Assembly (NCBI RefSeq): GCF_009827635.1
Contig: NZ_WTYW01000001.1
Location: 700,001 to 764,000 of the forward strand
Source of the DNA: Parapontixanthobacter aurantiacus
GTDB taxonomy: Bacteria > Pseudomonadota > Alphaproteobacteria > Sphingomonadales > Sphingomonadaceae
Direction of reading: 5' to 3'
DNA length: 64,000 nt
Shown: positions 1 through 64,000 of the stretch, in pieces
How positions within the stretch are numbered: the stretch's first letter is position 1
How the letters are laid out: the number at the start of each line of letters is the position of its first letter
Program-made: the position numbers and the translations under genes
The notes under the pieces: generated by a model
Databases searched by the model: none
Seen by the model: only the letters and a program-made list of their open reading frames with translations
Told to the model about the DNA's origin: nothing

Positions 1-320
1 ATGTGACCGGCGGGCAGGATGTCGCCCAGCCCCACGGTCGAAACGGTGATCAGCGCGAAATAATAATAGTCCATCCAGCTATCGATGACGTCCTTCTCGA
101 GGCTGCCGAGACCCCATTGGGCCGCGAGATACATTCCGGCAGCGAATATAGCGGCAATGACAAGGTGGCTCAGCAGGACGATAGAGGCGCCGCCTAGCAG
201 GCGCAGGTGTCGCGGGTCCTTGCCGGCAGGCGAGATCGCCTTGGCCCATCGCAGCATCCAGAGATGAAAGTAGAGCGACAGGGCAAACAGCGCGAAACCA
301 AGCAAAAGTGCTGCGATCAT
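1..320 (-). CDS. two-TM potassium channel family protein (3' end outside window)
   Basis: Partial gene, about 106 codons visible and cut off by the left window edge. The product begins with a long hydrophobic helix (roughly residues 2-22), then a second helix (about 42-66), then a pore region containing TVSTVGLGD. TVGxGD is the selectivity-filter signature of the Ion_trans_2 potassium channels, so a K+ channel or channel-like membrane protein is the natural reading. The start ATG overlaps the stop of the upstream glutaredoxin-MauE gene (ATGA at 317-320), making it the fifth gene of the csoR operon. The inner pore helix and any cytoplasmic regulatory domain are not visible, so channel function is inferred from the filter motif. 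Confidence 0.7.
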   Translation of the reverse strand, partial: MIAALLLGFALFALSLYFHLWMLRWAKAISPAGKDPRHLRLLGGASIVLLSHLVIAAIFAAGMYLAAQWGLGSLEKDVIDSWMDYYYFALITVSTVGLGDILPAGH

Positions 321-1078
321 AGCGTGATCCAGCCGAGTGCCTTCGCTCCCATCCAGAGGCCCATGCCGATCATGAACAGGTTCTCCGTCAGCGACACGAA
401 GCCGAGCGGCACGTTGCTGCTCCCGCCGACGCATGCGCATTTGAGTTCGCGCTTGTCGATATATACCGCCTTGAAGACGCTGACGGCGCCGACCGTGCCG
501 ATGAACAGCGACACGGGAACGGAAATTATCGGCAAGGCATGCGCTACCATCAGGATGCCGGCCAGTGCCTCGCCGAACGGATAGATGAAGCCGTAACGGA
601 CCCAGCGGCGTGCGAGCAGATCGTAATTGAGAAACATGGTGGAGAAGCTGCGAACGTCCTGCAGCTTCTGGATCGCGAGCAGTGCCATCGACAGGCTGAC
701 GAACCATTCGATCGCCTGAACGGTGACGATCGTCTCGAATACGTACCAGCTGATGGCGAGGCCGAGCAGGAAGGCGACGCCGAAGATCGCGAGCACCGGC
801 TGGTAGCTAGTCTCGTCTTCGGCTGGCTGACTGCGCGACTTGCCGAAATGCTCCCGGAGATCGTCGTATCCCCCGATACGCTTGCCGTTTATGAATGTCT
901 GCGGGGTTGTCTTGACGTCGTGCTTTTCCTTGAAGGCATCGGTCTCGGCGCGGGTTTCAAGATGGTGGTCGTCGATCGAATACCCTTCGCGTTTCAACAG
1001 ATCGATCGTCTTCAGACCATAAGGACACACATGGTCCGGCATGACCATGCGATAAACGGTCGCTGTCTTGTCCTTCAT
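317..1078 (-). CDS. glutaredoxin-MauE fusion membrane protein
   Basis: 253 aa. Residues 1-75 are a glutaredoxin-like domain with a monothiol-type CPYG motif (Cys18) and the TTPQTFINGKRIGG segment that holds the cis-proline and glutathione-binding loop. From about residue 90 the protein has four to five transmembrane helices and a KCACVGG motif, as in MauE/DoxX-like membrane proteins linked to disulfide or redox handling. The start ATG at 1078 overlaps the stop of the DUF411 gene by 4 bp, which argues against a longer upstream start. In this operon a thiol-redox or copper-stress role is inferred; the substrate is unknown. The CPYG lacks the second cysteine of dithiol glutaredoxins. Confidence 0.75.
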   Translation of the reverse strand: MKDKTATVYRMVMPDHVCPYGLKTIDLLKREGYSIDDHHLETRAETDAFKEKHDVKTTPQTFINGKRIGGYDDLREHFGKSRSQPAEDETSYQPVLAIFGVAFLLGLAISWYVFETIVTVQAIEWFVSLSMALLAIQKLQDVRSFSTMFLNYDLLARRWVRYGFIYPFGEALAGILMVAHALPIISVPVSLFIGTVGAVSVFKAVYIDKRELKCACVGGSSNVPLGFVSLTENLFMIGMGLWMGAKALGWITL

Positions 1079-1569
1079 GCACCGCTCCCTTCGTAACTCG
1101 CCCAGACGCTGCGGCCGGCAGGTCCGAATGCGATCACCTCGAAGGGCTGGCGATGGTCGCCATGTTCCATCCCCGGCGAGCCCATCGGCATGCCAGCGAC
1201 CGCGAGGCCGGTGACGCCCTCTGGCCGCTCGGCGAGCAGGCGTTCGACATCGGCTGCGGGCACGTGGCCCTCGATCACGTAACCATCGACAAGGACCGTG
1301 TGGCACGAGCGCAAATCGTCAGGCACGCCGTTCTCCGCCTTGACCGATCCCATGTCGGGATGATCGATCGTCGTGACGTCGTGCTTCTCGCCCTGTTCCA
1401 TATGCTCGGCCCAGGCGAGGCAACAACCGCAATTGGGATCGCGGAACATGGTAAGTTCCGCGGCTTGCGCGGCGCAGGCCGACAGCGCTGCGACGAGAGC
1501 CAAGCCGCCGGTCAGACTGCGGAGGCGGGAAGACGAAAACGGTATCTTGTGCATCATCATTTCCTTCAT
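1075..1569 (-). CDS. DUF411 family metal-binding-like exported protein
   Basis: 164 aa. The N-terminus is a signal sequence ending in LSACAAQA, which could be a lipobox (LSAC). The mature part begins with TMFRDPNCGCCLAWAEHM, the CGCC-containing signature of DUF411, a thioredoxin-like fold family repeatedly found next to copper-resistance genes. GMPMGSPGMEHGDH near residue 130 is Met/His rich and could bind Cu(I). ATGA overlaps join it to the genes on both sides. The start is placed at the MKE Met because that ATG overlaps the preceding stop; downstream in-frame Met codons are possible. A periplasmic copper-handling role is inferred from family context, the CsoR neighbour and the Met/His stretch. 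Confidence 0.75.
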   Translation of the reverse strand: MKEMMMHKIPFSSSRLRSLTGGLALVAALSACAAQAAELTMFRDPNCGCCLAWAEHMEQGEKHDVTTIDHPDMGSVKAENGVPDDLRSCHTVLVDGYVIEGHVPAADVERLLAERPEGVTGLAVAGMPMGSPGMEHGDHRQPFEVIAFGPAGRSVWASYEGSGA

Positions 1570-2195
1570 AAGCCGAGATGGTTGGGACCATGGGCGAGTT
1601 CGCCGCCCCAATAGCCTTGTGCGAAGATGGCGAGTGTCAGAAAGCCGAGGACGAAGCGCAACGCCGTGCGATTGGTGGCTCCCGAAATCGCCGCCGCGCC
1701 GAGCGAGATTGCCGCGATGCTCGTGCCGGTCCATCGGTGCAGCTGGATCGTCGTCCCGCCCCCGAACCAGAGGCCGGTGTGTATCCATCCGAAGATCGCC
1801 GCGACGACCGCGCCGATCGCGCCGCCCCAGACCATGACGTTCACGGCACGGTAAAGGCCGCTTGCGTCGGCGGAACGTGCTGCCGCGAAAGCCTCCGTCG
1901 CCGCCGCCATCAGCAGCAGGGCAATGGGAAAGTGAACGGTCGCGGGGTGCAGTTTTGTCAGGATCGAACCGGAATCACTTTCATGCGCTTCGTCCGAGCG
2001 GCCCTCTTCCTGAGCGCTTGTCGAACCCGCGGCGCTTTGCGCGGCTGCATTTCCTTGCGTTTCGTTTGCGCTGCCAGCTTGTGCAGAGGCGGCTTCGCTC
2101 GACGCGCCCTGTTCGTCGTCCGGTCCATGGGCCGCGACAGGCACGGCGAAAAGTGCAAGACAGATCGCGGAGATTATCAGGAAAATGTTCTTCAT
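1566..2195 (-). CDS. DUF2231 domain membrane protein
   Basis: 209 aa. A cleavable signal peptide (about residues 1-22, ending VAAHG) is followed by an acidic, Ala/Ser/Gln-rich low-complexity linker (about 24-75). The DUF2231 core then begins with LHPATVHFPIALLL and contains four hydrophobic helices, with conserved histidines in HP, VHF and LHRW. DUF2231 proteins resemble small cytochrome-b-like membrane proteins; no specific activity is established that I can name. The gene overlaps csoR upstream and the DUF411 gene downstream by 4 bp each, so it is expected to be co-expressed under CsoR control. Confidence 0.75.
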   Translation of the reverse strand: MKNIFLIISAICLALFAVPVAAHGPDDEQGASSEAASAQAGSANETQGNAAAQSAAGSTSAQEEGRSDEAHESDSGSILTKLHPATVHFPIALLLMAAATEAFAAARSADASGLYRAVNVMVWGGAIGAVVAAIFGWIHTGLWFGGGTTIQLHRWTGTSIAAISLGAAAISGATNRTALRFVLGFLTLAIFAQGYWGGELAHGPNHLGL

Positions 2196-2461
2196 CGTTT
2201 TGCCTTTTCGAACAGGTCGACCAGTTCGGCGAATTTGCGCTGCTGTTCGACCGGGTCGCCGCTATCGATCGCTTCCGTCACGCAGCTTGCGGCGTGACGC
2301 TTCAGGATCTCGCTTTCGGCGCGCCCGAGAGCGGCCTTCACGGCCTGCAGCTGCACGAGGATGTCGATGCAGTATCGCTCGTCCTCGACCATTCCGGCGA
2401 TGCCGCGAACCTGCCCCTCGATCCGGCGCAGGCGGTTGAGTATGGCGCTATGATCGCTCAT
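2192..2461 (-). CDS. csoR: CsoR/RcnR-family metal-responsive transcriptional repressor (copper type)
   Basis: 89 aa, normal length for this all-helical family. The RLRRIEGQVRGI N-terminal helix is the family hallmark. The Cu(I) ligand triad of CsoR is visible as Cys31, His56 and Cys60 (RHAASC); a Cys at the third position favours copper over the nickel/cobalt (RcnR) or formaldehyde (FrmR) subtypes. It is the first gene of a five-gene overlapping operon and would repress it until Cu(I) binds. A matching operator lies about 30-45 bp upstream of the start codon (2490-2504), which suggests autoregulation. Metal specificity is inferred from the triad, not measured. Confidence 0.88.
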   Translation of the reverse strand: MSDHSAILNRLRRIEGQVRGIAGMVEDERYCIDILVQLQAVKAALGRAESEILKRHAASCVTEAIDSGDPVEQQRKFAELVDLFEKAKR

Positions 2462-2489
2462 TTACCTCGTCACGCTTCCAAAGACAAAT

Positions 2490-2504
2490 TACCCATATGG
2501 GGTA
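2490..2504. promoter_or_regulatory. probable CsoR operator
   Basis: TACCC-ATATG-GGGTA forms an inverted repeat centred on a perfect CCCATATGGG palindrome, in the intergenic region just upstream of csoR. CsoR operators are known to be G-tract inverted repeats of the form TACCC...GGGTA. This spacing and position fit autoregulation of the operon running leftward. Confidence 0.65.
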
Positions 2505-2675
2505 TCCGCGGTTCCATAAAAGACCCGGTCTTATCAAAAACTAAGAGTATCGGAGCGACCGTTCGGCGTCGTGGGTTGGCGTGAACGGCTTTCATCGCTC
2601 ACAGGTGCCCCGAGCCTGGCGAAAGCGATTTAGCGTAACGTTAACCATCCTTGCCTAACGTTCCCTGTCTACGGG

Positions 2676-2768
2676 GTGATCTCGATCTTGCTCGTGCCAA
2701 CGTTGTGCTTCGCGGTGTCGCGGTTCCTCGACCGGCTCGACAGCCGCTACGGCCCTCCGAAGCGATAG
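2676..2768 (+). CDS. possible 30-aa small membrane protein (GTG start)
   Basis: An ORF of 30 codons lies in the otherwise empty 370-bp gap between csoR and tRNA-Gln. It would start with GTG, encode a short hydrophobic stretch (ISILLVPTLCFAVS) and end with a basic RFLDRLDSRYGPPKR tail. Third positions are G/C rich, as in real genes here. There is no good Shine-Dalgarno and no homologue I recognise. The flank carries two TAACGTT direct repeats (2636-2642 and 2656-2662, 20 bp apart) and a TTAACCAT CtrA-like half-site (2641-2648). It may equally be a fragment of a lost gene. The rest of 2505-2828 shows nothing else I can name. Confidence 0.2.
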   Translation: MISILLVPTLCFAVSRFLDRLDSRYGPPKR

Positions 2769-2828
2769 CGGGTGCTGCTCCGATCTTTACGCGGACCTAC
2801 GGCTGATCGGGGCGAGACTGTCGAGGAG

Positions 2829-2903
2829 TGGCTGGGGTGGCAGGGATCGAACCTGCGAATGCCGATACCAAAAACCGGTGCCTTACCACTTGGCCACACC
2901 CCA
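2829..2903 (-). tRNA. tRNA-Gln (TTG anticodon)
   Basis: A complete cloverleaf reads on the minus strand. The acceptor stem TGGGGTG/CACCCCA carries discriminator G and an encoded CCA. The anticodon arm CCGGT-TTTTGGT-ATCGG gives anticodon TTG. The T-arm contains GGTTCGAATCC. Decodes CAA (and CAG by wobble). Confidence 0.95.
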
Positions 2904-3019
2904 GCAATGCACAAGCAGGCAGGTTCGTGGAAGAAACCGCCGGCCGGGCGCCGCCCCATATAGCGGTGTCGATGCGGATGTGAAGGGCGAATTGCTTCGC
3001 CCTTCATTGTCTCGCGGCG

Positions 3020-3874
3020 CTAGATCGCCTTGCCTTCGAAATCCTCAGCCGAATGGCGCTCCGCGAGCTGCTCGTTCTCCTCGCCCCAGGTCTTGCACAC
3101 GATCCGTCCGCGCCTGACAGCGGGGCGTTCGGCGATCTCCTTTGCCCATCTGCCGACCGCCTCATACTCGTCGATCGAGAGGAATTTTTTCGCCTCGTTG
3201 TAGATTTTGCCGGTGGTGAAGGGCTCCATCCACGGAAATGCCGCCATGTCGGCGATGGTGTATTCGTCTCCTGCCAGATAGCGGCTTTCCTGAAGCCGCT
3301 TGTCCGCGACGTCGAACAATCGCTTGGTTTCCATGGCATAGCGATTGATCGGGTATTCGTATTTCTCGGGCGCATAGGCGTAGAAATGCCCGAAGCCTCC
3401 GCCGATGAAGGGCGCGCTGCCAATTTGCCAGAACAGCCAATTGAAGGTTTCGGTCCGCGCCTTGCCTTCGGCAGGCAGGAAGGCGTCGAACTTTTCCGCC
3501 AGATGGACGAGGATCGAACCCGATTCGAAGACGCGCACAGGTTCCGCCCCGCTGCGGTCGAGGAGGGCGGGAATCTTGGAATTGGGATTGATGTCGACAA
3601 AGCCGCTGCCGAATTGCTCGCCCTCGCCGATATTGACGGTGAACGCGTCATACTCCGCCTCAGAATGTCCGGCTTCGAGCAGTTCCTCCAGCATGATGGA
3701 GGCCTTCACCCCGTTGGGCGTGGCGAGCGAATAGAGCTGGAAATCGTGCTCGCCTGTGGGCAGTTCGCGCTCCTCTCGTGCGCCCGCGGTCGGACGATTG
3801 ATATTGGCGAAGCGGCCTCCGTTTTCCCGGTCGTAGGTCCAGACTTCGGGCGGAGTATAGGTCGTGTCGGTCAT
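3020..3874 (-). CDS. yghU: glutathione-dependent disulfide-bond oxidoreductase, YghU type
   Basis: 284 aa. A GST-like protein of the YghU/Nu class: an N-terminal extension (EVWTYDRENGGRFANINRPT), a thioredoxin-fold domain starting FQLYSLATPNGVKASIMLEE with NPNSKIPAL and ESGSILVHLAEKF, then a helical GST-C domain (WLFWQIGSAPFIGGGFGHF). Family members reduce glutathionylated or disulfide substrates using two bound glutathiones and lack the usual catalytic Tyr/Ser. The start was chosen at 3874 because AAGGAG lies 9 bp upstream. It is divergent from the topoisomerase gene; the gap of about 165 bp should hold both promoters. Confidence 0.85.
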   Translation of the reverse strand: MTDTTYTPPEVWTYDRENGGRFANINRPTAGAREERELPTGEHDFQLYSLATPNGVKASIMLEELLEAGHSEAEYDAFTVNIGEGEQFGSGFVDINPNSKIPALLDRSGAEPVRVFESGSILVHLAEKFDAFLPAEGKARTETFNWLFWQIGSAPFIGGGFGHFYAYAPEKYEYPINRYAMETKRLFDVADKRLQESRYLAGDEYTIADMAAFPWMEPFTTGKIYNEAKKFLSIDEYEAVGRWAKEIAERPAVRRGRIVCKTWGEENEQLAERHSAEDFEGKAI

Positions 3875-4038
3875 CGAGGGGGCTCCTTCTTTTGGAATGC
3901 GCTCGACCCGCAACTTGGGCAGACAGTCCCCTTGGCGCAAGGCGCAGGGATCGCACGGCGCGAACAAACCGGCAGCGCCTTAAGCCCTCTCTTTCCCCGA
4001 TCGGAAACCCAAGGGCCGCCTCGAACGTATCGAAGATC

Positions 4039-5052
4039 ATGGCCAGCGAACCGCAACATCTCATTTATGTCGACGACGATCTACCCGGCATCACGCGCAA
4101 GCGCGCCGGGACCGGCTGGGCCTATTACGATCCCAAGGGAACGCTTATCAGGGATCGCGCGGAAAAACGCCGCCTCAATGCTATCGCGCTCCCGCCGGCC
4201 TATACCGACGCATGGTTCTGCCCGGCCGACAATGGCCACATTCTCGCGACCGGCTACGATGCGGCGGGGCGCAAGCAATATCGCTATCACCCTGACTTCA
4301 GAACCATGCGCGAGAGTGAGAAGTTCGACGGCTGCCTCGCATTCGGCAACCTTCTACCGCTGGTGCGCAAGAAGGTCGAGGACGATATGAAGGCGCGCAA
4401 GCTGACGCGGCGGAAGGTCGTGGCGACCGTCGTCAGGTTGCTCGACAGGGGTGCGGTGCGCGTAGGTAACGATACATACACGCGCTCGAACCAGAGTTAT
4501 GGTGCGACGACGCTCCAACGCAACCATGTCGAGGTCAACGGGACCAAGCTCGTTCTCCATTATCCCGGCAAGTCGGGGAAGGAGCGTCACGTCGAATTTG
4601 CCGACAAGAGCCTGTCACGGGTCATCAAGCGGCTGCAGGACCTCGAAGGGCAGCGCCTGTTCCAGTTTCGCGATGACGATGGCGAACTTCACGCGATCGA
4701 TAGCGGCGATGTGAACGACTACATCCGCGAGGCGACCGGCCAGCATTTCACGGCGAAGAACTTCCGCACCTGGCACGGCAGCGTTCTGGCATACAATGCG
4801 CTGTTCCATGCGAAGGAACGCCTGACGCTCAAGGTGCTGCTCGAAGCGGTAGCGGAGCGGCTGGGCAATACGCCCGCGGTTACCCGGCGCAGCTACATCC
4901 ACCCGGCGGTCATCGCGCAAGTCGATGGACAGGAAGCATGGCGCGAGACTGAGCGTCTTCCGCGCTCGACCAAGTACCTCTCGCGCGAGGAGCGCGGGCT
5001 TATCGCCATGCTCGAACAGTCGCCGGCCGCGTCCGAATTGCTCGCCGCGTAA
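4039..5052 (+). CDS. DNA topoisomerase IB (bacterial, eukaryotic-like)
   Basis: 337 aa, typical of the short bacterial type IB enzymes. It relaxes supercoils through a 3'-phosphotyrosyl nick. Visible are the N-terminal topoisomerase IB domain (GWAYYDPKGTLIRDRAEK), the catalytic-core segments VRVGNDTYTRSNQSYGATTL and FRTWHGSVLAYNALF, and the active-site tyrosine in TRRSYIHP (Tyr286). The start is set at MASEPQHL; longer in-frame starts give an arginine-rich leader unlike the family. It lies upstream of nadE in the same orientation with a 77-bp gap, so it may be co-transcribed. Confidence 0.9.
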   Translation: MASEPQHLIYVDDDLPGITRKRAGTGWAYYDPKGTLIRDRAEKRRLNAIALPPAYTDAWFCPADNGHILATGYDAAGRKQYRYHPDFRTMRESEKFDGCLAFGNLLPLVRKKVEDDMKARKLTRRKVVATVVRLLDRGAVRVGNDTYTRSNQSYGATTLQRNHVEVNGTKLVLHYPGKSGKERHVEFADKSLSRVIKRLQDLEGQRLFQFRDDDGELHAIDSGDVNDYIREATGQHFTAKNFRTWHGSVLAYNALFHAKERLTLKVLLEAVAERLGNTPAVTRRSYIHPAVIAQVDGQEAWRETERLPRSTKYLSREERGLIAMLEQSPAASELLAA

Positions 5053-5129
5053 GGAGCCGTTAGGACACTCGCCAGAGGGAGGGCCGCAGGCAGCGCGTTC
5101 CCGAAACCGAAAGGGGGAATTTCGCCTTC

Positions 5130-7190
5130 ATGCCCGATACCGACCACCCGTTCTACGACCTGCATACGCATGGTTTCGTGCGATTGGCGACAAGCACGCC
5201 CAAGGTGCGCACCGCCGACGTCGAATACAACGCAAACGGCATCATCGAGCAGGCGAAGAAAGCCCATGCGCAGAATGTCGATCTGCTTCTCTATCCGGAA
5301 TTATGCCTGTCGTCCTATGCCATCGACGACCTTCTGCTGAACGCGGCACTGCTCGATAGCGTCGAGGCGCATATCGAGCGGATCGTCGAGGCGAGCCGCG
5401 ACGTTACCCCGGTGCTGGTGATTGGCGCGCCGCTGCGGCACAAGGGGCGCATCTACAATTGCGCACTCGCCATCGCGAATGGCGAATTGCTCGGCGTCGT
5501 GCCCAAGAGCTTCCTGCCCAATTATCGCGAGTTCTACGAAAAGCGCTACTTCGCGCATGGCCGCGACATCGTGGGCAAGACGATCGCGGCGGGCGGCTAT
5601 GAGGCGCCGTTCGGCTGGGACCTCGTATTCTCCGCCGACAATCTGAAGGGCTTCACCTTCGCGCTGGAAATCTGCGAGGACTTCTGGGCGCCCGATCCGC
5701 CCTCGACCCGCGCCGCACTTGCAGGAGCAACGATCCTGCTCAACCTCTCCGCGTCGAACATCACGATCGGAAAGTCGGACGAGCGACATCTGCTGTCGCG
5801 TGCGCAGTCCAGCCGGACGGTTTCCGCCTATGCCTATTCGGCGAGCGGCTACGGCGAATCCACCACCGACATGGCATTTGACGGGCAGGGCATGATCTAC
5901 GAGCTCGGCGACCTGCTGGTCGAGAGCGTGCGCTTCGATCATGAGGCCGAATTGTGCATTGCCGACATCGACACGCAGCGCATCCTCAATGAGCGGATGC
6001 GGATGCAGACCTTCAACGATGCGGCAGAAGCCGCCGAAAGGCCCGAAGACTGGTTCAGGACCGTTTCCTTCACGCATCGCTACGAGGGCGGGGACATCGG
6101 CCTGCGTCGGCCCATCAGGCGCTTTCCTTTCGTGCCGAACCGCCCCGACAAGCTGGACGAGGATTGCTACGAGGCGTTCAACATCCAGGTCGATGCCCTT
6201 ATGCGGCGGCTGGAGGCAACGGGTTCGAAATCGCTCGTCATCGGCGTTTCGGGCGGTCTCGATTCGACCCATGCACTGATCGTCGCGGCCAAGGCGATGG
6301 ACCGGCTCGGCAGAAATCGCACCGACATTCGCGGCTACACGATGCCCGGTTTCGCGACCTCGGATCACACGAAGGGCAATGCGTGGGACCTCATGCGCGC
6401 GCTCGGCATCACGGCGGAAGAGATCGACATCAAGCCGGCCGCACGTCAAATGCTGGGCGACATGGGCCACCCCTTTGCGGACGGCGAACCGGTCTACGAT
6501 ACGACCTTCGAGAACGTTCAGGCCGGGCTGAGGACGGACTACCTTTTCCGGCTTGCCGGCCATCACAAGGGCTTCGTCCTCGGAACGGGCGATTTGAGCG
6601 AATTGGCGCTGGGCTGGAGCACCTATGGCGTCGGCGACCAGATGAGCCACTACAACGTCAATAGTGGTGTTCCAAAGACACTAATTCAGTATCTCATTCG
6701 CTGGACGGAACGCACGGACCAGTTCGATCCTGCAACCAACAAGGCGCTCGATGCGATCGTCGATACCGAGATTTCGCCGGAGCTGGTTCCGGCGGGCGAG
6801 GACGGCGAAATACAGTCGACGCAAGGAGTCATCGGCCCGTACGAACTCAACGACTTCTTCCTGCATCACACGATCCGCTACGGACAGAAACCGAGCCACA
6901 TCGCGTTCCTCGCGCACCATGCCTGGCGCGACAAGGCGAGCGGCGTCTGGCCGATCGAGTTTCCTGAGGAAGCGAAGAACGAATACGATCTGTCGACGAT
7001 CGCCGACTGGCTGGAAAAGTTCTGCCAGCGCTTCTTCGCCTTCAGCCAGTTCAAGCGATCCGCGCTACCCAACGGGCCGAAGGTCACGTCAGCCGGGGCG
7101 CTCTCTCCGCGGGCCGACTGGCGCGCACCGAGCGACGCGGTAGCCGACGTCTGGCTGACGGAACTGCGCGAAAACGTCCCGCGCGACTGA
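5130..7190 (+). CDS. nadE: glutamine-dependent NAD+ synthetase
   Basis: 686 aa, the full-length two-domain form. The N-terminal nitrilase-type glutaminase (about 1-300) releases ammonia; its triad is visible as Glu57 (YPELCLSSYA), Lys126 (VPKSFLPNYREFYE) and Cys182 (ALEICEDFW). The C-terminal synthetase has the ATP pyrophosphatase loop SGGLDST at residue 374 and converts deamido-NAD plus ATP to NAD+. AAAGGGGG precedes the ATG. It ends 25 bp from the convergent pirin gene, with no obvious terminator between. Confidence 0.95.
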   Translation: MPDTDHPFYDLHTHGFVRLATSTPKVRTADVEYNANGIIEQAKKAHAQNVDLLLYPELCLSSYAIDDLLLNAALLDSVEAHIERIVEASRDVTPVLVIGAPLRHKGRIYNCALAIANGELLGVVPKSFLPNYREFYEKRYFAHGRDIVGKTIAAGGYEAPFGWDLVFSADNLKGFTFALEICEDFWAPDPPSTRAALAGATILLNLSASNITIGKSDERHLLSRAQSSRTVSAYAYSASGYGESTTDMAFDGQGMIYELGDLLVESVRFDHEAELCIADIDTQRILNERMRMQTFNDAAEAAERPEDWFRTVSFTHRYEGGDIGLRRPIRRFPFVPNRPDKLDEDCYEAFNIQVDALMRRLEATGSKSLVIGVSGGLDSTHALIVAAKAMDRLGRNRTDIRGYTMPGFATSDHTKGNAWDLMRALGITAEEIDIKPAARQMLGDMGHPFADGEPVYDTTFENVQAGLRTDYLFRLAGHHKGFVLGTGDLSELALGWSTYGVGDQMSHYNVNSGVPKTLIQYLIRWTERTDQFDPATNKALDAIVDTEISPELVPAGEDGEIQSTQGVIGPYELNDFFLHHTIRYGQKPSHIAFLAHHAWRDKASGVWPIEFPEEAKNEYDLSTIADWLEKFCQRFFAFSQFKRSALPNGPKVTSAGALSPRADWRAPSDAVADVWLTELRENVPRD

Positions 7191-7215
7191 CGCAAGACCG
7201 CGCGGGACGTGCAGT

Positions 7216-7914
7216 TCAGCGGGCGTCGACGAGCACGATCTCCGCATCCTCCAGCGCGGTCACCGTCACGCTTTCGCGGTCGGTGATGGCGACGCCGTCG
7301 CGGGCCTTCGCCTCGACGTCCTCGATGCGGATCGAACCCGTGGCCGGGACAAGATACAGGTGCCGGTCCTTGCCGGTTTCGTATGTCACGCTCTCGCCCG
7401 CAGCGAGGCTCGCCCCGGCAACGCGCGCATTAGCGCGAATGGGCAAGGCGTCCCCGTCGCCTTCCATGCCGGAAGCGAGGGTGACGAAGCGCCCGGCGCG
7501 ATCGTCTTTCGGAAACGGCGCAGCGCCCCAATGCGGTCGTCCACCGCGTTCTTCGGGAACGATCCAGATCTGGAAGATGGTCGTTTCCTCGTCTTCGCGA
7601 TTGAATTCGGAATGTTGGATGCCAGTTCCCGCGCTCATCACCTGGACGTCGCCCGCTTCGGTGCGGCCTTCATTGCCCATGCTGTCCCGGTGCGAGATCG
7701 CGCCGCTGCGGACATAGGTGATGATCTCCATGTCGGCATGTCCGTGCGGCGGAAAGCCGGCACCGGCTGCGATGCGGTCGTCGTTCCACACGCGCAGCGC
7801 TCCCCAGTTCATGCGCGCCGGGTCGTGATAGCCGGCGAAGGAGAAGTGGTGATGTGCGTCGAGCCAGCCGTGGTTGGCTGCGCCGAGGCTTTCGAAAGGA
7901 CGATGTTCGATCAT
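7216..7914 (-). CDS. pirin family protein
   Basis: 232 aa, normal for the bacterial pirin/YhhW group of bicupins. Metal-binding signatures are PPHGHADMEIITYV in the N-terminal cupin and GIQHSEFN near residue 100; the second cupin (from about residue 150) is degenerate. Homologues include quercetin 2,3-dioxygenases and redox-sensing cofactors, so the exact function here is open. The gene has its own promoter region (7915-8036) with an ATTACAGTAAT palindrome about 70 bp upstream of the start. Confidence 0.88.
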   Translation of the reverse strand: MIEHRPFESLGAANHGWLDAHHHFSFAGYHDPARMNWGALRVWNDDRIAAGAGFPPHGHADMEIITYVRSGAISHRDSMGNEGRTEAGDVQVMSAGTGIQHSEFNREDEETTIFQIWIVPEERGGRPHWGAAPFPKDDRAGRFVTLASGMEGDGDALPIRANARVAGASLAAGESVTYETGKDRHLYLVPATGSIRIEDVEAKARDGVAITDRESVTVTALEDAEIVLVDAR

Positions 7915-7985
7915 TGGTCAGACTCCGGATTGCTTTTGACCGGAGATAGGTGCGCAGGCTGCCCGCTTGAACGGTGCGATTTTGA

Positions 7986-7996
7986 ATTACAGTAAT
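7986..7996. promoter_or_regulatory. ATTAC-A-GTAAT palindrome upstream of the pirin gene
   Basis: A perfect 5+1+5 inverted repeat sits 72-82 bp upstream of the pirin start codon and 40 bp beyond the ilvE stop. Its size and position fit a regulator site (LysR- or MarR-type), but no such regulator gene is adjacent. Confidence 0.25.
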
Positions 7997-8036
7997 CGTT
8001 TTGCCCGGCAAGCAGGAGTGGGCGCAACCGGCCTCG

Positions 8037-9134
8037 TCAGAGGCGCATTACCCAGTCGGCTGGATCGGCCACAGTCCCGCGCTGGATACCAACGAGACGC
8101 TCGCGCAATTTCGTGGTGATCTGTCCGGCGCTGCCACTGCCGATGGTAAAGTCGCGATCTTCTCCGACGACCCGCCCGACCGGCGTCACGACCGCCGCCG
8201 TTCCGCAGGCCAGCGTTTCTACGAGGCGTCCGCTCGTCGCATCGCTTTCCCACTGGTCGATCGAATAAGGTTCCTCTCGCACGTCCAGCCCCTCCTCGCG
8301 AAGCAGGTGAATCAGGCTGTCGCGGGTGATACCGGGCAGGATCGTGCCCGTCAGCGGCGGAGTGACAACGCTGCCATCGTCCATGACGAAGAACAGGTTC
8401 ATGCCGCCCAGTTCCTCGATCCATTTCTTTTCGACCGCATCGAGAAAGACGACCTGGTCGCAACCGTTCGCAATGCCTTGCGCTTGCGGAACGAGGCTGG
8501 CCGCGTAATTGCCGCCGGTCTTCGCAGCGCCCGTACCGCCTGGTGCGGCGCGGACGTAATCGCTGCTGACCCAAATCTTCACCGCTTTCGCGCCGCCCTT
8601 GAAATAGGCTCCGACGGGCGAGCAGATCAGCACGAACTTGTATTGCTTTGCAGGACGTACGCCGAGGAACGCCTCGCTCGCGAACATGAAGGGGCGCAGG
8701 TAAAGAGAGCCGCCCTCAGCGTCGGGCATCCAGTCCCGGTCCACCGCCATCAGCTGGCGGATGCTTTCGATGAACAGTTCTTCGGGCAGTTCCGGCATCG
8801 CCATGCGCCGCGCGCTGGCGTTGAAACGGCGCGCATTCTGTTCGGGCCGGAACAGGGCGAGCGAGCCATCGTCATGGCGATAGGCCTTCAGCCCCTCGAA
8901 GATTTCCTGCGCGTAATGCAGCACCGCCGCCGCCGGATCGAGCGCAATCGCCTCGCGCGGTCCGAGCCTTGCCGAATGCCACCCGCCCTTTGCCTCGTCA
9001 TAGTCGAGGACGACCATGTGATCGGTGAACACCGTGCCGAAGCCCGGATCGGCGATCGCCTGGCGGCGCGTTTCGCCGGGTACCGGGGCGGGGTGGGGAA
9101 TAGCCTGAAAGTCGAGAGCCGGCGCATCGGCCAT
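8037..9134 (-). CDS. ilvE: branched-chain amino acid aminotransferase
   Basis: 365 aa, the length of the long (BCAT1/2-like) bacterial form. It is a PLP-dependent fold-type IV transaminase interconverting Leu/Ile/Val and their 2-oxo acids. The Schiff-base lysine is Lys205 in AAKTGGNYAAS; YAQEIFEGLKAYR and EELGGMNLFFV are also characteristic. The start at 9134 is preferred because GGAGAAG lies just upstream. About 130 bp further upstream is a factor-independent terminator (9267-9306), so ilvE either has its own promoter in 9135-9266 or is read through an attenuator. Confidence 0.93.
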   Translation of the reverse strand: MADAPALDFQAIPHPAPVPGETRRQAIADPGFGTVFTDHMVVLDYDEAKGGWHSARLGPREAIALDPAAAVLHYAQEIFEGLKAYRHDDGSLALFRPEQNARRFNASARRMAMPELPEELFIESIRQLMAVDRDWMPDAEGGSLYLRPFMFASEAFLGVRPAKQYKFVLICSPVGAYFKGGAKAVKIWVSSDYVRAAPGGTGAAKTGGNYAASLVPQAQGIANGCDQVVFLDAVEKKWIEELGGMNLFFVMDDGSVVTPPLTGTILPGITRDSLIHLLREEGLDVREEPYSIDQWESDATSGRLVETLACGTAAVVTPVGRVVGEDRDFTIGSGSAGQITTKLRERLVGIQRGTVADPADWVMRL

Positions 9135-9266
9135 GAGGTGCTTCTCCATCGGAGTGGGCGTCGTTTGGTTCGACGCGAATATGGCCAAGCCGCGCCGAGG
9201 GCAAGGACTGTCGATAACCCGGCCAAAGCGCGATGGCGGAGAGCACCTGTCCGAAATGGCTTACCC

Positions 9267-9306
9267 AAACAAAAGGGCGGCCCTCAACAAAGAGGAGCCG
9301 CCCTTT
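9267..9306 (-). terminator. factor-independent terminator between short ORF and ilvE
   Basis: On the minus strand AAAGGGCGGC and GCCGCCCTTT form a perfect 10-bp stem with a 15-nt loop, followed by TTTTGTTT. An upstream GCCGC (9316-9320) could pair instead with the GCGGC of the 5' arm, giving a competing 5-bp structure. It ends the short transcript described at 9355-9414 and lies in the ilvE leader. Confidence 0.7.
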
Positions 9307-9354
9307 CATGGGTCAGCGGCCGGAAGTGCCGCCGACGAAACCTTTACCGCGTCT

Positions 9355-9414
9355 TCAACCGCGATAATGCTCCGCCTGGAACTTTACCGACCCCCTTGCT
9401 GAACCATGAGACAT
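9355..9414 (-). CDS. 19-aa ORF with near-perfect Shine-Dalgarno upstream of ilvE
   Basis: The ORF encodes MSHGSARGSVKFQAEHYRG. It is preceded by AAAGGAGGTGATCC (9416-9429), almost fully complementary to the 16S rRNA 3' tail and ending one base before the ATG. After the TGA the same frame continues for 13 codons (RRGKGFVGGTSGR) to a second TGA, then the 9267-9306 terminator. The peptide has no Leu, Ile or other run expected of a classical ilv leader. TAAATA at 9434-9440 could be a -10 element. It may be a small protein gene, a leader peptide or part of a small RNA. Confidence 0.4.
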   Translation of the reverse strand: MSHGSARGSVKFQAEHYRG

Positions 9415-9564
9415 CGGATCACCTCCTTTCGCGCTATTTAGCCAGAGCCTGCCGTTCACCGGGAAGCCCAAGACCGCGTTCGCCGCTGATCTTGAAAAGC
9501 AATCTGCTGTTCGCAACCGCAAAATGCAAGGGGCGATTTACGAGATTTTCACAGCGTAATTTCG

Positions 9565-9591
9565 GGTGCTCACCGCTCGCGGTAAAGCACC
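9565..9591 (-). terminator. hairpin after the lipoprotein gene
   Basis: GGTGCT and AGCACC pair (6 bp), with an inner ACC/GGT pairing, 14 bp past the lipoprotein stop codon. No U-run follows, so it is a weak terminator at best. Between here and the short ORF (9430-9564) I see nothing else clear. Confidence 0.3.
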
Positions 9592-9604
9592 TCGAAGGGT
9601 CGAG

Positions 9605-10177
9605 CTATCGGCAATCCTCGATCACGCGGCTGACTTCAGGCCAGGCGGGAACGTATATCGAGGGATAACCGTCCATCTCGATCGCGAACCGGCCTTTGGT
9701 AATGGCCATGGCATCGAGGATCGGGTCTCGCGGATCGACCACCGCTGTTTTCAACTTCCGGCCTTCGGGGTCGGGTGGTGCGACGAAGCTCTTTGTCGCT
9801 GTCTCCGTCTTGATGACCATTTGCGAAGTCGTGATTCCGTCGACGCTACGTCCGATGAGGACATTTCCGCCAGGACTGCATGTCAGCCGCAGCAGCGTCT
9901 CTCCCTGCGGAGTGTCGAAGGTGGCGAATGTGTAGAGTCGCCGCGTCTGTCCGACCTCCTCGCGCCCATAACTCCAATCGCCTGGCGTTTGCGGCGCATC
10001 GAGATAATTCTCGTATTGCGGAACGGGCGGGGGCGGTGCGGGGGTCGGCGTCGGCGTCGGCGCGGGAAGCGGCTGCGAAACAGGGGGCGGGGCCTCTTCG
10101 GGGACGGAGGGGATACAGGCCGCCAGAGTGAAACTCAGCGCAATCGCGCCCGTAAGATGCAGATATATCGGTTTCAT
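9605..10177 (-). CDS. proline-rich lipoprotein of unknown function
   Basis: 190 aa. The signal peptide ends in a lipobox (LSFTLAAC), so the product is probably a membrane-anchored lipoprotein. After the Cys comes a Pro/Ala/Thr-rich spacer with repeated PT dipeptides (about residues 24-55), then a folded domain of about 135 residues that I do not recognise. GGAGG lies just 3 bp before the ATG, close but usable. It is divergent from tlyA, with 34 bp between the start codons. Confidence 0.65.
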   Translation of the reverse strand: MKPIYLHLTGAIALSFTLAACIPSVPEEAPPPVSQPLPAPTPTPTPAPPPPVPQYENYLDAPQTPGDWSYGREEVGQTRRLYTFATFDTPQGETLLRLTCSPGGNVLIGRSVDGITTSQMVIKTETATKSFVAPPDPEGRKLKTAVVDPRDPILDAMAITKGRFAIEMDGYPSIYVPAWPEVSRVIEDCR

Positions 10178-10211
10178 GGTCCTCCAATGCGCGCTAACGG
10201 CTTTCGCTCCC

Positions 10212-10949
10212 ATGCCCAGAAAAATGCGCCTCGACCAGATGCTCGTCGATCGCGGTCTCGTCGAAAGCCGCACGCGGGCGCAGTCGCTCGTCATGGCAGG
10301 GCTGGTCTTTTCGGGCGAGACCAAGCTCGTCAAGCCCGGCCAGCAACTGGCCGAAGGTGCGCCCCTCGAAGTGCGGGGGCGCGATCATCCCTGGGTCAGC
10401 CGTGGCGGGATCAAGCTGGCCCATGCGCTCGAACATTTCGCGCTCGATCCGACAGGTGCGATCGCGATGGACGTCGGCAGTTCGACGGGCGGTTTCACGG
10501 ACGTCCTGCTGGCGAACGGTGCGGACCACGTCTTCGCCGTCGATAGCGGGACGAACCAGCTTGCCTGGAAGCTGCGGCAGGACGAGCGCGTCACGGTGCT
10601 CGAGCAGACGAGTGCCCGCATCCTGACCCGCGAACAGATCGATCGTCCGGTCGGCTGGGTGGTGTGCGATGCCAGTTTCATCTCGCTTGCCAAGGTGCTG
10701 GAACGGCCCCTCGAACTGGCCGAGCGCCAATGTCGCCTCGTCGCGCTCATCAAGCCCCAATTCGAGGTGGCGCGCGAAGAGGTCGGCAAGCGCGGCGTCG
10801 TCTCCGACCCGGCACTGCACGAGCGCGTATGCGGCGAAGTGCGCGAATGGCTGGAAGGGGCGGGCTGGGCGGTGGACGGCATCGTCCGGAGCCCGATCAC
10901 CGGACCCGAAGGCAATGTCGAATTCCTGATCGCGGCACGACGCGGCTGA
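10212..10949 (+). CDS. tlyA: TlyA family RNA 2'-O-methyltransferase
   Basis: 245 aa. An N-terminal S4 RNA-binding domain (KMRLDQMLVDRGLVESRTRA) is joined to an FtsJ/RrmJ-like SAM methyltransferase with the AdoMet loop AMDVGSSTGGFTDVLL. The catalytic K-D-K-E region is recognisable (VCDASFISL, ALIKPQFE). TlyA methylates 16S/23S rRNA ribose in mycobacteria; alphaproteobacterial members are usually annotated as rRNA methyltransferase or putative hemolysin. The start at MPRKMRLD places the S4 domain at the N-terminus as in the family. Confidence 0.88.
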   Translation: MPRKMRLDQMLVDRGLVESRTRAQSLVMAGLVFSGETKLVKPGQQLAEGAPLEVRGRDHPWVSRGGIKLAHALEHFALDPTGAIAMDVGSSTGGFTDVLLANGADHVFAVDSGTNQLAWKLRQDERVTVLEQTSARILTREQIDRPVGWVVCDASFISLAKVLERPLELAERQCRLVALIKPQFEVAREEVGKRGVVSDPALHERVCGEVREWLEGAGWAVDGIVRSPITGPEGNVEFLIAARRG

Positions 10950-11053
10950 CCTCGCCGACCTCCGCGCGCTGCACCCGCTTCGCTTGACCGCTTCACCGGC
11001 GCGCGGCAAGGCAGCGGCATCATTGCAAAAGCATCGCGACCGAAGGGACTGGA

Positions 11054-12586
<1,533 letters not shown>

Positions 12587-12590
12587 TGAG

Positions 12591-12992
12591 ATGGGCAAAG
12601 CTGTCTGGTGTATTGTCGCATTGGCGTTTTTCGTAGGCTTCCCTGCTTTGATGTGGTGGGAGGCATTATCGATGAAGACACAAAGTGATCTGGTCGTCAG
12701 ATATGGGGAGCCAGTCAGTCCTATGCAGTTCTGGTTCGTGGCAATGGTATTTGCCGGAGGCGGTTTGTTTGGCGTGTATCAGGGAATGACCAATCCCAAT
12801 CCCAACCTCTCATCACGAGATCGCATTTTTGTTGGTGGCGGTGCAGCATTGTTCTGCATGGCGTGCGCTACTGCCGCTAGTGCGACGGCGATTAAACAGA
12901 GCGATTTGCTGGAACTTTATGCCGATGCTAGCCCATATTCCTCAGCAGTCACCGAGCTGCCATCGCGGACGAAGCAGATCGAAAACCCTTAG
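12591..12992 (+). CDS. small three-TM membrane protein of unknown function
   Basis: 133 aa, starting 4 bp after pccB with no clear ribosome-binding site, so it is probably translated by coupling. Three hydrophobic segments are visible (about residues 4-25, 46-66, 79-99). Codon use is clearly more A/T-rich than in its neighbours. Its last residues (R-T-K-Q-I-E-N-P, then TAG) correspond to the pccB C-terminus (R-G-K-Q-L-E-N-P-W), so the end of this gene runs into a diverged copy of the pccB 3' end. I recognise no family; acquisition by transfer is likely. Confidence 0.6.
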   Translation: MGKAVWCIVALAFFVGFPALMWWEALSMKTQSDLVVRYGEPVSPMQFWFVAMVFAGGGLFGVYQGMTNPNPNLSSRDRIFVGGGAALFCMACATAASATAIKQSDLLELYADASPYSSAVTELPSRTKQIENP

Positions 12993-13019
12993 AAGAAGCA
13001 CGATAATATTCCGCTTTAG
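12968..13019 (+). repeat. diverged duplicate of the pccB 3' end
   Basis: Positions 12974-13019 match pccB 12541-12586 at 35 of 46 bases. In the same frame the copy reads K-Q-I-E-N-P[16 protein letters not shown] against [15 protein letters not shown]-stop. Most differences are synonymous, except Leu/Ile and Trp to TAG. It therefore looks like the 3' end of a different pccB allele that evolved under protein-level selection before losing its gene, rather than a recent copying error. Confidence 0.75.
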
Positions 13020-13026
13020 GTGAGAC

Positions 13027-13287
13027 ATGGACGCTAAGGGCATCACATTCTTAATTTGCTGGACCGCATTTGCGGCGATTGCAGCATGGGTATGTTTCAA
13101 TCGGCTGAATGCTGCGAAGGAGACCGGCACGTTCCGATATCTCTTTCACGGTATCGGCGAAGAGAATTGGTCAAATCTCTTCGGACTCCTGAAAGGCTTC
13201 CTCAACGTCCAAGCCTATATATTTTGCTTGATGGCGGGGATTGGCTTGGTTTGGCTCGCAGCTACTCTGATCGGAAAAGTGAAATGA
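13027..13287 (+). CDS. small two-TM membrane protein of unknown function
   Basis: 86 aa, with hydrophobic helices at about residues 7-24 and 62-83 and a Phe/Trp/Gly-containing middle (YLFHGIGEENWSNLFGLLKG). AGGTGAG lies just before the ATG, inside the end of the duplicated pccB tail. Its TGA overlaps the ATG of the epimerase gene (ATGA at 13284-13287), so its translation is coupled to that gene. Codon use is A/T-richer than in the flanking metabolic genes. I recognise no family. Confidence 0.6.
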   Translation: MDAKGITFLICWTAFAAIAAWVCFNRLNAAKETGTFRYLFHGIGEENWSNLFGLLKGFLNVQAYIFCLMAGIGLVWLAATLIGKVK

Positions 13288-13730
13288 AACTCGGCCGTCT
13301 TAATCATATCGGCGTCGCCACGCCCTCGATCGAGGAATCCTTGCGCTATTACCGCGACACAATGGGCGCGGTGCAGATTACGGAGCCGTTCGACCTCCCC
13401 GAACAGGGCGTGACAGTCTGCTTCGTCGATACGCCGGACAGCACAGGCGAAGTCGGCAAGGGCACCCAGATCGAACTGATCGAACCACTGGGAGAGACCT
13501 CCACGCTCAACACCTTCATGGAGAAGAACCCGCTCGGAGGGCAGCACCACGTCTGCTACGAGGTCGAGGACATCGAGGAAGCGCGGCACTGGTTCGAGGG
13601 GAGGGGCAAGCGCATTCTTGGCCCCACCCGCATCGGGGCGCACGGAACGCCGATCTTCTTCCTCCACCCCAAGGACATGATGGGCCAGCTGACCGAGATC
13701 ATGGAAACGCCGAAAAAGGACGCGCACTGA
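13284..13730 (+). CDS. mce: methylmalonyl-CoA epimerase
   Basis: 148 aa, the expected size of this glyoxalase/VOC-fold enzyme, which interconverts (S)- and (R)-methylmalonyl-CoA between carboxylase and mutase. The metal ligands are recognisable as His8 (LNHIGVA), the GGQHHVCYEV histidine and the C-terminal Glu in GQLTEI. It overlaps the preceding small membrane gene by 4 bp and the following GST gene by 1 bp, so the three form one translational run. Confidence 0.93.
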   Translation: MKLGRLNHIGVATPSIEESLRYYRDTMGAVQITEPFDLPEQGVTVCFVDTPDSTGEVGKGTQIELIEPLGETSTLNTFMEKNPLGGQHHVCYEVEDIEEARHWFEGRGKRILGPTRIGAHGTPIFFLHPKDMMGQLTEIMETPKKDAH

Positions 13731-14341
13731 TGCTGTTCTACGACAGTCCGAACCCGGCACCCAATCCGCGCCGCGTCCGTATCTTCGCGGCCGAGAAGGG
13801 CATCGATCTGCCGTCGCGCGAAGTCTCGATTCCCAGGCGCGAGCAGAAGGCTCCCGATTTCGTCGCGAAGAACCCGCGCGGCCAGACGCCGATCCTCGAA
13901 CTCGACGACGGTACGGTGATTGCCGAAAGCGTCGCGATCATGCGCTATCTCGAGACGCTGCATCCCGAACCGCCGCTGTTCGGAACCACGCCGCTGGAGA
14001 TTGCCCGGATCGAGATGTGGTCGCGCCGGGTCGAGATGATCGCGATGCCGCCCGTCGGCGCGGTCTGGGTCCACACGCACGCCTTCACCGCCGCGCTGCC
14101 CGGTCGCAATAGCGAGTGGGGCGAGGCGAACAGGCCGCGCGTCGCCGATGCGATGCGGTTCTTCGACAGTTCTCTTGCGGAAAGCGAATATCTCGCCGGA
14201 GACGGCTACAGCGCCGCCGACATCCTTCTGCTGACGACCGTGGACTTCGCTGCCTTCGTCGGGCTCGCCATGCCAGAGGAATGCGACAACCTTCGCGCCT
14301 GGCACGAGCGCGTTTCCGCCCGCCCGAGCGCGGCGGCCTAG
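13730..14341 (+). CDS. glutathione S-transferase family protein
   Basis: 203 aa. An N-terminal thioredoxin-fold domain with SPNPAPNPRRVRIFAAEKG, a cis-Pro/G-site segment RGQTPILELDDG and ESVAIMRYLE is followed by a helical GST-C domain containing the N-capping motif (YSAADILLLTTVDF). The substrate is unknown. The first base of its ATG is the last base of the mce stop codon, so it is co-translated with the epimerase. A link to propionate catabolism is by location only. Confidence 0.85.
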   Translation: MLFYDSPNPAPNPRRVRIFAAEKGIDLPSREVSIPRREQKAPDFVAKNPRGQTPILELDDGTVIAESVAIMRYLETLHPEPPLFGTTPLEIARIEMWSRRVEMIAMPPVGAVWVHTHAFTAALPGRNSEWGEANRPRVADAMRFFDSSLAESEYLAGDGYSAADILLLTTVDFAAFVGLAMPEECDNLRAWHERVSARPSAAA

Positions 14342-14427
14342 CCCATCGGGCAGCATCGCGGTGCGATGCACTTGCTAAGCGAGGCCACTGGGCGCTACCG
14401 CGCTGGCCGAAGATAAGCTGTGGGAGA

Positions 14428-15219
14428 ATGCGCGTGAGCTACGAGACCATCATCGTCGAGAAGGACGGTCCGCTGACGACCATCACGCTCAACCGGCCCG
14501 ACCGGTTGAACGCCATGCCGCCGCAAATGGCGGACGAGATCGGGGCGGCGTTCTACGATCTCGGCGATGCACGCGCCGTCCTCATCACCGGGTCGGGCAA
14601 GGGCTTTTGCTCGGGCGCCGATCTGGCAGCGCGCGGAGAGAGAAGCGCGCTCGACAATAAGGGTGGCAGCCACCGCGCCCTGCAAAACCATTACAATCCG
14701 GCGATCAACTTGGTTCTGCGCGCCTCTGTTCCGGTCGTCTGTGCCGTCAATGGTCCCGCCGCCGGGATCGGTTGTTCGCTGGCCTTGGCGGGCGACTTCG
14801 TCCTTGCCGGGAAAAGCGCCTATTTCCTGCAGGCCTTCGTCAATATCGGCCTCGTTCCCGATGGCGGTTCGACCTGGCTGCTCGCACGCAGCATCGGGCG
14901 CGCCCGCGCCAATCGCATGATGATGCTGGGCGAGCGCATCGGCGCCGAACAGGCCGAGGATTGGGGGCTCATCTACAAGGCGGTCGAGGACGAGGCGCTG
15001 ATGGACGAGGCGAGGGCGCTCGCCCGCAAACTCGCCGATGGTCCGACGCTCGCACTCGGCACGATGAAGCGCAATATCGCGACTGCGCTCGATTGCAGCC
15101 TGAACGAAGTGCTGCTCGCGGAGGCCGAGGGGCAGCAGCGCGCCGGGGCCAGCGCCGATGCGACGGAAGGCGGCATGGCGTTCCTCGAAAAGCGCAAACC
15201 CGAATTCAAGGGACTGTGA
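14428..15219 (+). CDS. enoyl-CoA hydratase/isomerase family protein
   Basis: 263 aa crotonase-fold protein. The CoA-binding and oxyanion-hole segments are visible as GKGFCSGADLAARGE and VCAVNGPAAGIGCSLALAGD; VPDGGSTWLLARSIG carries an Asp at the catalytic loop in place of the second Glu. The family adds water to, or isomerises, enoyl-CoAs; its position suggests acyl-CoA degradation feeding propionyl-CoA. Two starts are possible: ATG 14428, with GGGAGA only 1-2 bp upstream, or GTG 14434, with better spacing to it. Confidence 0.87.
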   Translation: MRVSYETIIVEKDGPLTTITLNRPDRLNAMPPQMADEIGAAFYDLGDARAVLITGSGKGFCSGADLAARGERSALDNKGGSHRALQNHYNPAINLVLRASVPVVCAVNGPAAGIGCSLALAGDFVLAGKSAYFLQAFVNIGLVPDGGSTWLLARSIGRARANRMMMLGERIGAEQAEDWGLIYKAVEDEALMDEARALARKLADGPTLALGTMKRNIATALDCSLNEVLLAEAEGQQRAGASADATEGGMAFLEKRKPEFKGL

Positions 15220-15266
15220 CGTGGCTGCACTTTCGCGGCCGGACGAATTGTGATTAGAGACGCCGC

Positions 15267-17441
15267 ATGAGCGATAGCGACAACATCCCGACCTATGACG
15301 ACTGGAAAGCCCGCGCCACGAAGGAAGTGAAGGGCCCGGAAAACTTCGATGCTCTCACCTGGCACACGCCGGAGGGGATCGACGTCAAGCCGCTCTATAC
15401 CAGCGAAGATACCGAAGGTCTCGACCCCGGTGTTCCGGGCATCGCGCCGTTCACGCGCGGCCCCTACGCCTCGATGTACACCGGCCGCCCGTGGACGATC
15501 CGCCAATATGCCGGCTTCTCCACCGCCGAGGAATCGAACGCATTCTATCGCCGCAACCTTGCCGCCGGGCAGAAGGGCCTGTCGGTCGCCTTCGACCTCG
15601 CCACGCACCGGGGCTATGACAGCGATCATCCGCGTGTCGTCGGCGATGTCGGCAAGGCGGGCGTCGCGATCGACACCGTGCGCGACATGGAAATCCTGTT
15701 CGACCAGATCCCGCTCGACAGCATGAGCGTGTCGATGACGATGAACGGCGCGGTGATCCCCGTCCTCGCCTTTTACATCGTCGCGGCGGAGCGGCAGGGC
15801 GTTTCGCAGGACAAGCTCGCCGGGACCATCCAGAACGATATCCTGAAGGAGTTCATGGTCCGCAACACCTATATCTATCCGCCCGAACCCTCGATGCGGA
15901 TCGTTTCGGACATCATCGCATATACCTCGGCCAACATGCCGAAATTCAACAGCATTTCGATCTCCGGCTATCACATGCACGAGGCCGGTGCGACGGCGGT
16001 GCAGGAACTCGCTTTCACCATCGCCGACGGCAAGGAATACGCCAAGCGCGCGATGGAAGCGGGCCTCGACATCGATGCCTTCGCGCCGCGCCTGTCCTTC
16101 TTCTGGGGCATCGGCATGAACTTCTTCATGGAGATCGCCAAGATGCGCGCGGCGCGTGCATTGTGGCACGACGTCATGACCGATCTCGGCGCGCAGAACG
16201 ACAAGTCGAAGATGCTGCGCACCCATTGCCAGACGAGCGGCGTGTCCTTGCAGGAGCAGGACCCCTACAACAACGTCATCCGCACCACGATCGAAGCGAT
16301 GGCCGCGGTGCTGGGCGGCACGCAATCGCTCCACACAAATGCGCTGGACGAGGCGATCGCGCTGCCGACCGACTTCTCCGCCCGCATTGCGCGCAACACG
16401 CAGCTCGTCATTCAGGAGGAGACCGGCATCACCAATGTCGCCGATCCGTTGGGCGGCAGCTACTACATCGAGAGCCTGACCGCCGCGCTGGTGGACGAGG
16501 CGAAGGTGGTGCTCGCCGAGGTCGAGGCGGCAGGCGGCATGACCGAATACGTCGCCAGCGGCAAGCCGAAGGCGCAGATCGAGCGCGCGGCGGCAGCCAA
16601 ACAGGCGAGCGTCGATCGCGGCGAGACCGTCATCGTCGGGGTGAACAAGTATCGCCGCGACAAGGAAGACGAGATCGACACGCTCGACATCGACAACCAC
16701 GCGGTGCGCCAGTCGCAGATCGCGCGGATCGAACGGGTTCGCAGCGAGCGCGACGAGGATGCGTGTCAGGCCGCGCTCGATGCCTTGCCCCAAGGCGCGA
16801 AGGGCGGCGCGAATGTCCTCGAACTCGCGGTCGAGGCTGCACGCCATGACGCGACGCTTGGCGAGATTTCGGCGGCGCTGGAAGACGTCTTCGGCCGCTA
16901 CGACACGATGCCGAGCCCGGTGAAAGGCGTCTATTCGGCGGCCTATTCGGACGACACCCGCTACGCGCAGGTGGTCGAGGGCGTGAAGGCGGTCGAGCGG
17001 CGGCTGGGGCGCGCGCCGAAGCTGATGGTCGCCAAGATGGGGCAGGACGGCCACGACCGCGGCGCGAACGTCATCGCATCCGCCTTTGCCGACATGGGCT
17101 TCGAAGTGCTCTCCGGCCCGCTGTTCCAGACCCCTGCGGAAACCCGCGAAATGGCGCTGGCGAACGATGTCGACGCCATCGGCGCGTCGAGCCTTGCCGC
17201 GGGCCACAAGACGCTCATCCCCGAACTGATCGGCCTGCTGAAGGAAGCGGGCCGGAGCGACATCAAGGTCATCGCCGGCGGCGTGATCCCGCAAAAGGAT
17301 TACGACTTCCTGCGCGATGCCGGGGTGCAAGGCATTTACGGTCCGGGCAGCAATGTGGTCGAATGCGCGGCGGACGTGCTGCGCCTGCTGGGCCACAACA
17401 TGCCGCCCGCGGGTGAAGATCTGGACGAGGCGGCGGAGTGA
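15267..17441 (+). CDS. scpA: methylmalonyl-CoA mutase, single-chain
   Basis: 724 aa, matching the large catalytic chain. It rearranges (R)-methylmalonyl-CoA to succinyl-CoA with adenosylcobalamin. The N-terminal TIM barrel starts near [20 protein letters not shown]; the C-terminal cobalamin domain has the base-off motif Asp594-x-His596-x-x-Gly599 (GQDGHDRG), with GGVIPQKDY further on. No small subunit is needed in this form. No MeaB/ArgK-type GTPase chaperone is found in the window, although it often accompanies this gene. No cobalamin riboswitch is evident in the 47-bp gap upstream. Confidence 0.96.
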
Positions 17442-17677
17442 AGCGCAAAAATCTGCAAACATTCGGCGGGATAATGCTGCTCATTGGGTTGCTTACCTCG
17501 CCAGCCAAGACATTTGCGTTGCGCTGCCGGTCAAATCCTGCTGGCTGGCTGGAAGCACAGTGCCAGCAATTCCGTGAGCTTCATTGGCCTTGGGGCTACG
17601 CTTTCTTGCTAATCGGAGCGCTGCTGATCGTGGTCAGCCTGTTTGCTCACAAAAAGACATCGGAAAAGCATGACTGA
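17438..17677 (+). CDS. small two-TM protein coupled to mutase and bioB
   Basis: 79 aa, with hydrophobic segments at about residues 9-28 (possibly a signal anchor) and 52-70, and two cysteines between them. The GTG start overlaps the mutase stop (GTGA, 17438-17441) and its stop overlaps the bioB start by 8 bp, so it is translationally wedged between the two. Codon use is A/T-richer than in its neighbours, like the two small genes after pccB. No family recognised. Confidence 0.6.
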
Positions 17678-18695
17678 CATCCGCACCGACTGGACCCGCG
17701 AGGAAATCGCGGCGCTGTTCGACCTCCCCTTCACCGAGCTGCTCTTCCGCGCGGCCACCGTCCACCGCGAGTATCATCCGCCCGAGCAAATTCAGCTCTG
17801 CACGCTGCTCAGCATCAAGACCGGCGGGTGTCCCGAGGATTGCGGCTATTGCTCGCAGTCGGTGAAGGCCGATAGCGGCGTCGAGGCGACCAAGCTGATG
17901 GACGTGCGCGCCGTGCTCCAGACCGCGGCGCAGGCGAAGGATGCGGGCAGCCAACGCTTCTGCATGGGCGCGGCGTGGCGCAACCCGAAGGACCGCGACA
18001 TGCCCGCGATCGTCGAGATCGTGAAGGGCGTCTCCGCCATGGGCCTCGAAACCTGCATGACGCTGGGCATGCTGACGCCGAAACAGGCGGATATGCTGAA
18101 GGAAGCGGGCCTCGACTATTACAATCACAATGTCGACACCGGGCCGGAATATTACGAGCGCGTCATTTCGACCCGCAACTATCAGGACCGGCTCGACACG
18201 CTCCAGAACGTGCGCGATGCGGGGATCAACGTGTGCAGCGGCGGCATCGTCGGCATGGGCGAGACGCGCGAGGACCGGGTGGGCTTCGTCCACACGCTCG
18301 CCACGCTGGAACGGCATCCCGAAAGCGTGCCGGTCAACGCGCTGGTGCCGGTCAAGGGCACGGTGCTGGGCGATATGCTCGCCGATACGCCGCTCGCCAA
18401 GATCGACGATATCGAGTTCGTCCGCACCGTGGCGGTGGCCCGCATCTGCATGCCGATGAGCATGGTGCGCCTGTCCGCAGGCCGCGAGAGCATGAGCGAG
18501 GCGACGCAGGCGCTGTGCTTCATGGCGGGTGCGAACTCGATCTTCACCGGCGACAAGCTGCTGACCGCGCCCAATGCAGGCGACGACAGCGACAGCGCGC
18601 TGTTCGCCAAACTTGGCCTCACGCCGCTGCAAGAGGAAGAGCCGCTTCGCCGCAGCCGTCACGGGGCTTGCCAGATGCGCGAACCGGCGGAATAA
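17670..18695 (+). CDS. bioB: biotin synthase
   Basis: 341 aa. A radical-SAM enzyme that inserts sulfur into dethiobiotin. The SAM-cluster cysteines are Cys54, Cys58 and Cys61 (CPEDCGYC). Further family blocks are [12 protein letters not shown] and [14 protein letters not shown], and the 2Fe-2S ligand region [16 protein letters not shown]. The start is ATG 17670, which overlaps the upstream ORF and gives the typical N-terminus. It sits inside the propionyl-CoA carboxylase cluster, not with other bio genes, consistent with supply of biotin to PccA. Confidence 0.95.
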
Positions 18696-18719
18696 CAAGG
18701 CTTCCGAAAGGGGGCGAAG

Positions 18720-19130
18720 ATGAGCGAGGACGGGCAGGAAGCGGAAGGGCGCAAAACCCTGACGGAGAAGCTGGGGGGCACCACCGACGAACAACTGCTG
18801 GCGGAATTCACCGGCGCGGATGCCGAAAATCTAAGCTACGACTTCTTCAAGAACATGACGTCGCTGTCCGTGCTGACGCTCGGCGGTATCCTGACCCTGT
18901 CCGAAGGCCTGTTCGCGGAACGGATCGAGTTCCGCCAGATGATGCTTACCGCCGGACTGATCGCGGCTGGCGGCGTGGTCGCGCTGCAATGCCAGGCGGA
19001 CATCGTGCAGATGGCGCGCGGCAAGAAGGTCTCGGCCGCGTGGCTGCGCTTCGGCCATCGCATCGTTCCGGGATTTCTCGGCGCCGGCATCGGGTCATTC
19101 CTCGCGCTGATCGCGGGCGCATTCGGCTGA
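18720..19130 (+). CDS. conserved-looking membrane protein of unknown function
   Basis: 136 aa. A charged N-terminal 40 residues is followed by three hydrophobic segments (about 47-64, 74-94, 112-135) separated by short polar loops. AAAGGGGGCGAAG precedes the ATG. It lies between bioB and a secreted protein. No motif I can assign. In the following intergenic stretch (19131-19288) a T7 run at 19181-19187 could terminate transcription, and GCCGG/CCGGC pair across TCGGA at 19206-19220. Confidence 0.6.
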   Translation: MSEDGQEAEGRKTLTEKLGGTTDEQLLAEFTGADAENLSYDFFKNMTSLSVLTLGGILTLSEGLFAERIEFRQMMLTAGLIAAGGVVALQCQADIVQMARGKKVSAAWLRFGHRIVPGFLGAGIGSFLALIAGAFG

Positions 19131-19288
19131 TCGAGACGAGGACGGCCGTGTCAGCCCACAGGCGCGACCCGCCGACTCGCTTTTTTTGTTAAACTAGGTT
19201 AATAAGCCGGTCGGACCGGCAGACCGCAGACACCGTCGGGAGAAAGGTCCGTTTCGGGTCGCAGTTTCTATCAACAGGGAGACTGACC

Positions 19289-19723
19289 ATGAAGAAACTG
19301 ATGTTCGCCGCCGCTGTCGCATTCGCCGCAACGAGCATGACCCCCGCCGCCTTCGCGCAGGACGCCGATCCGGCGCTTGCCGAGCTCGACTGGTACCGGG
19401 TTTCGATGATCAAGTGGAAGCCGGGCAAGGGCGAGCGCGCGCACGAGATCATCGAGATGTTCGAGAAGGTCGATACTGCGCTGGGGCTCGACGGCGTGAT
19501 CGATCTGCACATGGCGACGGGCGACTACGATTCTATCGTCGCCTTCCCCATGCGGCAGGGCATCGCCGCAATGGGCTGGGCGGAAAATCCCGAAAGCGCC
19601 AAATGGGAAGCCGAATTTGCGCGCCAGGTCGGCGGCGAAGACACGGCAGAGGCGATCTGGGACGAATTCAATTCCCTCATCGACACGCAAGCGCGTCATC
19701 TCGCGCATATCGACCGCGACTGA
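19289..19723 (+). CDS. exported protein of unknown function
   Basis: 144 aa with a classical signal peptide (MKKLMFAAAVAFAA..., cleavage after AFA, about residue 23). The mature part of about 120 residues begins DADPALAELDWYRVSMIKWK and includes HEIIEMFEKVDTAL; its alternating pattern could be a dimeric alpha-beta (ABM-like) fold, which is speculative. AGGGAG lies 8 bp before the ATG. It immediately precedes pccA. Confidence 0.65.
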   Translation: MKKLMFAAAVAFAATSMTPAAFAQDADPALAELDWYRVSMIKWKPGKGERAHEIIEMFEKVDTALGLDGVIDLHMATGDYDSIVAFPMRQGIAAMGWAENPESAKWEAEFARQVGGEDTAEAIWDEFNSLIDTQARHLAHIDRD

Positions 19724-19851
19724 CCGCGCATCGAACGAGCCCGGCTGCGGCAGAAGGGGCATGGCGTCCCTGCATCGCCGCGGCGGCTTGATGTAAGGCC
19801 ACGGGGGCGGCATAGGAACGGCCAACTTCCAATGCCGTCCTCGGAGAGCCG

Positions 19852-21873
19852 ATGTTCAAGAAAATCCTGATCGCCAATCGCGGCGAAATTGCCTGCCGGG
19901 TCATCAAGACGGCCCGCCGCATGGGCATCGCCACGGTGGCGGTCTATTCCGACGCCGATGCGCGCGCACCGTTCGTGCGCATGGCGGACGAGGCCGTGCA
20001 CATCGGTCCGCCGCCCGCGGCCGAAAGCTACCTGCTGGCGGACAAGATCATCGAAGCGGCGAAACAGACCGGAGCGGAGGCGATCCATCCCGGTTACGGC
20101 TTCCTGTCGGAACGGGCGAGCTTCGTCGAACAGTTGGAAAAGGAAGGGCTCGTCTTCATCGGCCCGCCTGCCAGCGCGATCGCGGCGATGGGCGACAAGA
20201 TCGAATCGAAGCGCCTCGCGAAGGAAGCCGGCGTCAACACCGTGCCGGGCTCGCCGGATGCGATTGCCGATACCGAAGAGGCGCTGCAATGGGCGAACGA
20301 GATCGGCTATCCCGTGATGATGAAGGCGAGCGCGGGCGGCGGCGGCAAGGGCATGCGTCTCGCCTGGAACGATACCGATGTGCGCGAAGGTTTCGAAGCG
20401 ACGCAGCGCGAGGGCAAGAATTCCTTCGGTGACGATCGCGTCTTCATCGAGAAGTTCATCGAAGACCCGCGCCACATCGAAATCCAGATCCTCGGCGACA
20501 AGCACGGCACCATCCTTTATCTGAACGAGCGCGAATGCTCGATCCAGCGACGCCACCAGAAGGTCGTCGAAGAGGCACCTTCGCCTTTCGTGACGCCCGA
20601 AATGCGTCGCGCGATGGGGGAACAGGCGGTCGCCCTGTCACGTGCGGTCGATTACCATTCGGCGGGCACGGTCGAACTGATCGTCAGCGGCGCGGACAAG
20701 AGCGGCCAGAGTTTCTACTTCCTCGAGATGAACACCCGGCTGCAGGTCGAGCATCCGGTGACCGAAGCGATTACTGGCATCGACCTTGTCGAGCAGATGA
20801 TCCGCGTTGCCGCCGGAGAAAAGCTGGACATGCGGCAGGAGGATATCGGCATCGACGGCTGGGCGATCGAGAACCGGGTCTATGCCGAAGACCCCTATCG
20901 CGGTTTTCTCCCCTCGATCGGGCGGCTCGTCCATTACGACCCGCCGGTCGAACCCTGGGCAAGCGACGGGGCGAAGAACGACACGCGCGGCATCGACGGC
21001 ATCCGCGTTGATGACGGGGTGATGGATGGCGGCGAAGTCTCGATGTTCTACGACCCGATGATCGCCAAGCTCGTCACCTGGGGCGAAACGCGCGATGCGG
21101 CGGCGGACCTGCAAGTGGCCGCGCTCGACGCCTTCCGGATCGAGGGGGTCGGCCACAATGTCGATTTTCTATCCGCAATCATGCAGCATCCCCGGTTCCG
21201 CTCCGGCGAACTGACGACGGGCTTCATCGCGGAGGAATATCCCGAAGGGTTCGAAGGGGCGGCGGCCTCGGACGAGTTGAAACGCGGGCTTGCTGCAATC
21301 GGCGGGGTGATCGCCACGGTTGATGCCGACCGCGCACGGCGGATCGACCAGCGCCTCGGCGGGCGGGTTGCGCCTCCGGGCGACTGGACGGTGCGGATCG
21401 ACGGACAGGACTACGCGGTGACGCTCGGCGAGAGCGACATCGAGGTCGACGGGCGCGAAGTGGCGCTCGAAATGGAATACACGCCCGGCGACCGGGTCGT
21501 CGCGGTAACCCTCGACGAGGAAGAACTGACGATCCAGTTGAAGCCGACGACGACCGGCTATGCAGTGACGACCCGTGGACGGACGCACCGGCTGCGGATC
21601 CTGCCGACTCATGTCGCGCATCTGGCAGAACACATGATCGAGAAGGTCCCGCCCGATACGTCGAAAATGCTCATTTGCCCGATGCCCGGCCTGCTCGTGA
21701 AGCTGCATGTGACCGAAGGCGAAGAAGTCCAACCGGGCCAGCCACTGGCGACGGTCGAGGCGATGAAGATGGAGAATATCCTGCGCGCCGAGAAGGGCGG
21801 AACGATCGCCACGATCAATGCAGGCGAGGGCGACAGCCTGGCCGTCGACGAGGTCATTCTCGAACTGGAATAG
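19852..21873 (+). CDS. pccA: propionyl-CoA carboxylase alpha subunit (biotin carboxylase + BCCP)
   Basis: 673 aa, normal for PccA. The biotin carboxylase domain starts KILIANRGEIACRVIKTARR, has the ATP-grasp glycine loop KASAGGGGKGMR and the catalytic segment EMNTRLQVEHPVTE. A linker (BT) region follows, and the C-terminal biotinyl domain carries the modified lysine Lys639 in VEAMKMEN. With PccB it makes methylmalonyl-CoA. It is separated from pccB by about 7.3 kb of the same-strand propionate block and is preceded by a 128-bp gap that may hold its own promoter. Confidence 0.95.
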   Translation: MFKKILIANRGEIACRVIKTARRMGIATVAVYSDADARAPFVRMADEAVHIGPPPAAESYLLADKIIEAAKQTGAEAIHPGYGFLSERASFVEQLEKEGLVFIGPPASAIAAMGDKIESKRLAKEAGVNTVPGSPDAIADTEEALQWANEIGYPVMMKASAGGGGKGMRLAWNDTDVREGFEATQREGKNSFGDDRVFIEKFIEDPRHIEIQILGDKHGTILYLNERECSIQRRHQKVVEEAPSPFVTPEMRRAMGEQAVALSRAVDYHSAGTVELIVSGADKSGQSFYFLEMNTRLQVEHPVTEAITGIDLVEQMIRVAAGEKLDMRQEDIGIDGWAIENRVYAEDPYRGFLPSIGRLVHYDPPVEPWASDGAKNDTRGIDGIRVDDGVMDGGEVSMFYDPMIAKLVTWGETRDAAADLQVAALDAFRIEGVGHNVDFLSAIMQHPRFRSGELTTGFIAEEYPEGFEGAAASDELKRGLAAIGGVIATVDADRARRIDQRLGGRVAPPGDWTVRIDGQDYAVTLGESDIEVDGREVALEMEYTPGDRVVAVTLDEEELTIQLKPTTTGYAVTTRGRTHRLRILPTHVAHLAEHMIEKVPPDTSKMLICPMPGLLVKLHVTEGEEVQPGQPLATVEAMKMENILRAEKGGTIATINAGEGDSLAVDEVILELE

Positions 21874-21893
21874 CCGACGCTTGGCGGGCCCTC

Positions 21894-21934
21894 GACATCA
21901 GTGTGGGCCGTTTAGACATCATTGTGCCGATTTT
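21894..21934. repeat. two direct repeats between pccA and aroB
   Basis: GACATCA-G-TGTG (21894-21905) and GACATCA-T-TGTG (21915-21926) match at 11 of 12 bases, 21 bp apart, and each is followed by CCG and a T-run. The gap between pccA and aroB (21874-21966) has no gene. Closely spaced direct repeats of this kind recall the multiple terminal repeats of IS21-like elements or a tandem regulator site; no transposase is near. Confidence 0.45.
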
Positions 21935-21966
21935 CGAGTCGATCCGAATAGCGCCGCCTAAGTCAC

Positions 21967-23076
21967 TCAATGCGCTTGCAATTCTTCCGTCAGGAAGGCC
22001 GCGACGTCGTCGAGCACCACATTGCGGTCGAGGCGCGCCTTGCCGATGGCGTCGAGCAGGATGAAGGGCAGGGTGCCGCCCTCCATCTTCTTGTCATGGA
22101 GCATGTGTCCGACCAGAGTTTCGCCATCGCAATCGAGCGACAAGGCACTGATTTCGGACGGTAATCCAGCCGCATCGAGGGCGCGGGTGATGCGCTCCGC
22201 CTCTTTCCGGGCGATGTTTCCGAGCCGGGCGGAATAACGGGCGGCCAGCACCATGCCGAGCGCTACAGCTTCGCCGTGCAAGAGCTTGTTTCCAAAGCCT
22301 GTTTCCGCTTCCAGCGCATGGCCGAACGTATGTCCGAGATTGAGGAGCGCACGCTTTCCGGTGGTTTCCCGCTCATCCTCCGCGACGATCGCCGCTTTCA
22401 TCGAGACGGACTGCGCGACCGCCTCTTCGAGCAGCGCCGTATCGCCCGCAACCAGCGCGGGTCCATGACGCTCGCACCACTCGAAAAACGGGAGATTTCC
22501 AAGGATGCCGTATTTGATGACCTCCGCATATCCGGCGCGCATCTCGCGCGGGGGAAGGCTCGAGAGGGTCGTGATGTCCGCCAGGACGAGGTTCGGCTGA
22601 TGGAACGCGCCCACCAAATTCTTCCCGGCTTTGGTGTTGATCGCCGTCTTGCCGCCGACCGAGCTGTCCACCTGCGCCAGAAGGGTCGTCGGCACCTGGA
22701 TGAACCCGCAGCCACGCTTGAGAATCGAGCAGGCGAAGCCCGTGAGATCGCCGACCACGCCGCCCCCGAAAGCGATGACGTTGTCGCTGCGCTCTACACC
22801 TTTCTCCAAGAGCCAGTCGGTCAGCTTTTCGAGCTCCGACCAGCTTTTCGAGCCCTCGCCCGAAGCGACTTCGTAAAGCGCAATTTCTCGACCGCCCTGC
22901 GCCAGCGATGCCTCCAATCGGCGACCATGTTCGGCCCAGGCGCGTTCATCCGCAACGACGCAAACCGTGTCTGATTTCAACAGCTTGTCGGTAATAGCGG
23001 CGAAATTTGGCAAGATGTCGGGTTCGACCACCACATCGTAGGAGCGCCCGCCCAAGGCGACCTTTATGACAGCCAT
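21967..23076 (-). CDS. aroB: 3-dehydroquinate synthase
   Basis: 369 aa, standard length. An NAD+- and divalent-metal-dependent enzyme of the shikimate pathway, converting DAHP to 3-dehydroquinate. Signatures are GGGVVGDLTGF (NAD-binding), PTTLLAQVDSSVGGKTAIN, RAGYAEVIKYG, and the metal ligands in LNLGHTFGHALE and HGEAVALGM. It overlaps the end of aroK by 13 bp, so the two shikimate genes are co-translated. Confidence 0.96.
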   Translation of the reverse strand: MAVIKVALGGRSYDVVVEPDILPNFAAITDKLLKSDTVCVVADERAWAEHGRRLEASLAQGGREIALYEVASGEGSKSWSELEKLTDWLLEKGVERSDNVIAFGGGVVGDLTGFACSILKRGCGFIQVPTTLLAQVDSSVGGKTAINTKAGKNLVGAFHQPNLVLADITTLSSLPPREMRAGYAEVIKYGILGNLPFFEWCERHGPALVAGDTALLEEAVAQSVSMKAAIVAEDERETTGKRALLNLGHTFGHALEAETGFGNKLLHGEAVALGMVLAARYSARLGNIARKEAERITRALDAAGLPSEISALSLDCDGETLVGHMLHDKKMEGGTLPFILLDAIGKARLDRNVVLDDVAAFLTEELQAH

Positions 23077-23672
23077 CGTTCGACCGCTTCCAGTATGTTC
23101 TTCGCCGTTTCAAGATGCGGATTGTTCGAGCCTGATATGCGGATCGGCGCCTCCGCGTAGAAAGGCGCGCGCTCCTCATACAGCCGGGTGAGGATCTCCT
23201 TTGGATCGCCGTTCTTGAGGAGCGGTCGCGAATTGCGCCGCCCGGTCCGTTCGACCAGCGTATCGATGTCGCAATCGATCCATACCGCGATCCCCTCTTC
23301 GAGGATGAGCTCGCGCGTTTCGTTGTTGCAGAATGCTCCGCCGCCGGTCGCGATGACGCCCGTTTCCTCACGCATGAGCCGTGCGATGACCCGGCGTTCG
23401 CCCTCGCGGAAATAGGCTTCGCCATGAGCCTCGAAGATTTCCGATACGCTGCGCTGCGCAGCGTCCTCGATCGCTTCGTCCGCGTCGCAGAAGGAACATT
23501 CGAGCAGCGAGGCGACCTTGCGCCCGACGGTGCTCTTGCCTGCACCCATCAGTCCGACGAGTACGATCGGCTTGGGAAGGCGACGTCTGAGATCGTGCAG
23601 CGCCTGTCGTTCGATGTCGGGAGAAGGCGCTGCATCCGCCCCCGCTTCGCTTGTTTGAGGCCTGTTCGACAT
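23064..23672 (-). CDS. aroK: shikimate kinase
   Basis: 202 aa. A P-loop kinase phosphorylating shikimate: Walker A GLMGAGKST, the CDADEAIE shikimate-binding Asp, GGGAFCNNETR (Walker B-like GGG) and the lid arginine near RTGRRNSRPLL. The start is uncertain; a Met three codons upstream (23681) would also work, and an N-terminal tail of about 35 residues precedes the kinase fold. Upstream partner of aroB; divergent from the small gene at 23751. Confidence 0.93.
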   Translation of the reverse strand: MSNRPQTSEAGADAAPSPDIERQALHDLRRRLPKPIVLVGLMGAGKSTVGRKVASLLECSFCDADEAIEDAAQRSVSEIFEAHGEAYFREGERRVIARLMREETGVIATGGGAFCNNETRELILEEGIAVWIDCDIDTLVERTGRRNSRPLLKNGDPKEILTRLYEERAPFYAEAPIRISGSNNPHLETAKNILEAVERWLS

Positions 23673-23750
23673 TGATAGCATCGCTATAGATGCGCTAGAC
23701 GCTGCGCAAGCGTAGTCGCATCGGTGCGGCGCAGGAGCTAACGGATAGCG

Positions 23751-23888
23751 ATGTCTGCTAAAAGGATCGGGATCATCCTCGGTGCCGGACTGGTAATCTT
23801 GCTGGTATATGCCCTGATCGACGGGGGCCGCGAACCTCTGCGCCCTGTGGTCGAGGAAATCCCGGTACCGGACGATGCGGCTGGCTGA
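23751..23888 (+). CDS. 45-aa single-TM membrane protein
   Basis: The product reads MSAKRIGIILGAGLVILLVY followed by a short acidic, proline-containing tail (VVEEIPVPDDAAG). One transmembrane helix spans about residues 6-22 behind a positive N-terminus, giving a clean N-in small membrane protein. It fills the gap between aroK and the large secreted-protein gene and ends 28 bp before the latter's start, in the same direction. Codon third positions are G/C-rich, as expected for a real gene. Function unknown. Confidence 0.5.
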   Translation: MSAKRIGIILGAGLVILLVYALIDGGREPLRPVVEEIPVPDDAAG

Positions 23889-23916
23889 TATGCGCGAACG
23901 AGTGGTTGGAATTGCT

Positions 23917-25824
23917 ATGAGAACGAACGGTCGAACCATGCCGAGCAGGCGCTGGCTGACAGGAGTGGCCGCAGGCGCTTTGCTGTTCGCCGGATCGACC
24001 TTGGTCGTAGCGCAGGAAGCGCCCGAATCCCTCCTTCCGCCGGGATTCGGCGATCCACCAGCGCCCACGCCAGCTCCCGCCCCGGCACCGACCCCTTCGC
24101 CGGCGCAACCGTCCCGTCCCGCGCCATCGACGGGTTCGCCCGGAACGCCCGCACCCGATCCTTCCGGCGCGGTGGTGCAACCCATTCCCGGCGGACAGGA
24201 GGCGCGGCCAGCCCCGCCGGCGCCGAGCCGCGATATTCTGGCAGAACTACCGACGCTCGAAGAACTCGAAAACCTCTCCACTGACGAGCTCGACGAGTTG
24301 CTCGGCCTTCGTCCACAATACGATATTCCGCCTGCTGCTCGCCGCCCGCTGACGCGGGTAGGTGTCATCGGACCGCAGGAAGGCGGCGTTCCGAGTCAGT
24401 CGCTCGCGAACCAGCCCGGCACGCTCGTTGCCGCCGTGCTAGACGGAATGGACGGTCAGTTCGTGTCCCGCTGGGGGCATATCCTTCTGCGGCGCGCGCT
24501 GACCAGTCGCCTAGCCGCACCCGAAGGCATGGAACCTGTCGTCTTCGCGGCGAAGCGGACCGCCCTTCTGAACCGCATGAACGAGTTCGCCGCGGCGCGG
24601 TCGCTTGCCCAGAGCGTCGATACGGGAGAATGGAACCGTTCGCTGACCGATGCGGCGGTCAACGCCTATCTCGCGACGTCCGACATTCTGGGCATCTGTC
24701 CGGCCGTGAACCTTCAGGGCACGGAGCGCGAAGACGCGCAGTGGCGCATGTTGCAGGGTATCTGCACATCTTTCGCCGGAGAAAGCGCCCGGGCGGCAAG
24801 CGATCTCAATCGCGTCCTGCGAAGCGGTTCCGCCGAACGTATCGACGCGCTGCTCGCCCAACGCTTCGCAGGCGCTTCGGCACGCGGACGACGCGCGGTA
24901 AACATCGAGTGGCAGGGGGTCGAGGAACTGACGCCGTGGCGGTTCGCCTTGGCGAACGCGCTGGGAGAGGAAGTGCCCGAGGAACTGGTCGAAAGCGCAC
25001 CTGCCTATTACCGTCTGATCGCAGCGACCGCGCCAATGCTGCCGATCGCTCAGCGGCTCGACGGCGCGCCCGAAGCTGCGGAACGCGGAATCCTTTCCTC
25101 TTCGGCAATGGTCGACCTCTATTCCCAAGCCTATGTCTTTGCCGAGCAGGACAGCGACGCATTGCAGAGCGCGGAAGCGTTGCGTGCCGCCTATGTTGCG
25201 CCGAGCCCGGCGCAGAAGCTGGAAGCCTTACGCGCCATCTGGAGCGAGGGGGAAACGCGTTACGGCAAGATGGTCAGTACGGCGTTCGCTTCGGCCCGCT
25301 ATCCAGTAACCTCGGTAGAAAGCGCCGACGCCTTCTCACTTCTGGCGTCCATGCTTTCCGCTGGACTGGACCGCAATGCGCTCGCTTGGGAGAATCAGGT
25401 CGAGGAGGGGAGTGCGGCCTGGGCATTGTTGGCCGTCGCGCGCCCTGGCGAAGGCGGTAGCGTCTCGTCAGGCGATTTCGACAGTTTCGTCGATGACGAC
25501 GACAGTTCCGGCCAGCGCAAGGCGAAGCTGGCTTTGGCCGGGCTCGCCGGACTGGGCCGCTTGCAGGGCGGAACCATCTCCGATTTCGAAGAGAGGCTTT
25601 CGGTCAATCTGCAAAAGAATTCGAAATGGGCGCAGACGATCCGTCGCGCCGCAGAAGTTCGCAATCCGACGATGGTGGTCCTGCTTGCCGGGCTGGGAAT
25701 GCAGGGGGATAGCTGGGCACGCATGACGCCAGCTCACCTGTTCGAAATCGTGCGCTCGCTCGACGCCGTCGGCCTCGGCGCGGAAGCGCGCATGATCGCA
25801 GCCGAAGCGATTGCCCGCGGTTGA
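23917..25824 (+). CDS. large exported protein of unknown function with Pro/Ala-rich N-terminus
   Basis: About 635 aa. A signal peptide (WLTGVAAGALLFAGSTLVVA, cleavage around residue 35) is followed by a Pro/Ala/Ser-rich segment with PAPAP repeats (about residues 48-105), then a helical, Ala/Leu-rich body of more than 500 residues with no motif I recognise. The body resembles a chain of alpha-helical hairpins. Start candidates are 23917 (preferred; GGAA upstream) and 23938. Its stop overlaps the xerD TTG start, so it is translationally coupled to the recombinase. Confidence 0.7.
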   Translation: MRTNGRTMPSRRWLTGVAAGALLFAGSTLVVAQEAPESLLPPGFGDPPAPTPAPAPAPTPSPAQPSRPAPSTGSPGTPAPDPSGAVVQPIPGGQEARPAPPAPSRDILAELPTLEELENLSTDELDELLGLRPQYDIPPAARRPLTRVGVIGPQEGGVPSQSLANQPGTLVAAVLDGMDGQFVSRWGHILLRRALTSRLAAPEGMEPVVFAAKRTALLNRMNEFAAARSLAQSVDTGEWNRSLTDAAVNAYLATSDILGICPAVNLQGTEREDAQWRMLQGICTSFAGESARAASDLNRVLRSGSAERIDALLAQRFAGASARGRRAVNIEWQGVEELTPWRFALANALGEEVPEELVESAPAYYRLIAATAPMLPIAQRLDGAPEAAERGILSSSAMVDLYSQAYVFAEQDSDALQSAEALRAAYVAPSPAQKLEALRAIWSEGETRYGKMVSTAFASARYPVTSVESADAFSLLASMLSAGLDRNALAWENQVEEGSAAWALLAVARPGEGGSVSSGDFDSFVDDDDSSGQRKAKLALAGLAGLGRLQGGTISDFEERLSVNLQKNSKWAQTIRRAAEVRNPTMVVLLAGLGMQGDSWARMTPAHLFEIVRSLDAVGLGAEARMIAAEAIARG

Positions 25825-26723
25825 CGGGCGGGGCGGCAATCCGCTCGGATAACCGCGAACTCATCGAGCGGTTTCTCTCAGCGATGGCTGCTGAACGAGG
25901 GGCCGCCCGGAACACCATCCTCGCCTACAGGCGAGACCTCGAACAGGCCGCGGAGGTCGTTGGCGACCTGGCCACTGCCGAGAAGCGTGCATTCGAGCGG
26001 CTCACTTCGGCATTGTCCGAGGCAGCGCCGGCGACCGTCGCGCGCAAGATTTCTGCCGTTCGGCAATTCTGCGATTTTCTGCGCGAAGAAGGCATTCGCG
26101 AAGACGATCCGAGCACGGCTCTGCGTGCGCCCACACCGGCCCGCAATTTGCCGAAGATCCTGTCGGTCGGACAGGTCGATCGTTTGCTCGAACGCGCGGA
26201 GGAGGAAGCGACCGGCGACGAACCGCGCAAGGTGCGCCAACTTCTCTTCGTCGAGCTGCTTTACGGTTCGGGGCTACGCGCGAGCGAGATGGTCGGACTG
26301 CCGCTTGCCGCCGTGCCGCGCGATGCTCCTTTCCTGACGGTAACGGGGAAGGGCGGCCAGACGCGGCTCGTCCCGATTAGCGGCCGGGCGCGGATCGCTC
26401 TTTCGCGCTGGCTACTTCTGAGGAAGGTGCAATCGCGCTACCTCTTTCCATCGCGCGCGACGCACATATCGCGCATCCGGCTCTACCAGATAATCAAGGA
26501 ACTGGCTGGCCGCGCGGGCTTGCCGATGGAGAAAGTCAGCCCGCATGTGCTGCGCCATGCCTTTGCGACGCATCTGCTGGAGGGCGGTGCGGACCTGCGC
26601 GTTCTGCAGACGTTGCTCGGCCATGCCGACATCGCGACGACGCAAATCTATACTCATCTCGACGCGGCGCGGCTCGTCGAACTGGTCAATCAGCGGCATC
26701 CTCTGGCGAAAAGGGACGGGTAG
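25821..26723 (+). CDS. xerD: site-specific tyrosine recombinase XerD
   Basis: 300 aa, normal for XerC/XerD. It resolves chromosome dimers at dif together with XerC and FtsK. The N-terminal core-binding SAM-like domain (residues 8-95) precedes a catalytic domain with Arg153 (GLRASEM), the TGKGGQTRLVPI lysine hairpin, His242-x-x-Arg245 (HVLRHAFATHLLEGGADL), His268 and nucleophile Tyr277 (TTQIYTHL). The TTG start overlaps the preceding stop (TTGA, 25821-25824). XerD is preferred over XerC by sequence feel and by being next to accA, but the paralogue assignment is not proven. Confidence 0.9.
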   Translation: MTGGAAIRSDNRELIERFLSAMAAERGAARNTILAYRRDLEQAAEVVGDLATAEKRAFERLTSALSEAAPATVARKISAVRQFCDFLREEGIREDDPSTALRAPTPARNLPKILSVGQVDRLLERAEEEATGDEPRKVRQLLFVELLYGSGLRASEMVGLPLAAVPRDAPFLTVTGKGGQTRLVPISGRARIALSRWLLLRKVQSRYLFPSRATHISRIRLYQIIKELAGRAGLPMEKVSPHVLRHAFATHLLEGGADLRVLQTLLGHADIATTQIYTHLDAARLVELVNQRHPLAKRDG

Positions 26724-26783
26724 CGGCGACGACGTTCCGTTCGAGGCTTGCTTGGGCAGGGTCCACGCATTAGCGCAGCTTGC

Positions 26784-27728
26784 ATGAACGCTTACCTCGA
26801 TTTCGAAAAGCCCGTCGCGCAGCTCGAAGCGCGCATTGCCGATCTGCGAAGCAGTGCACAGTCCGACCAGGTCGATATTTCGGCGGAACTCGCTCGCCTC
26901 GAACAGAAGAGCGCGGCCCTCCTCGAAACGACCTACTCCTCGCTCACCCCGTGGCAGAAGACGCAGGTCGCGCGACACCCTAAGCGGCCTCATTTTCGCG
27001 ATTACGTGCAGTACGGCTTTGCGGATTTCATGCCGCTGGGCGGGGATCGGCTCTATGGCGACGACGAGGCGATCATGGGCGGCTTCGCCAAGCTCGACGG
27101 GCGACGGGTCATGCTGATCGGTCACGAGAAGGGGCACGACACGGAAAGCCGCCTGCGTCACAATTTCGGCATGGGAAAGCCAGAGGGCTATCGCAAGGCA
27201 ATCCGGCTCATGGAGCTTGCCGGACGGTTCGGCCTGCCGGTGGTCACCCTCGTCGATACCTCAGGCGCGTTCCCGGGCGTCGAAGCGGAGGAACGCGGCC
27301 AGGCAGAGGCCATTGCTCGCTCGACAGAAGCCTGCCTTGCCCTTCCGGTACCGATCATCTCCGTCATCGTCGGCGAGGGCGGTTCAGGCGGCGCGGTCGC
27401 GCTGGCTGCGTCGAACCGCGTGCTGATGCTCGAACACGCGGTCTATTCCGTCATTTCGCCCGAAGGGTGTGCGTCGATCCTCTGGCGCACCGCCGAAAAG
27501 GCGTCCGAAGCGGCGCAAGCGATGAAAGTGACATCCAGCGATCTGCTGTCCCTCGGCGTTATCGATGGCGTCGTTCCCGAGCCGGTTGGCGGCGCGCATC
27601 GCGATCCTGAAACCGCCGCAGATCGCCTGACCTCTCGAATTTCCGAAGAACTCGCACAATTCGATGGCCGAACCTCGAAGGAAATCGTTGCTCAGCGCGA
27701 AGAGCGTTTTCTCAATATGGCCCGCTAA
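26784..27728 (+). CDS. accA: acetyl-CoA carboxylase carboxyltransferase subunit alpha
   Basis: 314 aa, typical. With AccD it transfers CO2 from biotinyl-AccB to acetyl-CoA in fatty acid synthesis. Family blocks are MNAYLDFEKPVAQLEARI, HPKRPHFRDYV, VVTLVDTSGAFPGVEAEERG and GEGGSGGAVALA. The start is the Met of the conserved YLDFEKP N-terminus. It follows xerD by 60 bp. Downstream (27729-27855) there are short hairpins such as CGATGC-GAAAA-GCATCG (27810-27826), just ahead of the protease gene. Confidence 0.96.
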   Translation: MNAYLDFEKPVAQLEARIADLRSSAQSDQVDISAELARLEQKSAALLETTYSSLTPWQKTQVARHPKRPHFRDYVQYGFADFMPLGGDRLYGDDEAIMGGFAKLDGRRVMLIGHEKGHDTESRLRHNFGMGKPEGYRKAIRLMELAGRFGLPVVTLVDTSGAFPGVEAEERGQAEAIARSTEACLALPVPIISVIVGEGGSGGAVALAASNRVLMLEHAVYSVISPEGCASILWRTAEKASEAAQAMKVTSSDLLSLGVIDGVVPEPVGGAHRDPETAADRLTSRISEELAQFDGRTSKEIVAQREERFLNMAR

Positions 27729-27855
27729 GACCGCGCAAGGCGGGAACAAATCGGCGAAGACAATACTTTCACCTGCATAAAACGCGCAAGCGCGCCGTGA
27801 GGCTGAAGCCGATGCGAAAAGCATCGTGCATCTCTCACGCTGCAAGGGGAAAACA

Positions 27856-29346
27856 ATGTCCAGATCGTCGTTCAACCGTTCCAAGATTACCGCGCTGGCA
27901 AGCTGTGCCGGTCTCGCCCTCACCCTGTCGGGTTGCATGGGCACGGCGAACATTCCGAGCGCCTCCGCACCGATCACGCAGTCCGAAGCGCAACAGGGTG
28001 CCGAGTATCACCCGCAATTGCTCTCGGAGTTCGGTGGCCGGATGACGGGCCCGCAAGCGAACTACGTGGAACAGGTCGGACAGAATATCGCCGTCGAATC
28101 GGGCCTCGCCAATGCCCGCGAATCCTTCACCGTTTCGCTGCTCGACAGTTCGGTGAACAACGCCTTCGCGATCCCCGGCGGATATGTTTATACGACGCGC
28201 CAGCTCGTTTCGCTCATGAACAACGAGGCGGAGCTTGCCGCCGTGCTCGGCCATGAGGTCGGCCACGTGGCTGCTCGTCACGCCCAGCGGCGGCAGGCGA
28301 ATGCACAGCGTAACTCGATTCTTGGCGCCGGTGCCGCCATTCTTTCGGGCATTCTTTTGGGCAACAATCCGCTCGGCCAGCAGCTTGGACAGGCAGCCTT
28401 GCAAACGTCGCAATTGCTGACCCTGCGTTTTTCCCGCAGTCAGGAACTTGAAGCCGACGCGCTTGGAATCCGTTATCTCGACACTGCCGGTTATGATCCG
28501 CGTGCGATGAGCACGGTTCTGCGCAGTCTTGCCCTGCAAAACCAGCTCGATGCGCAGCTTCAGGGGAGGGGCGACGCAAAACTTCCGGAATGGGCCTCGA
28601 CGCACCCCGATCCCGCCAGTCGTGTGCAAACTGCCTTGGAGCGGGCGCAGGGCTTGGGAGAAGGTATCACGAATCGTGACACGTTCCTGACGCGGATAGA
28701 CGGTCTGACGTATGGTGACAGCCCATCGCAAGGGGTCATCGAAGGACAGAGCTTCATTCATCCCGATCTTCGTCTGCGTTTCACGGCGCCGGACGGCTAC
28801 TACATGGTCAATTCGACGAGAGCGGTCGCGATCAACGGGCAGACCGGCCAGGCGCAGTTTACGCTCGCTCAGTATGGTGGAAATCTCGAAAACTATGTCG
28901 CTTCGGTGTTCAGGAGTCTGGGCGGAGACCAGCAGGCGCTAACGCCGGCAAGCATTCAGCGCACGACCGTCAACGGCTTGCCTGCCGCCTACGGCACTGC
29001 ACGGGTCAATAACGGCCAAAGCCAGGTCGATGTTGTCGTTTTTGCCTACGAATTCTCGAATGACCGGGCCTACCACTTTCAGGCGATTGCGCCTGCTGGA
29101 AGGGCCGGCGTCTTCTCGCCGCTGTTCAATTCGATGCGGCGCATTACGCAGGCTGAGGCTGACAACATCATACCGCGCGTATTGGACGTCGTAACCGTGC
29201 AGCCGGGTGATACCGTTCAGCGCCTTGCTAGCCGAATGGCTTACGACACCGGACAGATCGAGCGGTTCCGCGTCCTCAACGGATTGGTCGGAGACGAACA
29301 GCTTCGGGCCGGGCAAAAAGTGAAGATCGTCGTTCGCGGACGCTAG
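27856..29346 (+). CDS. M48 family metalloprotease lipoprotein with C-terminal LysM-like domain
   Basis: 496 aa. The signal peptide ends in a lipobox (LTLSGC, residues 23-28), suggesting a periplasmic lipoprotein like BepA/LoiP. The zinc site is HEVGH (His133, Glu134, His137) with third ligand Glu199 in QELEADALG. A middle domain of unknown fold follows, and the last 50 residues (VTVQPGDTVQRLASRMAYDT...) look like a LysM peptidoglycan-binding motif. Likely role: quality control of outer-membrane proteins at the cell wall. AAGGGGAAAAC precedes the chosen ATG. Confidence 0.88.
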   Translation: MSRSSFNRSKITALASCAGLALTLSGCMGTANIPSASAPITQSEAQQGAEYHPQLLSEFGGRMTGPQANYVEQVGQNIAVESGLANARESFTVSLLDSSVNNAFAIPGGYVYTTRQLVSLMNNEAELAAVLGHEVGHVAARHAQRRQANAQRNSILGAGAAILSGILLGNNPLGQQLGQAALQTSQLLTLRFSRSQELEADALGIRYLDTAGYDPRAMSTVLRSLALQNQLDAQLQGRGDAKLPEWASTHPDPASRVQTALERAQGLGEGITNRDTFLTRIDGLTYGDSPSQGVIEGQSFIHPDLRLRFTAPDGYYMVNSTRAVAINGQTGQAQFTLAQYGGNLENYVASVFRSLGGDQQALTPASIQRTTVNGLPAAYGTARVNNGQSQVDVVVFAYEFSNDRAYHFQAIAPAGRAGVFSPLFNSMRRITQAEADNIIPRVLDVVTVQPGDTVQRLASRMAYDTGQIERFRVLNGLVGDEQLRAGQKVKIVVRGR

Positions 29347-29611
29347 AACGTACGAATCCGTCACTTCGCGCTCCTGACGCTTCTTCGCGGGACTTCTCGT
29401 GAGCAGGTGGTGCAGAGGTACGCATCACGGTTTTTTCGGTTTGCGAATTCTGTTGGATGGTTGCTGCGGCGCTGTTTAGCGGTTGCGATATCTGCTCCGT
29501 CAGCGCCTCTGCCAAGGACATTGCGCCCAAGGCTAGAAAAGCAGCGAGGACGCCTGCCTCGACGCTGGCAGAACCCGCTTCGCTCTTGAGGCACTGCATG
29601 AACCTGTTCAT
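29276..29611 (-). CDS. Flp-pilin-like small protein with long C-terminal tail
   Basis: 111 aa. Residues 1-50 resemble Flp pilins: a short basic-acidic leader (MNRFMQCLKSEAGSASVE) and a hydrophobic helix (AGVLAAFLALGAMSLAEAL), but the processing motif is SASVEAG rather than GATAIEYG. A polar tail of about 60 residues, rich in Arg/Ser/Glu, follows and runs antisense into the last 71 bp of the protease gene. AGAGGGAAG lies before the ATG. It may be a diverged or minor pilin; whether the full tail is genuine is uncertain. Confidence 0.55.
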   Translation of the reverse strand: MNRFMQCLKSEAGSASVEAGVLAAFLALGAMSLAEALTEQISQPLNSAAATIQQNSQTEKTVMRTSAPPAHEKSREEASGARSDGFVRSSVRERRSSLFARPEAVRLRPIR

Positions 29612-29742
29612 CTTCCCTCTCCGATCTGATGGCGTCCCGAACAGCGGGATGCTTCGAAGGGGGAGTTAGCTGCTGTCCTTTGGCGGTTACATTATCCACA
29701 ACATACGCAGAACCACTTAGGTCAGCCACACAGACACAAAAA

Positions 29743-29784
29743 AAAGAAAAGGGCGACCGGAATTGCCGGCCGCCCTTTCTTTTA
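29743..29784 (-). terminator. strong terminator after the Flp pilin gene
   Basis: AAAGGGCG-CCGG and CCGG-CGCCCTTT form a long G/C-rich stem around AATT, with one mismatch. On the minus strand it is followed by TTTTCTTTTTTTTG, a strong U-tract, 35 bp past the pilin stop. The opposite strand has TTTCTTTT, so it may act both ways. Confidence 0.85.
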
Positions 29785-29818
29785 CGGATGCAGGTCTCAG
29801 GCCTGCATCGGCATCGAC

Positions 29819-29992
29819 TTAGCTGTTAGCGTTGCTAAGTTCGTCGCCAACTGCGTTGAAGGTGTTGTTCAGGTTGTTGCCGAGGCTGCCGAGAGCCGTG
29901 ATCAGAGCGACAGCGATAAGAGCGGCGATCAGGCCGTATTCGATTGCCGTTGCGCCTTCTTCGTCGCGGATCAGCTTCTTGAAATTCGTCAT
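29819..29992 (-). CDS. Flp family type IVb pilin
   Basis: 57 aa, the usual Flp size. The prepilin signature EEGATAIEYGLIAALIAVAL shows the Gly before the TadV-type prepilin peptidase cut, the Glu+5 and the Tyr of the processing region, followed by the hydrophobic assembly helix and a short polar tail rich in Asn. It forms bundled adhesive pili when the Tad secretion machine is present; no tad genes are in the window. AGGAGACTACAA precedes the ATG, and CCTTCAACC lies 70 bp upstream. Confidence 0.92.
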   Translation of the reverse strand: MTNFKKLIRDEEGATAIEYGLIAALIAVALITALGSLGNNLNNTFNAVGDELSNANS

Positions 29993-30061
29993 TTGTAGTC
30001 TCCTGGTTTTGGTCTTCGATACCCGTCTTGCGCCATGTCGGTTCAAGAGTGTTCGGGTTTA

Positions 30062-30070
30062 GGTTGAAGG
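30062..30070 (-). promoter_or_regulatory. shared pilin promoter element, copy 1
   Basis: CCTTCAACC (GGTTGAAGG on the plus strand) lies exactly 70 bp upstream of the start of the pilin gene at 29819-29992. The same 9-mer lies 70 bp upstream of the other pilin (30355-30363). The identical offset suggests a common promoter or regulator element. Confidence 0.45.
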
Positions 30071-30105
30071 TGTTGAAAATTCGCTAACGTGAAACCGATG
30101 AATTC

Positions 30106-30285
30106 TCAGTCGTTGACGACGCCATCGATGTTGTTGCTGGTATAGTTCCAGAGGTTGGAAATGGACGCACCGGCATAGGTGAAGCTCGTCATTGCGCCGA
30201 GGAAGATCAGCGCAAGTATCAGTCCGTATTCGACGGCGGTCGCGCCGCTTTCGTCCTTGAGGAAGGCTGTCAGTTCGTGTCGCAT
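30106..30285 (-). CDS. second Flp family type IVb pilin
   Basis: 59 aa. Same architecture as its neighbour: leader MRHELTAFLKDESG, processing motif GATAVEYGLIL, hydrophobic helix LALIFLGAMTSFTYAG and a short Asn-rich tail. The helix is less Flp-like (Thr/Ser/Phe in the second half), so it could be a minor pilin or a diverged paralogue. It carries the same CCTTCAACC element at the same distance upstream as the pilin at 29819-29992. Confidence 0.85.
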   Translation of the reverse strand: MRHELTAFLKDESGATAVEYGLILALIFLGAMTSFTYAGASISNLWNYTSNNIDGVVND

Positions 30286-30344
30286 GCTGGAGCAGTCTCC
30301 GGGACGTTTCGGAATTCGGATGCGACAGGCACTAAGCATTTGCA

Positions 30345-30363
30345 GTTAAGGATTGGTTGAAGG
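30345..30363. promoter_or_regulatory. shared pilin promoter element, copy 2, with CtrA-like box
   Basis: GTTAA-GGATTGG-TTGAAGG contains TTAA-N7-TTGA, one base from the CtrA consensus TTAA-N7-TTAA, and the GGTTGAAGG element shared with the other pilin. It lies between the divergent pilin (30285) and mutT. CtrA control of Flp pilins is established in Caulobacter; here it is inference. Confidence 0.4.
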
Positions 30364-30797
30364 AAACGAAGAAAGTGGAAAGTATTCCGACATGGCTCCC
30401 CGTGGTTGCGCTGGCTTTGCGCAATTCGGACGGGCACTGGATGATGCAACGACGCCCTCTTTCAAAAGAGCACGGCGGCCTTTGGGAATTTCCCGGTGGT
30501 AAGGTCGAACCCGGCGAAACGCCTCGCACCGCCCTCGTTCGGGAAATTGCGGAAGAGCTTGGCATCCGCATTCAGGCGAAAGATCTCCGGGCATTTGCCT
30601 TCGGCGATAGCGACGACAGAGAAGACGGTGGGACCATTGTCGTCATGCTTTACAGTTGCGACCAGTGGGAGGGTGAACCACGCTCACTCGAGGGGGGCCA
30701 GATAGCGTGGGTCCCCGCGAGCCGGTTCCGAGATTTGGATATGCCGCCGATTGATGCCGAACTATCTCGCCGCCTTATTCAATGCGAAGCGGCATGA
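30357..30797 (+). CDS. mutT: NUDIX hydrolase, MutT-like (8-oxo-dGTP diphosphatase)
   Basis: 146 aa. The Nudix box is complete: GGKVEPGETPRTALVREIAEELGI, matching GX5EX7REUXEEXGU. With LWEFPGG and a MutT-like WVPASRF near the end, removal of oxidised dGTP is the likely role; a related nucleotide substrate is possible. No ATG is available near the 5' end: TTG 30357 gives 146 aa, and GTG 30375, with AAGGA 9 bp upstream, is an equally good start and avoids overlap with the pilin promoter element. Confidence 0.87.
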   Translation: MKETKKVESIPTWLPVVALALRNSDGHWMMQRRPLSKEHGGLWEFPGGKVEPGETPRTALVREIAEELGIRIQAKDLRAFAFGDSDDREDGGTIVVMLYSCDQWEGEPRSLEGGQIAWVPASRFRDLDMPPIDAELSRRLIQCEAA

Positions 30798-30877
30798 TGT
30801 AGGCAAGGCGAAGCCAATCTTCTGAATTGAGCTATTGCCAAGGTTGCCACTGCCTCCTATGTGGCCACTTCCATTGC

Positions 30878-30954
30878 GCGCCCGTAGCTCAGCTGGATAG
30901 AGTACCTGACTACGAATCAGGTGGCCGGAGGTTCGAATCCTTCCGGGCGCGCCA
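30878..30954 (+). tRNA. tRNA-Arg (ACG anticodon)
   Basis: The acceptor stem GCGCCCG/CGGGCGC has discriminator G and an encoded CCA. The anticodon arm CCTGA-CTACGAA-TCAGG gives ACG, and the T-arm contains GGTTCGAATCC. Its A34 is presumably modified to inosine to read CGU/CGC/CGA. A T6 run directly after the CCA may act as terminator. Confidence 0.96.
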
Positions 30955-30967
30955 TTTTTTCCCTGCA

Positions 30968-31066
30968 ATCGCCATCCCGTAAGCCGTTCGACGAGCTTCT
31001 TCTCGGGATGGGGCTTGGCGAGCGATTTCGGCTCTAGCCGAAGAGGGCGATAAGCGTCTAACGCTT
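30968..31066 (+). other. row of three hairpins between tRNA-Arg and the PLD gene
   Basis: CATCCCG (30973-30979) pairs with CGGGATG (31004-31010). TTCGGC-TCTA-GCCGAA (31027-31042) is a perfect 6-bp hairpin. AAGCGT-CTA-ACGCTT (31052-31066) is another perfect 6-bp hairpin. There is no ORF. It may be a structured 5' leader of the downstream gene, tRNA 3' processing signals or an unrecognised small RNA. Confidence 0.35.
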
Positions 31067-31105
31067 GCGCGCGATAGGCCAACGGTGCCGAGGGGGAGCC
31101 TGCAA

Positions 31106-32650
31106 TTGAGCACGACCGACGACGATACGTTGACCGACAAGAGCGTGTCGCGGCTGCCGCCGAGCGTAGAGCCGGAAGTCTGGCGCTACGAGATGGTCGA
31201 ACGCGCTTCCCTCATCATCGATGCTGCCGATTACTTCGCAGTCATGCAGGCCGCCATGCTCAAAGCCAGACGGCGCATCCTGCTGATCGGCTGGGATGTC
31301 GACACGCGCATTCATCTCGCTACGGGACGAAGCTGGTGGCAACGCGGCTGGAGCGAGAAATATCCGAGCAGGCTCGGCAGCTTCGTCGCGTGGCTCGCTC
31401 GCCATCGTCCAGGTCTTGAGATCCGTATCCTGAAATGGAGCTTCGGGGCGTTCAAGTTCGCGCTGCGCGGTTCGATGTGGTGGGACCTGATGCGGTGGTT
31501 TCCCCACAAACAGATCGATTTCAAATTCGACAGCGCGCACCCGGTCGGTTGCAGCCATCACCAGAAGATTGCCGTCATCGATTCGACGCTGGCCGTCTGC
31601 GGGGGGATCGACATGACGACCGGCCGCTGGGACACACGTCAACACAAGGAAGACGACGACGGGCGGACCGGGCCTGATGGCGACCAGCATCCGCCGTGGC
31701 ACGATGCCACGATGATGATGGAAGGTCCCATCGCGACCGCTCTTGCGGAGCTGGGTAAGGACCGATGGATCAGGGCAGGGGGCAAACCCCTTCCGGATGT
31801 CGAACCGCATGAAAGCATCTGGCCCGAAGGGCTCGACGTTCAGTTCGAGAATGTCGAACTCGGCATTGCGCGAACCCGCGCAGCCTATCGCGACTGGGAA
31901 AAGGTCGAGGAAATCGAGCGGTTGTTCGTCAAGCATATCCGCGAGGCCGAATACTTCATCTACGCCGAAAGCCAGTATTTTGCCTCACGTGTCATCGCTG
32001 AAGCGATTCTGGATCGCCTCGGCGAAGACAACCCGCCGGAGTTTGTCATCGTTCATCCCGAACATGCTGAAGGCTGGCTCGAACAGCAGGCGATGGACCA
32101 TGCTCGCGCGGAACTGGTCCGATGCCTGAACGATGCCGATACGAAGAAGCGCTTTTCGCTCTGGACGCCCTTTACCGGAAAAACGCCGATATACGTCCAC
32201 GCCAAGATCATGATAGTCGACGATGTCGTCTTCCGCATCGGTTCGGCAAACATGAACAATCGGTCCCTCGGTCTCGATAGCGAGTGCGATGTGTTCCTGG
32301 ACAAGCGGCGCAAGGCCAACGCGCATGTCGGCGATCAGATCGAGAAGATCCGCCACTCCCTGCTTGCCGAGCATTGCGGCGTGAAAGAGAGCGAAATGGT
32401 CGCCTTACTCAAGACGCACGGTTCGATGCGCGGTGTCATCGAAGCGACGCAGACGGAGGGCGGACGCAATTTGCGCGAATATGAGTTGCCGGAATTGAAT
32501 GGCGTCGAAGAGACCTTGGCAGAGTCGCAATTGCTCGATCCGGAGGATCCGGAGGACATGTTCGAGCCGTTTGCAAAAGGCGGAATGTTCCGTAAGCGGT
32601 CGAGGCTGAAACGAGTGAAGGATCGCATCGCAAGGAGGCTGACGCGATGA
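31106..32650 (+). CDS. phospholipase D-like family protein
   Basis: About 514 aa. Two HKD motifs identify the PLD superfamily: His152-x-Lys154-x4-Asp159 (HHQKIAVID) and His365-x-Lys367-x4-Asp372 (HAKIMIVD), followed by the GSANMNNRS signature. Members include phospholipase D, cardiolipin synthase and related phosphatidyltransferases. There is no N-terminal membrane segment, unlike Cls, so a soluble or peripheral phospholipase is more likely. TTG 31106 is preferred as start because GGGGAG lies 7 bp upstream; GTG 31085 is the alternative. Its stop overlaps the folE ATG. Confidence 0.85.
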
Positions 32651-33255
32651 GCAGTTTGGTGGGACCGGATGAGGACGTAGAACGCGGCAAGCCGCCGGTA
32701 CCCGAAGAGGTACAGGCGGCGATCCGCACGCTGATCGAATGGGCGGGCGACGATCCCACGAGAGAAGGTTTGCTCGACACGCCGAAACGGGTCGCGCGAG
32801 CATGGAAGGAATATTGTCTCGGCTATGAAGAAGACCCGGCGGTGCATCTCAGCCGGGTGTTCGAAGAAGTCGGCGGCTATGACGAGATCGTCCTGTTGAA
32901 AGACATTCCCTTTCAGTCGCATTGCGAACACCACATGGCTCCAATCATCGGGAAGGCGGCCATCGCCTATTTACCCAACGACCACGTGGTCGGTATCTCC
33001 AAGCTTGCGCGCGTCCTGCATGGTTTCGCGCGCCGGTTGCAGATACAGGAGCGACTTACGGCAGAAGTCGCGCAGTGCATTCAGGAGCATCTGAAACCGC
33101 AAGGCGTTGCGGTCGTTATCGAGGCAAGCCACGCCTGTATGACTGCGCGCGGCGTCAGAACCCCCGGTGTGAGCATGGTGACGAGCCGGATGATGGGCAT
33201 CTTCCGCGAGGACGAACGCAGCCGGAAAGAAGTCCTCAGCCTGATGGGCTATTAA
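32647..33255 (+). CDS. folE: GTP cyclohydrolase I
   Basis: 202 aa, standard. It converts GTP to 7,8-dihydroneopterin triphosphate, the first step of folate synthesis. The zinc ligands are Cys93 and His96 (SHCEHHM) and Cys164 (ASHACM); [20 protein letters not shown] and TRGVRTPG-type substrate-binding segments are present. ATGA overlap (32647-32650) with the PLD-like gene indicates coupled translation, although no metabolic link between the two is obvious. Confidence 0.96.
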
Positions 33256-33268
33256 TTAGCGCTAGTCG

Positions 33269-33571
33269 TTACTTGCCGAGCAACCTGTCGAGCAGAGGCG
33301 GCTTGTGCCGCGTCGGCGCGCTCTCTCCGGTAATCTGGAAAAGATAGGTAGCCAGTTGCACTGCCTGCGTTTTTGTCATGAACATGCAGGTTTCGTGGAC
33401 ATCCTGATCGCGTTCCTGTGATGCGTCGAGCGACTGCATCCGAAGGGATAGTCGATCGCCCAGATCTCCCGCGCTCCAGCCGAGCAGAACCTTGTAGTCA
33501 GTGCAATCGGCCGAAATCTCGGCACGGTTGTCAATCGTTTCCGGGAATTGTTCGGAAGGCTTCTCGACCAT
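33269..33571 (-). CDS. hypothetical protein, 100 aa
   Basis: A soluble, polar protein without signal or membrane segment. It contains a central KVLLGWSAGDLGDRLSLRMQ stretch and a CMFMTKTQAVQLATYLFQITG helix, and ends in a basic tail PTRHKPPLLDRLLGK. Codon use fits the genome. It is convergent with folE (13 bp between stops) and lies downstream of, and co-directional with, the peroxiredoxin gene. Family not recognised. Confidence 0.6.
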   Translation of the reverse strand: MVEKPSEQFPETIDNRAEISADCTDYKVLLGWSAGDLGDRLSLRMQSLDASQERDQDVHETCMFMTKTQAVQLATYLFQITGESAPTRHKPPLLDRLLGK

Positions 33572-33639
33572 CTTCGTTCGTTCCGAGAGAGGCGCCCGGG
33601 AATGCTCGCGCCATGCGGCATTCCCGGGGCTGGTTCGTA

Positions 33640-34119
33640 TTACATCTGCTCGAGCATATGTTCCGCGCTGCTGACGGAATAGTCGCCCGGCTGCTCTACG
33701 TTCAGCTGCTTTACGACGCCATCTTCCACCAGCATCGAGAACCGCTGACCCCGCTGGCCTAGACCGAAGCCCGATCCGTCCATCGTAAGGCCCAGTTCGC
33801 GCGCGAAATCGCCATTCCCGTCAGAAAGCATGGTGACCTCCTTCGCGCCCGTCGTGTCCTTCCAGGCGCCCATCACGAACGGGTCGTTGACGGCCGTGCA
33901 GGCGATCTCGTCGACGCCCCTGGCTTTCAACTCGGCGGCGTGATCTTCGAAGCTCGGCAAATGCTTGGCCGAACAGGTCGGCGTAAATGCACCCGGAACG
34001 GAGAACAGCGCGACCTTGCGCCCCGCGAAGAAATCGCTGGACTGGACTTTCTCAGGTCCGTTCTCGGTCGGTTTGATGAGCGTGGTATCGGGCAGCTTGT
34101 CGCCGACGGAAATTGTCAT
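33640..34119 (-). CDS. peroxiredoxin, Prx5 type
   Basis: 159 aa. A thioredoxin-fold peroxidase with peroxidatic Cys49 in PGAFTPTCSAKHLP (PxxxTxxC motif), the PFVMGAWKD segment and SDGNGDFARELGL typical of the Prx5/AHP-type group. It reduces hydrogen and organic peroxides using glutaredoxin, glutathione or thioredoxin. A second cysteine occurs (DEIACTAVND) but not in a classic resolving position. The start is MTISVGDKLP. The 34120-34361 gap to the divergent gene holds a CCCTG-TTGG-CAGGG hairpin (34279-34292) and no ORF of note. Confidence 0.9.
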   Translation of the reverse strand: MTISVGDKLPDTTLIKPTENGPEKVQSSDFFAGRKVALFSVPGAFTPTCSAKHLPSFEDHAAELKARGVDEIACTAVNDPFVMGAWKDTTGAKEVTMLSDGNGDFARELGLTMDGSGFGLGQRGQRFSMLVEDGVVKQLNVEQPGDYSVSSAEHMLEQM

Positions 34120-34361
34120 TCTTGTTTCTCCGCTTCTGGTGGTGCGTGGTCCGCTTAGCACATAGGCATGTGCCGTCGCATAGCAAGCGATTGCATCGGA
34201 GCGCCGTCGCTCGTCCGACGGATGGTTAATTTGCGCTCATCCTGTTTGTTTAAGAAAGCCTAAATGCTTGGGCGCGATCCCTGTTGGCAGGGGCCTTGAG
34301 ACAGCCCTGTTCGAAGCAGACGCCGCCGCTTCGTAGCGGCCGGCCCAACGGGGGACAGGAA

Positions 34362-34829
34362 ATGCAGAATATCCGCAGGAAACTAGCTGGGGCAGCCGTC
34401 GCTGCCGCCATGCTTGCCACGCCGTCGAACGCGATCGCCGCAGACACGCTGCAAACGGCAGAAAACATCCGCAAGCTCGACATCATGCTAATGGTGACGA
34501 GCCTTCGCTGCCGAACCGGGAAGGACGATTTCCAGCCTGAATACCGTAAGTTTTCCGCAGCGCATCTTTCGACATTGAACCTCGCCGGGCGGCAGCTTCG
34601 CACCGATCTGCAGAAGCGACACGGTGCTAAAGGTGCAATGCGCGCACTCGACCGGATGAGCGTCGGCATGGCGAACGAATACGGGCAGGGGCATCCGTGG
34701 CTCGAATGTGCCGAGCTCAAGAAGGTTGCGAACAACCTGTCGGAGGAACGCGACCCCAATCAGCTCGCCCTGGCTGCCTCGCAACTTCTCGATTCGCGCC
34801 GCGGCCGGAACCTCGCCTATCTCGATTAG
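34362..34829 (+). CDS. exported protein of unknown function
   Basis: 155 aa with a signal peptide (LAGAAVAAAMLATPSNAIAA, cut near residue 27). The mature domain of about 128 residues is helical and contains single cysteines in TSLRCRTGKDDFQPEY and HPWLECAELKKV, which could form a disulfide in the periplasm. GGACAGGA precedes the ATG. A terminator-like hairpin follows at 34898-34928. I do not recognise the family. Confidence 0.65.
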   Translation: MQNIRRKLAGAAVAAAMLATPSNAIAADTLQTAENIRKLDIMLMVTSLRCRTGKDDFQPEYRKFSAAHLSTLNLAGRQLRTDLQKRHGAKGAMRALDRMSVGMANEYGQGHPWLECAELKKVANNLSEERDPNQLALAASQLLDSRRGRNLAYLD

Positions 34830-34897
34830 GAACAGGTACGGCGCGAACGGCCTTACGGAAGTTCGCAACGGTTGCTCTTGGCAGGGCGAAAGGATAG

Positions 34898-34928
34898 GGG
34901 CGGTGCCAACTCGGCGCCGCCCTTTCTT
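34898..34928 (+). terminator. terminator-like hairpin between the secreted protein and ahcY
   Basis: GGGCGGTGCC and GGCGCCGCCC pair over 10 bp (one G-T) with a 5-nt AACTC loop, followed by TTTCTTGC. It lies 68 bp past the upstream stop and about 50 bp before the ahcY start, so it ends the first transcript or acts as an attenuator of the second. Confidence 0.6.
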
Positions 34929-34976
34929 GCGTGCGCTGCAAATCTTCTATCCGAACAAATACAAGGACCGACGCGC

Positions 34977-36386
34977 GTGGCCGACTTCAACGATTATGTC
35001 ATCAAGGATATTTCTCTCGCCAATTACGGACGTGCGGAGATCGAGATAGCCGAAACCGAAATGCCGGGTCTGATGGCCCTGCGTGAGGAATATGGTTCGG
35101 CAAAGCCGCTGAAGGGCGCGCGGATCACCGGCTCTCTCCACATGACGATCCAGACGGCAGTCCTGATCGAGACGCTCGTCGCACTCGGCGCGGACGTGCG
35201 CTGGGCGACCTGCAACATTTTCTCCACGCAGGATCATGCCGCAGCTGCAATCGCGGCGAAGGACATCCCCGTCTTCGCAATCAAGGGTGAATCGCTGGCC
35301 GACTACTGGAACTATGTCGGGAAGATTTTCGACTGGTCGACCGACGACGATGGCGAGCGGACGGCGAACCTGATCCTCGACGATGGCGGCGATGCGACGA
35401 TGTTCGCGCTGTGGGGGGCACGTATCGAAGCGGGCGAGACGATGCCCGAACCGACCAATGCCGAAGAGATCGAGATGCAGAAGGCGTTGAAGAAATTCAT
35501 CGCGGAGAAGCCGGGTTATCTCACCAGGTCGGTGCAGAACATCAAGGGCGTTTCGGAAGAAACGACGACTGGTGTGATGCGCCTCTACCAGATTGCAAAG
35601 GCGGGCAAGCTTCCGTTTCCGGCAATCAACGTGAACGATTCGGTGACGAAGTCGAAGTTCGACAATCTTTATGGCTGCAAGGAATCGCTGGTCGACGCTA
35701 TCCGCCGCGCTACCGACGTCATGCTTGCCGGTAAGGTGGCCTGCGTCGCCGGTTACGGCGATGTCGGCAAGGGCTCGGCAGCTTCCCTGCGCGACGGCGG
35801 AGCACGCGTCATGGTGACCGAGATCGATCCGATCTGCGCGCTTCAGGCGGCGATGGACGGCTTCGAAGTTGTTACGATGGACGAAGCGGTGAAGCGGGCC
35901 GACATCTTCGTGACGGCTACCGGTAACGAGGACGTCATCACCGCCGAACACATGAAGTCGATGAAGAACATGGCGATCGTCAGCAATATCGGCCACTTCG
36001 ACAGCGAGATCCAGATTTCCGCGCTCGACAATTACGAATGGCAGGAGATCAAGGAAGGCACGGACCTCGTGACGTTCCCCGACGGAAAGAAGATCCTCGT
36101 CCTTGCGAAGGGGCGTCTCGTCAATCTGGGCTGCGCGACGGGACATCCCAGCTTCGTCATGAGCGCGAGCTTCACCAACCAGACGCTGGCGCAGATCGAG
36201 CTTCATACGAAGTCGGACGAGTACAAAAACGAGGTCTACGTCCTTCCCAAGCACCTCGACGAGAAGGTCGCGGCCCTGCACCTCGACAAGCTCGGCGTCG
36301 CACTGAGCCAGCTGAGCCAGAAGCAGGCCGACTATATCGGAGTTCCCAAGGAAGGCCCGTTCAAGCCCGATCATTATCGCTACTGA
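34977..36386 (+). CDS. ahcY: adenosylhomocysteinase
   Basis: 469 aa, the longer bacterial form with the roughly 40-residue insert. It hydrolyses S-adenosylhomocysteine to adenosine and homocysteine using tightly bound NAD+. Blocks seen are [18 protein letters not shown], the Rossmann loop [20 protein letters not shown] and the C-terminal [10 protein letters not shown]. The start is the GTG at 34977, with AAGGA 9-10 bp upstream and the usual [16 protein letters not shown]-terminus. I find no match to the known SAH riboswitch core upstream. Confidence 0.96.
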
Positions 36387-36519
36387 TCGGGCGAACTGCG
36401 TCTGACGTCCGCTCCGGTTTCGAGAACCTCGCGAGAGGCTCGGGGCCGGACCGGACGAGCGCACTCGGCCAACCGAATCTGCGTTGCAATGCGCCGCGCA
36501 GCGCCATAGCGTCGAATCG

Positions 36520-38862
36520 ATGGAAATATCCGCCACCGCTCTTGCCCTGATCGGCCTATTGCTGGCTGTCTGGACGGGCGGCGCGACCTGGGTCGTCCTG
36601 CAATATGCGGGGCGGGCCCGGACCGCGGAGGCGACGAAAAAAACCTCGAAGCGCCTTTCCCGCATGATCGAGGAGGCACCCGCCGTGCCGTTGCTCGTGC
36701 GTACGGACGGACGGATCGAGGCACCGGATCGACTTGCACGCTGGCTGGGTCTCGACAAGGTTCCCGATTATCTCAGCGAATTGTCGGCGCACAAGGATCG
36801 CGGCCTCAGCGAAACGCAGGTCGAGGAACTTACGACTCTTGTCCGCCGCACGCAAAAGACAGCTGCGCCCTTTCGCATTTCCGTAAGAGCGGTCGGGTCG
36901 TCACGCAGCCTCGCAATGTGGGGGTATCTCGCCGATCCGGAAGTCTCTCCGACCGGAGCCGCGCTCATCTGGGTCTTCGACTTTAGCGAGAGCGACGAAG
37001 AACTGGAGCATCTGCGGGCAGAAGCGAGGCGGTCGCGCGATGACTTTGCCGCGCTCGTGGGACTGATCGAGGCCGCGCCCAGTCCGATGTGGTTTCGCGG
37101 CAAAGACGCCAGGCTGCGCCTCGTGAACGGCGCCTATGTCGAGGCCGTCGGCGCGGAGAGTGCAGATGCCGTCGTTACCGACCAGATCGAACTAGTCGAG
37201 ACGGTCGACGGCGCAAGCGCCTCGCAAGTCGCACAGCAGGCAGCCGACAAGCGCCAGCCAATCGAACGAGTCGTCACGGCGACAATCGGCGGGGAGCGGC
37301 GCACCTTGCGGGTCACCGACTTACCGCTGATCGGTGAAGGCATTGCCGGATATGCTGTCGACATCGAAGAAATGAAGGAACAGGCGCGCCAGTTCCGTGC
37401 ATTCCGCAATGCACAGCGGCAGATGCTCGATCAGCTGTCGATCGGCGTTGCCCAGTTCAATGCAGAGCGTCGGCTGACCTTTGCCAACCAGCCATTTCAC
37501 CGGGTCTTCGCGTTGCCGCCGGGAGCCGTCACGGAGAATGCCGATTTCGGACGGGTCCTGATGATCGCTCGCGAAGGCGGCCGCATTCCGGAAGTGCGCG
37601 ATTTTCCCGCATGGCGCAAGGAAATCGCCGAGTGGTTTCAGGCGAAGGAAACCAAGGAAGAGGCTTGGCCTCTGCCCGATGGAACCCATCTGCGGATCGT
37701 CGCCCAGCCCATGCCCGACGGGGGCCTGGTCTTCATCGCGGAGGATCGGACCGAACAACTCGCCATTTCGGCTATGCGCGATACGCTGCTGCGGACGCGG
37801 ACGGCAACGTTCGACAATCTCTATGAAGCGCTGGCGGTATTCACGCCCGACGGGACGCTCGAATTATGGAACCGTGGTTTCAATCGGGTCTGGGGTCTGG
37901 AAGAGGACGCGATCGAGGGGCATTCCGATGCGGAAACGCTCATGCGGATCATCGAACCGAAACTTGCCGAACCGCAACGGGCAAGCGCTATCGGAAATTC
38001 GATCAGGGCAGCCACGCTCGACCGCAAGAAACGGCAGGGGCGGGTGCAATTGGCTGACGGGCGTACCCTGGAATATGCAGGCGTTCCCCTGCCGGACGGC
38101 AACGGCTTGCTTACCATTCTCGACATCACTGCGTCGCGCCGGGCAGAGGAAGCATTGCTCGAACGCAATCGCGCGCTTGAGGAGGCCGATGCGGTGATGA
38201 ACCGCTTCCTCGCCAATATGTCCTACGAGTTTCGCACGCCGCTTACGTCCATCAGCGGCTTTGCCGAATTGCTCGAATCGGGTGCTGCCGGACAACTCAC
38301 CGATCAGGCGAAGGACTACGCGAAAGCGATCAGCGCATCTGTCGCGCGCCTTACGGAGCAGGTGGAAAACGTCCTCAACCTTACGCAGAGCGAAGCGGGC
38401 CTGCTTCCCATTAGAAAAGCCAAACTCGAATTGCTGCCTTTCATCACGCAGATCGTCCGCTCTCGCGAAGCAGTCATAACCGAGAACGGACTGACGCTCG
38501 ATCTGCGCGGAAATGCTGGCCTCTATGCAGAGGCAGACGGCCCGCAATTGCGGCGGGCCGTGACACATCTGCTCGACAATGCAATTACTGCAGCGGAGCA
38601 GGGCGGGAAAATCCAGATCGTCCTTCGCAAGCACGAAAAGCGCACACAGATCATCATTGCCGACAATGGCTGCGGAATGGATCAGGAAGAACTGTCGCGG
38701 GCGATGGATGGGCTGCGGCCAGCCACCGATGGAAAAGGCCTGGAACGGCGCAAGGGTCTCGGTATTCCGCTGGCCCAGCAATTGATCGAAGCGCATGACG
38801 GATCATTGAAGATCGTCTCGAAGAAGGGCGAAGGCACGATGGCGACGATCTCGCTGCCGTGA
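36520..38862 (+). CDS. divL: DivL-type atypical sensor kinase (Tyr in place of H-box His)
   Basis: 780 aa. One N-terminal transmembrane helix (about residues 5-27), then several PAS-like domains (around 190-300, 310-420 and 430-550), a dimerisation helix and an ATPase domain. The H-box reads FLANMSYEFRTPL: the phospho-acceptor His of histidine kinases is Tyr569. N-box (HLLDNAITAA), G1 (DNGCGMD) and G2 (GLGIPLAQQL) are kept. Caulobacter DivL has the same substitution and domain order and controls CckA-CtrA through DivK, so orthology is likely. Its GTGA stop overlap begins a coupled series with tsaE, amgK and murU. Confidence 0.85.
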   Translation: MEISATALALIGLLLAVWTGGATWVVLQYAGRARTAEATKKTSKRLSRMIEEAPAVPLLVRTDGRIEAPDRLARWLGLDKVPDYLSELSAHKDRGLSETQVEELTTLVRRTQKTAAPFRISVRAVGSSRSLAMWGYLADPEVSPTGAALIWVFDFSESDEELEHLRAEARRSRDDFAALVGLIEAAPSPMWFRGKDARLRLVNGAYVEAVGAESADAVVTDQIELVETVDGASASQVAQQAADKRQPIERVVTATIGGERRTLRVTDLPLIGEGIAGYAVDIEEMKEQARQFRAFRNAQRQMLDQLSIGVAQFNAERRLTFANQPFHRVFALPPGAVTENADFGRVLMIAREGGRIPEVRDFPAWRKEIAEWFQAKETKEEAWPLPDGTHLRIVAQPMPDGGLVFIAEDRTEQLAISAMRDTLLRTRTATFDNLYEALAVFTPDGTLELWNRGFNRVWGLEEDAIEGHSDAETLMRIIEPKLAEPQRASAIGNSIRAATLDRKKRQGRVQLADGRTLEYAGVPLPDGNGLLTILDITASRRAEEALLERNRALEEADAVMNRFLANMSYEFRTPLTSISGFAELLESGAAGQLTDQAKDYAKAISASVARLTEQVENVLNLTQSEAGLLPIRKAKLELLPFITQIVRSREAVITENGLTLDLRGNAGLYAEADGPQLRRAVTHLLDNAITAAEQGGKIQIVLRKHEKRTQIIIADNGCGMDQEELSRAMDGLRPATDGKGLERRKGLGIPLAQQLIEAHDGSLKIVSKKGEGTMATISLP

Positions 38863-39314
38863 CGGAACAACTGCCAACGACCGCGGAACTCCCCAACCTC
38901 GATGCCGTGGACCGGCTCGGGAGCGCGATAGCGCAGAAGTTGAAGGTCGGAGATGTGGTCGCCTTGTCCGGGACGCTCGGGGCGGGCAAGACGACCCTCG
39001 CGCGGGCGATTCTGCGGCATCTCGGTCATGAGGGGGACGTGCCTTCTCCAAGTTTTACGATCCTCGAAGTGTACGAACCGCCTTCGGTCAGGCTTCCGCT
39101 GGTCCATGCCGACTTCTACCGGCTCGACGATCCTTCCGAGGCGGACCAGTTGGGGCTGGAGGAATATCGCGCGGACGCCGCTATGATCGCGGAATGGCCG
39201 GAGAATGTCGGCGGGTTCGCGCATGACGAGCGATGCTTGCAAATCGACCTGTCTCTTGTAGGCGAAAGGCGGATTGCGAAGATTGAACCGGGCAAGGATT
39301 GGCTGAAAAGATGA
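38859..39314 (+). CDS. tsaE: tRNA threonylcarbamoyladenosine biosynthesis ATPase TsaE
   Basis: 151 aa, normal. The P-loop GTLGAGKTTLARAILR, the SPSFTILEVYE switch and HADFYRLDD followed by AEWPENV are the TsaE (YjeE) signature. It drives t6A37 tRNA modification with TsaB and TsaD, which are not in this window. The GTG start overlaps the divL stop (GTGA, 38859-38862) and its TGA overlaps the amgK ATG, so divL-tsaE-amgK are translationally linked. Confidence 0.93.
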   Translation: MTEQLPTTAELPNLDAVDRLGSAIAQKLKVGDVVALSGTLGAGKTTLARAILRHLGHEGDVPSPSFTILEVYEPPSVRLPLVHADFYRLDDPSEADQLGLEEYRADAAMIAEWPENVGGFAHDERCLQIDLSLVGERRIAKIEPGKDWLKR

Positions 39315-40306
39315 GTTCGAGCGAATTACCGCCTGGGGGCGAGCGCTTTCTAGCCGATACGCAATGGAAAGGGGCGACGGTTCATCCGCTGCCGGGCGAT
39401 GCTTCGTTCCGCCGCTACTTTCGGCTCCGAAAGGGGGCATCGTCGGCAATGCTGATGTTTGCTCCGCCCCCGCACGAGGATCCCGAACCGTTTCTGACAG
39501 TTGCCAAATGGCTTTGCGATAACGGCTTCCGGGCTCCCGACATCATCGCGCAGGATGCGGGCAAGGGCTTCGTCTTGCTTGAGGATTTCGGCGATATCCG
39601 CCTGCGCGAGTGGCTGGACGACCGACCCCAAGACGAGGAAGCGCTCTACGGGAAAGCGGTCGATACGCTCGTCGCGCTGCGCGAAGCTCCGACGCCCGAA
39701 TTCGACCAATACAATCTCCCGACATATCTGCGCGAAGCGCGTCTTTTCGTCGAATGGTATTGCGAGGCGTTGGACCTGACGGTCGACGAAAGCGGTTGGG
39801 AGCGGGCGTGGGAAGACGTGCTGCAACCCGTCATGCTTCGGCAGGATGAGGGCATCTGCGTACTGCGAGATTATCATGCCGAGAACATCATGCTTGTACA
39901 CCCGGGCGGCGATGCTGCACCGGAACAGGGCTTGATCGATTTTCAGGACGCGCTGGCCGGTCATCCTGCCTACGACCTCGTATCACTGCTGCAGGATGCG
40001 CGGCGCGACGTCTCGCCGGAAACCGAAGTCGCAATGATCGACCGCTATCTTGAGCGGACCGGCGAGGGCGAGCAGTTCCGCGCCGATTACGCAATTCTCG
40101 GCGCGCAGCGGAACGCCAAGATCGTCGGCATCTTCGTGCGACTCGCGAGACGGGACGGCAAAGGCCATTATCTGCGGATGATCCCCCGCGTCTGGCGCTT
40201 GTTCGAACGCGACCTTCTCCACCCTGCTCTGCAACCGGTAGCGGACTGGTTCGACGCGAACATTCCTGCCGATGTCCGCAAGAATTATGGAGGTATTTCG
40301 GAATGA
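39311..40306 (+). CDS. amgK: aminoglycoside phosphotransferase-fold kinase, AmgK-like (N-acetylmuramate/GlcNAc kinase)
   Basis: 331 aa. An APH/choline-kinase fold: LPGDASFRRYFRL near the N-terminus, a Brenner-type catalytic loop VLRDYHAENIMLV and a metal-binding LIDFQDALAGHPAYDLVSLL. Followed immediately by MurU, this arrangement matches AmgK, which phosphorylates N-acetylmuramic acid at C1 in the peptidoglycan recycling route bypassing de novo UDP-MurNAc (known in Pseudomonas and Caulobacter). The substrate is inferred from that pairing. ATGA overlaps occur on both sides. Confidence 0.82.
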   Translation: MSSSELPPGGERFLADTQWKGATVHPLPGDASFRRYFRLRKGASSAMLMFAPPPHEDPEPFLTVAKWLCDNGFRAPDIIAQDAGKGFVLLEDFGDIRLREWLDDRPQDEEALYGKAVDTLVALREAPTPEFDQYNLPTYLREARLFVEWYCEALDLTVDESGWERAWEDVLQPVMLRQDEGICVLRDYHAENIMLVHPGGDAAPEQGLIDFQDALAGHPAYDLVSLLQDARRDVSPETEVAMIDRYLERTGEGEQFRADYAILGAQRNAKIVGIFVRLARRDGKGHYLRMIPRVWRLFERDLLHPALQPVADWFDANIPADVRKNYGGISE

Positions 40307-41025
40307 GCGCGTCCGGCCTCGCGAGCGATAGCGCGATGGTCATGGCCGCGGGCCTCGGCAAGCGAATGCGTCCGCTGACCGCAACGCAGCCGAAACCGCT
40401 CGTTCGCGTGGCGGGGAAGGCGCTCATCGACCATGTGCTCGACTGGATTGCGGAAGCCGGGATCGAACGTGCCGTGGTCAATGTGCACTACCTCGCCGAT
40501 GCGCTCGAAGCTCATCTGAAGGAGCGGAAGAAGCCTGCGATCACGATTTCGGACGAACGCGACCAGCTGCTCGAGACGGGCGGGGGCATGATCAAGGCGC
40601 TGCCGCAGTTGCCCGACCCGTTCTTCTGCCTCAACGCCGACAACATCTGGCTCGACGGACCGCGGAACGCGCTTCTCGACCTGTCGGCGCAATGGGACCC
40701 CGAACGAATGGACGCGCTGCTGCTGCTGGTCGAGCACGGCCATGCCCGCAATTTTAAGGGCGAGGGGGACTTCCACCTCAGCGATGTCGGGCGGCTGTCC
40801 CGTCGCAAGTCGGGCCGCATTGCGCCGTTCATCTATACCGGTTTGCAACTCGTGTCGCATCGCCTGTTGCGCGACGCTCCAGAGGGAAAGTTCTCGACGA
40901 ATGTCTTATGGGATCGTGCGATCTCGGAGGACCGGTTGTTCGGTGTCAGTTTCACCGGATCGTGGTTCGAAGTCGGCACGCCGCAATCGATCGCTCCAAC
41001 CGAATATGCGCTGCGCAATGGCTGA
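40303..41025 (+). CDS. murU: N-acetylmuramate-1-phosphate uridylyltransferase MurU-like nucleotidyltransferase
   Basis: 240 aa nucleotidyltransferase (GT-A fold): MVMAAGLGKRMRPLTATQPK is the nucleotide-binding signature, with the activating Lys in PKPL, the LETGGGMIKALPQL substrate loop and FCLNADNIW metal-binding Asp. The size fits MurU (about 220-240 aa) better than glucose-1-phosphate thymidylyltransferases. It joins MurNAc-1-P to UTP, giving UDP-MurNAc. It overlaps amgK by 4 bp (40303-40306) and ends 21 bp before addB. Confidence 0.85.
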   Translation: MSASGLASDSAMVMAAGLGKRMRPLTATQPKPLVRVAGKALIDHVLDWIAEAGIERAVVNVHYLADALEAHLKERKKPAITISDERDQLLETGGGMIKALPQLPDPFFCLNADNIWLDGPRNALLDLSAQWDPERMDALLLLVEHGHARNFKGEGDFHLSDVGRLSRRKSGRIAPFIYTGLQLVSHRLLRDAPEGKFSTNVLWDRAISEDRLFGVSFTGSWFEVGTPQSIAPTEYALRNG

Positions 41026-41046
41026 CATGCGGTTTCACGCGCCGCG

Positions 41047-44000
41047 ATGATCAAGTCGCACCCCGACGTTTATTCGGTTGCGGCGCATCGCGGGTTCGCC
41101 GACGCCTTGGTCGCCGGTCTCGTCCCGCGCTATGCCGACGACATCTCGGGCATGGCGAACCTCACGCTTCTCTTGCCCAGCGGACGCGCCAAGCGAACGG
41201 TCGGCGAGGCGTTCGTGCGCCTCCTCGATCAGAACGACCGACGCGGGATGCTCCTCCCCCGGATGGCGGTCATCGGCGATATCGAACTCGACGAGGCGCT
41301 CGGTCACCTGCTCGATCCGCTCGGTTCGGACGATCTGCTGCCAGCCGTCGATCCGATGCGCCGGTGGCTGACCCTCACCGATCTGATCGCTGAGGAATGG
41401 GGCGAAGACATCCGCTCCGATGCTGCAAGGCTGCGTATGGCGCGCGACATGGCGGCGACGATGGACCGGCTGCTGATCGAAGAAGTAGCCCCCGACGACC
41501 TGCTGGGCGAACCGGTCCTCGACCTGCTCGGAGACTTGGCGCAGCACTGGACCGATTCTTTGCGAATGTTTGCCCGCATCCAGTTTCGCTGGCGCGCCAA
41601 GTTGGAAGAATGGGGGCGGGTCGATCTCGCCACGCGGCGCAATGCGCTGTTCGCCAAGGCAAGCGAGCGGTGGAGCCGAAATCCGCCGCATTTCCCGATC
41701 GTTGCTGCCGGCATTACCAGCGCTTCGCCGGGTATTGCGCGCCTGCTGCGAACGATTGCGTTCCTGCCGCAGGGTTCGGTCATCTTGCCCGATCTCGATC
41801 TCGCCATGCCGGACGATGTCTGGGACGAACTCGGCTCGGCGGGTGCTCCAACGGCCGATGGCTCGACGCCATTTTCCCGCGACGACGCCGTGACCCATCC
41901 GCAATATCACCTCAAGCTCCTGCTTAATCGGATGGGTGTCGCACGCGGAGAGGTGCGACCCTGGCATCGCAAGGGCGACATGGCTGGCCCTCCAGCGCGC
42001 AGTCATGCGATATCCTCGCTTTTCCTGCCGCCGAAGGCGAGCCGGATTTGGGCGCAATTGCCACCGGAAAAGCGGCGTCTCGCAGGCATCAGGATTATGG
42101 AAAGCGCCAATCCGGAAGGGGAAGCGCAAGCGGTCGCTCTTCTCGTTCGGGAGGCGCTGGAAACGCCAGCGAAACAGATTGCGGTCGTGACGCCGGATCG
42201 CAACCTCGCCGCGCGAATAGCCGAGCACTGCCTTCGCTGGAACATCGTTGCCGAGGACAGCGCTGGAAAGCCTTTGTCGATCACGGCGGCCGGGCGGCTC
42301 GTTTTGCTATTGGCTGAAACCGTGGCCGAGAATGCCGCGCCGGTGCCGCTCGTCTCGCTTTTCTCGCATCCGCTGGTGGACGGCGGAGGGGATCGAGGCA
42401 TCTGGCTCCGGCGCGTTCGTGAGCTGGAATTGCTGCTCCGCGGTCCACGACCGGAAGGCGGTTTGCGACCGATCGAGGCAATGCTGACCGAGTTTGCGAG
42501 GAAAAGGAAAAGCGACGAGCCTCTCGGGTGGTGGCAGGTCTGCTGCGACGCACTCGAAAATCTTTTCGCGCTGGCCGAACGCGAGCGCATCCCGATTGCC
42601 GAGTGCTGCGAGGTTATGATCGAGGCGGGCGAGAAACTGTGCGGCGAGCGGTTGTGGGCACGCGAGGACGGACGTGCGCTGTCCCAGTTTCTCGACGACT
42701 TGCGGCGGCACGCATGGGAAGCCGGCACGATCGTCGCCATAAGCGATCTTCCCGCGATCCTGTCCGACGCGATGGAACGGATTGCGGTTCGACCGCCCTA
42801 TGGCGGCCATTCGCGCGTGGCGATCTACGGGCTTCTGGAATCGCGTATGGCCCGCGCCGACGTGATGATCTGCGCCGGGTTGAATGAAGGAACCTGGCCA
42901 GCCGGAGCGACCATGGATGCAAACCTCGCGGCTCCGGTCCTTCGCGCATTGGGCGTGCCCGGACCGGATTACCGGATCGGGCTCTCCGCCCACGATCTCG
43001 CAAGTGCGTTGGGCGCTCCCGAAGTCGTGTTGAGCAGGGCGCGACGCGACGAATCCGGTCCGGCGATCGCCTCGCGCTTCCTTCTTCGTGTCGAAGCACT
43101 GATAAACGATCCGGAAGGTGCCGCGAAAGAGGCGCGGATGCCCGAACTCGCACGTCGGCTCGATGCGCCTACCGAAGCGTTGCCAGCGTATGAGCGTCCT
43201 GCGCCGCGTCCGTCCCCGGCGCAGCGCGACGTTCCGATCACCGTGACCGCGCTTGATCGCCTGCGCGGCGATCCGTATCAGTTCTATGCTTCTTCCATCC
43301 TGCAACTAAGATCGCTCGATGCGCTCGATGCGGCGGCCACGCCCGCCTGGCAGGGTAACATCGCCCACGACATCCTCCAGAAATGGCACGAGGAAGGTCA
43401 GCGCCGCGACATCGTCGAAGTCGCCGACGAGGTTCTGGAAGCGACGCATACCGGCGCTCTTACCATCGCGCTATGGCGTCCGCGTCTGATCGATGCACTG
43501 CGCTGGATCGCGCTTTCGCTGGAAGGCGACGACGTTCGCACGGTGCTCGCGGTCGAACGCAAAGGCGAGATGATCGTCGACGATGTGCGAATTTACGGGC
43601 GGGCCGACCGCATCGACCGGATGGGGGACGGAACGCTTGGCATCGTCGATTACAAGACCGGCAAGCCGCCGAGTGCCGCGATGGTCGAAAAGGGATTTGC
43701 GCTTCAACTGGGTCTGCTCGGCCTCATTGCCCGCCAGGGGGGCTTCGAAGATATCAGCGGCGAACCGGAATGCTTCGAATACTGGTCGCTCGGCAAGTCT
43801 GCGAAGAGCGAGACGGGGTTCGGCTATGTCGAGACGCCGCTCAAGGTCGATCGCAAGCGAAGCGGAATTGCACCTGATGATTTCCTCCCCGTGACGGAAG
43901 GTTTCCTCCGGGGCGCGATCGCGGACTGGATCAAGGGAGACGCGGCTTTCACGGCGCGCCTCAATCCCGATTATCCCGCTTATAACGATTACGACCAGCT

Positions 44001-44052
44001 TATGCGGCTCGACGAATGGCTTCCTCGTCTGGCGGAAGAGGAAACCGAATGA
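41047..44052 (+). CDS. addB: double-strand break repair protein AddB
   Basis: 1001 aa, the alphaproteobacterial AddB size. It is the partner nuclease/helicase-like subunit of AddAB, which resects DNA ends up to Chi-like sites. The N-terminal helicase-like half lacks a usable Walker A, and LLLPSGRAKRTVGEAF sits where it would be. The C-terminal RecB-family nuclease shows GRADRIDRMGDGTLGIVDYK-TG with the catalytic Asp and Lys. The iron-sulfur cysteines of Firmicute AddB are not evident. It overlaps addA by 4 bp. Confidence 0.93.
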   Translation: MIKSHPDVYSVAAHRGFADALVAGLVPRYADDISGMANLTLLLPSGRAKRTVGEAFVRLLDQNDRRGMLLPRMAVIGDIELDEALGHLLDPLGSDDLLPAVDPMRRWLTLTDLIAEEWGEDIRSDAARLRMARDMAATMDRLLIEEVAPDDLLGEPVLDLLGDLAQHWTDSLRMFARIQFRWRAKLEEWGRVDLATRRNALFAKASERWSRNPPHFPIVAAGITSASPGIARLLRTIAFLPQGSVILPDLDLAMPDDVWDELGSAGAPTADGSTPFSRDDAVTHPQYHLKLLLNRMGVARGEVRPWHRKGDMAGPPARSHAISSLFLPPKASRIWAQLPPEKRRLAGIRIMESANPEGEAQAVALLVREALETPAKQIAVVTPDRNLAARIAEHCLRWNIVAEDSAGKPLSITAAGRLVLLLAETVAENAAPVPLVSLFSHPLVDGGGDRGIWLRRVRELELLLRGPRPEGGLRPIEAMLTEFARKRKSDEPLGWWQVCCDALENLFALAERERIPIAECCEVMIEAGEKLCGERLWAREDGRALSQFLDDLRRHAWEAGTIVAISDLPAILSDAMERIAVRPPYGGHSRVAIYGLLESRMARADVMICAGLNEGTWPAGATMDANLAAPVLRALGVPGPDYRIGLSAHDLASALGAPEVVLSRARRDESGPAIASRFLLRVEALINDPEGAAKEARMPELARRLDAPTEALPAYERPAPRPSPAQRDVPITVTALDRLRGDPYQFYASSILQLRSLDALDAAATPAWQGNIAHDILQKWHEEGQRRDIVEVADEVLEATHTGALTIALWRPRLIDALRWIALSLEGDDVRTVLAVERKGEMIVDDVRIYGRADRIDRMGDGTLGIVDYKTGKPPSAAMVEKGFALQLGLLGLIARQGGFEDISGEPECFEYWSLGKSAKSETGFGYVETPLKVDRKRSGIAPDDFLPVTEGFLRGAIADWIKGDAAFTARLNPDYPAYNDYDQLMRLDEWLPRLAEEETE

Positions 44053-47000
44053 GCGGTCAGGTCTATCGCCTCGAAGGCGCGCAGCGCGACGCGATCGACC
44101 CTCGCGAGAGCGTCTGGCTGTCCGCCTCTGCCGGGACCGGCAAGACGCAGGTTCTCTCCGCACGCGTACTGCGCCTGCTGCTGAGACCCGACACGCGGCC
44201 CGAACAATTGCTGTGCCTGACATTCACCAAGGCAGGCGCGGCGGAAATGGCGGTGCGCGTCAATTCGGTGCTGGCCCGCTGGGTGCGCCTGCCGGAAACG
44301 GAACTGGCGGCAGAGTTGTCGAATATCGGCGCACCGATCGATCCGGCGAGCCTCGACCGGGCTCGTTCGTTGTTTGCCAGCGTTCTCGATTGTCCCGGCG
44401 GCGGCCTGCGGATCGATACGATCCACGCCTTCGCCCAATATCTGCTGGCGAGCTTCCCCGAAGAAGCGCGATTGATGCCGGGAACCAGTGCGATGGACGA
44501 CCGCGAACGCGACCTCCTGTCGCGGGAGGTGCTTGGCGATCTCGTCGAGGAAGCCCGCCGGTCGGGCGATCCGGTTTTCGCTGCGATCGAGACGATCAGC
44601 CGCAGCAAGGGGCCGGATGCCGTGCTTCGCTGGCTGATGCGCTGTACCGCGGCGCAGGACCTGTGGACAGGACCGGGTGGCTGGAGCCCGCCGATGCGAC
44701 CGCGTGCTGCGCGCCTTCTGGGATTGCCGGCAGACCTGACGCAAGAGGATCTTGCCGAGCGATGCGGCGACGGTGCCTTCCCGATCGCGCAAGTGAGGGA
44801 AATCGAACGGATCGCGCGCGACTGGAACACGAAGACCGGGACGAACATCGCGGACTTCCTCAGTGAATGGCTCGCCCTTGATCCAGCTGAACGCCTCGAC
44901 CGGCTCGGCGGGTTCTACGGCACGGCGCTCACCAAGGCGGGAACGCCGGTCGCGGCGCTGGCGAAGCGATCCGAGACTTACGAACGAGCGGTCGAGGAGA
45001 TCAAGGCAGGTCTCGAAGCGATCGGCGAAACGGCTGCGTTCATCGACTTTGCGGACACGCTCGCACCGACGCTCGAACTCGGGCGGCGCTTTGCCCTACG
45101 CTGGGACGAGGCGAAGGCGCGCGAGGGGCTCATCGATTTCGACGATCAGATCAGGCGAGCCGCTCGCCTCCTCGGCGATGCATCGATGGCGGCATGGATC
45201 CGCTACAAGATGGACCGGCAATTCGATCACGTTCTGATCGACGAGGCGCAGGACACGAACAGCGCTCAATGGGACATCGTCTTTGGCCTCATCGACGACT
45301 TCTATGCCGGTCTAGGTGCTCGTGAGGGCAAGGTGAGGACCATCTTCACCGTCGGCGATTACAAGCAGGCAATCTTCGGTTTCCAGGGCACGAGTCCGCG
45401 GAATTTCGAGGCTGCGAAGCGCAAGGTCGCGGAGCGCATGGCTGCGGCGGCGAATAATGCAGCGCTTCTGCGCGACGCTCCGGAACCGCGCTATCTCAAG
45501 GATTTCGAGCTCGAACGCTCCTATCGCACCTCGTCCCATATCCTCGATTTCGTCGATCGGGCGATCGCGGAAATCGGCCCGGAAAGCTTTGGTCTGTCCG
45601 ACGGCGAAGTCGAACATGTGGGGGAGGGCCGCCCCGGCATCGTAGCCTTGTGGAACACTGTGAAGGACGGGGTTTCGGAGGACGACGACCGCGAGGACGA
45701 GGAGGGGGGCGAGAACTGGCTGTCCCGCCACGATCGCAAGATGGCCGACAAGATCGCCCGGCAGGTGGCCCGGTGGATGACAGACGAACCGTTCGAACTG
45801 GCTAAAGACCAGGCCCGCCGCGCAACCCCCGGTGACGTTATGGTGCTTGTCAGAAAGCGCCGCGAACTCGCTTCGCTGATCGTCGCGCGCCTCTATGCCC
45901 ATGGCGTTCCGGTAGCGGGCGTCGACCGGCTTCGACTGGGCAATCCGCTCGCGGTCAAGGATCTGATGGCGGCGATCCGTTTCGCAGTGCAACCCAATGA
46001 CGACCTCAATCTCGCGAATTTGCTGGTTTCCCCGCTATGCGGCTGGTCGCAGGAGGATTTGCTCACGCATGGCTATCGGCCAGACGGCGTGCGGCTATGG
46101 GACCACCTTCGAAAGTCGGAACAGCCCGTTGTCACCCGAACGGTAGAGGAATTGCGCAATATCCTAGCCAGAGCGGACTTCTCCACACCGCAGGCTCTGT
46201 TGCACTACATTCTCGTCGGACCGATGAAGGGGCGCGCAGCCCTGATCGCGAGGCTGGGGAGCGAAGCCAACGATCCGATCGACGAACTACTGAACGCGGC
46301 CCAATCCTATGCCGGTTCGCATATCGTGAGCCTTCAGGGCTTCATCCAGTGGTTCGATGCTGGCGAGGGCGAACTGAAGCGCGAGGCAGGGGAGGGCGGC
46401 GATCAGGTCAGAGTGATGACTGTCCATGGAAGCAAGGGTTTGCAGGCGCCAATCGTCATCCTCGCAGATGCTGCGGGCAAGCCTTCCGAGCCTGGCGATC
46501 TCTTGCTCGAGGAACGACTTGCCGACGGTACGACCAAAAGCGTTCCCATTCCACGCCCGGCGAAGGAGCAGCGGGTAGGGCCGCTTCTGACCGCGATCGA
46601 AGAAGCCAATGCCCTTGAAATGGAAGAGCACTGGCGCCTCCTTTACGTAGCGATGACACGAGCCGAGGAGGCCCTTTTCATCGGTGGTTCGCTCGGTCCA
46701 CGCGACAAGGGAGAAGCGCCCGAGAACAGCTGGTATAAAAAGCTCAAACCGCTCTTCGAAGATAATGCGCTGGAAGATCCGATATGGGGCTCGCGCTGGG
46801 AGATAGGGCAGCGCGCGAAGCCGTCGGCGACTCAGCAAAAGCAAGCCGAGGAAGTTGCCTTCGCCTTCCCTGAATGGGTCAGGCGGCCCGTCGGCGCTGA
46901 ACCGCGTCCGCCGCGTCCGCTGTCGCCTTCGGCACTCGGCCAGGCGGAGCCGTCCTTTCCGCCGCTCAAACCCGATGAGCGGGCGGCGGCAGCGCTTCGC

Positions 47001-47495
47001 GGAACCCTCATTCACAAGTTGCTTGAGCGTCTGCCCGATGTTCCAGAAGGTGGACGAAGCGAGTTGGTCCGAAATTGGCTTGCCCGACATGGTGAGGAAT
47101 TTACCGTGGAGGAACGCGAAGAGATTGGCGAACAGGCGCTTTCCCTTCTTGGGGATGCTCGCTTCGCTGATTTGTTCGGGGAAAACTCTCTAGCCGAAGT
47201 GCCATTCTCGGCCATCGTCGAGGGTCGCGTCGTTATCGGGACCGTCGATAGGCTGGTGCTGACTGACGAATACGTCCGCATCGTTGATTACAAGACGACG
47301 CGCCGGCCCCCTTCCGACCTATCCGAAATACCCGAGGCGACGATAGAGCAAATGGCCGCTTATGCCGCGGCATTGAAGGCAATATATCCGGATCGCGCCA
47401 TCGAAGTGCATCTGGTCTATACCCATGCTCCTAAGACCTTTGTCCTTCCCTACGATATGCTGGAGGCGGCACAGGCCGGGTTCGCGGGGGAGTAG
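44049..47495 (+). CDS. addA: double-strand break repair helicase-nuclease AddA
   Basis: 1148 aa. A UvrD-type superfamily 1 helicase fused to a C-terminal RecB-like nuclease: Walker A SASAGTGKTQVL, motif II VLIDEAQDTNSAQWD, motif III region FTVGDYKQAIFGFQG, motif V/VI RVMTVHGSKGLQAPIV and LLYVAMTRAEEALFIGG, and nuclease IVDYKTTRRP near residue 1080. It works with AddB, whose stop overlaps its ATG (ATGA at 44049-44052). The following trxA starts 78 bp later. Confidence 0.95.
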   Translation: MSGQVYRLEGAQRDAIDPRESVWLSASAGTGKTQVLSARVLRLLLRPDTRPEQLLCLTFTKAGAAEMAVRVNSVLARWVRLPETELAAELSNIGAPIDPASLDRARSLFASVLDCPGGGLRIDTIHAFAQYLLASFPEEARLMPGTSAMDDRERDLLSREVLGDLVEEARRSGDPVFAAIETISRSKGPDAVLRWLMRCTAAQDLWTGPGGWSPPMRPRAARLLGLPADLTQEDLAERCGDGAFPIAQVREIERIARDWNTKTGTNIADFLSEWLALDPAERLDRLGGFYGTALTKAGTPVAALAKRSETYERAVEEIKAGLEAIGETAAFIDFADTLAPTLELGRRFALRWDEAKAREGLIDFDDQIRRAARLLGDASMAAWIRYKMDRQFDHVLIDEAQDTNSAQWDIVFGLIDDFYAGLGAREGKVRTIFTVGDYKQAIFGFQGTSPRNFEAAKRKVAERMAAAANNAALLRDAPEPRYLKDFELERSYRTSSHILDFVDRAIAEIGPESFGLSDGEVEHVGEGRPGIVALWNTVKDGVSEDDDREDEEGGENWLSRHDRKMADKIARQVARWMTDEPFELAKDQARRATPGDVMVLVRKRRELASLIVARLYAHGVPVAGVDRLRLGNPLAVKDLMAAIRFAVQPNDDLNLANLLVSPLCGWSQEDLLTHGYRPDGVRLWDHLRKSEQPVVTRTVEELRNILARADFSTPQALLHYILVGPMKGRAALIARLGSEANDPIDELLNAAQSYAGSHIVSLQGFIQWFDAGEGELKREAGEGGDQVRVMTVHGSKGLQAPIVILADAAGKPSEPGDLLLEERLADGTTKSVPIPRPAKEQRVGPLLTAIEEANALEMEEHWRLLYVAMTRAEEALFIGGSLGPRDKGEAPENSWYKKLKPLFEDNALEDPIWGSRWEIGQRAKPSATQQKQAEEVAFAFPEWVRRPVGAEPRPPRPLSPSALGQAEPSFPPLKPDERAAAALRGTLIHKLLERLPDVPEGGRSELVRNWLARHGEEFTVEEREEIGEQALSLLGDARFADLFGENSLAEVPFSAIVEGRVVIGTVDRLVLTDEYVRIVDYKTTRRPPSDLSEIPEATIEQMAAYAAALKAIYPDRAIEVHLVYTHAPKTFVLPYDMLEAAQAGFAGE

Positions 47496-47573
47496 GAAAG
47501 CTTCGCCCTCATCCAGCTTGTCGAAACCGGAACGCTTCCTAGCTGTTATTGAGAAGAAAACAGGAGATATACG

Positions 47574-47894
47574 ATGCCCACCAGCGCCGTCACCGATGCT
47601 AGTTTCCAAAGCGATGTCCTTGAAAGCGACAAGCCTGTGCTGGTCGATTTCTGGGCGGACTGGTGTGGACCCTGCAAGATGATCGGCCCGGCGCTGGAGG
47701 AAATCAGCGACGAACTGGGCGAGCGCGTTACCATCGCCAAGATGGACATCATGGAAAATCCGGATACGCCCGGAAAGCTCGGTGTTCAGGGCATTCCCTA
47801 TCTCGCGCTCTACAAGAATGGCGAGATCGTTGCGGATATGCGCGGTGCCGCGCCGAAGAGCCAGTTGAAGGGCTGGCTCGAACAGCAGCTTTAG
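47574..47894 (+). CDS. trxA: thioredoxin
   Basis: 106 aa, standard single-domain thioredoxin. The active site WCGPC has Cys31 and Cys34, with the buried Asp in VDFWADWCGPCK and cis-Pro in VQGIPYLALY. It is the cytosolic disulfide reductant for peroxiredoxins, ribonucleotide reductase and others. AGGAGATATACG precedes the ATG. It is convergent with the inositol monophosphatase-like gene: the two stop codons overlap (47891-47894). Confidence 0.96.
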   Translation: MPTSAVTDASFQSDVLESDKPVLVDFWADWCGPCKMIGPALEEISDELGERVTIAKMDIMENPDTPGKLGVQGIPYLALYKNGEIVADMRGAAPKSQLKGWLEQQL

Positions 47895-48724
47895 GCTGAT
47901 CGTGCAGGAAGCGCCGCGAGGCGCTCCGCCAGATCATCGAACAATCGTGGCGATGCCGCTCCGACGAGGCCGGTTCGATTCGGTTCGTTGACGCGGTATT
48001 CGCTGCCGTCCAGCCGCGCGACCTTGCCGCCCGCTTCATTGAGCCATAGCGCGCCTGCCGCATGATCCCATGACAGGGTTCGCTCGAAGATCGAAACGTC
48101 GTTCGTTCCGAATGCCAGCCTTGGATATTGCTCTGCCGCACAGCGAGGAATGTCGACCAGCTGGTAATGCGGGGCGATGTGTTCGCGAATGGCCTCGCGG
48201 TGCTCTTCCTGCATGAAGACGAGGGAGATCGCTGCGACCGGCTTGTCCTGACCGGTCTCGCTAGCGCGAACAGGCTCTCCGTCTGCCCAAGCCCCGGAGC
48301 CGCGATGTGCAGAGCAGAACCGGCCGGTCAGGCAATCGTAAATCCATCCTTTTGTGGCGATGCCGTTCTCGGCCTGTGCAAGAATCATTCCGAAGGGCGG
48401 ATTGCCCTTTGCAAAATTGTTGGTTCCGTCGAGCGGATCGATGATCCAGCACGGCCGCGTCAGCCCCTCGCGAACCGAAGGATCGGCGTGAACTGCCTCC
48501 TCCCCGACGATGGCCAGCGACGAGTCGATCTCGGCGAGCCCGTCGGCCAGCATCCGTTCTGCCGCATGATCAGCGATCGTCACGACGTCGTCGGTTGCCT
48601 TGCTTTCGATGTCTCCGGCATCCAGCGATTGAAAATGCGGCAGGATCGCAGTCTCCGCCGTGCGCTTCATCAGCGCATGGATAGCTTTGTCGAGCGAACG
48701 ATCCGCTTTCGAAAGCGATTTCAC
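47891..48724 (-). CDS. inositol monophosphatase family protein
   Basis: 277 aa. A lithium-sensitive phosphatase fold: metal site 1 Glu in GEEAV, WIIDPLDGTNNFAKGNPPFG and the C-terminal WDHAAGALWLNEAGG motif are all present, so it should be catalytically competent. Substrates across the family include myo-inositol-1-P, histidinol-P and 3'-phosphoadenosine 5'-phosphate; none can be chosen from sequence alone. The GTG start overlaps the argJ stop (48721-48724). Confidence 0.88.
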   Translation of the reverse strand: MKSLSKADRSLDKAIHALMKRTAETAILPHFQSLDAGDIESKATDDVVTIADHAAERMLADGLAEIDSSLAIVGEEAVHADPSVREGLTRPCWIIDPLDGTNNFAKGNPPFGMILAQAENGIATKGWIYDCLTGRFCSAHRGSGAWADGEPVRASETGQDKPVAAISLVFMQEEHREAIREHIAPHYQLVDIPRCAAEQYPRLAFGTNDVSIFERTLSWDHAAGALWLNEAGGKVARLDGSEYRVNEPNRTGLVGAASPRLFDDLAERLAALPARSA

Positions 48725-49947
48725 GAGCGGTAATCCGCATTGATGGCGATATAGCCATGGGTAAGATCGCAGGTCCAAACCGTCGCGTGACCCTGACCAA
48801 TTCCCAATTCGACGCGAATATCGATGGCATCACCAGACAAATGCTCGGCAACGGGGCGCTCGTCGTAGTCCTCGACCGGTTGGCCATCACGCGCGGTCCA
48901 TACGCCGCCGAATGCAATCGAGAGGCGATCCCTGTCGGCGGGTTCGCCGGCCTTTCCCACAGCCATCACGACACGACCCCAATTCGCGTCGCCGCCGGCG
49001 ATGGCGGTCTTGACGAGGGGGGAGTTGCCGATAGCCAGACCGATCCTGCGGGCGCTTTCATCGGAAGCAGCGCCCACGACATCTATGGTTATGAACTTCT
49101 GCGCTCCTTCCCCGTCGCGCACGACGAGTTGGGCGAGCTTTCGGCACAAGTCTGTCAACGCAGCGGCGAATGCGTCGGCTCCGGCGTCGTCCTGCGATGT
49201 GATCGTCGGGTTAGCGGCCTTGCCCGTTGCGAAAGCCAACACGGTATCGCTCGTCGACGTGTCGCCATCGACCGTAATGCACGAGAAGGTCTGCTCGTTC
49301 GCTCGTTCGAGCATCTCTTGAAGCAGTGCTGGCGATATCGCCGCATCGGTGAATACATAGCCGAGCATGGTTGCCATGTCCGGCGCGATCATGCCGCTTC
49401 CCTTGACGACACCGACCAGTTCGACCCGCGCATCGCCGATCATCGCACTCGTTCGGGCGGCCTTCGGAAAGGTATCGGTGGTCGCGATGGCGTCGGTCGC
49501 CTCGCGCCACCCGACCGGAGCGCTGTCCAACACTGCCGCGATGCCGCGCCGAGCCTTGTCTTGCGGAAGCGGTACGCCGATGACGCCCGTAGAAGAAACG
49601 AAAACTTCTCCGGGTTCGCAGCCCAAATGATCGGAAACCTGCTTGGCGATCTGCTCGACGGCTTCGCGCCCGCGATAGCCGGTAAAGGCATTGGCATTGC
49701 CCGCATTCACAACGAGCGCGCGCGCCTTACCCCTCTCGCGTTGCTCGCGGCCGAGTTCGACCTCGCTCGAGGCGCAGGCGCTTTTCGTGAAGACGCCCGC
49801 TACGCTCGTTCCCTCGGCCAGTTCGATGAAGGTCAGGTCGGCTCGGTCCCAATCCTTGTACTGCGCACGCGCAACGCGCACTGTAACACCCTCTATTTCG
49901 GGAAGTTCGGGGAACGGAAGGGCGAGCGGCGAGCGGGTCAGGTCCAT
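48721..49947 (-). CDS. argJ: bifunctional glutamate N-acetyltransferase / N-acetylglutamate synthase
   Basis: 408 aa, standard length. It makes N-acetylglutamate and recycles acetyl from N-acetylornithine in arginine synthesis. ArgJ is made as a precursor that cuts itself before a Thr; the site is Thr193 in GMIAPDMATMLGY. Other blocks include ALVVNAGNANAFTG, VDGDTSTSDTVLAF and the C-terminal YIAINADYRS. The start is ATG 49947; a TTG two codons upstream is less likely. Coupled to the monophosphatase gene downstream. Confidence 0.96.
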   Translation of the reverse strand: MDLTRSPLALPFPELPEIEGVTVRVARAQYKDWDRADLTFIELAEGTSVAGVFTKSACASSEVELGREQRERGKARALVVNAGNANAFTGYRGREAVEQIAKQVSDHLGCEPGEVFVSSTGVIGVPLPQDKARRGIAAVLDSAPVGWREATDAIATTDTFPKAARTSAMIGDARVELVGVVKGSGMIAPDMATMLGYVFTDAAISPALLQEMLERANEQTFSCITVDGDTSTSDTVLAFATGKAANPTITSQDDAGADAFAAALTDLCRKLAQLVVRDGEGAQKFITIDVVGAASDESARRIGLAIGNSPLVKTAIAGGDANWGRVVMAVGKAGEPADRDRLSIAFGGVWTARDGQPVEDYDERPVAEHLSGDAIDIRVELGIGQGHATVWTCDLTHGYIAINADYRS

Positions 49948-50045
49948 GCGCAACGCCTGTATCGAAGGAACAGTAGGCAGGCTATTCTCAATTTCGTGCG
50001 CCGGGCATAGACCTTTAACTTGTTATGCGATATGCAGGCGCCACC

Positions 50046-50315
50046 ATGTTGAAACGGCTACTCACCTGTCTGGCATTACTGACCGGTCTCGCCGCGATCG
50101 GAATTCCGGCGCAGGCCTTTTCCGTGGCGGCGATGGCAGCGGAGGTCGATGGTCGCGACAAGGCGAGCGAAACGCCTGCCGACGTGGAATGCGAAGTTCT
50201 CGCTCCTCGTGGCTGGCAGCGCAAGGACGTCAAGCGCATCCGGTGCAAGCCGGTGGCCTCGACGACGATATTCCTGCCGACGGTGCAGATGGGTATCGAC
50301 CGCGCCTACGAATAG
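50046..50315 (+). CDS. small exported protein with two cysteines
   Basis: About 89 aa with a signal peptide (MLKRLLTCLALLTGLAAIG, cleavage near AQA). The mature portion is about 65 residues and carries VECEVLAPRGWQRKDVKRIRCKP, whose two cysteines 20 residues apart could form a disulfide. An ATG at 50025 would give a 96-aa product with a poorer signal sequence. It lies between divergent argJ and secA. Unknown family. Confidence 0.55.
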   Translation: MLKRLLTCLALLTGLAAIGIPAQAFSVAAMAAEVDGRDKASETPADVECEVLAPRGWQRKDVKRIRCKPVASTTIFLPTVQMGIDRAYE

Positions 50316-50405
50316 GCGAACGCTTCCTACATCGTTGTTTTTCTACGCTCGCGCCGAATGGCGGCGGGCTTCTTCGACTTATTTGGTGCCCGAAAGGCCG
50401 TCATC

Positions 50406-53171
50406 ATGCTCAAGACCATCGCCAAATCGATCTTCGGTTCCTCGAACGATCGCTACGTCAAATCGCTCGGCAAGATCGTCCATCAGATCAACTCTCTCGA
50501 AGAACAGATAACCTCTTTCTCCGACGAGGAACTGGCGGCGCAAACCGAGAAATTCCGGGGACAGCTGGCCGACGGAAAAACGCTGAACGACATTCTTCCC
50601 GAAGCGTTCGCGACCGTACGCGAAGCATCGAAGCGCGTACTCGGCATGCGGCATTTCGATGTTCAGCTGATCGGCGGCATCGTCCTGCACCGCGGCGAAA
50701 TTGCCGAGATGCGCACAGGTGAGGGCAAGACGCTGGTCGCGACGCTTGCGACCTATCTCAATGCGATCGAAGGCAAGGGTGTGCACGTCGTCACGGTGAA
50801 CGACTATCTTGCTCCGCGCGATGCCGAATGGATGGGGCAGATCTATCGCTTCCTCGGTCTGAGCGTCGGCGTCATCGTTCCCAACCTGCCAGAACATGCA
50901 CGGCGCGAAGCCTATCAGGCTGACATAACCTACGGGACGAACAACGAGTTCGGCTTCGATTACCTGCGCGACAACATGAAGCACAGCCGCGACCAGATGG
51001 TGCAGCGGCCGTTCAATTTCGCGATTGTCGACGAGGTGGACTCCATCCTGATCGACGAAGCGCGAACGCCGCTCATCATTTCGGGACCGACGGAGGACAA
51101 GTCGGAACTCTACGTCGCGCTCGACGAGGTTGTGAAGGAAATCCCTGAAGACTGGTACGAGAAGGACGAGAAGACCAAGCAGATTTCTCTGACCGAAGAC
51201 GGCATCGAGGAGGTCGAAAAGCTGCTGATCGCGAAGGGCCTTCTCGAAACCGACAATCTCTACGATGTCGAGAACACGCAGGTCGTTCATCACCTGGATC
51301 AGGCCCTGCGCGCCGTTCACATGTTCAAGCGCGACACCGACTACATCGTGAAGGACGACAAGGTCGTCATTATCGACGAATTCACCGGTCGCATGATGGA
51401 TGGCCGTCGCTGGTCCAACGGCCTTCACCAGGCTGCGGAAGCGAAGGAAGGCGTTAAGATCGAGCCGGAAAATCAGACGATGGCCTCGATCACCTTCCAG
51501 AACTACTTCCGGATGTATCCCAAGCTGTCCGGTATGACCGGCACGGCGGCCACCGAGGCTTCCGAATTTTGGGACATCTACAAGATGAATGTGGTCACGA
51601 TCCCGACCAATCTGCCGGTCCAGCGGATCGACGAGGAAGACCAGTTCTTCAAGAACACCAAGGACAAGTTCCAGGCCATTGCCCGTTCGATCGCAGAAAA
51701 GAACGAAACAGGCCAGCCGGTGCTCGTCGGCACGGTCTCGATCGAAAAGTCGGAACTTCTTTCCAGCTTCCTCGACAAGGAGGGGGTAAAGCACGAAGTG
51801 CTGAATGCGCGCTTCCACGAAAAGGAAGCGCATATTGTCGCCCAGGCCGGGCGGCTCGGTGCGGTCACGATCGCCACCAACATGGCCGGACGCGGTACGG
51901 ATATCCAGCTCGGCGGCAACGTCGAATTCCGGATCGAGGAAGAGCTTGCGCATCTGGAAGAGGGTGAGGAGCGGGACGCTGCCATCGCGCGGATCAAGGC
52001 AGAAGTTGCGGAGGAGCGGCAGAAGGTTCTCGAAGCCGGAGGGCTGTTCGTCCTCGGAACCGAGCGACACGAAAGCAGGCGCATCGACAATCAGCTGCGC
52101 GGTCGTTCGGGACGGCAGGGTGATCCCGGTCTCTCGCGCTTCTATCTCTGTCTCGAAGATGACCTCCTTAGAATTTTCGGACCCGATACGCTGTTCTCGA
52201 AGATGATGAATTCCAACCTCGAGGATGGCGAGGCGATCGGCTCGAAATGGCTTTCCAAGGCGATCGAGACGGCGCAGCGCAAGGTCGAAGCGCGCAATTA
52301 CGAAATGCGCAAGCAAGTCGTCGAATACGATGATGTGATGAACGATCAGCGCAAGGTGATCTACGATCAGCGCGCCGAAATCATGGATAGCGAAGCAGTC
52401 GACGATGTCGTTCTCGACATGCGGCAGGACGCCATCAATGCGATGGTCAGCGAAACCTGCCCGCCGGGCTCGTATCCGGAACAGTGGAACATCGAAGGCC
52501 TTAAACATCGCCTCGAGGAAACGCTGGGAATAACGCCGCCGATCGAGGAATGGGTCGAGGAAGATACGGTCGAACCCGAAATCATCGAAGAACGCCTGCT
52601 GGCGCAGGTCACGCAAGCGATGGACGAGAAGACCGCGCAGGTGGACGAGGCGCGCTGGCGCGTGTTCGAGAAGGGGTTGCTACTCCGCCGTCTGGACTTC
52701 CACTGGAAGGAACACCTCGCAACACTCGACGCGCTGCGCCAGGTCGTCTGGCTGCGCGCCCATGCGCAAAAGCAGCCGATCAACGAGTACAAGCAGGAGG
52801 CATTCGGTCTTTTCGAACGAATGCTCGAAACGCTGCGCGAAGATGTGACCGGCGAACTGCTGAAGGTCCAGGTCGGCGCACCGGCCCCGCCTCCGCCGCC
52901 GCTTCCCGACCTGCCGGATTTCCTTACCGGGCATATCGATCCCTTGACCGGGCTGGATGATTCCAACGACGGCGATGGTTCTGCGCGTCGCGCTTCCCTG
53001 TTCGGCTCGCTCGCGGGCAGTCCGCGCGCGGCTGCGAGCCCGGGTGGTAGAGCGGACGACAATCCCTATGCCGATCAGGAGATCAGCCGTAATGCGCCAT
53101 GCCCATGTGGTTCGGGCAGCAAGTACAAGCATTGTCACGGTGCAGTCGGCGCGCGCGAACCTGCGCAATAG
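50406..53171 (+). CDS. secA: preprotein translocase ATPase SecA
   Basis: 921 aa, the alphaproteobacterial size. The motor of Sec export: Walker [12 protein letters not shown], Walker [26 protein letters not shown], the helicase motif VI region [10 protein letters not shown] and the C-terminal zinc finger [13 protein letters not shown] that binds SecB. A Pro-rich stretch ([13 protein letters not shown]) precedes the zinc finger. The start chosen is [16 protein letters not shown]; an in-frame ATG at 50358 adds 16 residues. Confidence 0.97.
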
Positions 53172-53202
53172 AACTCTGAACAGCAGGAAAGCTCACCGCT
53201 GA

Positions 53203-53946
53203 ATGATTGTCCTGGCGGTAGCCTTCCTGCTGACGGCCCTGCTGTACGCATCCGTCGGTTTCGGCGGAGGTTCGACCTATAGTGCCCTTTTGGCCCTGTC
53301 GGATGTCGATTATCGGATAATGCCGCTGCTCGCATTATCCTGCAACGTCATCGTGGTGGCGGGCAGTACGGTCCGCTTCGCACGTCGCAAGATAACCCCG
53401 TGGCGCGGTGCTGTCGTTCTGACGGCGATCGCCGCGCCCGCTGCATTTCTCGGTGGTTTGACACCAATCGACGAGCGAAGCTTTCTGCTGTTGCTCGGAG
53501 CAAGCCTTGTTCTGACCGGGCTTACGATGCTCGCGCCCGTCGCTACCGGGCCGCAAGGCGAGCAAGTGTCGCCGGGGGCGAAGTGGATGCCGATTGCCGC
53601 CTTTCCGCTCGGCTATCTCGCAGGCCTGGTTGGGATCGGCGGAGGCATCTTTATTGCTCCGCTATTACATCTCGTTCGCTGGAACGACGCGCGAGCCATT
53701 GCGGCAACGGCGAGCTTCTTCATTCTCGTCAATTCGATTTTCGGCATCGCCGGCCAGATCATGAAGGCTGGCCCCGATCGCCTCTCCGCCGCAATATCGT
53801 TCGGTCTGCCGCTCATGCTGGCTGTCGTGATCGGCGGTCAGATCGGCAGCTTGCTGGCGGTCCGCTTTTTACCGCTTGCCTGGATCAGGTGGCTTACAGC
53901 AGCCCTGACGATCTGGGTCGGCGCACGACTATTGACCGGCACGTAA
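53203..53946 (+). CDS. sulfite exporter TauE/SafE family membrane protein
   Basis: 247 aa with about eight transmembrane helices in two repeats of the TSUP fold. The repeats are visible as ASVGFGGGSTYSALLAL near residue 16 and GLVGIGGGIFIAPLLHL near residue 147, both with the GxGGG signature. Members export sulfite, sulfoacetate or other organosulfur anions, or import uracil. It starts 31 bp after secA. The convergent gene beyond it is a sulfotransferase, which may be a sulfur-theme coincidence. Confidence 0.85.
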   Translation: MIVLAVAFLLTALLYASVGFGGGSTYSALLALSDVDYRIMPLLALSCNVIVVAGSTVRFARRKITPWRGAVVLTAIAAPAAFLGGLTPIDERSFLLLLGASLVLTGLTMLAPVATGPQGEQVSPGAKWMPIAAFPLGYLAGLVGIGGGIFIAPLLHLVRWNDARAIAATASFFILVNSIFGIAGQIMKAGPDRLSAAISFGLPLMLAVVIGGQIGSLLAVRFLPLAWIRWLTAALTIWVGARLLTGT

Positions 53947-53991
53947 CTTGGCCTCCGTCTCGGCGAAGTGCCAATACGGGTTTGATAGCTC

Positions 53992-54876
53992 TCAGTGAGA
54001 GGATGTTTTCTCCCGATCGTCCGTCAGCCAATGCGATAGATCGCGATCTATCATGGTCTGCAATTTTTCCACCGACGGGCGGTATAGCGCGCGTGCATCG
54101 GCCCGTTCCTCATCGGTCAACTGATACTTATCTCCGTCGACCGCAAAAAGAAGATCGCGTCGTTTGAGCAGTAGCGCATTGCGCATCTTTACCGGAAGAT
54201 GAGGATAGACGAGGTTCAGAGCGCGATCGAACTGGCGAATGGTCCGATGGTATTTCGGATATTTCGTTCGGTTGGTCGTTTCCGGTTTGCGGTAATCGAA
54301 CTGGGGATCGACGCCGATATGCCGACAAATCCGTGACAGCGTGTCCGAAAGATTCTTTCTGATGTCGGTAAACAGCACGATAAGCACGTTATCCCGCCCG
54401 AAAGTGTCGAAATACGTTTCCAAGTGCTTCGCGTAATTGCCCATTTCGAACATCGTTTCGTCGCGCACAAATTCGGCGAAAGGCATCGGCCGACCCGCCC
54501 CGTTCGGCATATAGGGCCCCATGCGACTGAACGCATAGTTGTAATGCGATCGCGCCCGTTCGACCGGGTCTCGAACGCAAAATATCAGTTTAAGGTCAGG
54601 ATTGTCGGCCGCCATCAATGGCGCGACGCGCTCGGCAAGATGCAAGTAATAGGTCGATCCTTCGCCTGCGACCTGGTGCTCCGCCTTGTTCGCAAAAAGC
54701 GACTCATATTCCGACCGCGACATGCGAGGCGACATTACCTGCTTGTTCAGCGCCTCGGAGGCATAGAAATAGGGTTCTTTGGGCTCGGAAAAGAAGATGT
54801 CCGGATGCTGGCCAAGATATTTGGCAACCGCCGTCGTTGCGCATTTGGGCGCGCCTCCGATACAGAAATCGATCAT
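53992..54876 (-). CDS. sulfotransferase domain protein
   Basis: 294 aa. PAPS-dependent sulfotransferase fold: the 5'-phosphosulfate loop IGGAPKCATTAVAKYLGQHP at the N-terminus and the 3'-phosphate site IFCVRDPVERARSHYNYAF around residue 100. FVRDETMFEMGNYAKHLETYF and FTDIRKNL are typical of heparan-sulfate/NDST-like bacterial sulfotransferases that modify polysaccharides or Nod factors. Acceptor unknown. The gene is monocistronic here; its 3' end lies 45 bp from the TSUP stop. Confidence 0.85.
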   Translation of the reverse strand: MIDFCIGGAPKCATTAVAKYLGQHPDIFFSEPKEPYFYASEALNKQVMSPRMSRSEYESLFANKAEHQVAGEGSTYYLHLAERVAPLMAADNPDLKLIFCVRDPVERARSHYNYAFSRMGPYMPNGAGRPMPFAEFVRDETMFEMGNYAKHLETYFDTFGRDNVLIVLFTDIRKNLSDTLSRICRHIGVDPQFDYRKPETTNRTKYPKYHRTIRQFDRALNLVYPHLPVKMRNALLLKRRDLLFAVDGDKYQLTDEERADARALYRPSVEKLQTMIDRDLSHWLTDDREKTSSH

Positions 54877-54978
54877 CGGAAAATGCTAGACGGGCTGGAC
54901 CGCAAGAGGCAACAGTTTGCGGCGCGCAGACGAAAGTTTGCCTACGGACGGACCACTATTTCAGTTTGTCGGAAAAGG

Positions 54979-55053
54979 TGGCTCCCCGAGTTGGATTCGA
55001 ACCAACGACCAAGTGATTAACAGTCACCTACTCTACCGCTGAGCTATCGGGGA
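54979..55053 (-). tRNA. tRNA-Asn (GTT anticodon)
   Basis: The acceptor stem TCCCCGA/TCGGGGA has discriminator G and an encoded CCA. The anticodon loop CTGTTAA gives GTT; the T-arm contains GGTTCGAATCC. It lies between the sulfotransferase and nadK, all on the minus strand. Its promoter should be in 55054-55152. Confidence 0.96.
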
Positions 55054-55152
55054 ACAGCTGCGTTGCAGGACGCCGCCTATATGGTCCGCATTCGTGTTTG
55101 GCAAGCGTCCCTTTCGCGAAAATACGCCTTTCGACCCTTGCCATTGCGACAG

Positions 55153-55935
55153 TCAGGCAATGAACTGTTCCGCGACGATCCGTTCGTCCAGCGCCTGACC
55201 GGGATCGAACAGCAAGGTAAGGGCACGCTCGCGATCGATCTCGAGGCTTACCTCTGCAACATCGCGCACTTCCATCTGGTCGGCGACGACGGACACCGGC
55301 CGCTTGTCCGGTTCGCGTACGCGTAAGGTGACGCGCGATTTGTCCGGCAGGATCGCTCCGCGCCATCTGCGCGGACGAAAGGGGCTGATCGGGGTCAGGG
55401 CGAGAAGTTGCGAATCCAGGGGAAGGATCGGCCCGTTTGCCGAAAGGTTGTAGGCGGTCGAGCCGGCCGGGGTCGACAAGAGTACGCCGTCGCAAACGAG
55501 CTCGCGGATGCGGACCTTCCCATCGACTGCAATCTCTATTTTCGCCGTTTGCCGGGTTTCGCGCAGAAGCGAGACTTCGTTGATAGCGCGATAGGAAAAG
55601 GATGAACCCGCCTGCGTAGTCGCTTCCATGTTGAGCGGAGCGATACTGACCTGCCGCGCCCTTCGTACGCGTTCGACCAGCTTGTTCGGATCACGCAGGC
55701 GGTTCATCAAAAAGCCGACCGTGCCCAGGTTCAGTCCGTAAACGGGGAGGACCGCTTCGCGATCGAGCATATCGTGCAGCGTCTGCAGCATGAAACCATC
55801 GCCGCCGATGACCACGACGGCGTCGGCCTCGCTCGGATCGCACCAGTCTTGCAATTCCAACAGGCTGGTCGCTGCCTCTTGCGCGTTTTCGGTATCCGAA
55901 GCGAGCAATGCGATCTTTTCGAACTCGTCGTTCAC
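55153..55935 (-). CDS. nadK: NAD kinase
   Basis: 260 aa, the shorter alphaproteobacterial form. It phosphorylates NAD+ to NADP+. The catalytic VVIGGDGFMLQTLHD motif, GLNLGTVGFLMN and the C-terminal GG-loop region STPAGSTAYNLSANGPILP (NE/D and STA motifs) are all present. The start is GTG at 55935; ribosome-binding site not obvious. Divergent from the EAL gene, with about 138 bp between the starts. Confidence 0.94.
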   Translation of the reverse strand: MNDEFEKIALLASDTENAQEAATSLLELQDWCDPSEADAVVVIGGDGFMLQTLHDMLDREAVLPVYGLNLGTVGFLMNRLRDPNKLVERVRRARQVSIAPLNMEATTQAGSSFSYRAINEVSLLRETRQTAKIEIAVDGKVRIRELVCDGVLLSTPAGSTAYNLSANGPILPLDSQLLALTPISPFRPRRWRGAILPDKSRVTLRVREPDKRPVSVVADQMEVRDVAEVSLEIDRERALTLLFDPGQALDERIVAEQFIA

Positions 55936-56073
55936 GCGACCGCTTTTCCGAAGGAGTGTGCCATTTCGACTGCTCTAAGATATTCTGCGTGAAATGGACA
56001 ATACGGGCGAGTAAGTATATTTTCATGAGTGGGTCGGCAATGCACGCTCAAAAGGGTTTTTCCGGATCGTAAA

Positions 56074-57429
56074 ATGATGACCGTCTCGCCGAAATCGACA
56101 GGGCAGGGCAGGGAGGCTTCGGGCTTTTCTCTTGGGTCGGCTGACGCACGCGACAAATTGACTGGCCTCGCAAGCATTGCGCAGGCGCGGCAGACCATCG
56201 AAGGCTGGCGAGCGAATGCTGCCAAGCGCGACGCGCAGTTCACGATGCATGCGATGCTCGTTTCTCTGCAACGCATCGACACGATCAACGTCGCCTTCGG
56301 AGAGACGGCAGGCGATGGCGCACTTATCGAAGTGGCGCGGCGGATCACCCATTTCGCTGACGACGAATTTGCTGCAAGCGGCTGGCTGGCCGCGCGTGTG
56401 AGTGGAGGAACGTTCCTGATAGCTTCGCTCGAACGGTGCAGCCGAGAGCGTTGGCAGTGGCTTGCCGAAGCTCTGGCGGACGCGATCGCGCTTCCCGTAT
56501 CCAACGTCGTCGGGGAGGGAACCGTTCGGCTCTGGCCGAGGGTCACGCTTATGCGGTCGGTCGATCTGGACACCGATGCGCTGCTAGACCGGATGGCGAG
56601 CGCTTTTGCCGAGAAGTTCGACGGCAATGCCCGCAGGATCGCATGGGTTAGCGACGACGCGCCGATCCACAACCGATCGAGCACGCGGCTTGAGGCGGAC
56701 CTGATCGCGGCCCTCGACCGGGACGAAATAGAGATTGTCTTTCAGCCGCAATTTTCGGTTGCCGGTGAGCGCCTGATCGGGGCGGAGGCGCTCGCCCGCT
56801 GGCAGCATCCCGAACTCGGTCTGGTTGGCGCAAGCACGCTATTCACCATTGCCGAGCGGGCCGATCATGTCGCGCAGCTTTCGCGACATATCTCGGAAAA
56901 AGCTCTGCGACTTGCCTGCAAATGGCCGCAACCCATGCGCTTGTCGCTCAACATTACGCCCACAGACCTCTCATCCGGCAATTTTGCCAGAGATTTTCTC
57001 GCGATGATCGAGGAAGCAGGCTGCAAGACGAACAACATCACGGTCGAGATTACCGAGCAACTGCTGCTGACCGACCTTGTCCAGACCACCGAGACGCTCG
57101 AAGCGATAAAGGCCAAGGGCGTCAGTCTGGCGCTCGATGATTTCGGCGCAGGCTTTTGCAATTTTCGATATCTGAAAGTCCTGCCGCTCGACTACATCAA
57201 GCTCGACGGCACGATGATCGAGAATATCGAGAACGACGAACGCGACCTGTCCGTCTTTCGCGCGATCGTCGCCATGGCGAAAGCGCTCGAACTGAAGATC
57301 GTCGCGGAGGGCGTCGAGAGCGAGGAACAGCGCCGGATCATCGCACGGGAGAAATGCGACTTCTATCAGGGGTTCCTGAAATGCGAACCGCTTCGGCCCG
57401 AGAGGTTCATGGACCTTATCGGCAAGTAG
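56074..57429 (+). CDS. EAL-domain c-di-GMP phosphodiesterase with degenerate GGDEF domain
   Basis: About 451 aa. Residues 25-170 look like a GGDEF fold (DKLTGLASIAQARQ, then ARVSGGTFLIAS), but the signature GG(D/E)EF is SGGTF at residue 110, so diguanylate cyclase activity is not expected. The C-terminal EAL domain is complete: Glu238-Ala-Leu (GAEALARWQHPE), LSLNITP, VEITEQ, LDDFGAGFCNF, YIKLDG and VAEGVES, so c-di-GMP hydrolysis is likely. The start is uncertain: ATG 56074 or 56077 preferred, a longer GTG form from 56029 possible. No signal or TM segment. Confidence 0.88.
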   Translation: MMTVSPKSTGQGREASGFSLGSADARDKLTGLASIAQARQTIEGWRANAAKRDAQFTMHAMLVSLQRIDTINVAFGETAGDGALIEVARRITHFADDEFAASGWLAARVSGGTFLIASLERCSRERWQWLAEALADAIALPVSNVVGEGTVRLWPRVTLMRSVDLDTDALLDRMASAFAEKFDGNARRIAWVSDDAPIHNRSSTRLEADLIAALDRDEIEIVFQPQFSVAGERLIGAEALARWQHPELGLVGASTLFTIAERADHVAQLSRHISEKALRLACKWPQPMRLSLNITPTDLSSGNFARDFLAMIEEAGCKTNNITVEITEQLLLTDLVQTTETLEAIKAKGVSLALDDFGAGFCNFRYLKVLPLDYIKLDGTMIENIENDERDLSVFRAIVAMAKALELKIVAEGVESEEQRRIIAREKCDFYQGFLKCEPLRPERFMDLIGK

Positions 57430-57431
57430 AT

Positions 57432-60400
57432 CTACGCTGCTTCTCGTTCCCTGTTACTCTTCTTCGCGATCCCGCTCAGACCCTTGGTCAGCTGGAACAG
57501 GCCGTTCAGCCGCGATTGCGGGTCGCTCCACTTCCTGCTGATGACGAGTTTCATGTCGGGACGCAGCTTCGCCGTGTCCTTCAGGCGATCGACATAGGCA
57601 AGCAGTCCTTCGGGATCGGGAAAGTCATCTTCGTGGAAGGTCACGAGCGTGCCCGCCGCGCCGACATCGATCTTGGCAATATTTGCGGCAATGGCCTGAT
57701 GCTTGATTTCGAGAAGGCGAACGAGATTGGCGGTTGCCGAAGGGAGCGGCCCGAACCGGTCGATCATCTCGGCCGCCAGCCCCTCGATCTCGGCCTTGTC
57801 GGACGCATCGTTGAGGCGGCGATACAGCGCCATGCGAACGGCGAGATCGGGAACGTAGTCTTCGGGGATCATGATCGGTGCATCGACCGTAATCGAGGGG
57901 CTGAGTTTGCTGCGATCCTTCGCAAGACCCGCATCGCCGGCCTTGGCGGCGAGGATCGCATCCTCAAGCATCGACTGGTAGAGTTCGAAACCGACCTCGC
58001 GAATATGGCCTGATTGTTCGTCGCCGAGAAGATTGCCGGCCCCGCGAATGTCGAGATCGTGGCTGGCAAGCTGGAAACCGGCCCCGAGCGAGTCGAGATC
58101 GCTCAGCACCTTTAAACGCTTTTCGGCCACCTCGGATAGGGCGGTGTCCTGCGCATAGGTCAGACAGGCGTAGGCGCGGAGTTTTGCCCGGCCGACGCGT
58201 CCGCGCAGCTGATAGAGCTGCGCGAGCCCGAACCGGTCAGCACGATGAATGATGATCGTATTCGCGCTCGGGATGTCGAGACCGCTTTCGACGATCGTCG
58301 TCGACAGAAGGACGTCGTATTTCCGCTCGTAGAAAGCGCCCATCCGATCCTCGACTTCGGCCGGGGTCATCTGGCCGTGTGCGGTTACGAACTTCACTTC
58401 CGGAACGTTTTCCTTCAGCCAGTCGGCCAGCGGTTCCATGTCGGCGATGCGCGGCACGACGATGAAGCTCTGCCCGCCGCGATGATGTTCGCGCAATAAT
58501 GCCTCGCGAATGACGACATCGTCCCACTCGCTCACATAGGTCCGCACGGCGAGCCGGTCGATCGGCGGCGTCTGGATCGTGGAAAGTTCGCGCAAACCGG
58601 TCATGGCCATTTGCAGCGTGCGCGGGATAGGGGTCGCGGTGAGCGTCAGCATATGCACGTCGGCGCGCAATTGCTTCAGCTTCTCCTTGTGCGTCACGCC
58701 GAACCGCTGTTCCTCATCCACGATGACGAGGCCGAGATCCTTGAACTTGGTCGATTTGGAAAGGATGGCGTGCGTTCCGATGACGATGTCCATCGTTCCG
58801 TCGGCAAGCGCCTCGCGCGTTTCCTTCGTTTCCTTCGACGGGACGAGACGCGAAAGCCGACCGACCTTCAAGGGAAAGCCGGCGAACCGTTCGGTGAAAT
58901 TGGTGTAATGCTGCCGGGCGAGCAGGGTTGTGGGGGCCACGACGGCAACCTGCTTTCCGCTCATCGCGGCGACGAACGCCGCGCGCAGGGCGACTTCGGT
59001 CTTGCCGAAGCCGACATCGCCGCAGACGAGCCTGTCCATCGGCTTGCCTGCTTCCAGATCGCCGAGCACGTCGGCAATCGCGCGTTCCTGATCGTCGGTT
59101 TCTTCCCACGGAAAGCGATCGACGAACTGGTTGTAGTCGCCGTCTTCGGCATCCATCACCGGCGCCTTGCGCAAGGCACGCTGTGCCGCGGTCTTCATCA
59201 GATCGCCTGCAATCGCGCGAATGCGTTCCCTCAACTGTGCCCGGCGGCGCTGCCATGCCTCGCCGCCCAGCTTGTCCAGCATGACGCTTTCCTCGCTGCT
59301 ACCGTAGCGGCTGAGGACATCGATATTCTCTACCGGGATATAGAGTTTGTCGCCGCCCTTGTATTCGAGCATCACGCAGTCGTGCTCGCTCTTTCCCGTC
59401 TTGATCGGTTCGAGGCCGAGATACTTGCCGATGCCGTGATCGGTATGAACGACGAGATCGCCCTTCACGAGTGCCGAGAGTTCGGCGAGAAAGGCGTCGC
59501 TTCCCTTCCGCGTCTTCCTGCGGCGGACCAGGCGATCGCCGAGAATGTCCTGCTCGGTCAGGAGCTCGAGTTCGTCGTTCGAGAACCCGGTGTCGAGCGG
59601 CAGGACGAGGATCGCAGGATCGCCCTTGCGCGCCGCGCCAAGCGCTTCCTGCCAGCTGTCGGTTTCGCGCGTTGCCGTTCCCGCTTCCTTGAGGATCGAA
59701 GCAATGCGCGCCCGGCTGCCCTTCGAATAGGCCGCGAGAATGGGGCGCTTGTTCGCCTTGCGCACTTCGTCGAGGTGCTGGACGACCGCTGTGTAAACGT
59801 TTTCGCCTCGCCCGCGCTCCGGGGCGAAATCGCGGGCTGAGGTGAAGCCGAAATCCACGGCTTTCGTGCCTTCAGGCTGATCGAAGATCATCGTTCGATG
59901 GACCGGCGTATTTTCCAGCGCCGCATCGAACTCTTCAGGGGACAGATAGAGTGCTTCGGGTTTCAGTGGCCGATAGCTGCCTGCCTTCTGCCCTGCGGTT
60001 TCCTTTCGCGCCGCATAGAAGTCCGTTACATCGGCCAGCCGGTCCTGTCCGGCTTGGATCGCCGCCTGATCGATCGCGACCACGTCGTTGTCTGTGTCGA
60101 GATAATCGAACAACGTCGCGAGCTTGTCTTCGAACAGCGGAAGCCAGTGCTCCATTCCGGCAAGTCGGCGACCCTCGCTTACCGCTTGGTATAGCGGGTC
60201 CTGCGTCGCGTTGGCGCCGAACATCTCGCGATAGCGGCTGCGGAATCGCTTGATCGTATCGTCGTCGAGCAAGGCCTCGCTCGCCGACAGGAGAAGATGA
60301 CGGTCGAGCGTGCCCGTCGTCATCTGCGTATTCGGGTTGAAGGTCCGCAGGCTTTCTAGTTCGTCACCGAAGAAGTCGAGGCGAAGGCCGGCGTCGAGAC

Positions 60401-60923
60401 CGCTCGGGTAGATGTCGACGATCGACCCGCGAATGGCGTATTCGCCGGCATCGATGACCGTGTCGCTGCGAGAATAGCCTTGCCGCTGAAGAAGCGCAGC
60501 GAGGCTCTCGCGTCCGATCTCGCTGCCCGGTTTGAACTCGCGAACGTTCTCGCGGATGCGGAACGGTGTCAGCACTCTTTGCAGGACGGCATTGACCGTC
60601 GTCACGACCAGTTGCGCCGCAGACTTTCCTGTCTGCAACCGATGAAGGGCAGAAAGCCGCTGCGCGCTGATCGAAAGGGCAGGGCTGGCCCTGTCGTAAG
60701 GCAGCGAGTCCCACGCCGGGAATTCGATGATCTCGAGTTCCGGCGCGAAGTAGCGAGCAACCTCGCTGGTCACGCGCATGGCTGCCTCGTCGGTGGTCAC
60801 GAACACGGCGCGACCCTTCGCCGCGCGGGCGAGATCGGCCATGACGAGAGGCTGGCTGCCCTTGACGACGCGCGCCAGGGTCAGCGGCGAGCGGGCGGAG
60901 AGGATCTTGTCGAAATCGGGCAT
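57432..60923 (-). CDS. mfd: transcription-repair coupling factor
   Basis: 1163 aa, full length. Mfd removes stalled RNA polymerase and recruits UvrA. Order: UvrB-like N-terminal module, the RNA-polymerase-interacting (CarD-like) domain (DLVVHTDHGIGKYLGLEPI), a RecG-like translocase with Walker A GDVGFGKTEVALRAAF and Walker B DEEQRFGV, the motif VI region QLRGRVGRAKLRAYACL and the C-terminal TRCF regulatory domain. The start is MPDFDKILSAR. Its 3' end lies 2 bp from the convergent EAL gene; upstream is sdhE. Confidence 0.95.
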   Translation of the reverse strand: MPDFDKILSARSPLTLARVVKGSQPLVMADLARAAKGRAVFVTTDEAAMRVTSEVARYFAPELEIIEFPAWDSLPYDRASPALSISAQRLSALHRLQTGKSAAQLVVTTVNAVLQRVLTPFRIRENVREFKPGSEIGRESLAALLQRQGYSRSDTVIDAGEYAIRGSIVDIYPSGLDAGLRLDFFGDELESLRTFNPNTQMTTGTLDRHLLLSASEALLDDDTIKRFRSRYREMFGANATQDPLYQAVSEGRRLAGMEHWLPLFEDKLATLFDYLDTDNDVVAIDQAAIQAGQDRLADVTDFYAARKETAGQKAGSYRPLKPEALYLSPEEFDAALENTPVHRTMIFDQPEGTKAVDFGFTSARDFAPERGRGENVYTAVVQHLDEVRKANKRPILAAYSKGSRARIASILKEAGTATRETDSWQEALGAARKGDPAILVLPLDTGFSNDELELLTEQDILGDRLVRRRKTRKGSDAFLAELSALVKGDLVVHTDHGIGKYLGLEPIKTGKSEHDCVMLEYKGGDKLYIPVENIDVLSRYGSSEESVMLDKLGGEAWQRRRAQLRERIRAIAGDLMKTAAQRALRKAPVMDAEDGDYNQFVDRFPWEETDDQERAIADVLGDLEAGKPMDRLVCGDVGFGKTEVALRAAFVAAMSGKQVAVVAPTTLLARQHYTNFTERFAGFPLKVGRLSRLVPSKETKETREALADGTMDIVIGTHAILSKSTKFKDLGLVIVDEEQRFGVTHKEKLKQLRADVHMLTLTATPIPRTLQMAMTGLRELSTIQTPPIDRLAVRTYVSEWDDVVIREALLREHHRGGQSFIVVPRIADMEPLADWLKENVPEVKFVTAHGQMTPAEVEDRMGAFYERKYDVLLSTTIVESGLDIPSANTIIIHRADRFGLAQLYQLRGRVGRAKLRAYACLTYAQDTALSEVAEKRLKVLSDLDSLGAGFQLASHDLDIRGAGNLLGDEQSGHIREVGFELYQSMLEDAILAAKAGDAGLAKDRSKLSPSITVDAPIMIPEDYVPDLAVRMALYRRLNDASDKAEIEGLAAEMIDRFGPLPSATANLVRLLEIKHQAIAANIAKIDVGAAGTLVTFHEDDFPDPEGLLAYVDRLKDTAKLRPDMKLVISRKWSDPQSRLNGLFQLTKGLSGIAKKSNREREAA

Positions 60924-60975
60924 TGTTCTTCCAAGCGTCGAAACCGCGAACCGGTTTCCTCGTCGCGCGAAAATC

Positions 60976-61272
60976 CTACTTGCGGTCCGCGGCGGTAGGA
61001 CCGATGCCGACATAGTCGAGCCGTTGCATGAATTCGAGCTGTCGGCCTTCGATATGCTCGGGCGCCGGCGCGGCTTGCAACGCCCATGCCATGACGTCGA
61101 CATCGTCCTCGTCCAGCAAGGCCTCGAACCAGGCGAGTTCGGCGGCGCTCCATTCGGCAGCATAGCGATCGAAGAAGCCGCCGATCATGTAATCCGCCTC
61201 GCGCGTGCCGCGATGCCAGGCGCGAAACTTCGCGCGGGCGAACCTTCGCTTCAGATCGTCGCTTTCATGCAT
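60976..61272 (-). CDS. sdhE: FAD assembly factor SdhE (succinate dehydrogenase assembly factor 2)
   Basis: 98 aa (108 if the ATG at 61302 is used). A YgfY/Sdh5 five-helix protein that promotes covalent flavinylation of SdhA. The conserved RGTREADYMIGGFF contains the RGxxE flavinylation motif. The C-terminal half (WFEALLDEDDVDVMAWALQ) also matches. It shares its strand with mfd, starting 52 bp upstream of it, and is divergent from recG. Start codon not settled: no clear ribosome-binding site before either ATG. Confidence 0.9.
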   Translation of the reverse strand: MHESDDLKRRFARAKFRAWHRGTREADYMIGGFFDRYAAEWSAAELAWFEALLDEDDVDVMAWALQAAPAPEHIEGRQLEFMQRLDYVGIGPTAADRK

Positions 61273-61328
61273 GACAAAGGCGCCTAAGCCACTCGCAAAC
61301 ATGGCGCAAGCGCCTATAAGGACCCGCG

Positions 61329-63392
61329 ATGCGGCCGGACATTCTCAATCCCCTTTTTGCCGAAACCGATACGCTCGACGGTGTCGGACCGAAACTCAGG
61401 AAACCGCTAAAAAAGCTGGGCCTGACGCGCATCCGCGACATGATCTATCACTTGCCGGAACGCTTCGTGATGCGTCGCCGCGTCGACAGTCTCGACGAAG
61501 CGGGGATCGGCGAACAGATTATCGTCGCGCTCACCCCGACGCAGCATAAGGCGAGTTCGGGTCGCGGACCTTACCGCGTCCTGGCGCAGGACCAGATCGG
61601 CAATGTCGTCTCGCTCACCTTCTTCGGGCGGGCATCCTATTCCGCCCGCAAGCAACTTCCGGCCGGCGAGAAGCGGTGGATCGTCGGTCGGCTCGACCAA
61701 TATGGCGACATGCTGCAAATCGTGCATCCCGATCACATCCTGGACGAGCCCGACGCTTCGCTCGATCGGGTATGCGAGCCGGTCTATGCGCTGTCGGAAG
61801 GGCTCACCCAGCCGCGTATTGCCGGTCTGATCGAACAGGCGCTGACACGTACGCCCGATCTTCCTGAATGGATCGAGCCGAGCAAGGCTGCGAAGGACGA
61901 CTGGCCCGCCTGGAGAGAGGCGCTGCATCTGGCGCATCGCGGAGAGCATGAAGCGGCTCGCGAGCGCCTCGCCTACGACGAATTGCTGGCCAATAGCATC
62001 GCCTTGCTGCTGGTGCGCGCCGACAATCGCCGCCGGAAGGGAAGGGCGCTGGCCGGCGACGGGTCGCTTCGAGAAAAGCTGGCTTTGCCCTTTGCGCTGA
62101 CCGGAGCGCAGGCGCGCAGCATTCGGGAAATCGAAGGCGATCTTCAGCAGGAAGCACCGATGCTGCGACTGTTGCAGGGCGATGTCGGTGCTGGAAAGAC
62201 GGTCGTGGCTCTGAGTGCCATGCTGATCGCTGCCGAAGCCGGTGCGCAATCGGCCATGCTCGCACCGACCGAGATCCTCGCACGCCAGCATTTTGAGACA
62301 TTGCGCAGGATGGCTGCTCCCACCGGCGTCCGCATGGCGCTGCTGACCGGACGCGACAAGGGCAGGGCGCGCGAGGCCACTCTGATGGGTCTTATGGATG
62401 GCAGCATCGACATCGTTGTGGGCACTCATGCCATCTTCCAGGACACTGTCGCTTACCGCGATCTCGCTCTCGTCGTGATCGATGAACAGCACCGTTTCGG
62501 CGTTGCCCAACGCCTGATGCTCGCCAGCAAGGGCCGCCGCGCGCCGCACACGCTGGCGATGACGGCCACGCCCATTCCGCGTACCCTGACCCTCGCGCAA
62601 TATGGCGAACTCGATGTAAGCAAGCTCGACGAATTGCCGCCGGGCCGGCAGGCGATCGATACCCGCGTCGCCGGACTGGACCGGATGAGCGAGATCGTCG
62701 ACGGAGTTGCGCGTCATGTCGAGAAGGGCGGGCAGGCCTATTGGGTCTGTCCGATGGTCCGGGACAATGATGCAGTTGGCGACGACATTGCGGCAGCAGA
62801 AGCGCGCTATGCCGCCTTGCGCGAACGCTTCGGCGACGACGTTGCCCTCGTCCACGGCCAACTCGCCCCCGAAGTGAAGGATGCGGCGATGGAACGGTTC
62901 GTCGCGAACGAGGCAAAGATACTCGTCGCCACCACCGTCATCGAAGTGGGTGTGGACGTGCCCAATGCCACCCTCATGATAATCGAGCAGGCTGAGCGGT
63001 TCGGGCTTGCCCAGTTGCACCAGCTTCGCGGGAGGGTGGGACGTGGTGCCGCCAAATCCGTGTGCATGCTGCTGCGCGGCGAGACGCTGTCCGAGACAGC
63101 GCGCGAACGGCTCGCCCTGATGCGCGAGACGCAGGACGGTTTCCGGCTCGCTGAGGAGGACCTACGCCTTCGCGGTGGCGGCGAGTTGCTTGGCACGCGG
63201 CAATCGGGCGACAACGCCTTTCGGATTGCCAGCCTGGATCAGATTACGCGCTTGCTGCCAAAGGCGCATGACGATGCGCGACTTCTAATTGAACGCGATG
63301 GCGGTCTCACCGGCGAGCGAGGGGAAGCGGCGCGCATCCTTCTCTACCTGTTCGAGCGCGATTACGGCGTCCAGTTGCTGCGAGGCGGTTAG
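61329..63392 (+). CDS. recG: ATP-dependent DNA helicase RecG
   Basis: 687 aa, normal. A branched-DNA translocase that reverses stalled forks. The N-terminal wedge/OB domain (VDSLDEAGIGEQIIVALTPT) precedes the helicase core: Walker A LLQGDVGAGKTVVALSA, Walker B VVIDEQHRFGV, TATPIPRTL (motif III), RGRVGRG (motif VI), then EEDLRLRGGGELLGTRQSG. The start ATG lies 56 bp from the divergent sdhE start. The last 4 bp overlap the convergent phosphatase gene. Confidence 0.96.
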   Translation: MRPDILNPLFAETDTLDGVGPKLRKPLKKLGLTRIRDMIYHLPERFVMRRRVDSLDEAGIGEQIIVALTPTQHKASSGRGPYRVLAQDQIGNVVSLTFFGRASYSARKQLPAGEKRWIVGRLDQYGDMLQIVHPDHILDEPDASLDRVCEPVYALSEGLTQPRIAGLIEQALTRTPDLPEWIEPSKAAKDDWPAWREALHLAHRGEHEAARERLAYDELLANSIALLLVRADNRRRKGRALAGDGSLREKLALPFALTGAQARSIREIEGDLQQEAPMLRLLQGDVGAGKTVVALSAMLIAAEAGAQSAMLAPTEILARQHFETLRRMAAPTGVRMALLTGRDKGRAREATLMGLMDGSIDIVVGTHAIFQDTVAYRDLALVVIDEQHRFGVAQRLMLASKGRRAPHTLAMTATPIPRTLTLAQYGELDVSKLDELPPGRQAIDTRVAGLDRMSEIVDGVARHVEKGGQAYWVCPMVRDNDAVGDDIAAAEARYAALRERFGDDVALVHGQLAPEVKDAAMERFVANEAKILVATTVIEVGVDVPNATLMIIEQAERFGLAQLHQLRGRVGRGAAKSVCMLLRGETLSETARERLALMRETQDGFRLAEEDLRLRGGGELLGTRQSGDNAFRIASLDQITRLLPKAHDDARLLIERDGGLTGERGEAARILLYLFERDYGVQLLRGG

Positions 63393-63862
63393 GACTGCGT
63401 GGAAAAGCGGGCGACGAGCGCCTCGGCGGCAGCTGCGACATCCTCCCATGTATCGCTCAGGTGCTCTTCTCCGTCATAATAGGGGTCCGCGACGTCCGCG
63501 CCCTCGCGACCGGGAACCGCATCGAGCAACAGGCCGATACGCGCCGTCCCGTCGGTAACGTTGCGCGCCTTGACGTCCTCCAGGTTCTGCCTGTCCATCG
63601 CAAAGATATGCGTGAAGCGAGCGAAGTCCCGCGTGTGTAACTGGCGGGCGCGAAGGTTCGATATGTCGATACCGTGCTTCTGCGCTTCGGCAATGGCTCG
63701 CGGGTTGGGTGGTTTTCCGATGTGGTAGTCCGCCGTTCCCGCCGAATCGACCTCGACATCGAGGCCCGCCCGCTGGGCTGCCGCGCGAAAGGCACCTTCG
63801 GCAAGCGGAGAGCGACAGACATTGCCAAGGCATACGAACAGGACTGAATGACGATCGCTCAT
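63389..63862 (-). CDS. low-molecular-weight protein tyrosine phosphatase
   Basis: 157 aa, standard. P-loop VCLGNVCRSPLAEG: Cys11 is the nucleophile and Arg17 holds the phosphate (CX5R). The general acid is in the DPYYDG loop near residue 126. Homologues are Wzb/Etp-like phosphatases that regulate tyrosine kinases of capsule synthesis, or arsenate-reductase relatives. No BY-kinase gene is visible. The start is MSDRHSVLFVC. Convergent with recG, with overlapping stops. Confidence 0.92.
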   Translation of the reverse strand: MSDRHSVLFVCLGNVCRSPLAEGAFRAAAQRAGLDVEVDSAGTADYHIGKPPNPRAIAEAQKHGIDISNLRARQLHTRDFARFTHIFAMDRQNLEDVKARNVTDGTARIGLLLDAVPGREGADVADPYYDGEEHLSDTWEDVAAAAEALVARFSTQS

Positions 63863-63931
63863 GTCCGGCGGCTTACTGGACCAAACCGCCCCACCGCAAT
63901 AGAACACGCGAAGAAACACGGAGCCCGCAGT

Positions 63932-64000
63932 ATGAGAACCATCCTTTCCGCCGTCCTCTTGTCGTCCGCCTGCCTGGCTTCGGTTCTTGCACCCGGTTCG
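63932..64000 (+). CDS. exported protein, 5' end only
   Basis: The first 23 codons before the window ends encode MRTILSAVLLSSACLASVLA, a clear signal sequence, with GGAG 8 bp before the ATG. SSAC could be a lipobox. Nothing can be said about function. It is divergent from the phosphatase gene, with 69 bp between the starts. Confidence 0.55.
   Translation, partial: MRTILSAVLLSSACLASVLAPGS

Follow-up and report, generated by a model that had tools for sequence, protein, structure and literature searches.

Short alphaproteobacterial transcripts that carry a tiny ORF and a terminator are familiar from rnTrpL/peTrpL, an RNA tied to the trp genes, and the locus described here has a similar build. 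In Sinorhizobium meliloti this leader RNA and its peptide act in trans (PMC7298713, available text). Unlike rnTrpL, the RNA described here has no fixed downstream gene, and the peptide of its own type, the sphingomonad type, is not conserved. Sequences resembling a Shine-Dalgarno (SD) or anti-SD are also found in other small RNAs, namely the alphaR8 sRNAs SisA-D and the sponge CrfA. According to the available part of that work (PMC12559287), alphaR8 carries the anti-SD UUUCCUCCCU, whereas in our RNA it is the SD that is present, with its complementarity to the 16S tail. SD-16S pairing extended toward the start codon is described for Staphylococcus aureus in ordinary mRNAs (PMC13009471, available part), while here the RNA is a dedicated one, by estimate 165-230 nt long, and the complementarity covers 15 nt.

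The Rfam family that this RNA resembles is CC2171 (Rfam: RF01867), which is typed as an sRNA gene and whose structure line contains neither an ORF nor an SD-masking helix of the kind called P0 below. No described function for CC2171 was found in the literature searched (the name together with Caulobacter, and RF01867). In the available text of the Rfam 15 paper, RF01867 takes up one line in the table of improved structures, and in that of a Mesorhizobium huakuii survey it is listed as MH_s33. A literature search with short stretches of the motif returned only the YbeY paper. Ribosome profiling in C. crescentus found ncRNA regions not to be translated, two ncRNAs of an earlier list excepted, as far as the available text of Schrader 2014 goes. 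Conservation of the start, frame, stop and SD pairing comes from the comparison presented here and is new relative to the Rfam entry as far as we have seen it. CcnA, which lies at the C. crescentus origin, is a different RNA.

The locus is part of a 64,000-nucleotide stretch of the Parapontixanthobacter aurantiacus genome, the whole of which is called the window. A sequence-only reading had noted a 19-codon ORF with 13 more in-frame codons after its TGA and a terminator with a 10-bp stem about 130 bp before ilvE. Inspection of the window confirmed these features, all of them on the minus strand (Table 1). The 13 further codons are present, and from the end of the terminator at 9267, with its T-run, it is about 130 nt to the ATG of ilvE, also on the minus strand, whose product is an aminotransferase class IV protein. 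The extent of 9267-9440 given in that reading has to be revised, as the alignment of promoter-like sequences suggests that the transcript probably starts upstream, near 9495 and not at 9440. The fold of the 174 nt has an energy of -81 kcal/mol (z -4.7), and 0 of 200 shuffles were as low.

Table 1. Features of the RNA locus in window coordinates
Feature	Position	Strand	Remark
Putative -35 element CTTGCA	9525..9530	-	Inferred by alignment to the conserved CTTGT/CTTGC of relatives
Putative -10 element CAGATT	9501..9506	-	Inferred by alignment to TCACATT/CAAATT of relatives
5' hairpin CAAGATC-AGCGGCGAACGC-GGTCTTG	9469..9494	-	Present in Erythrobacter-like relatives
Extended SD GAAAGGAGGTGATCC	9416..9430	-	15-nt complement of the 16S 3' end
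19-codon ORF MSHGSARGSVKFQAEHYRG, TGA stop	9355..9414	-	Conserved in start, open frame and stop zone, not in peptide
Candidate SD/start-masking helix P0, 5' strand CCGAU	9413..9417	-	Invariant in the sphingomonad type
Candidate P0, 3' strand GUCGG, within the invariant GGTCGG block	9387..9391	-	
P1 5' strand CATGGTTCAGC, within codons 3-6	9398..9408	-	Pairing common to both types
P1 3' strand GCTGACCCATG, directly 5' of the terminator	9307..9317	-	One extra C in the window
P2 5' strand	9369..9376	-	Covarying helix
P2 3' strand	9334..9341	-	Covarying helix
P3 hairpin, arms 9367..9360 and 9351..9344	9344..9367	-	Covarying; stop codon within the loop
Intrinsic terminator with T-run	9267..9306	-	10-bp stem, covarying arms

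At the gathering cut-off, Rfam detects only tRNAs in the window. A search with an E-value cut-off matched RF01867 over the full model (positions 1-159) with 45.2 bits and an E-value of 2.4e-8, which falls short of the gathering cut-off of 75 bits. Three out of eight related loci compared with Rfam are over this cut-off (91.2, 88.5 and 82.5 bits) and five are below it (71.4, 69.5, 66.1, 32.9 and 29.4 bits). The sphingomonad members sampled all score under it. In the other direction, a model for which 34 sphingomonad-type sequences alone were used recognizes all 11 CC2171-type loci it was given, with E-values from 1e-11 to 0.002. Because the RF01867 match is full-length and the models match both ways, the window RNA is, judged by its sequence, a divergent homologue and a sister type of CC2171, not a formal member of RF01867. 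The two can be aligned over their full length and have in common the 5' block GAAAGGAGGUGAUCC-NN-UGUCUCAU, P1 and the terminator; the sphingomonad type differs in the sequences of P1 and P0, and the window RNA has an additional 5' hairpin.

RF01867 was matched at E <= 0.01 in 61 of the 147 genomes of an order sample, none of which reaches the gathering cut-off, and all 61 belong to the family of the window. Three genomes of that family (G035, G080 and G097) have no RF01867 match at E 0.01 and nothing convincing with the model of 34 sphingomonad-type sequences (best E 0.05). Among the control genomes, Caulobacter vibrioides matches over the cut-off. Deinobacterium chartae, a control genome far outside the Alphaproteobacteria, has a weak RF01867 match. 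A pattern scan of named genomes yielded at least 120 loci; among the matches listed, 117 carry the motif and a short ORF and three Azospirillum loci are another gene. These 117 loci come from what we take to be Sphingomonadales, Hyphomicrobiales, Rhodospirillales and Acetobacteraceae, and Caulobacterales, the presumed Hyphomicrobiales among the matches listed being Bosea, Methylobacterium and Microvirga. In a class sample, 71 out of 385 genomes match with at most two mismatches and one matches the reversed pattern; out of 20 loci read, two (L158 and L161) are the other gene and are kept within the 71 genomes and their 72 matches. A phylum sample gave matches in 30 of 299 genomes, none of them outside the class.

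For the comparison of loci, 144 exact-motif loci among the matches listed were reduced to 140, which divide into 69 sphingomonad-type loci (ATGTCTCATGG) and 71 CC2171-type loci. Left out were the three Azospirillum loci (L073, L103, L117), identical stretches and loci with less than 120 nt upstream. Of the 73 RF01867 matches listed, 30 were retrieved, and the six of these without the exact motif (L002, L003, L006, L009, L010 and L026) were kept apart from the set. Several CC2171-type loci come from sphingomonads, and both types occur in one genome in G005 and in Sphingomonas sp. Leaf21 (L104 and L129). The other gene is a different small gene (MSHGA..., signal-peptide-like), found at L073, L103, L117, L158 and L161 in Azospirillum and similar genomes. 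Its extended SD and start context are near-identical, and it encodes 56-58 aa in the two loci read to the stop.

The SD AAAGGAGGTGATCC of the window RNA lies at 9429..9416 on the minus strand, just 5' of the ATG at 9414; no second exact copy turned up in the 2.9 Mb genome, searched except for part of its 16S gene. The common block GAAAGGAGGUGAUCC is complementary to 15 nt of the alphaproteobacterial 16S end. For S. meliloti, the 16S end is given as a 39-mer, GGCUGGAUCACCUCCUUUCUAAGG... (PMC6943124, available text), and GAAAGGAGGTGATCC is the exact complement of 15 nt in it. This S. meliloti end served as our reference, and we infer that P. aurantiacus itself has the same tail. The duplex of the SD with the 15-nt tail has an energy of -28.8 kcal/mol. 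By the same measure, the best candidate start among the 257 ORFs of at least 100 aa in the window reaches -15.3 kcal/mol, and the best of 31,990 20-mers sampled elsewhere reaches -20.6 kcal/mol. The sequence-only claim that the SD matches almost the whole anti-SD and is the strongest in the window is thus borne out. The motif is the reverse complement of the 16S end, as would be a fragment of a 16S gene on the opposite strand; this explanation was rejected, as Rfam finds no rRNA in the window. A role as sponge for the alphaR8 sRNAs was rejected as well, since only the GGAGG core matches UUUCCUCCCU, compared with 15 nt matching 16S.

Among the 72 matches of the class sample, the 13-nt SD core has 11 changes, all from A to G, one of which is in one of the two matches to the other gene; the seven other fixed bases, which begin with the TG of the start codon, have 59 changes. 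In the six Rfam-model loci without the exact motif there are 7 core changes, six from A to G and one from C to T. All 18 of the 18 observed core changes still pair with 16S, as G-U or U-G, in searches of which that of the class allowed at most two mismatches, so that more diverged SDs would be missed. The 14th base, next after the core, is not C in 14 of the 72 matches (T in 9, G or A in 5), and the G or A of these five loci cannot pair with 16S.

Behind this site, the start codon, the frame and an early stop are conserved. In the scan, in which the base before TG was left free, 75 of the 140 loci have A and 65 have G as the first base of the start codon, and none has C or T. The looser class sample has A in 38, G in 30, T in 4 and C in none of its 72 matches, and all six loci without the exact motif have A or G, with ORFs of 18-24 codons. 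In all 136 loci with more than 250 nt downstream, frame 0 runs for 14 codons or more without a stop; the other two frames are open over this length in 61-62% and 85-91% of the loci. The sphingomonad-type ORF stops after 16-20 codons in 66 out of 66 loci, exactly 18 in 57 of them, with TAA in 33, TGA in 26 and TAG in 7. In the CC2171 type, the stop follows after 14-33 codons in 70 out of 70 loci. As this position is kept as a stop in relatives, whether TAA, TGA or TAG, nothing supports read-through of the TGA into the 13 further codons, which was therefore rejected.

The sequence of the peptide behaves differently from its limits. Across 422 pairs of sphingomonad-type sequences, codon positions 1, 2 and 3 have 1006, 1301 and 687 changes, and N/S is 1.57 times neutral, which is not the pattern of purifying selection on the peptide. 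In the CC2171 type N/S is 0.54 of neutral, a value from only 24 usable pairs, so some constraint on that peptide is possible. Going by this comparison, selection keeps the 16S pairing, initiation and an early stop, and the peptide is not kept in the sphingomonad type. As start and stop are kept and the peptide is not, binding or using the ribosome seems to be the job of the RNA. The suggestion that so strong a site regulates by initiation and not through the peptide sequence fits this pattern in the sphingomonad type. The SD, the ORF and the hairpin, whose conservation in relatives the sequence-only reading had made its test, are all three conserved.

The structure was compared in 34 sphingomonad-type sequences. 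In the helices P0, P1, P2/P3 and the terminator, 96.4% of the cells are paired and 21 pairs show a double change. The covariation score of these helices is 0.326 compared with 0.165 in shuffles, none of 500 being as high, where the tested structure derives partly from the same alignment and the shuffles ignore relatedness. When the partners are slid out of register, pairing drops to 28-47%. P0 and P1 hardly vary in these sequences, so the covariation support comes from P2, P3 and the terminator. For P1 we used both types and anchored the 3' strand on the ATG before the terminator, which 120 of the 140 loci allow. P1 pairs 4-6 are formed in 108 of these 120 loci, compared with a mean of 53 and a maximum of 69 in shuffles. 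Within the CC2171 type the pairs are formed in 48 of 55 loci (shuffle mean 43, maximum 47); within the sphingomonad type they are formed in 60 of 65, compared with 60 in shuffles, a test without power.

P0 is a candidate helix between a stretch of the ORF and a segment made up of the 3' part of the SD and the base preceding the start. Some CC2171-type loci read (G)CUGGAUC(A/G)UC on the ORF strand, close to the 16S tail. P0 of at least 7 bp can form in 38 out of 70 CC2171-type loci, compared with 22% in shuffles and 14% with swapped 5' segments, and the longest has 11 bp. CCAG/CUGG is replaced by CCGG/CCGG in Roseomonas-like genomes, and L036 and L107 have other matched replacement pairs. A 5-bp P0, found in 62 of 70 loci, is hardly above shuffles (65%). 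With GG[AG]T[CT] as anchor, 37 CC2171-type loci were compared at the base preceding the start, which finds a matching partner in 30 (A-T 22, G-C 6, C-G 1, T-A 1) and a mismatch in 7. Two stricter tests gave weak results. Asking whether P0 is the unique best gave 1 of 20 against a permuted mean of 0.4, an outcome that G-U ties make uninformative. In the second test the register was set by the remaining positions; 39, 31, 44 and 23 of 70 loci pair at the four test positions, compared with 35, 27, 52 and 49% in shuffles. In the sphingomonad type the 5-bp P0 is found in 67 of 67 loci. Both of its strands are invariant there, so there is no covariation, and forms of 6 and 7 bp (22 and 8 of 67) are rarer than in shuffles (42% and 21%). 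P0 is not formed in the minimum-energy fold of the window RNA. In part of the relatives, the site could be hidden by a copy of the 16S tail within the RNA; in the window's own type, P0 is a candidate helix only.

Between the promoter and the SD, Erythrobacter-like relatives, the window included, have the 5' hairpin. In alignments of 23 and 21 chosen loci, double changes are seen at 5 of its 14 predicted pairs, and the covariation term is only -0.3.

A palindrome, CAAGnCTTG and usually TACAAGnCTTGT, overlaps the presumed -35 element in 59 out of 68 sphingomonad-type loci, about 102-108 nt before the SD (for example in L014, L020 and L027). Its background is 0.2% in shuffles, and it is found at no CC2171-type locus. 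In 48 of these 59 loci the palindrome is followed within 34 nt by GANTC, the CcrM site, and in 32 of them the nearest GANTC lies at a distance of 16 nt. Over -140 to -15, 58 of the 68 sphingomonad-type loci have a GANTC, compared with 37% in shuffles. The palindrome and GANTC at that spacing occur together 26 times in 59 genomes of the family, of which 24 are at this RNA. CC2171-type loci have GANTC 33-45 nt upstream in 24 out of 71 cases (10% in shuffles, 1-4 of about 70 in control regions). The promoter of the window RNA itself has neither the palindrome, whose left half CAAG is absent, nor GANTC at -10; both have been lost in the window, and the palindrome promoters likely have a dedicated regulator. 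Where GANTC is present, the promoters of this RNA may be under the control of CcrM/GcrA.

The window has a lipoprotein-like gene at 9605-10177 on the minus strand, whose product has no Pfam match. In 59 of 69 sphingomonad-type loci, a similar gene with the same orientation as the RNA ends no more than 1.5 kb before it, a similarity that may in part be compositional because these proteins are proline-rich. Clustering of the neighbouring genes gave only low-complexity or lineage-specific clusters. Of the two options offered by the sequence-only reading, an ilvE attenuator and an independent small gene or RNA, the latter agrees with the homology to RF01867 and the lack of a fixed downstream gene.

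We lean towards the reading that the locus holds a stand-alone gene for a small RNA with the layout of a miniature mRNA, whose function lies in ribosome-driven switching between open and closed states and not in the peptide. The comparison points to it by the pairing-competent SD core, the kept start and early stop, and P1-P3 with the terminator closing the frame. Binding of 30S subunits to the RNA would be very tight and would lead to translation of the short frame, which would open the folded domain. Without a bound ribosome, the RNA would refold into P1, and into P0 where present, and hide part of the SD and the start. Being open with the ribosome bound and refolded with it unbound, the RNA would change its state with ribosome engagement. 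The output of such a switch might be competition for or a report on free 30S subunits, or the exposure of a trans-acting region. More specifically, and as a tentative and rather doubtful proposal, the RNA may capture 30S through the whole free 16S tail, mask itself in many members through the internal tail copy and buffer or sense free ribosomes, tied to CcrM/GcrA by GANTC. If ribosome capture is true, a small RNA would act on the translation machinery via its SD in many Alphaproteobacteria. The comparison also gives CC2171 a testable design, in which 16S pairing, initiation and early termination appear to be selected and the sphingomonad-type peptide does not. We rank ribosome capture above a gated base-pairing sRNA, and the latter above a fast-evolving microprotein.

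Such a gated sRNA would have a dual function, regulating mRNAs in trans via P2/P3 or the terminator loop while translation of the ORF gates this region or the stability of the RNA. The terminator and promoter-like sequence of its own and the covarying hairpins agree with it, and a precedent for a trans-acting leader peptide and RNA exists in S. meliloti peTrpL (PMC7298713, available text). We nevertheless think it possible but rather improbable, as the stretch conserved across both types is the SD with the first codons and 16S is the partner with which the SD pairs best. Moreover, the available text of the C. crescentus RIL-seq study does not mention CC2171 by that name, though it may carry a CCNA_R number there. 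That the 18-25 residue peptide is functional and fast-evolving, making this a microprotein gene, is unlikely. Start, frame and stop are conserved as it would predict, N/S is below neutral in the few CC2171-type pairs, and a recurring Trp of that type is in frame in 41 of 71 loci, with 20 and 5 in the other frames. However, the Trp codon often lies within the 16S-tail-like sequence able to pair with the SD, which largely explains it, so we rejected it as a peptide signal, and sphingomonad-type ORFs change less at the third codon position than at the first two, with N/S above neutral.

An untranslated antisense RNA to the 16S 3' end, affecting 16S maturation or 30S assembly, would account for the 15-nt complementarity and leave the constraints on start codon and stop unexplained; we regard it as very unlikely. 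The probability of a transcription attenuator of ilvE is close to negligible, even though an ORF and a terminator do precede ilvE at the distance given above. Among the sphingomonad-type loci, 62 have more than 900 nt of downstream sequence, and in 27 of these ilvE lies downstream within 1.5 kb on the same strand. It was found at none of the 71 CC2171-type loci, of which 59 have that much sequence, so its linkage is confined to part of the sphingomonads. The ORF has one Val codon and none for Leu or Ile. The GCCGC that had been proposed to compete with the terminator arm is largely conserved while the arm varies, and no conserved antiterminator partner was found when this pairing was examined.

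Besides the two types, a few loci have other forms. L172, L173 and L174 are divergent relatives with the block GAAAGGAGGTGATCCTGTGTCTACC and ORFs of 34-35 codons, and they lack a CAT-type P1. L041, L070, L110, L129 and similar Sphingomonas loci have a longer form, in which a hairpin of the kind GGGGGGTATTCTCCCCC is inserted between the ORF and the 3' strand of P1.
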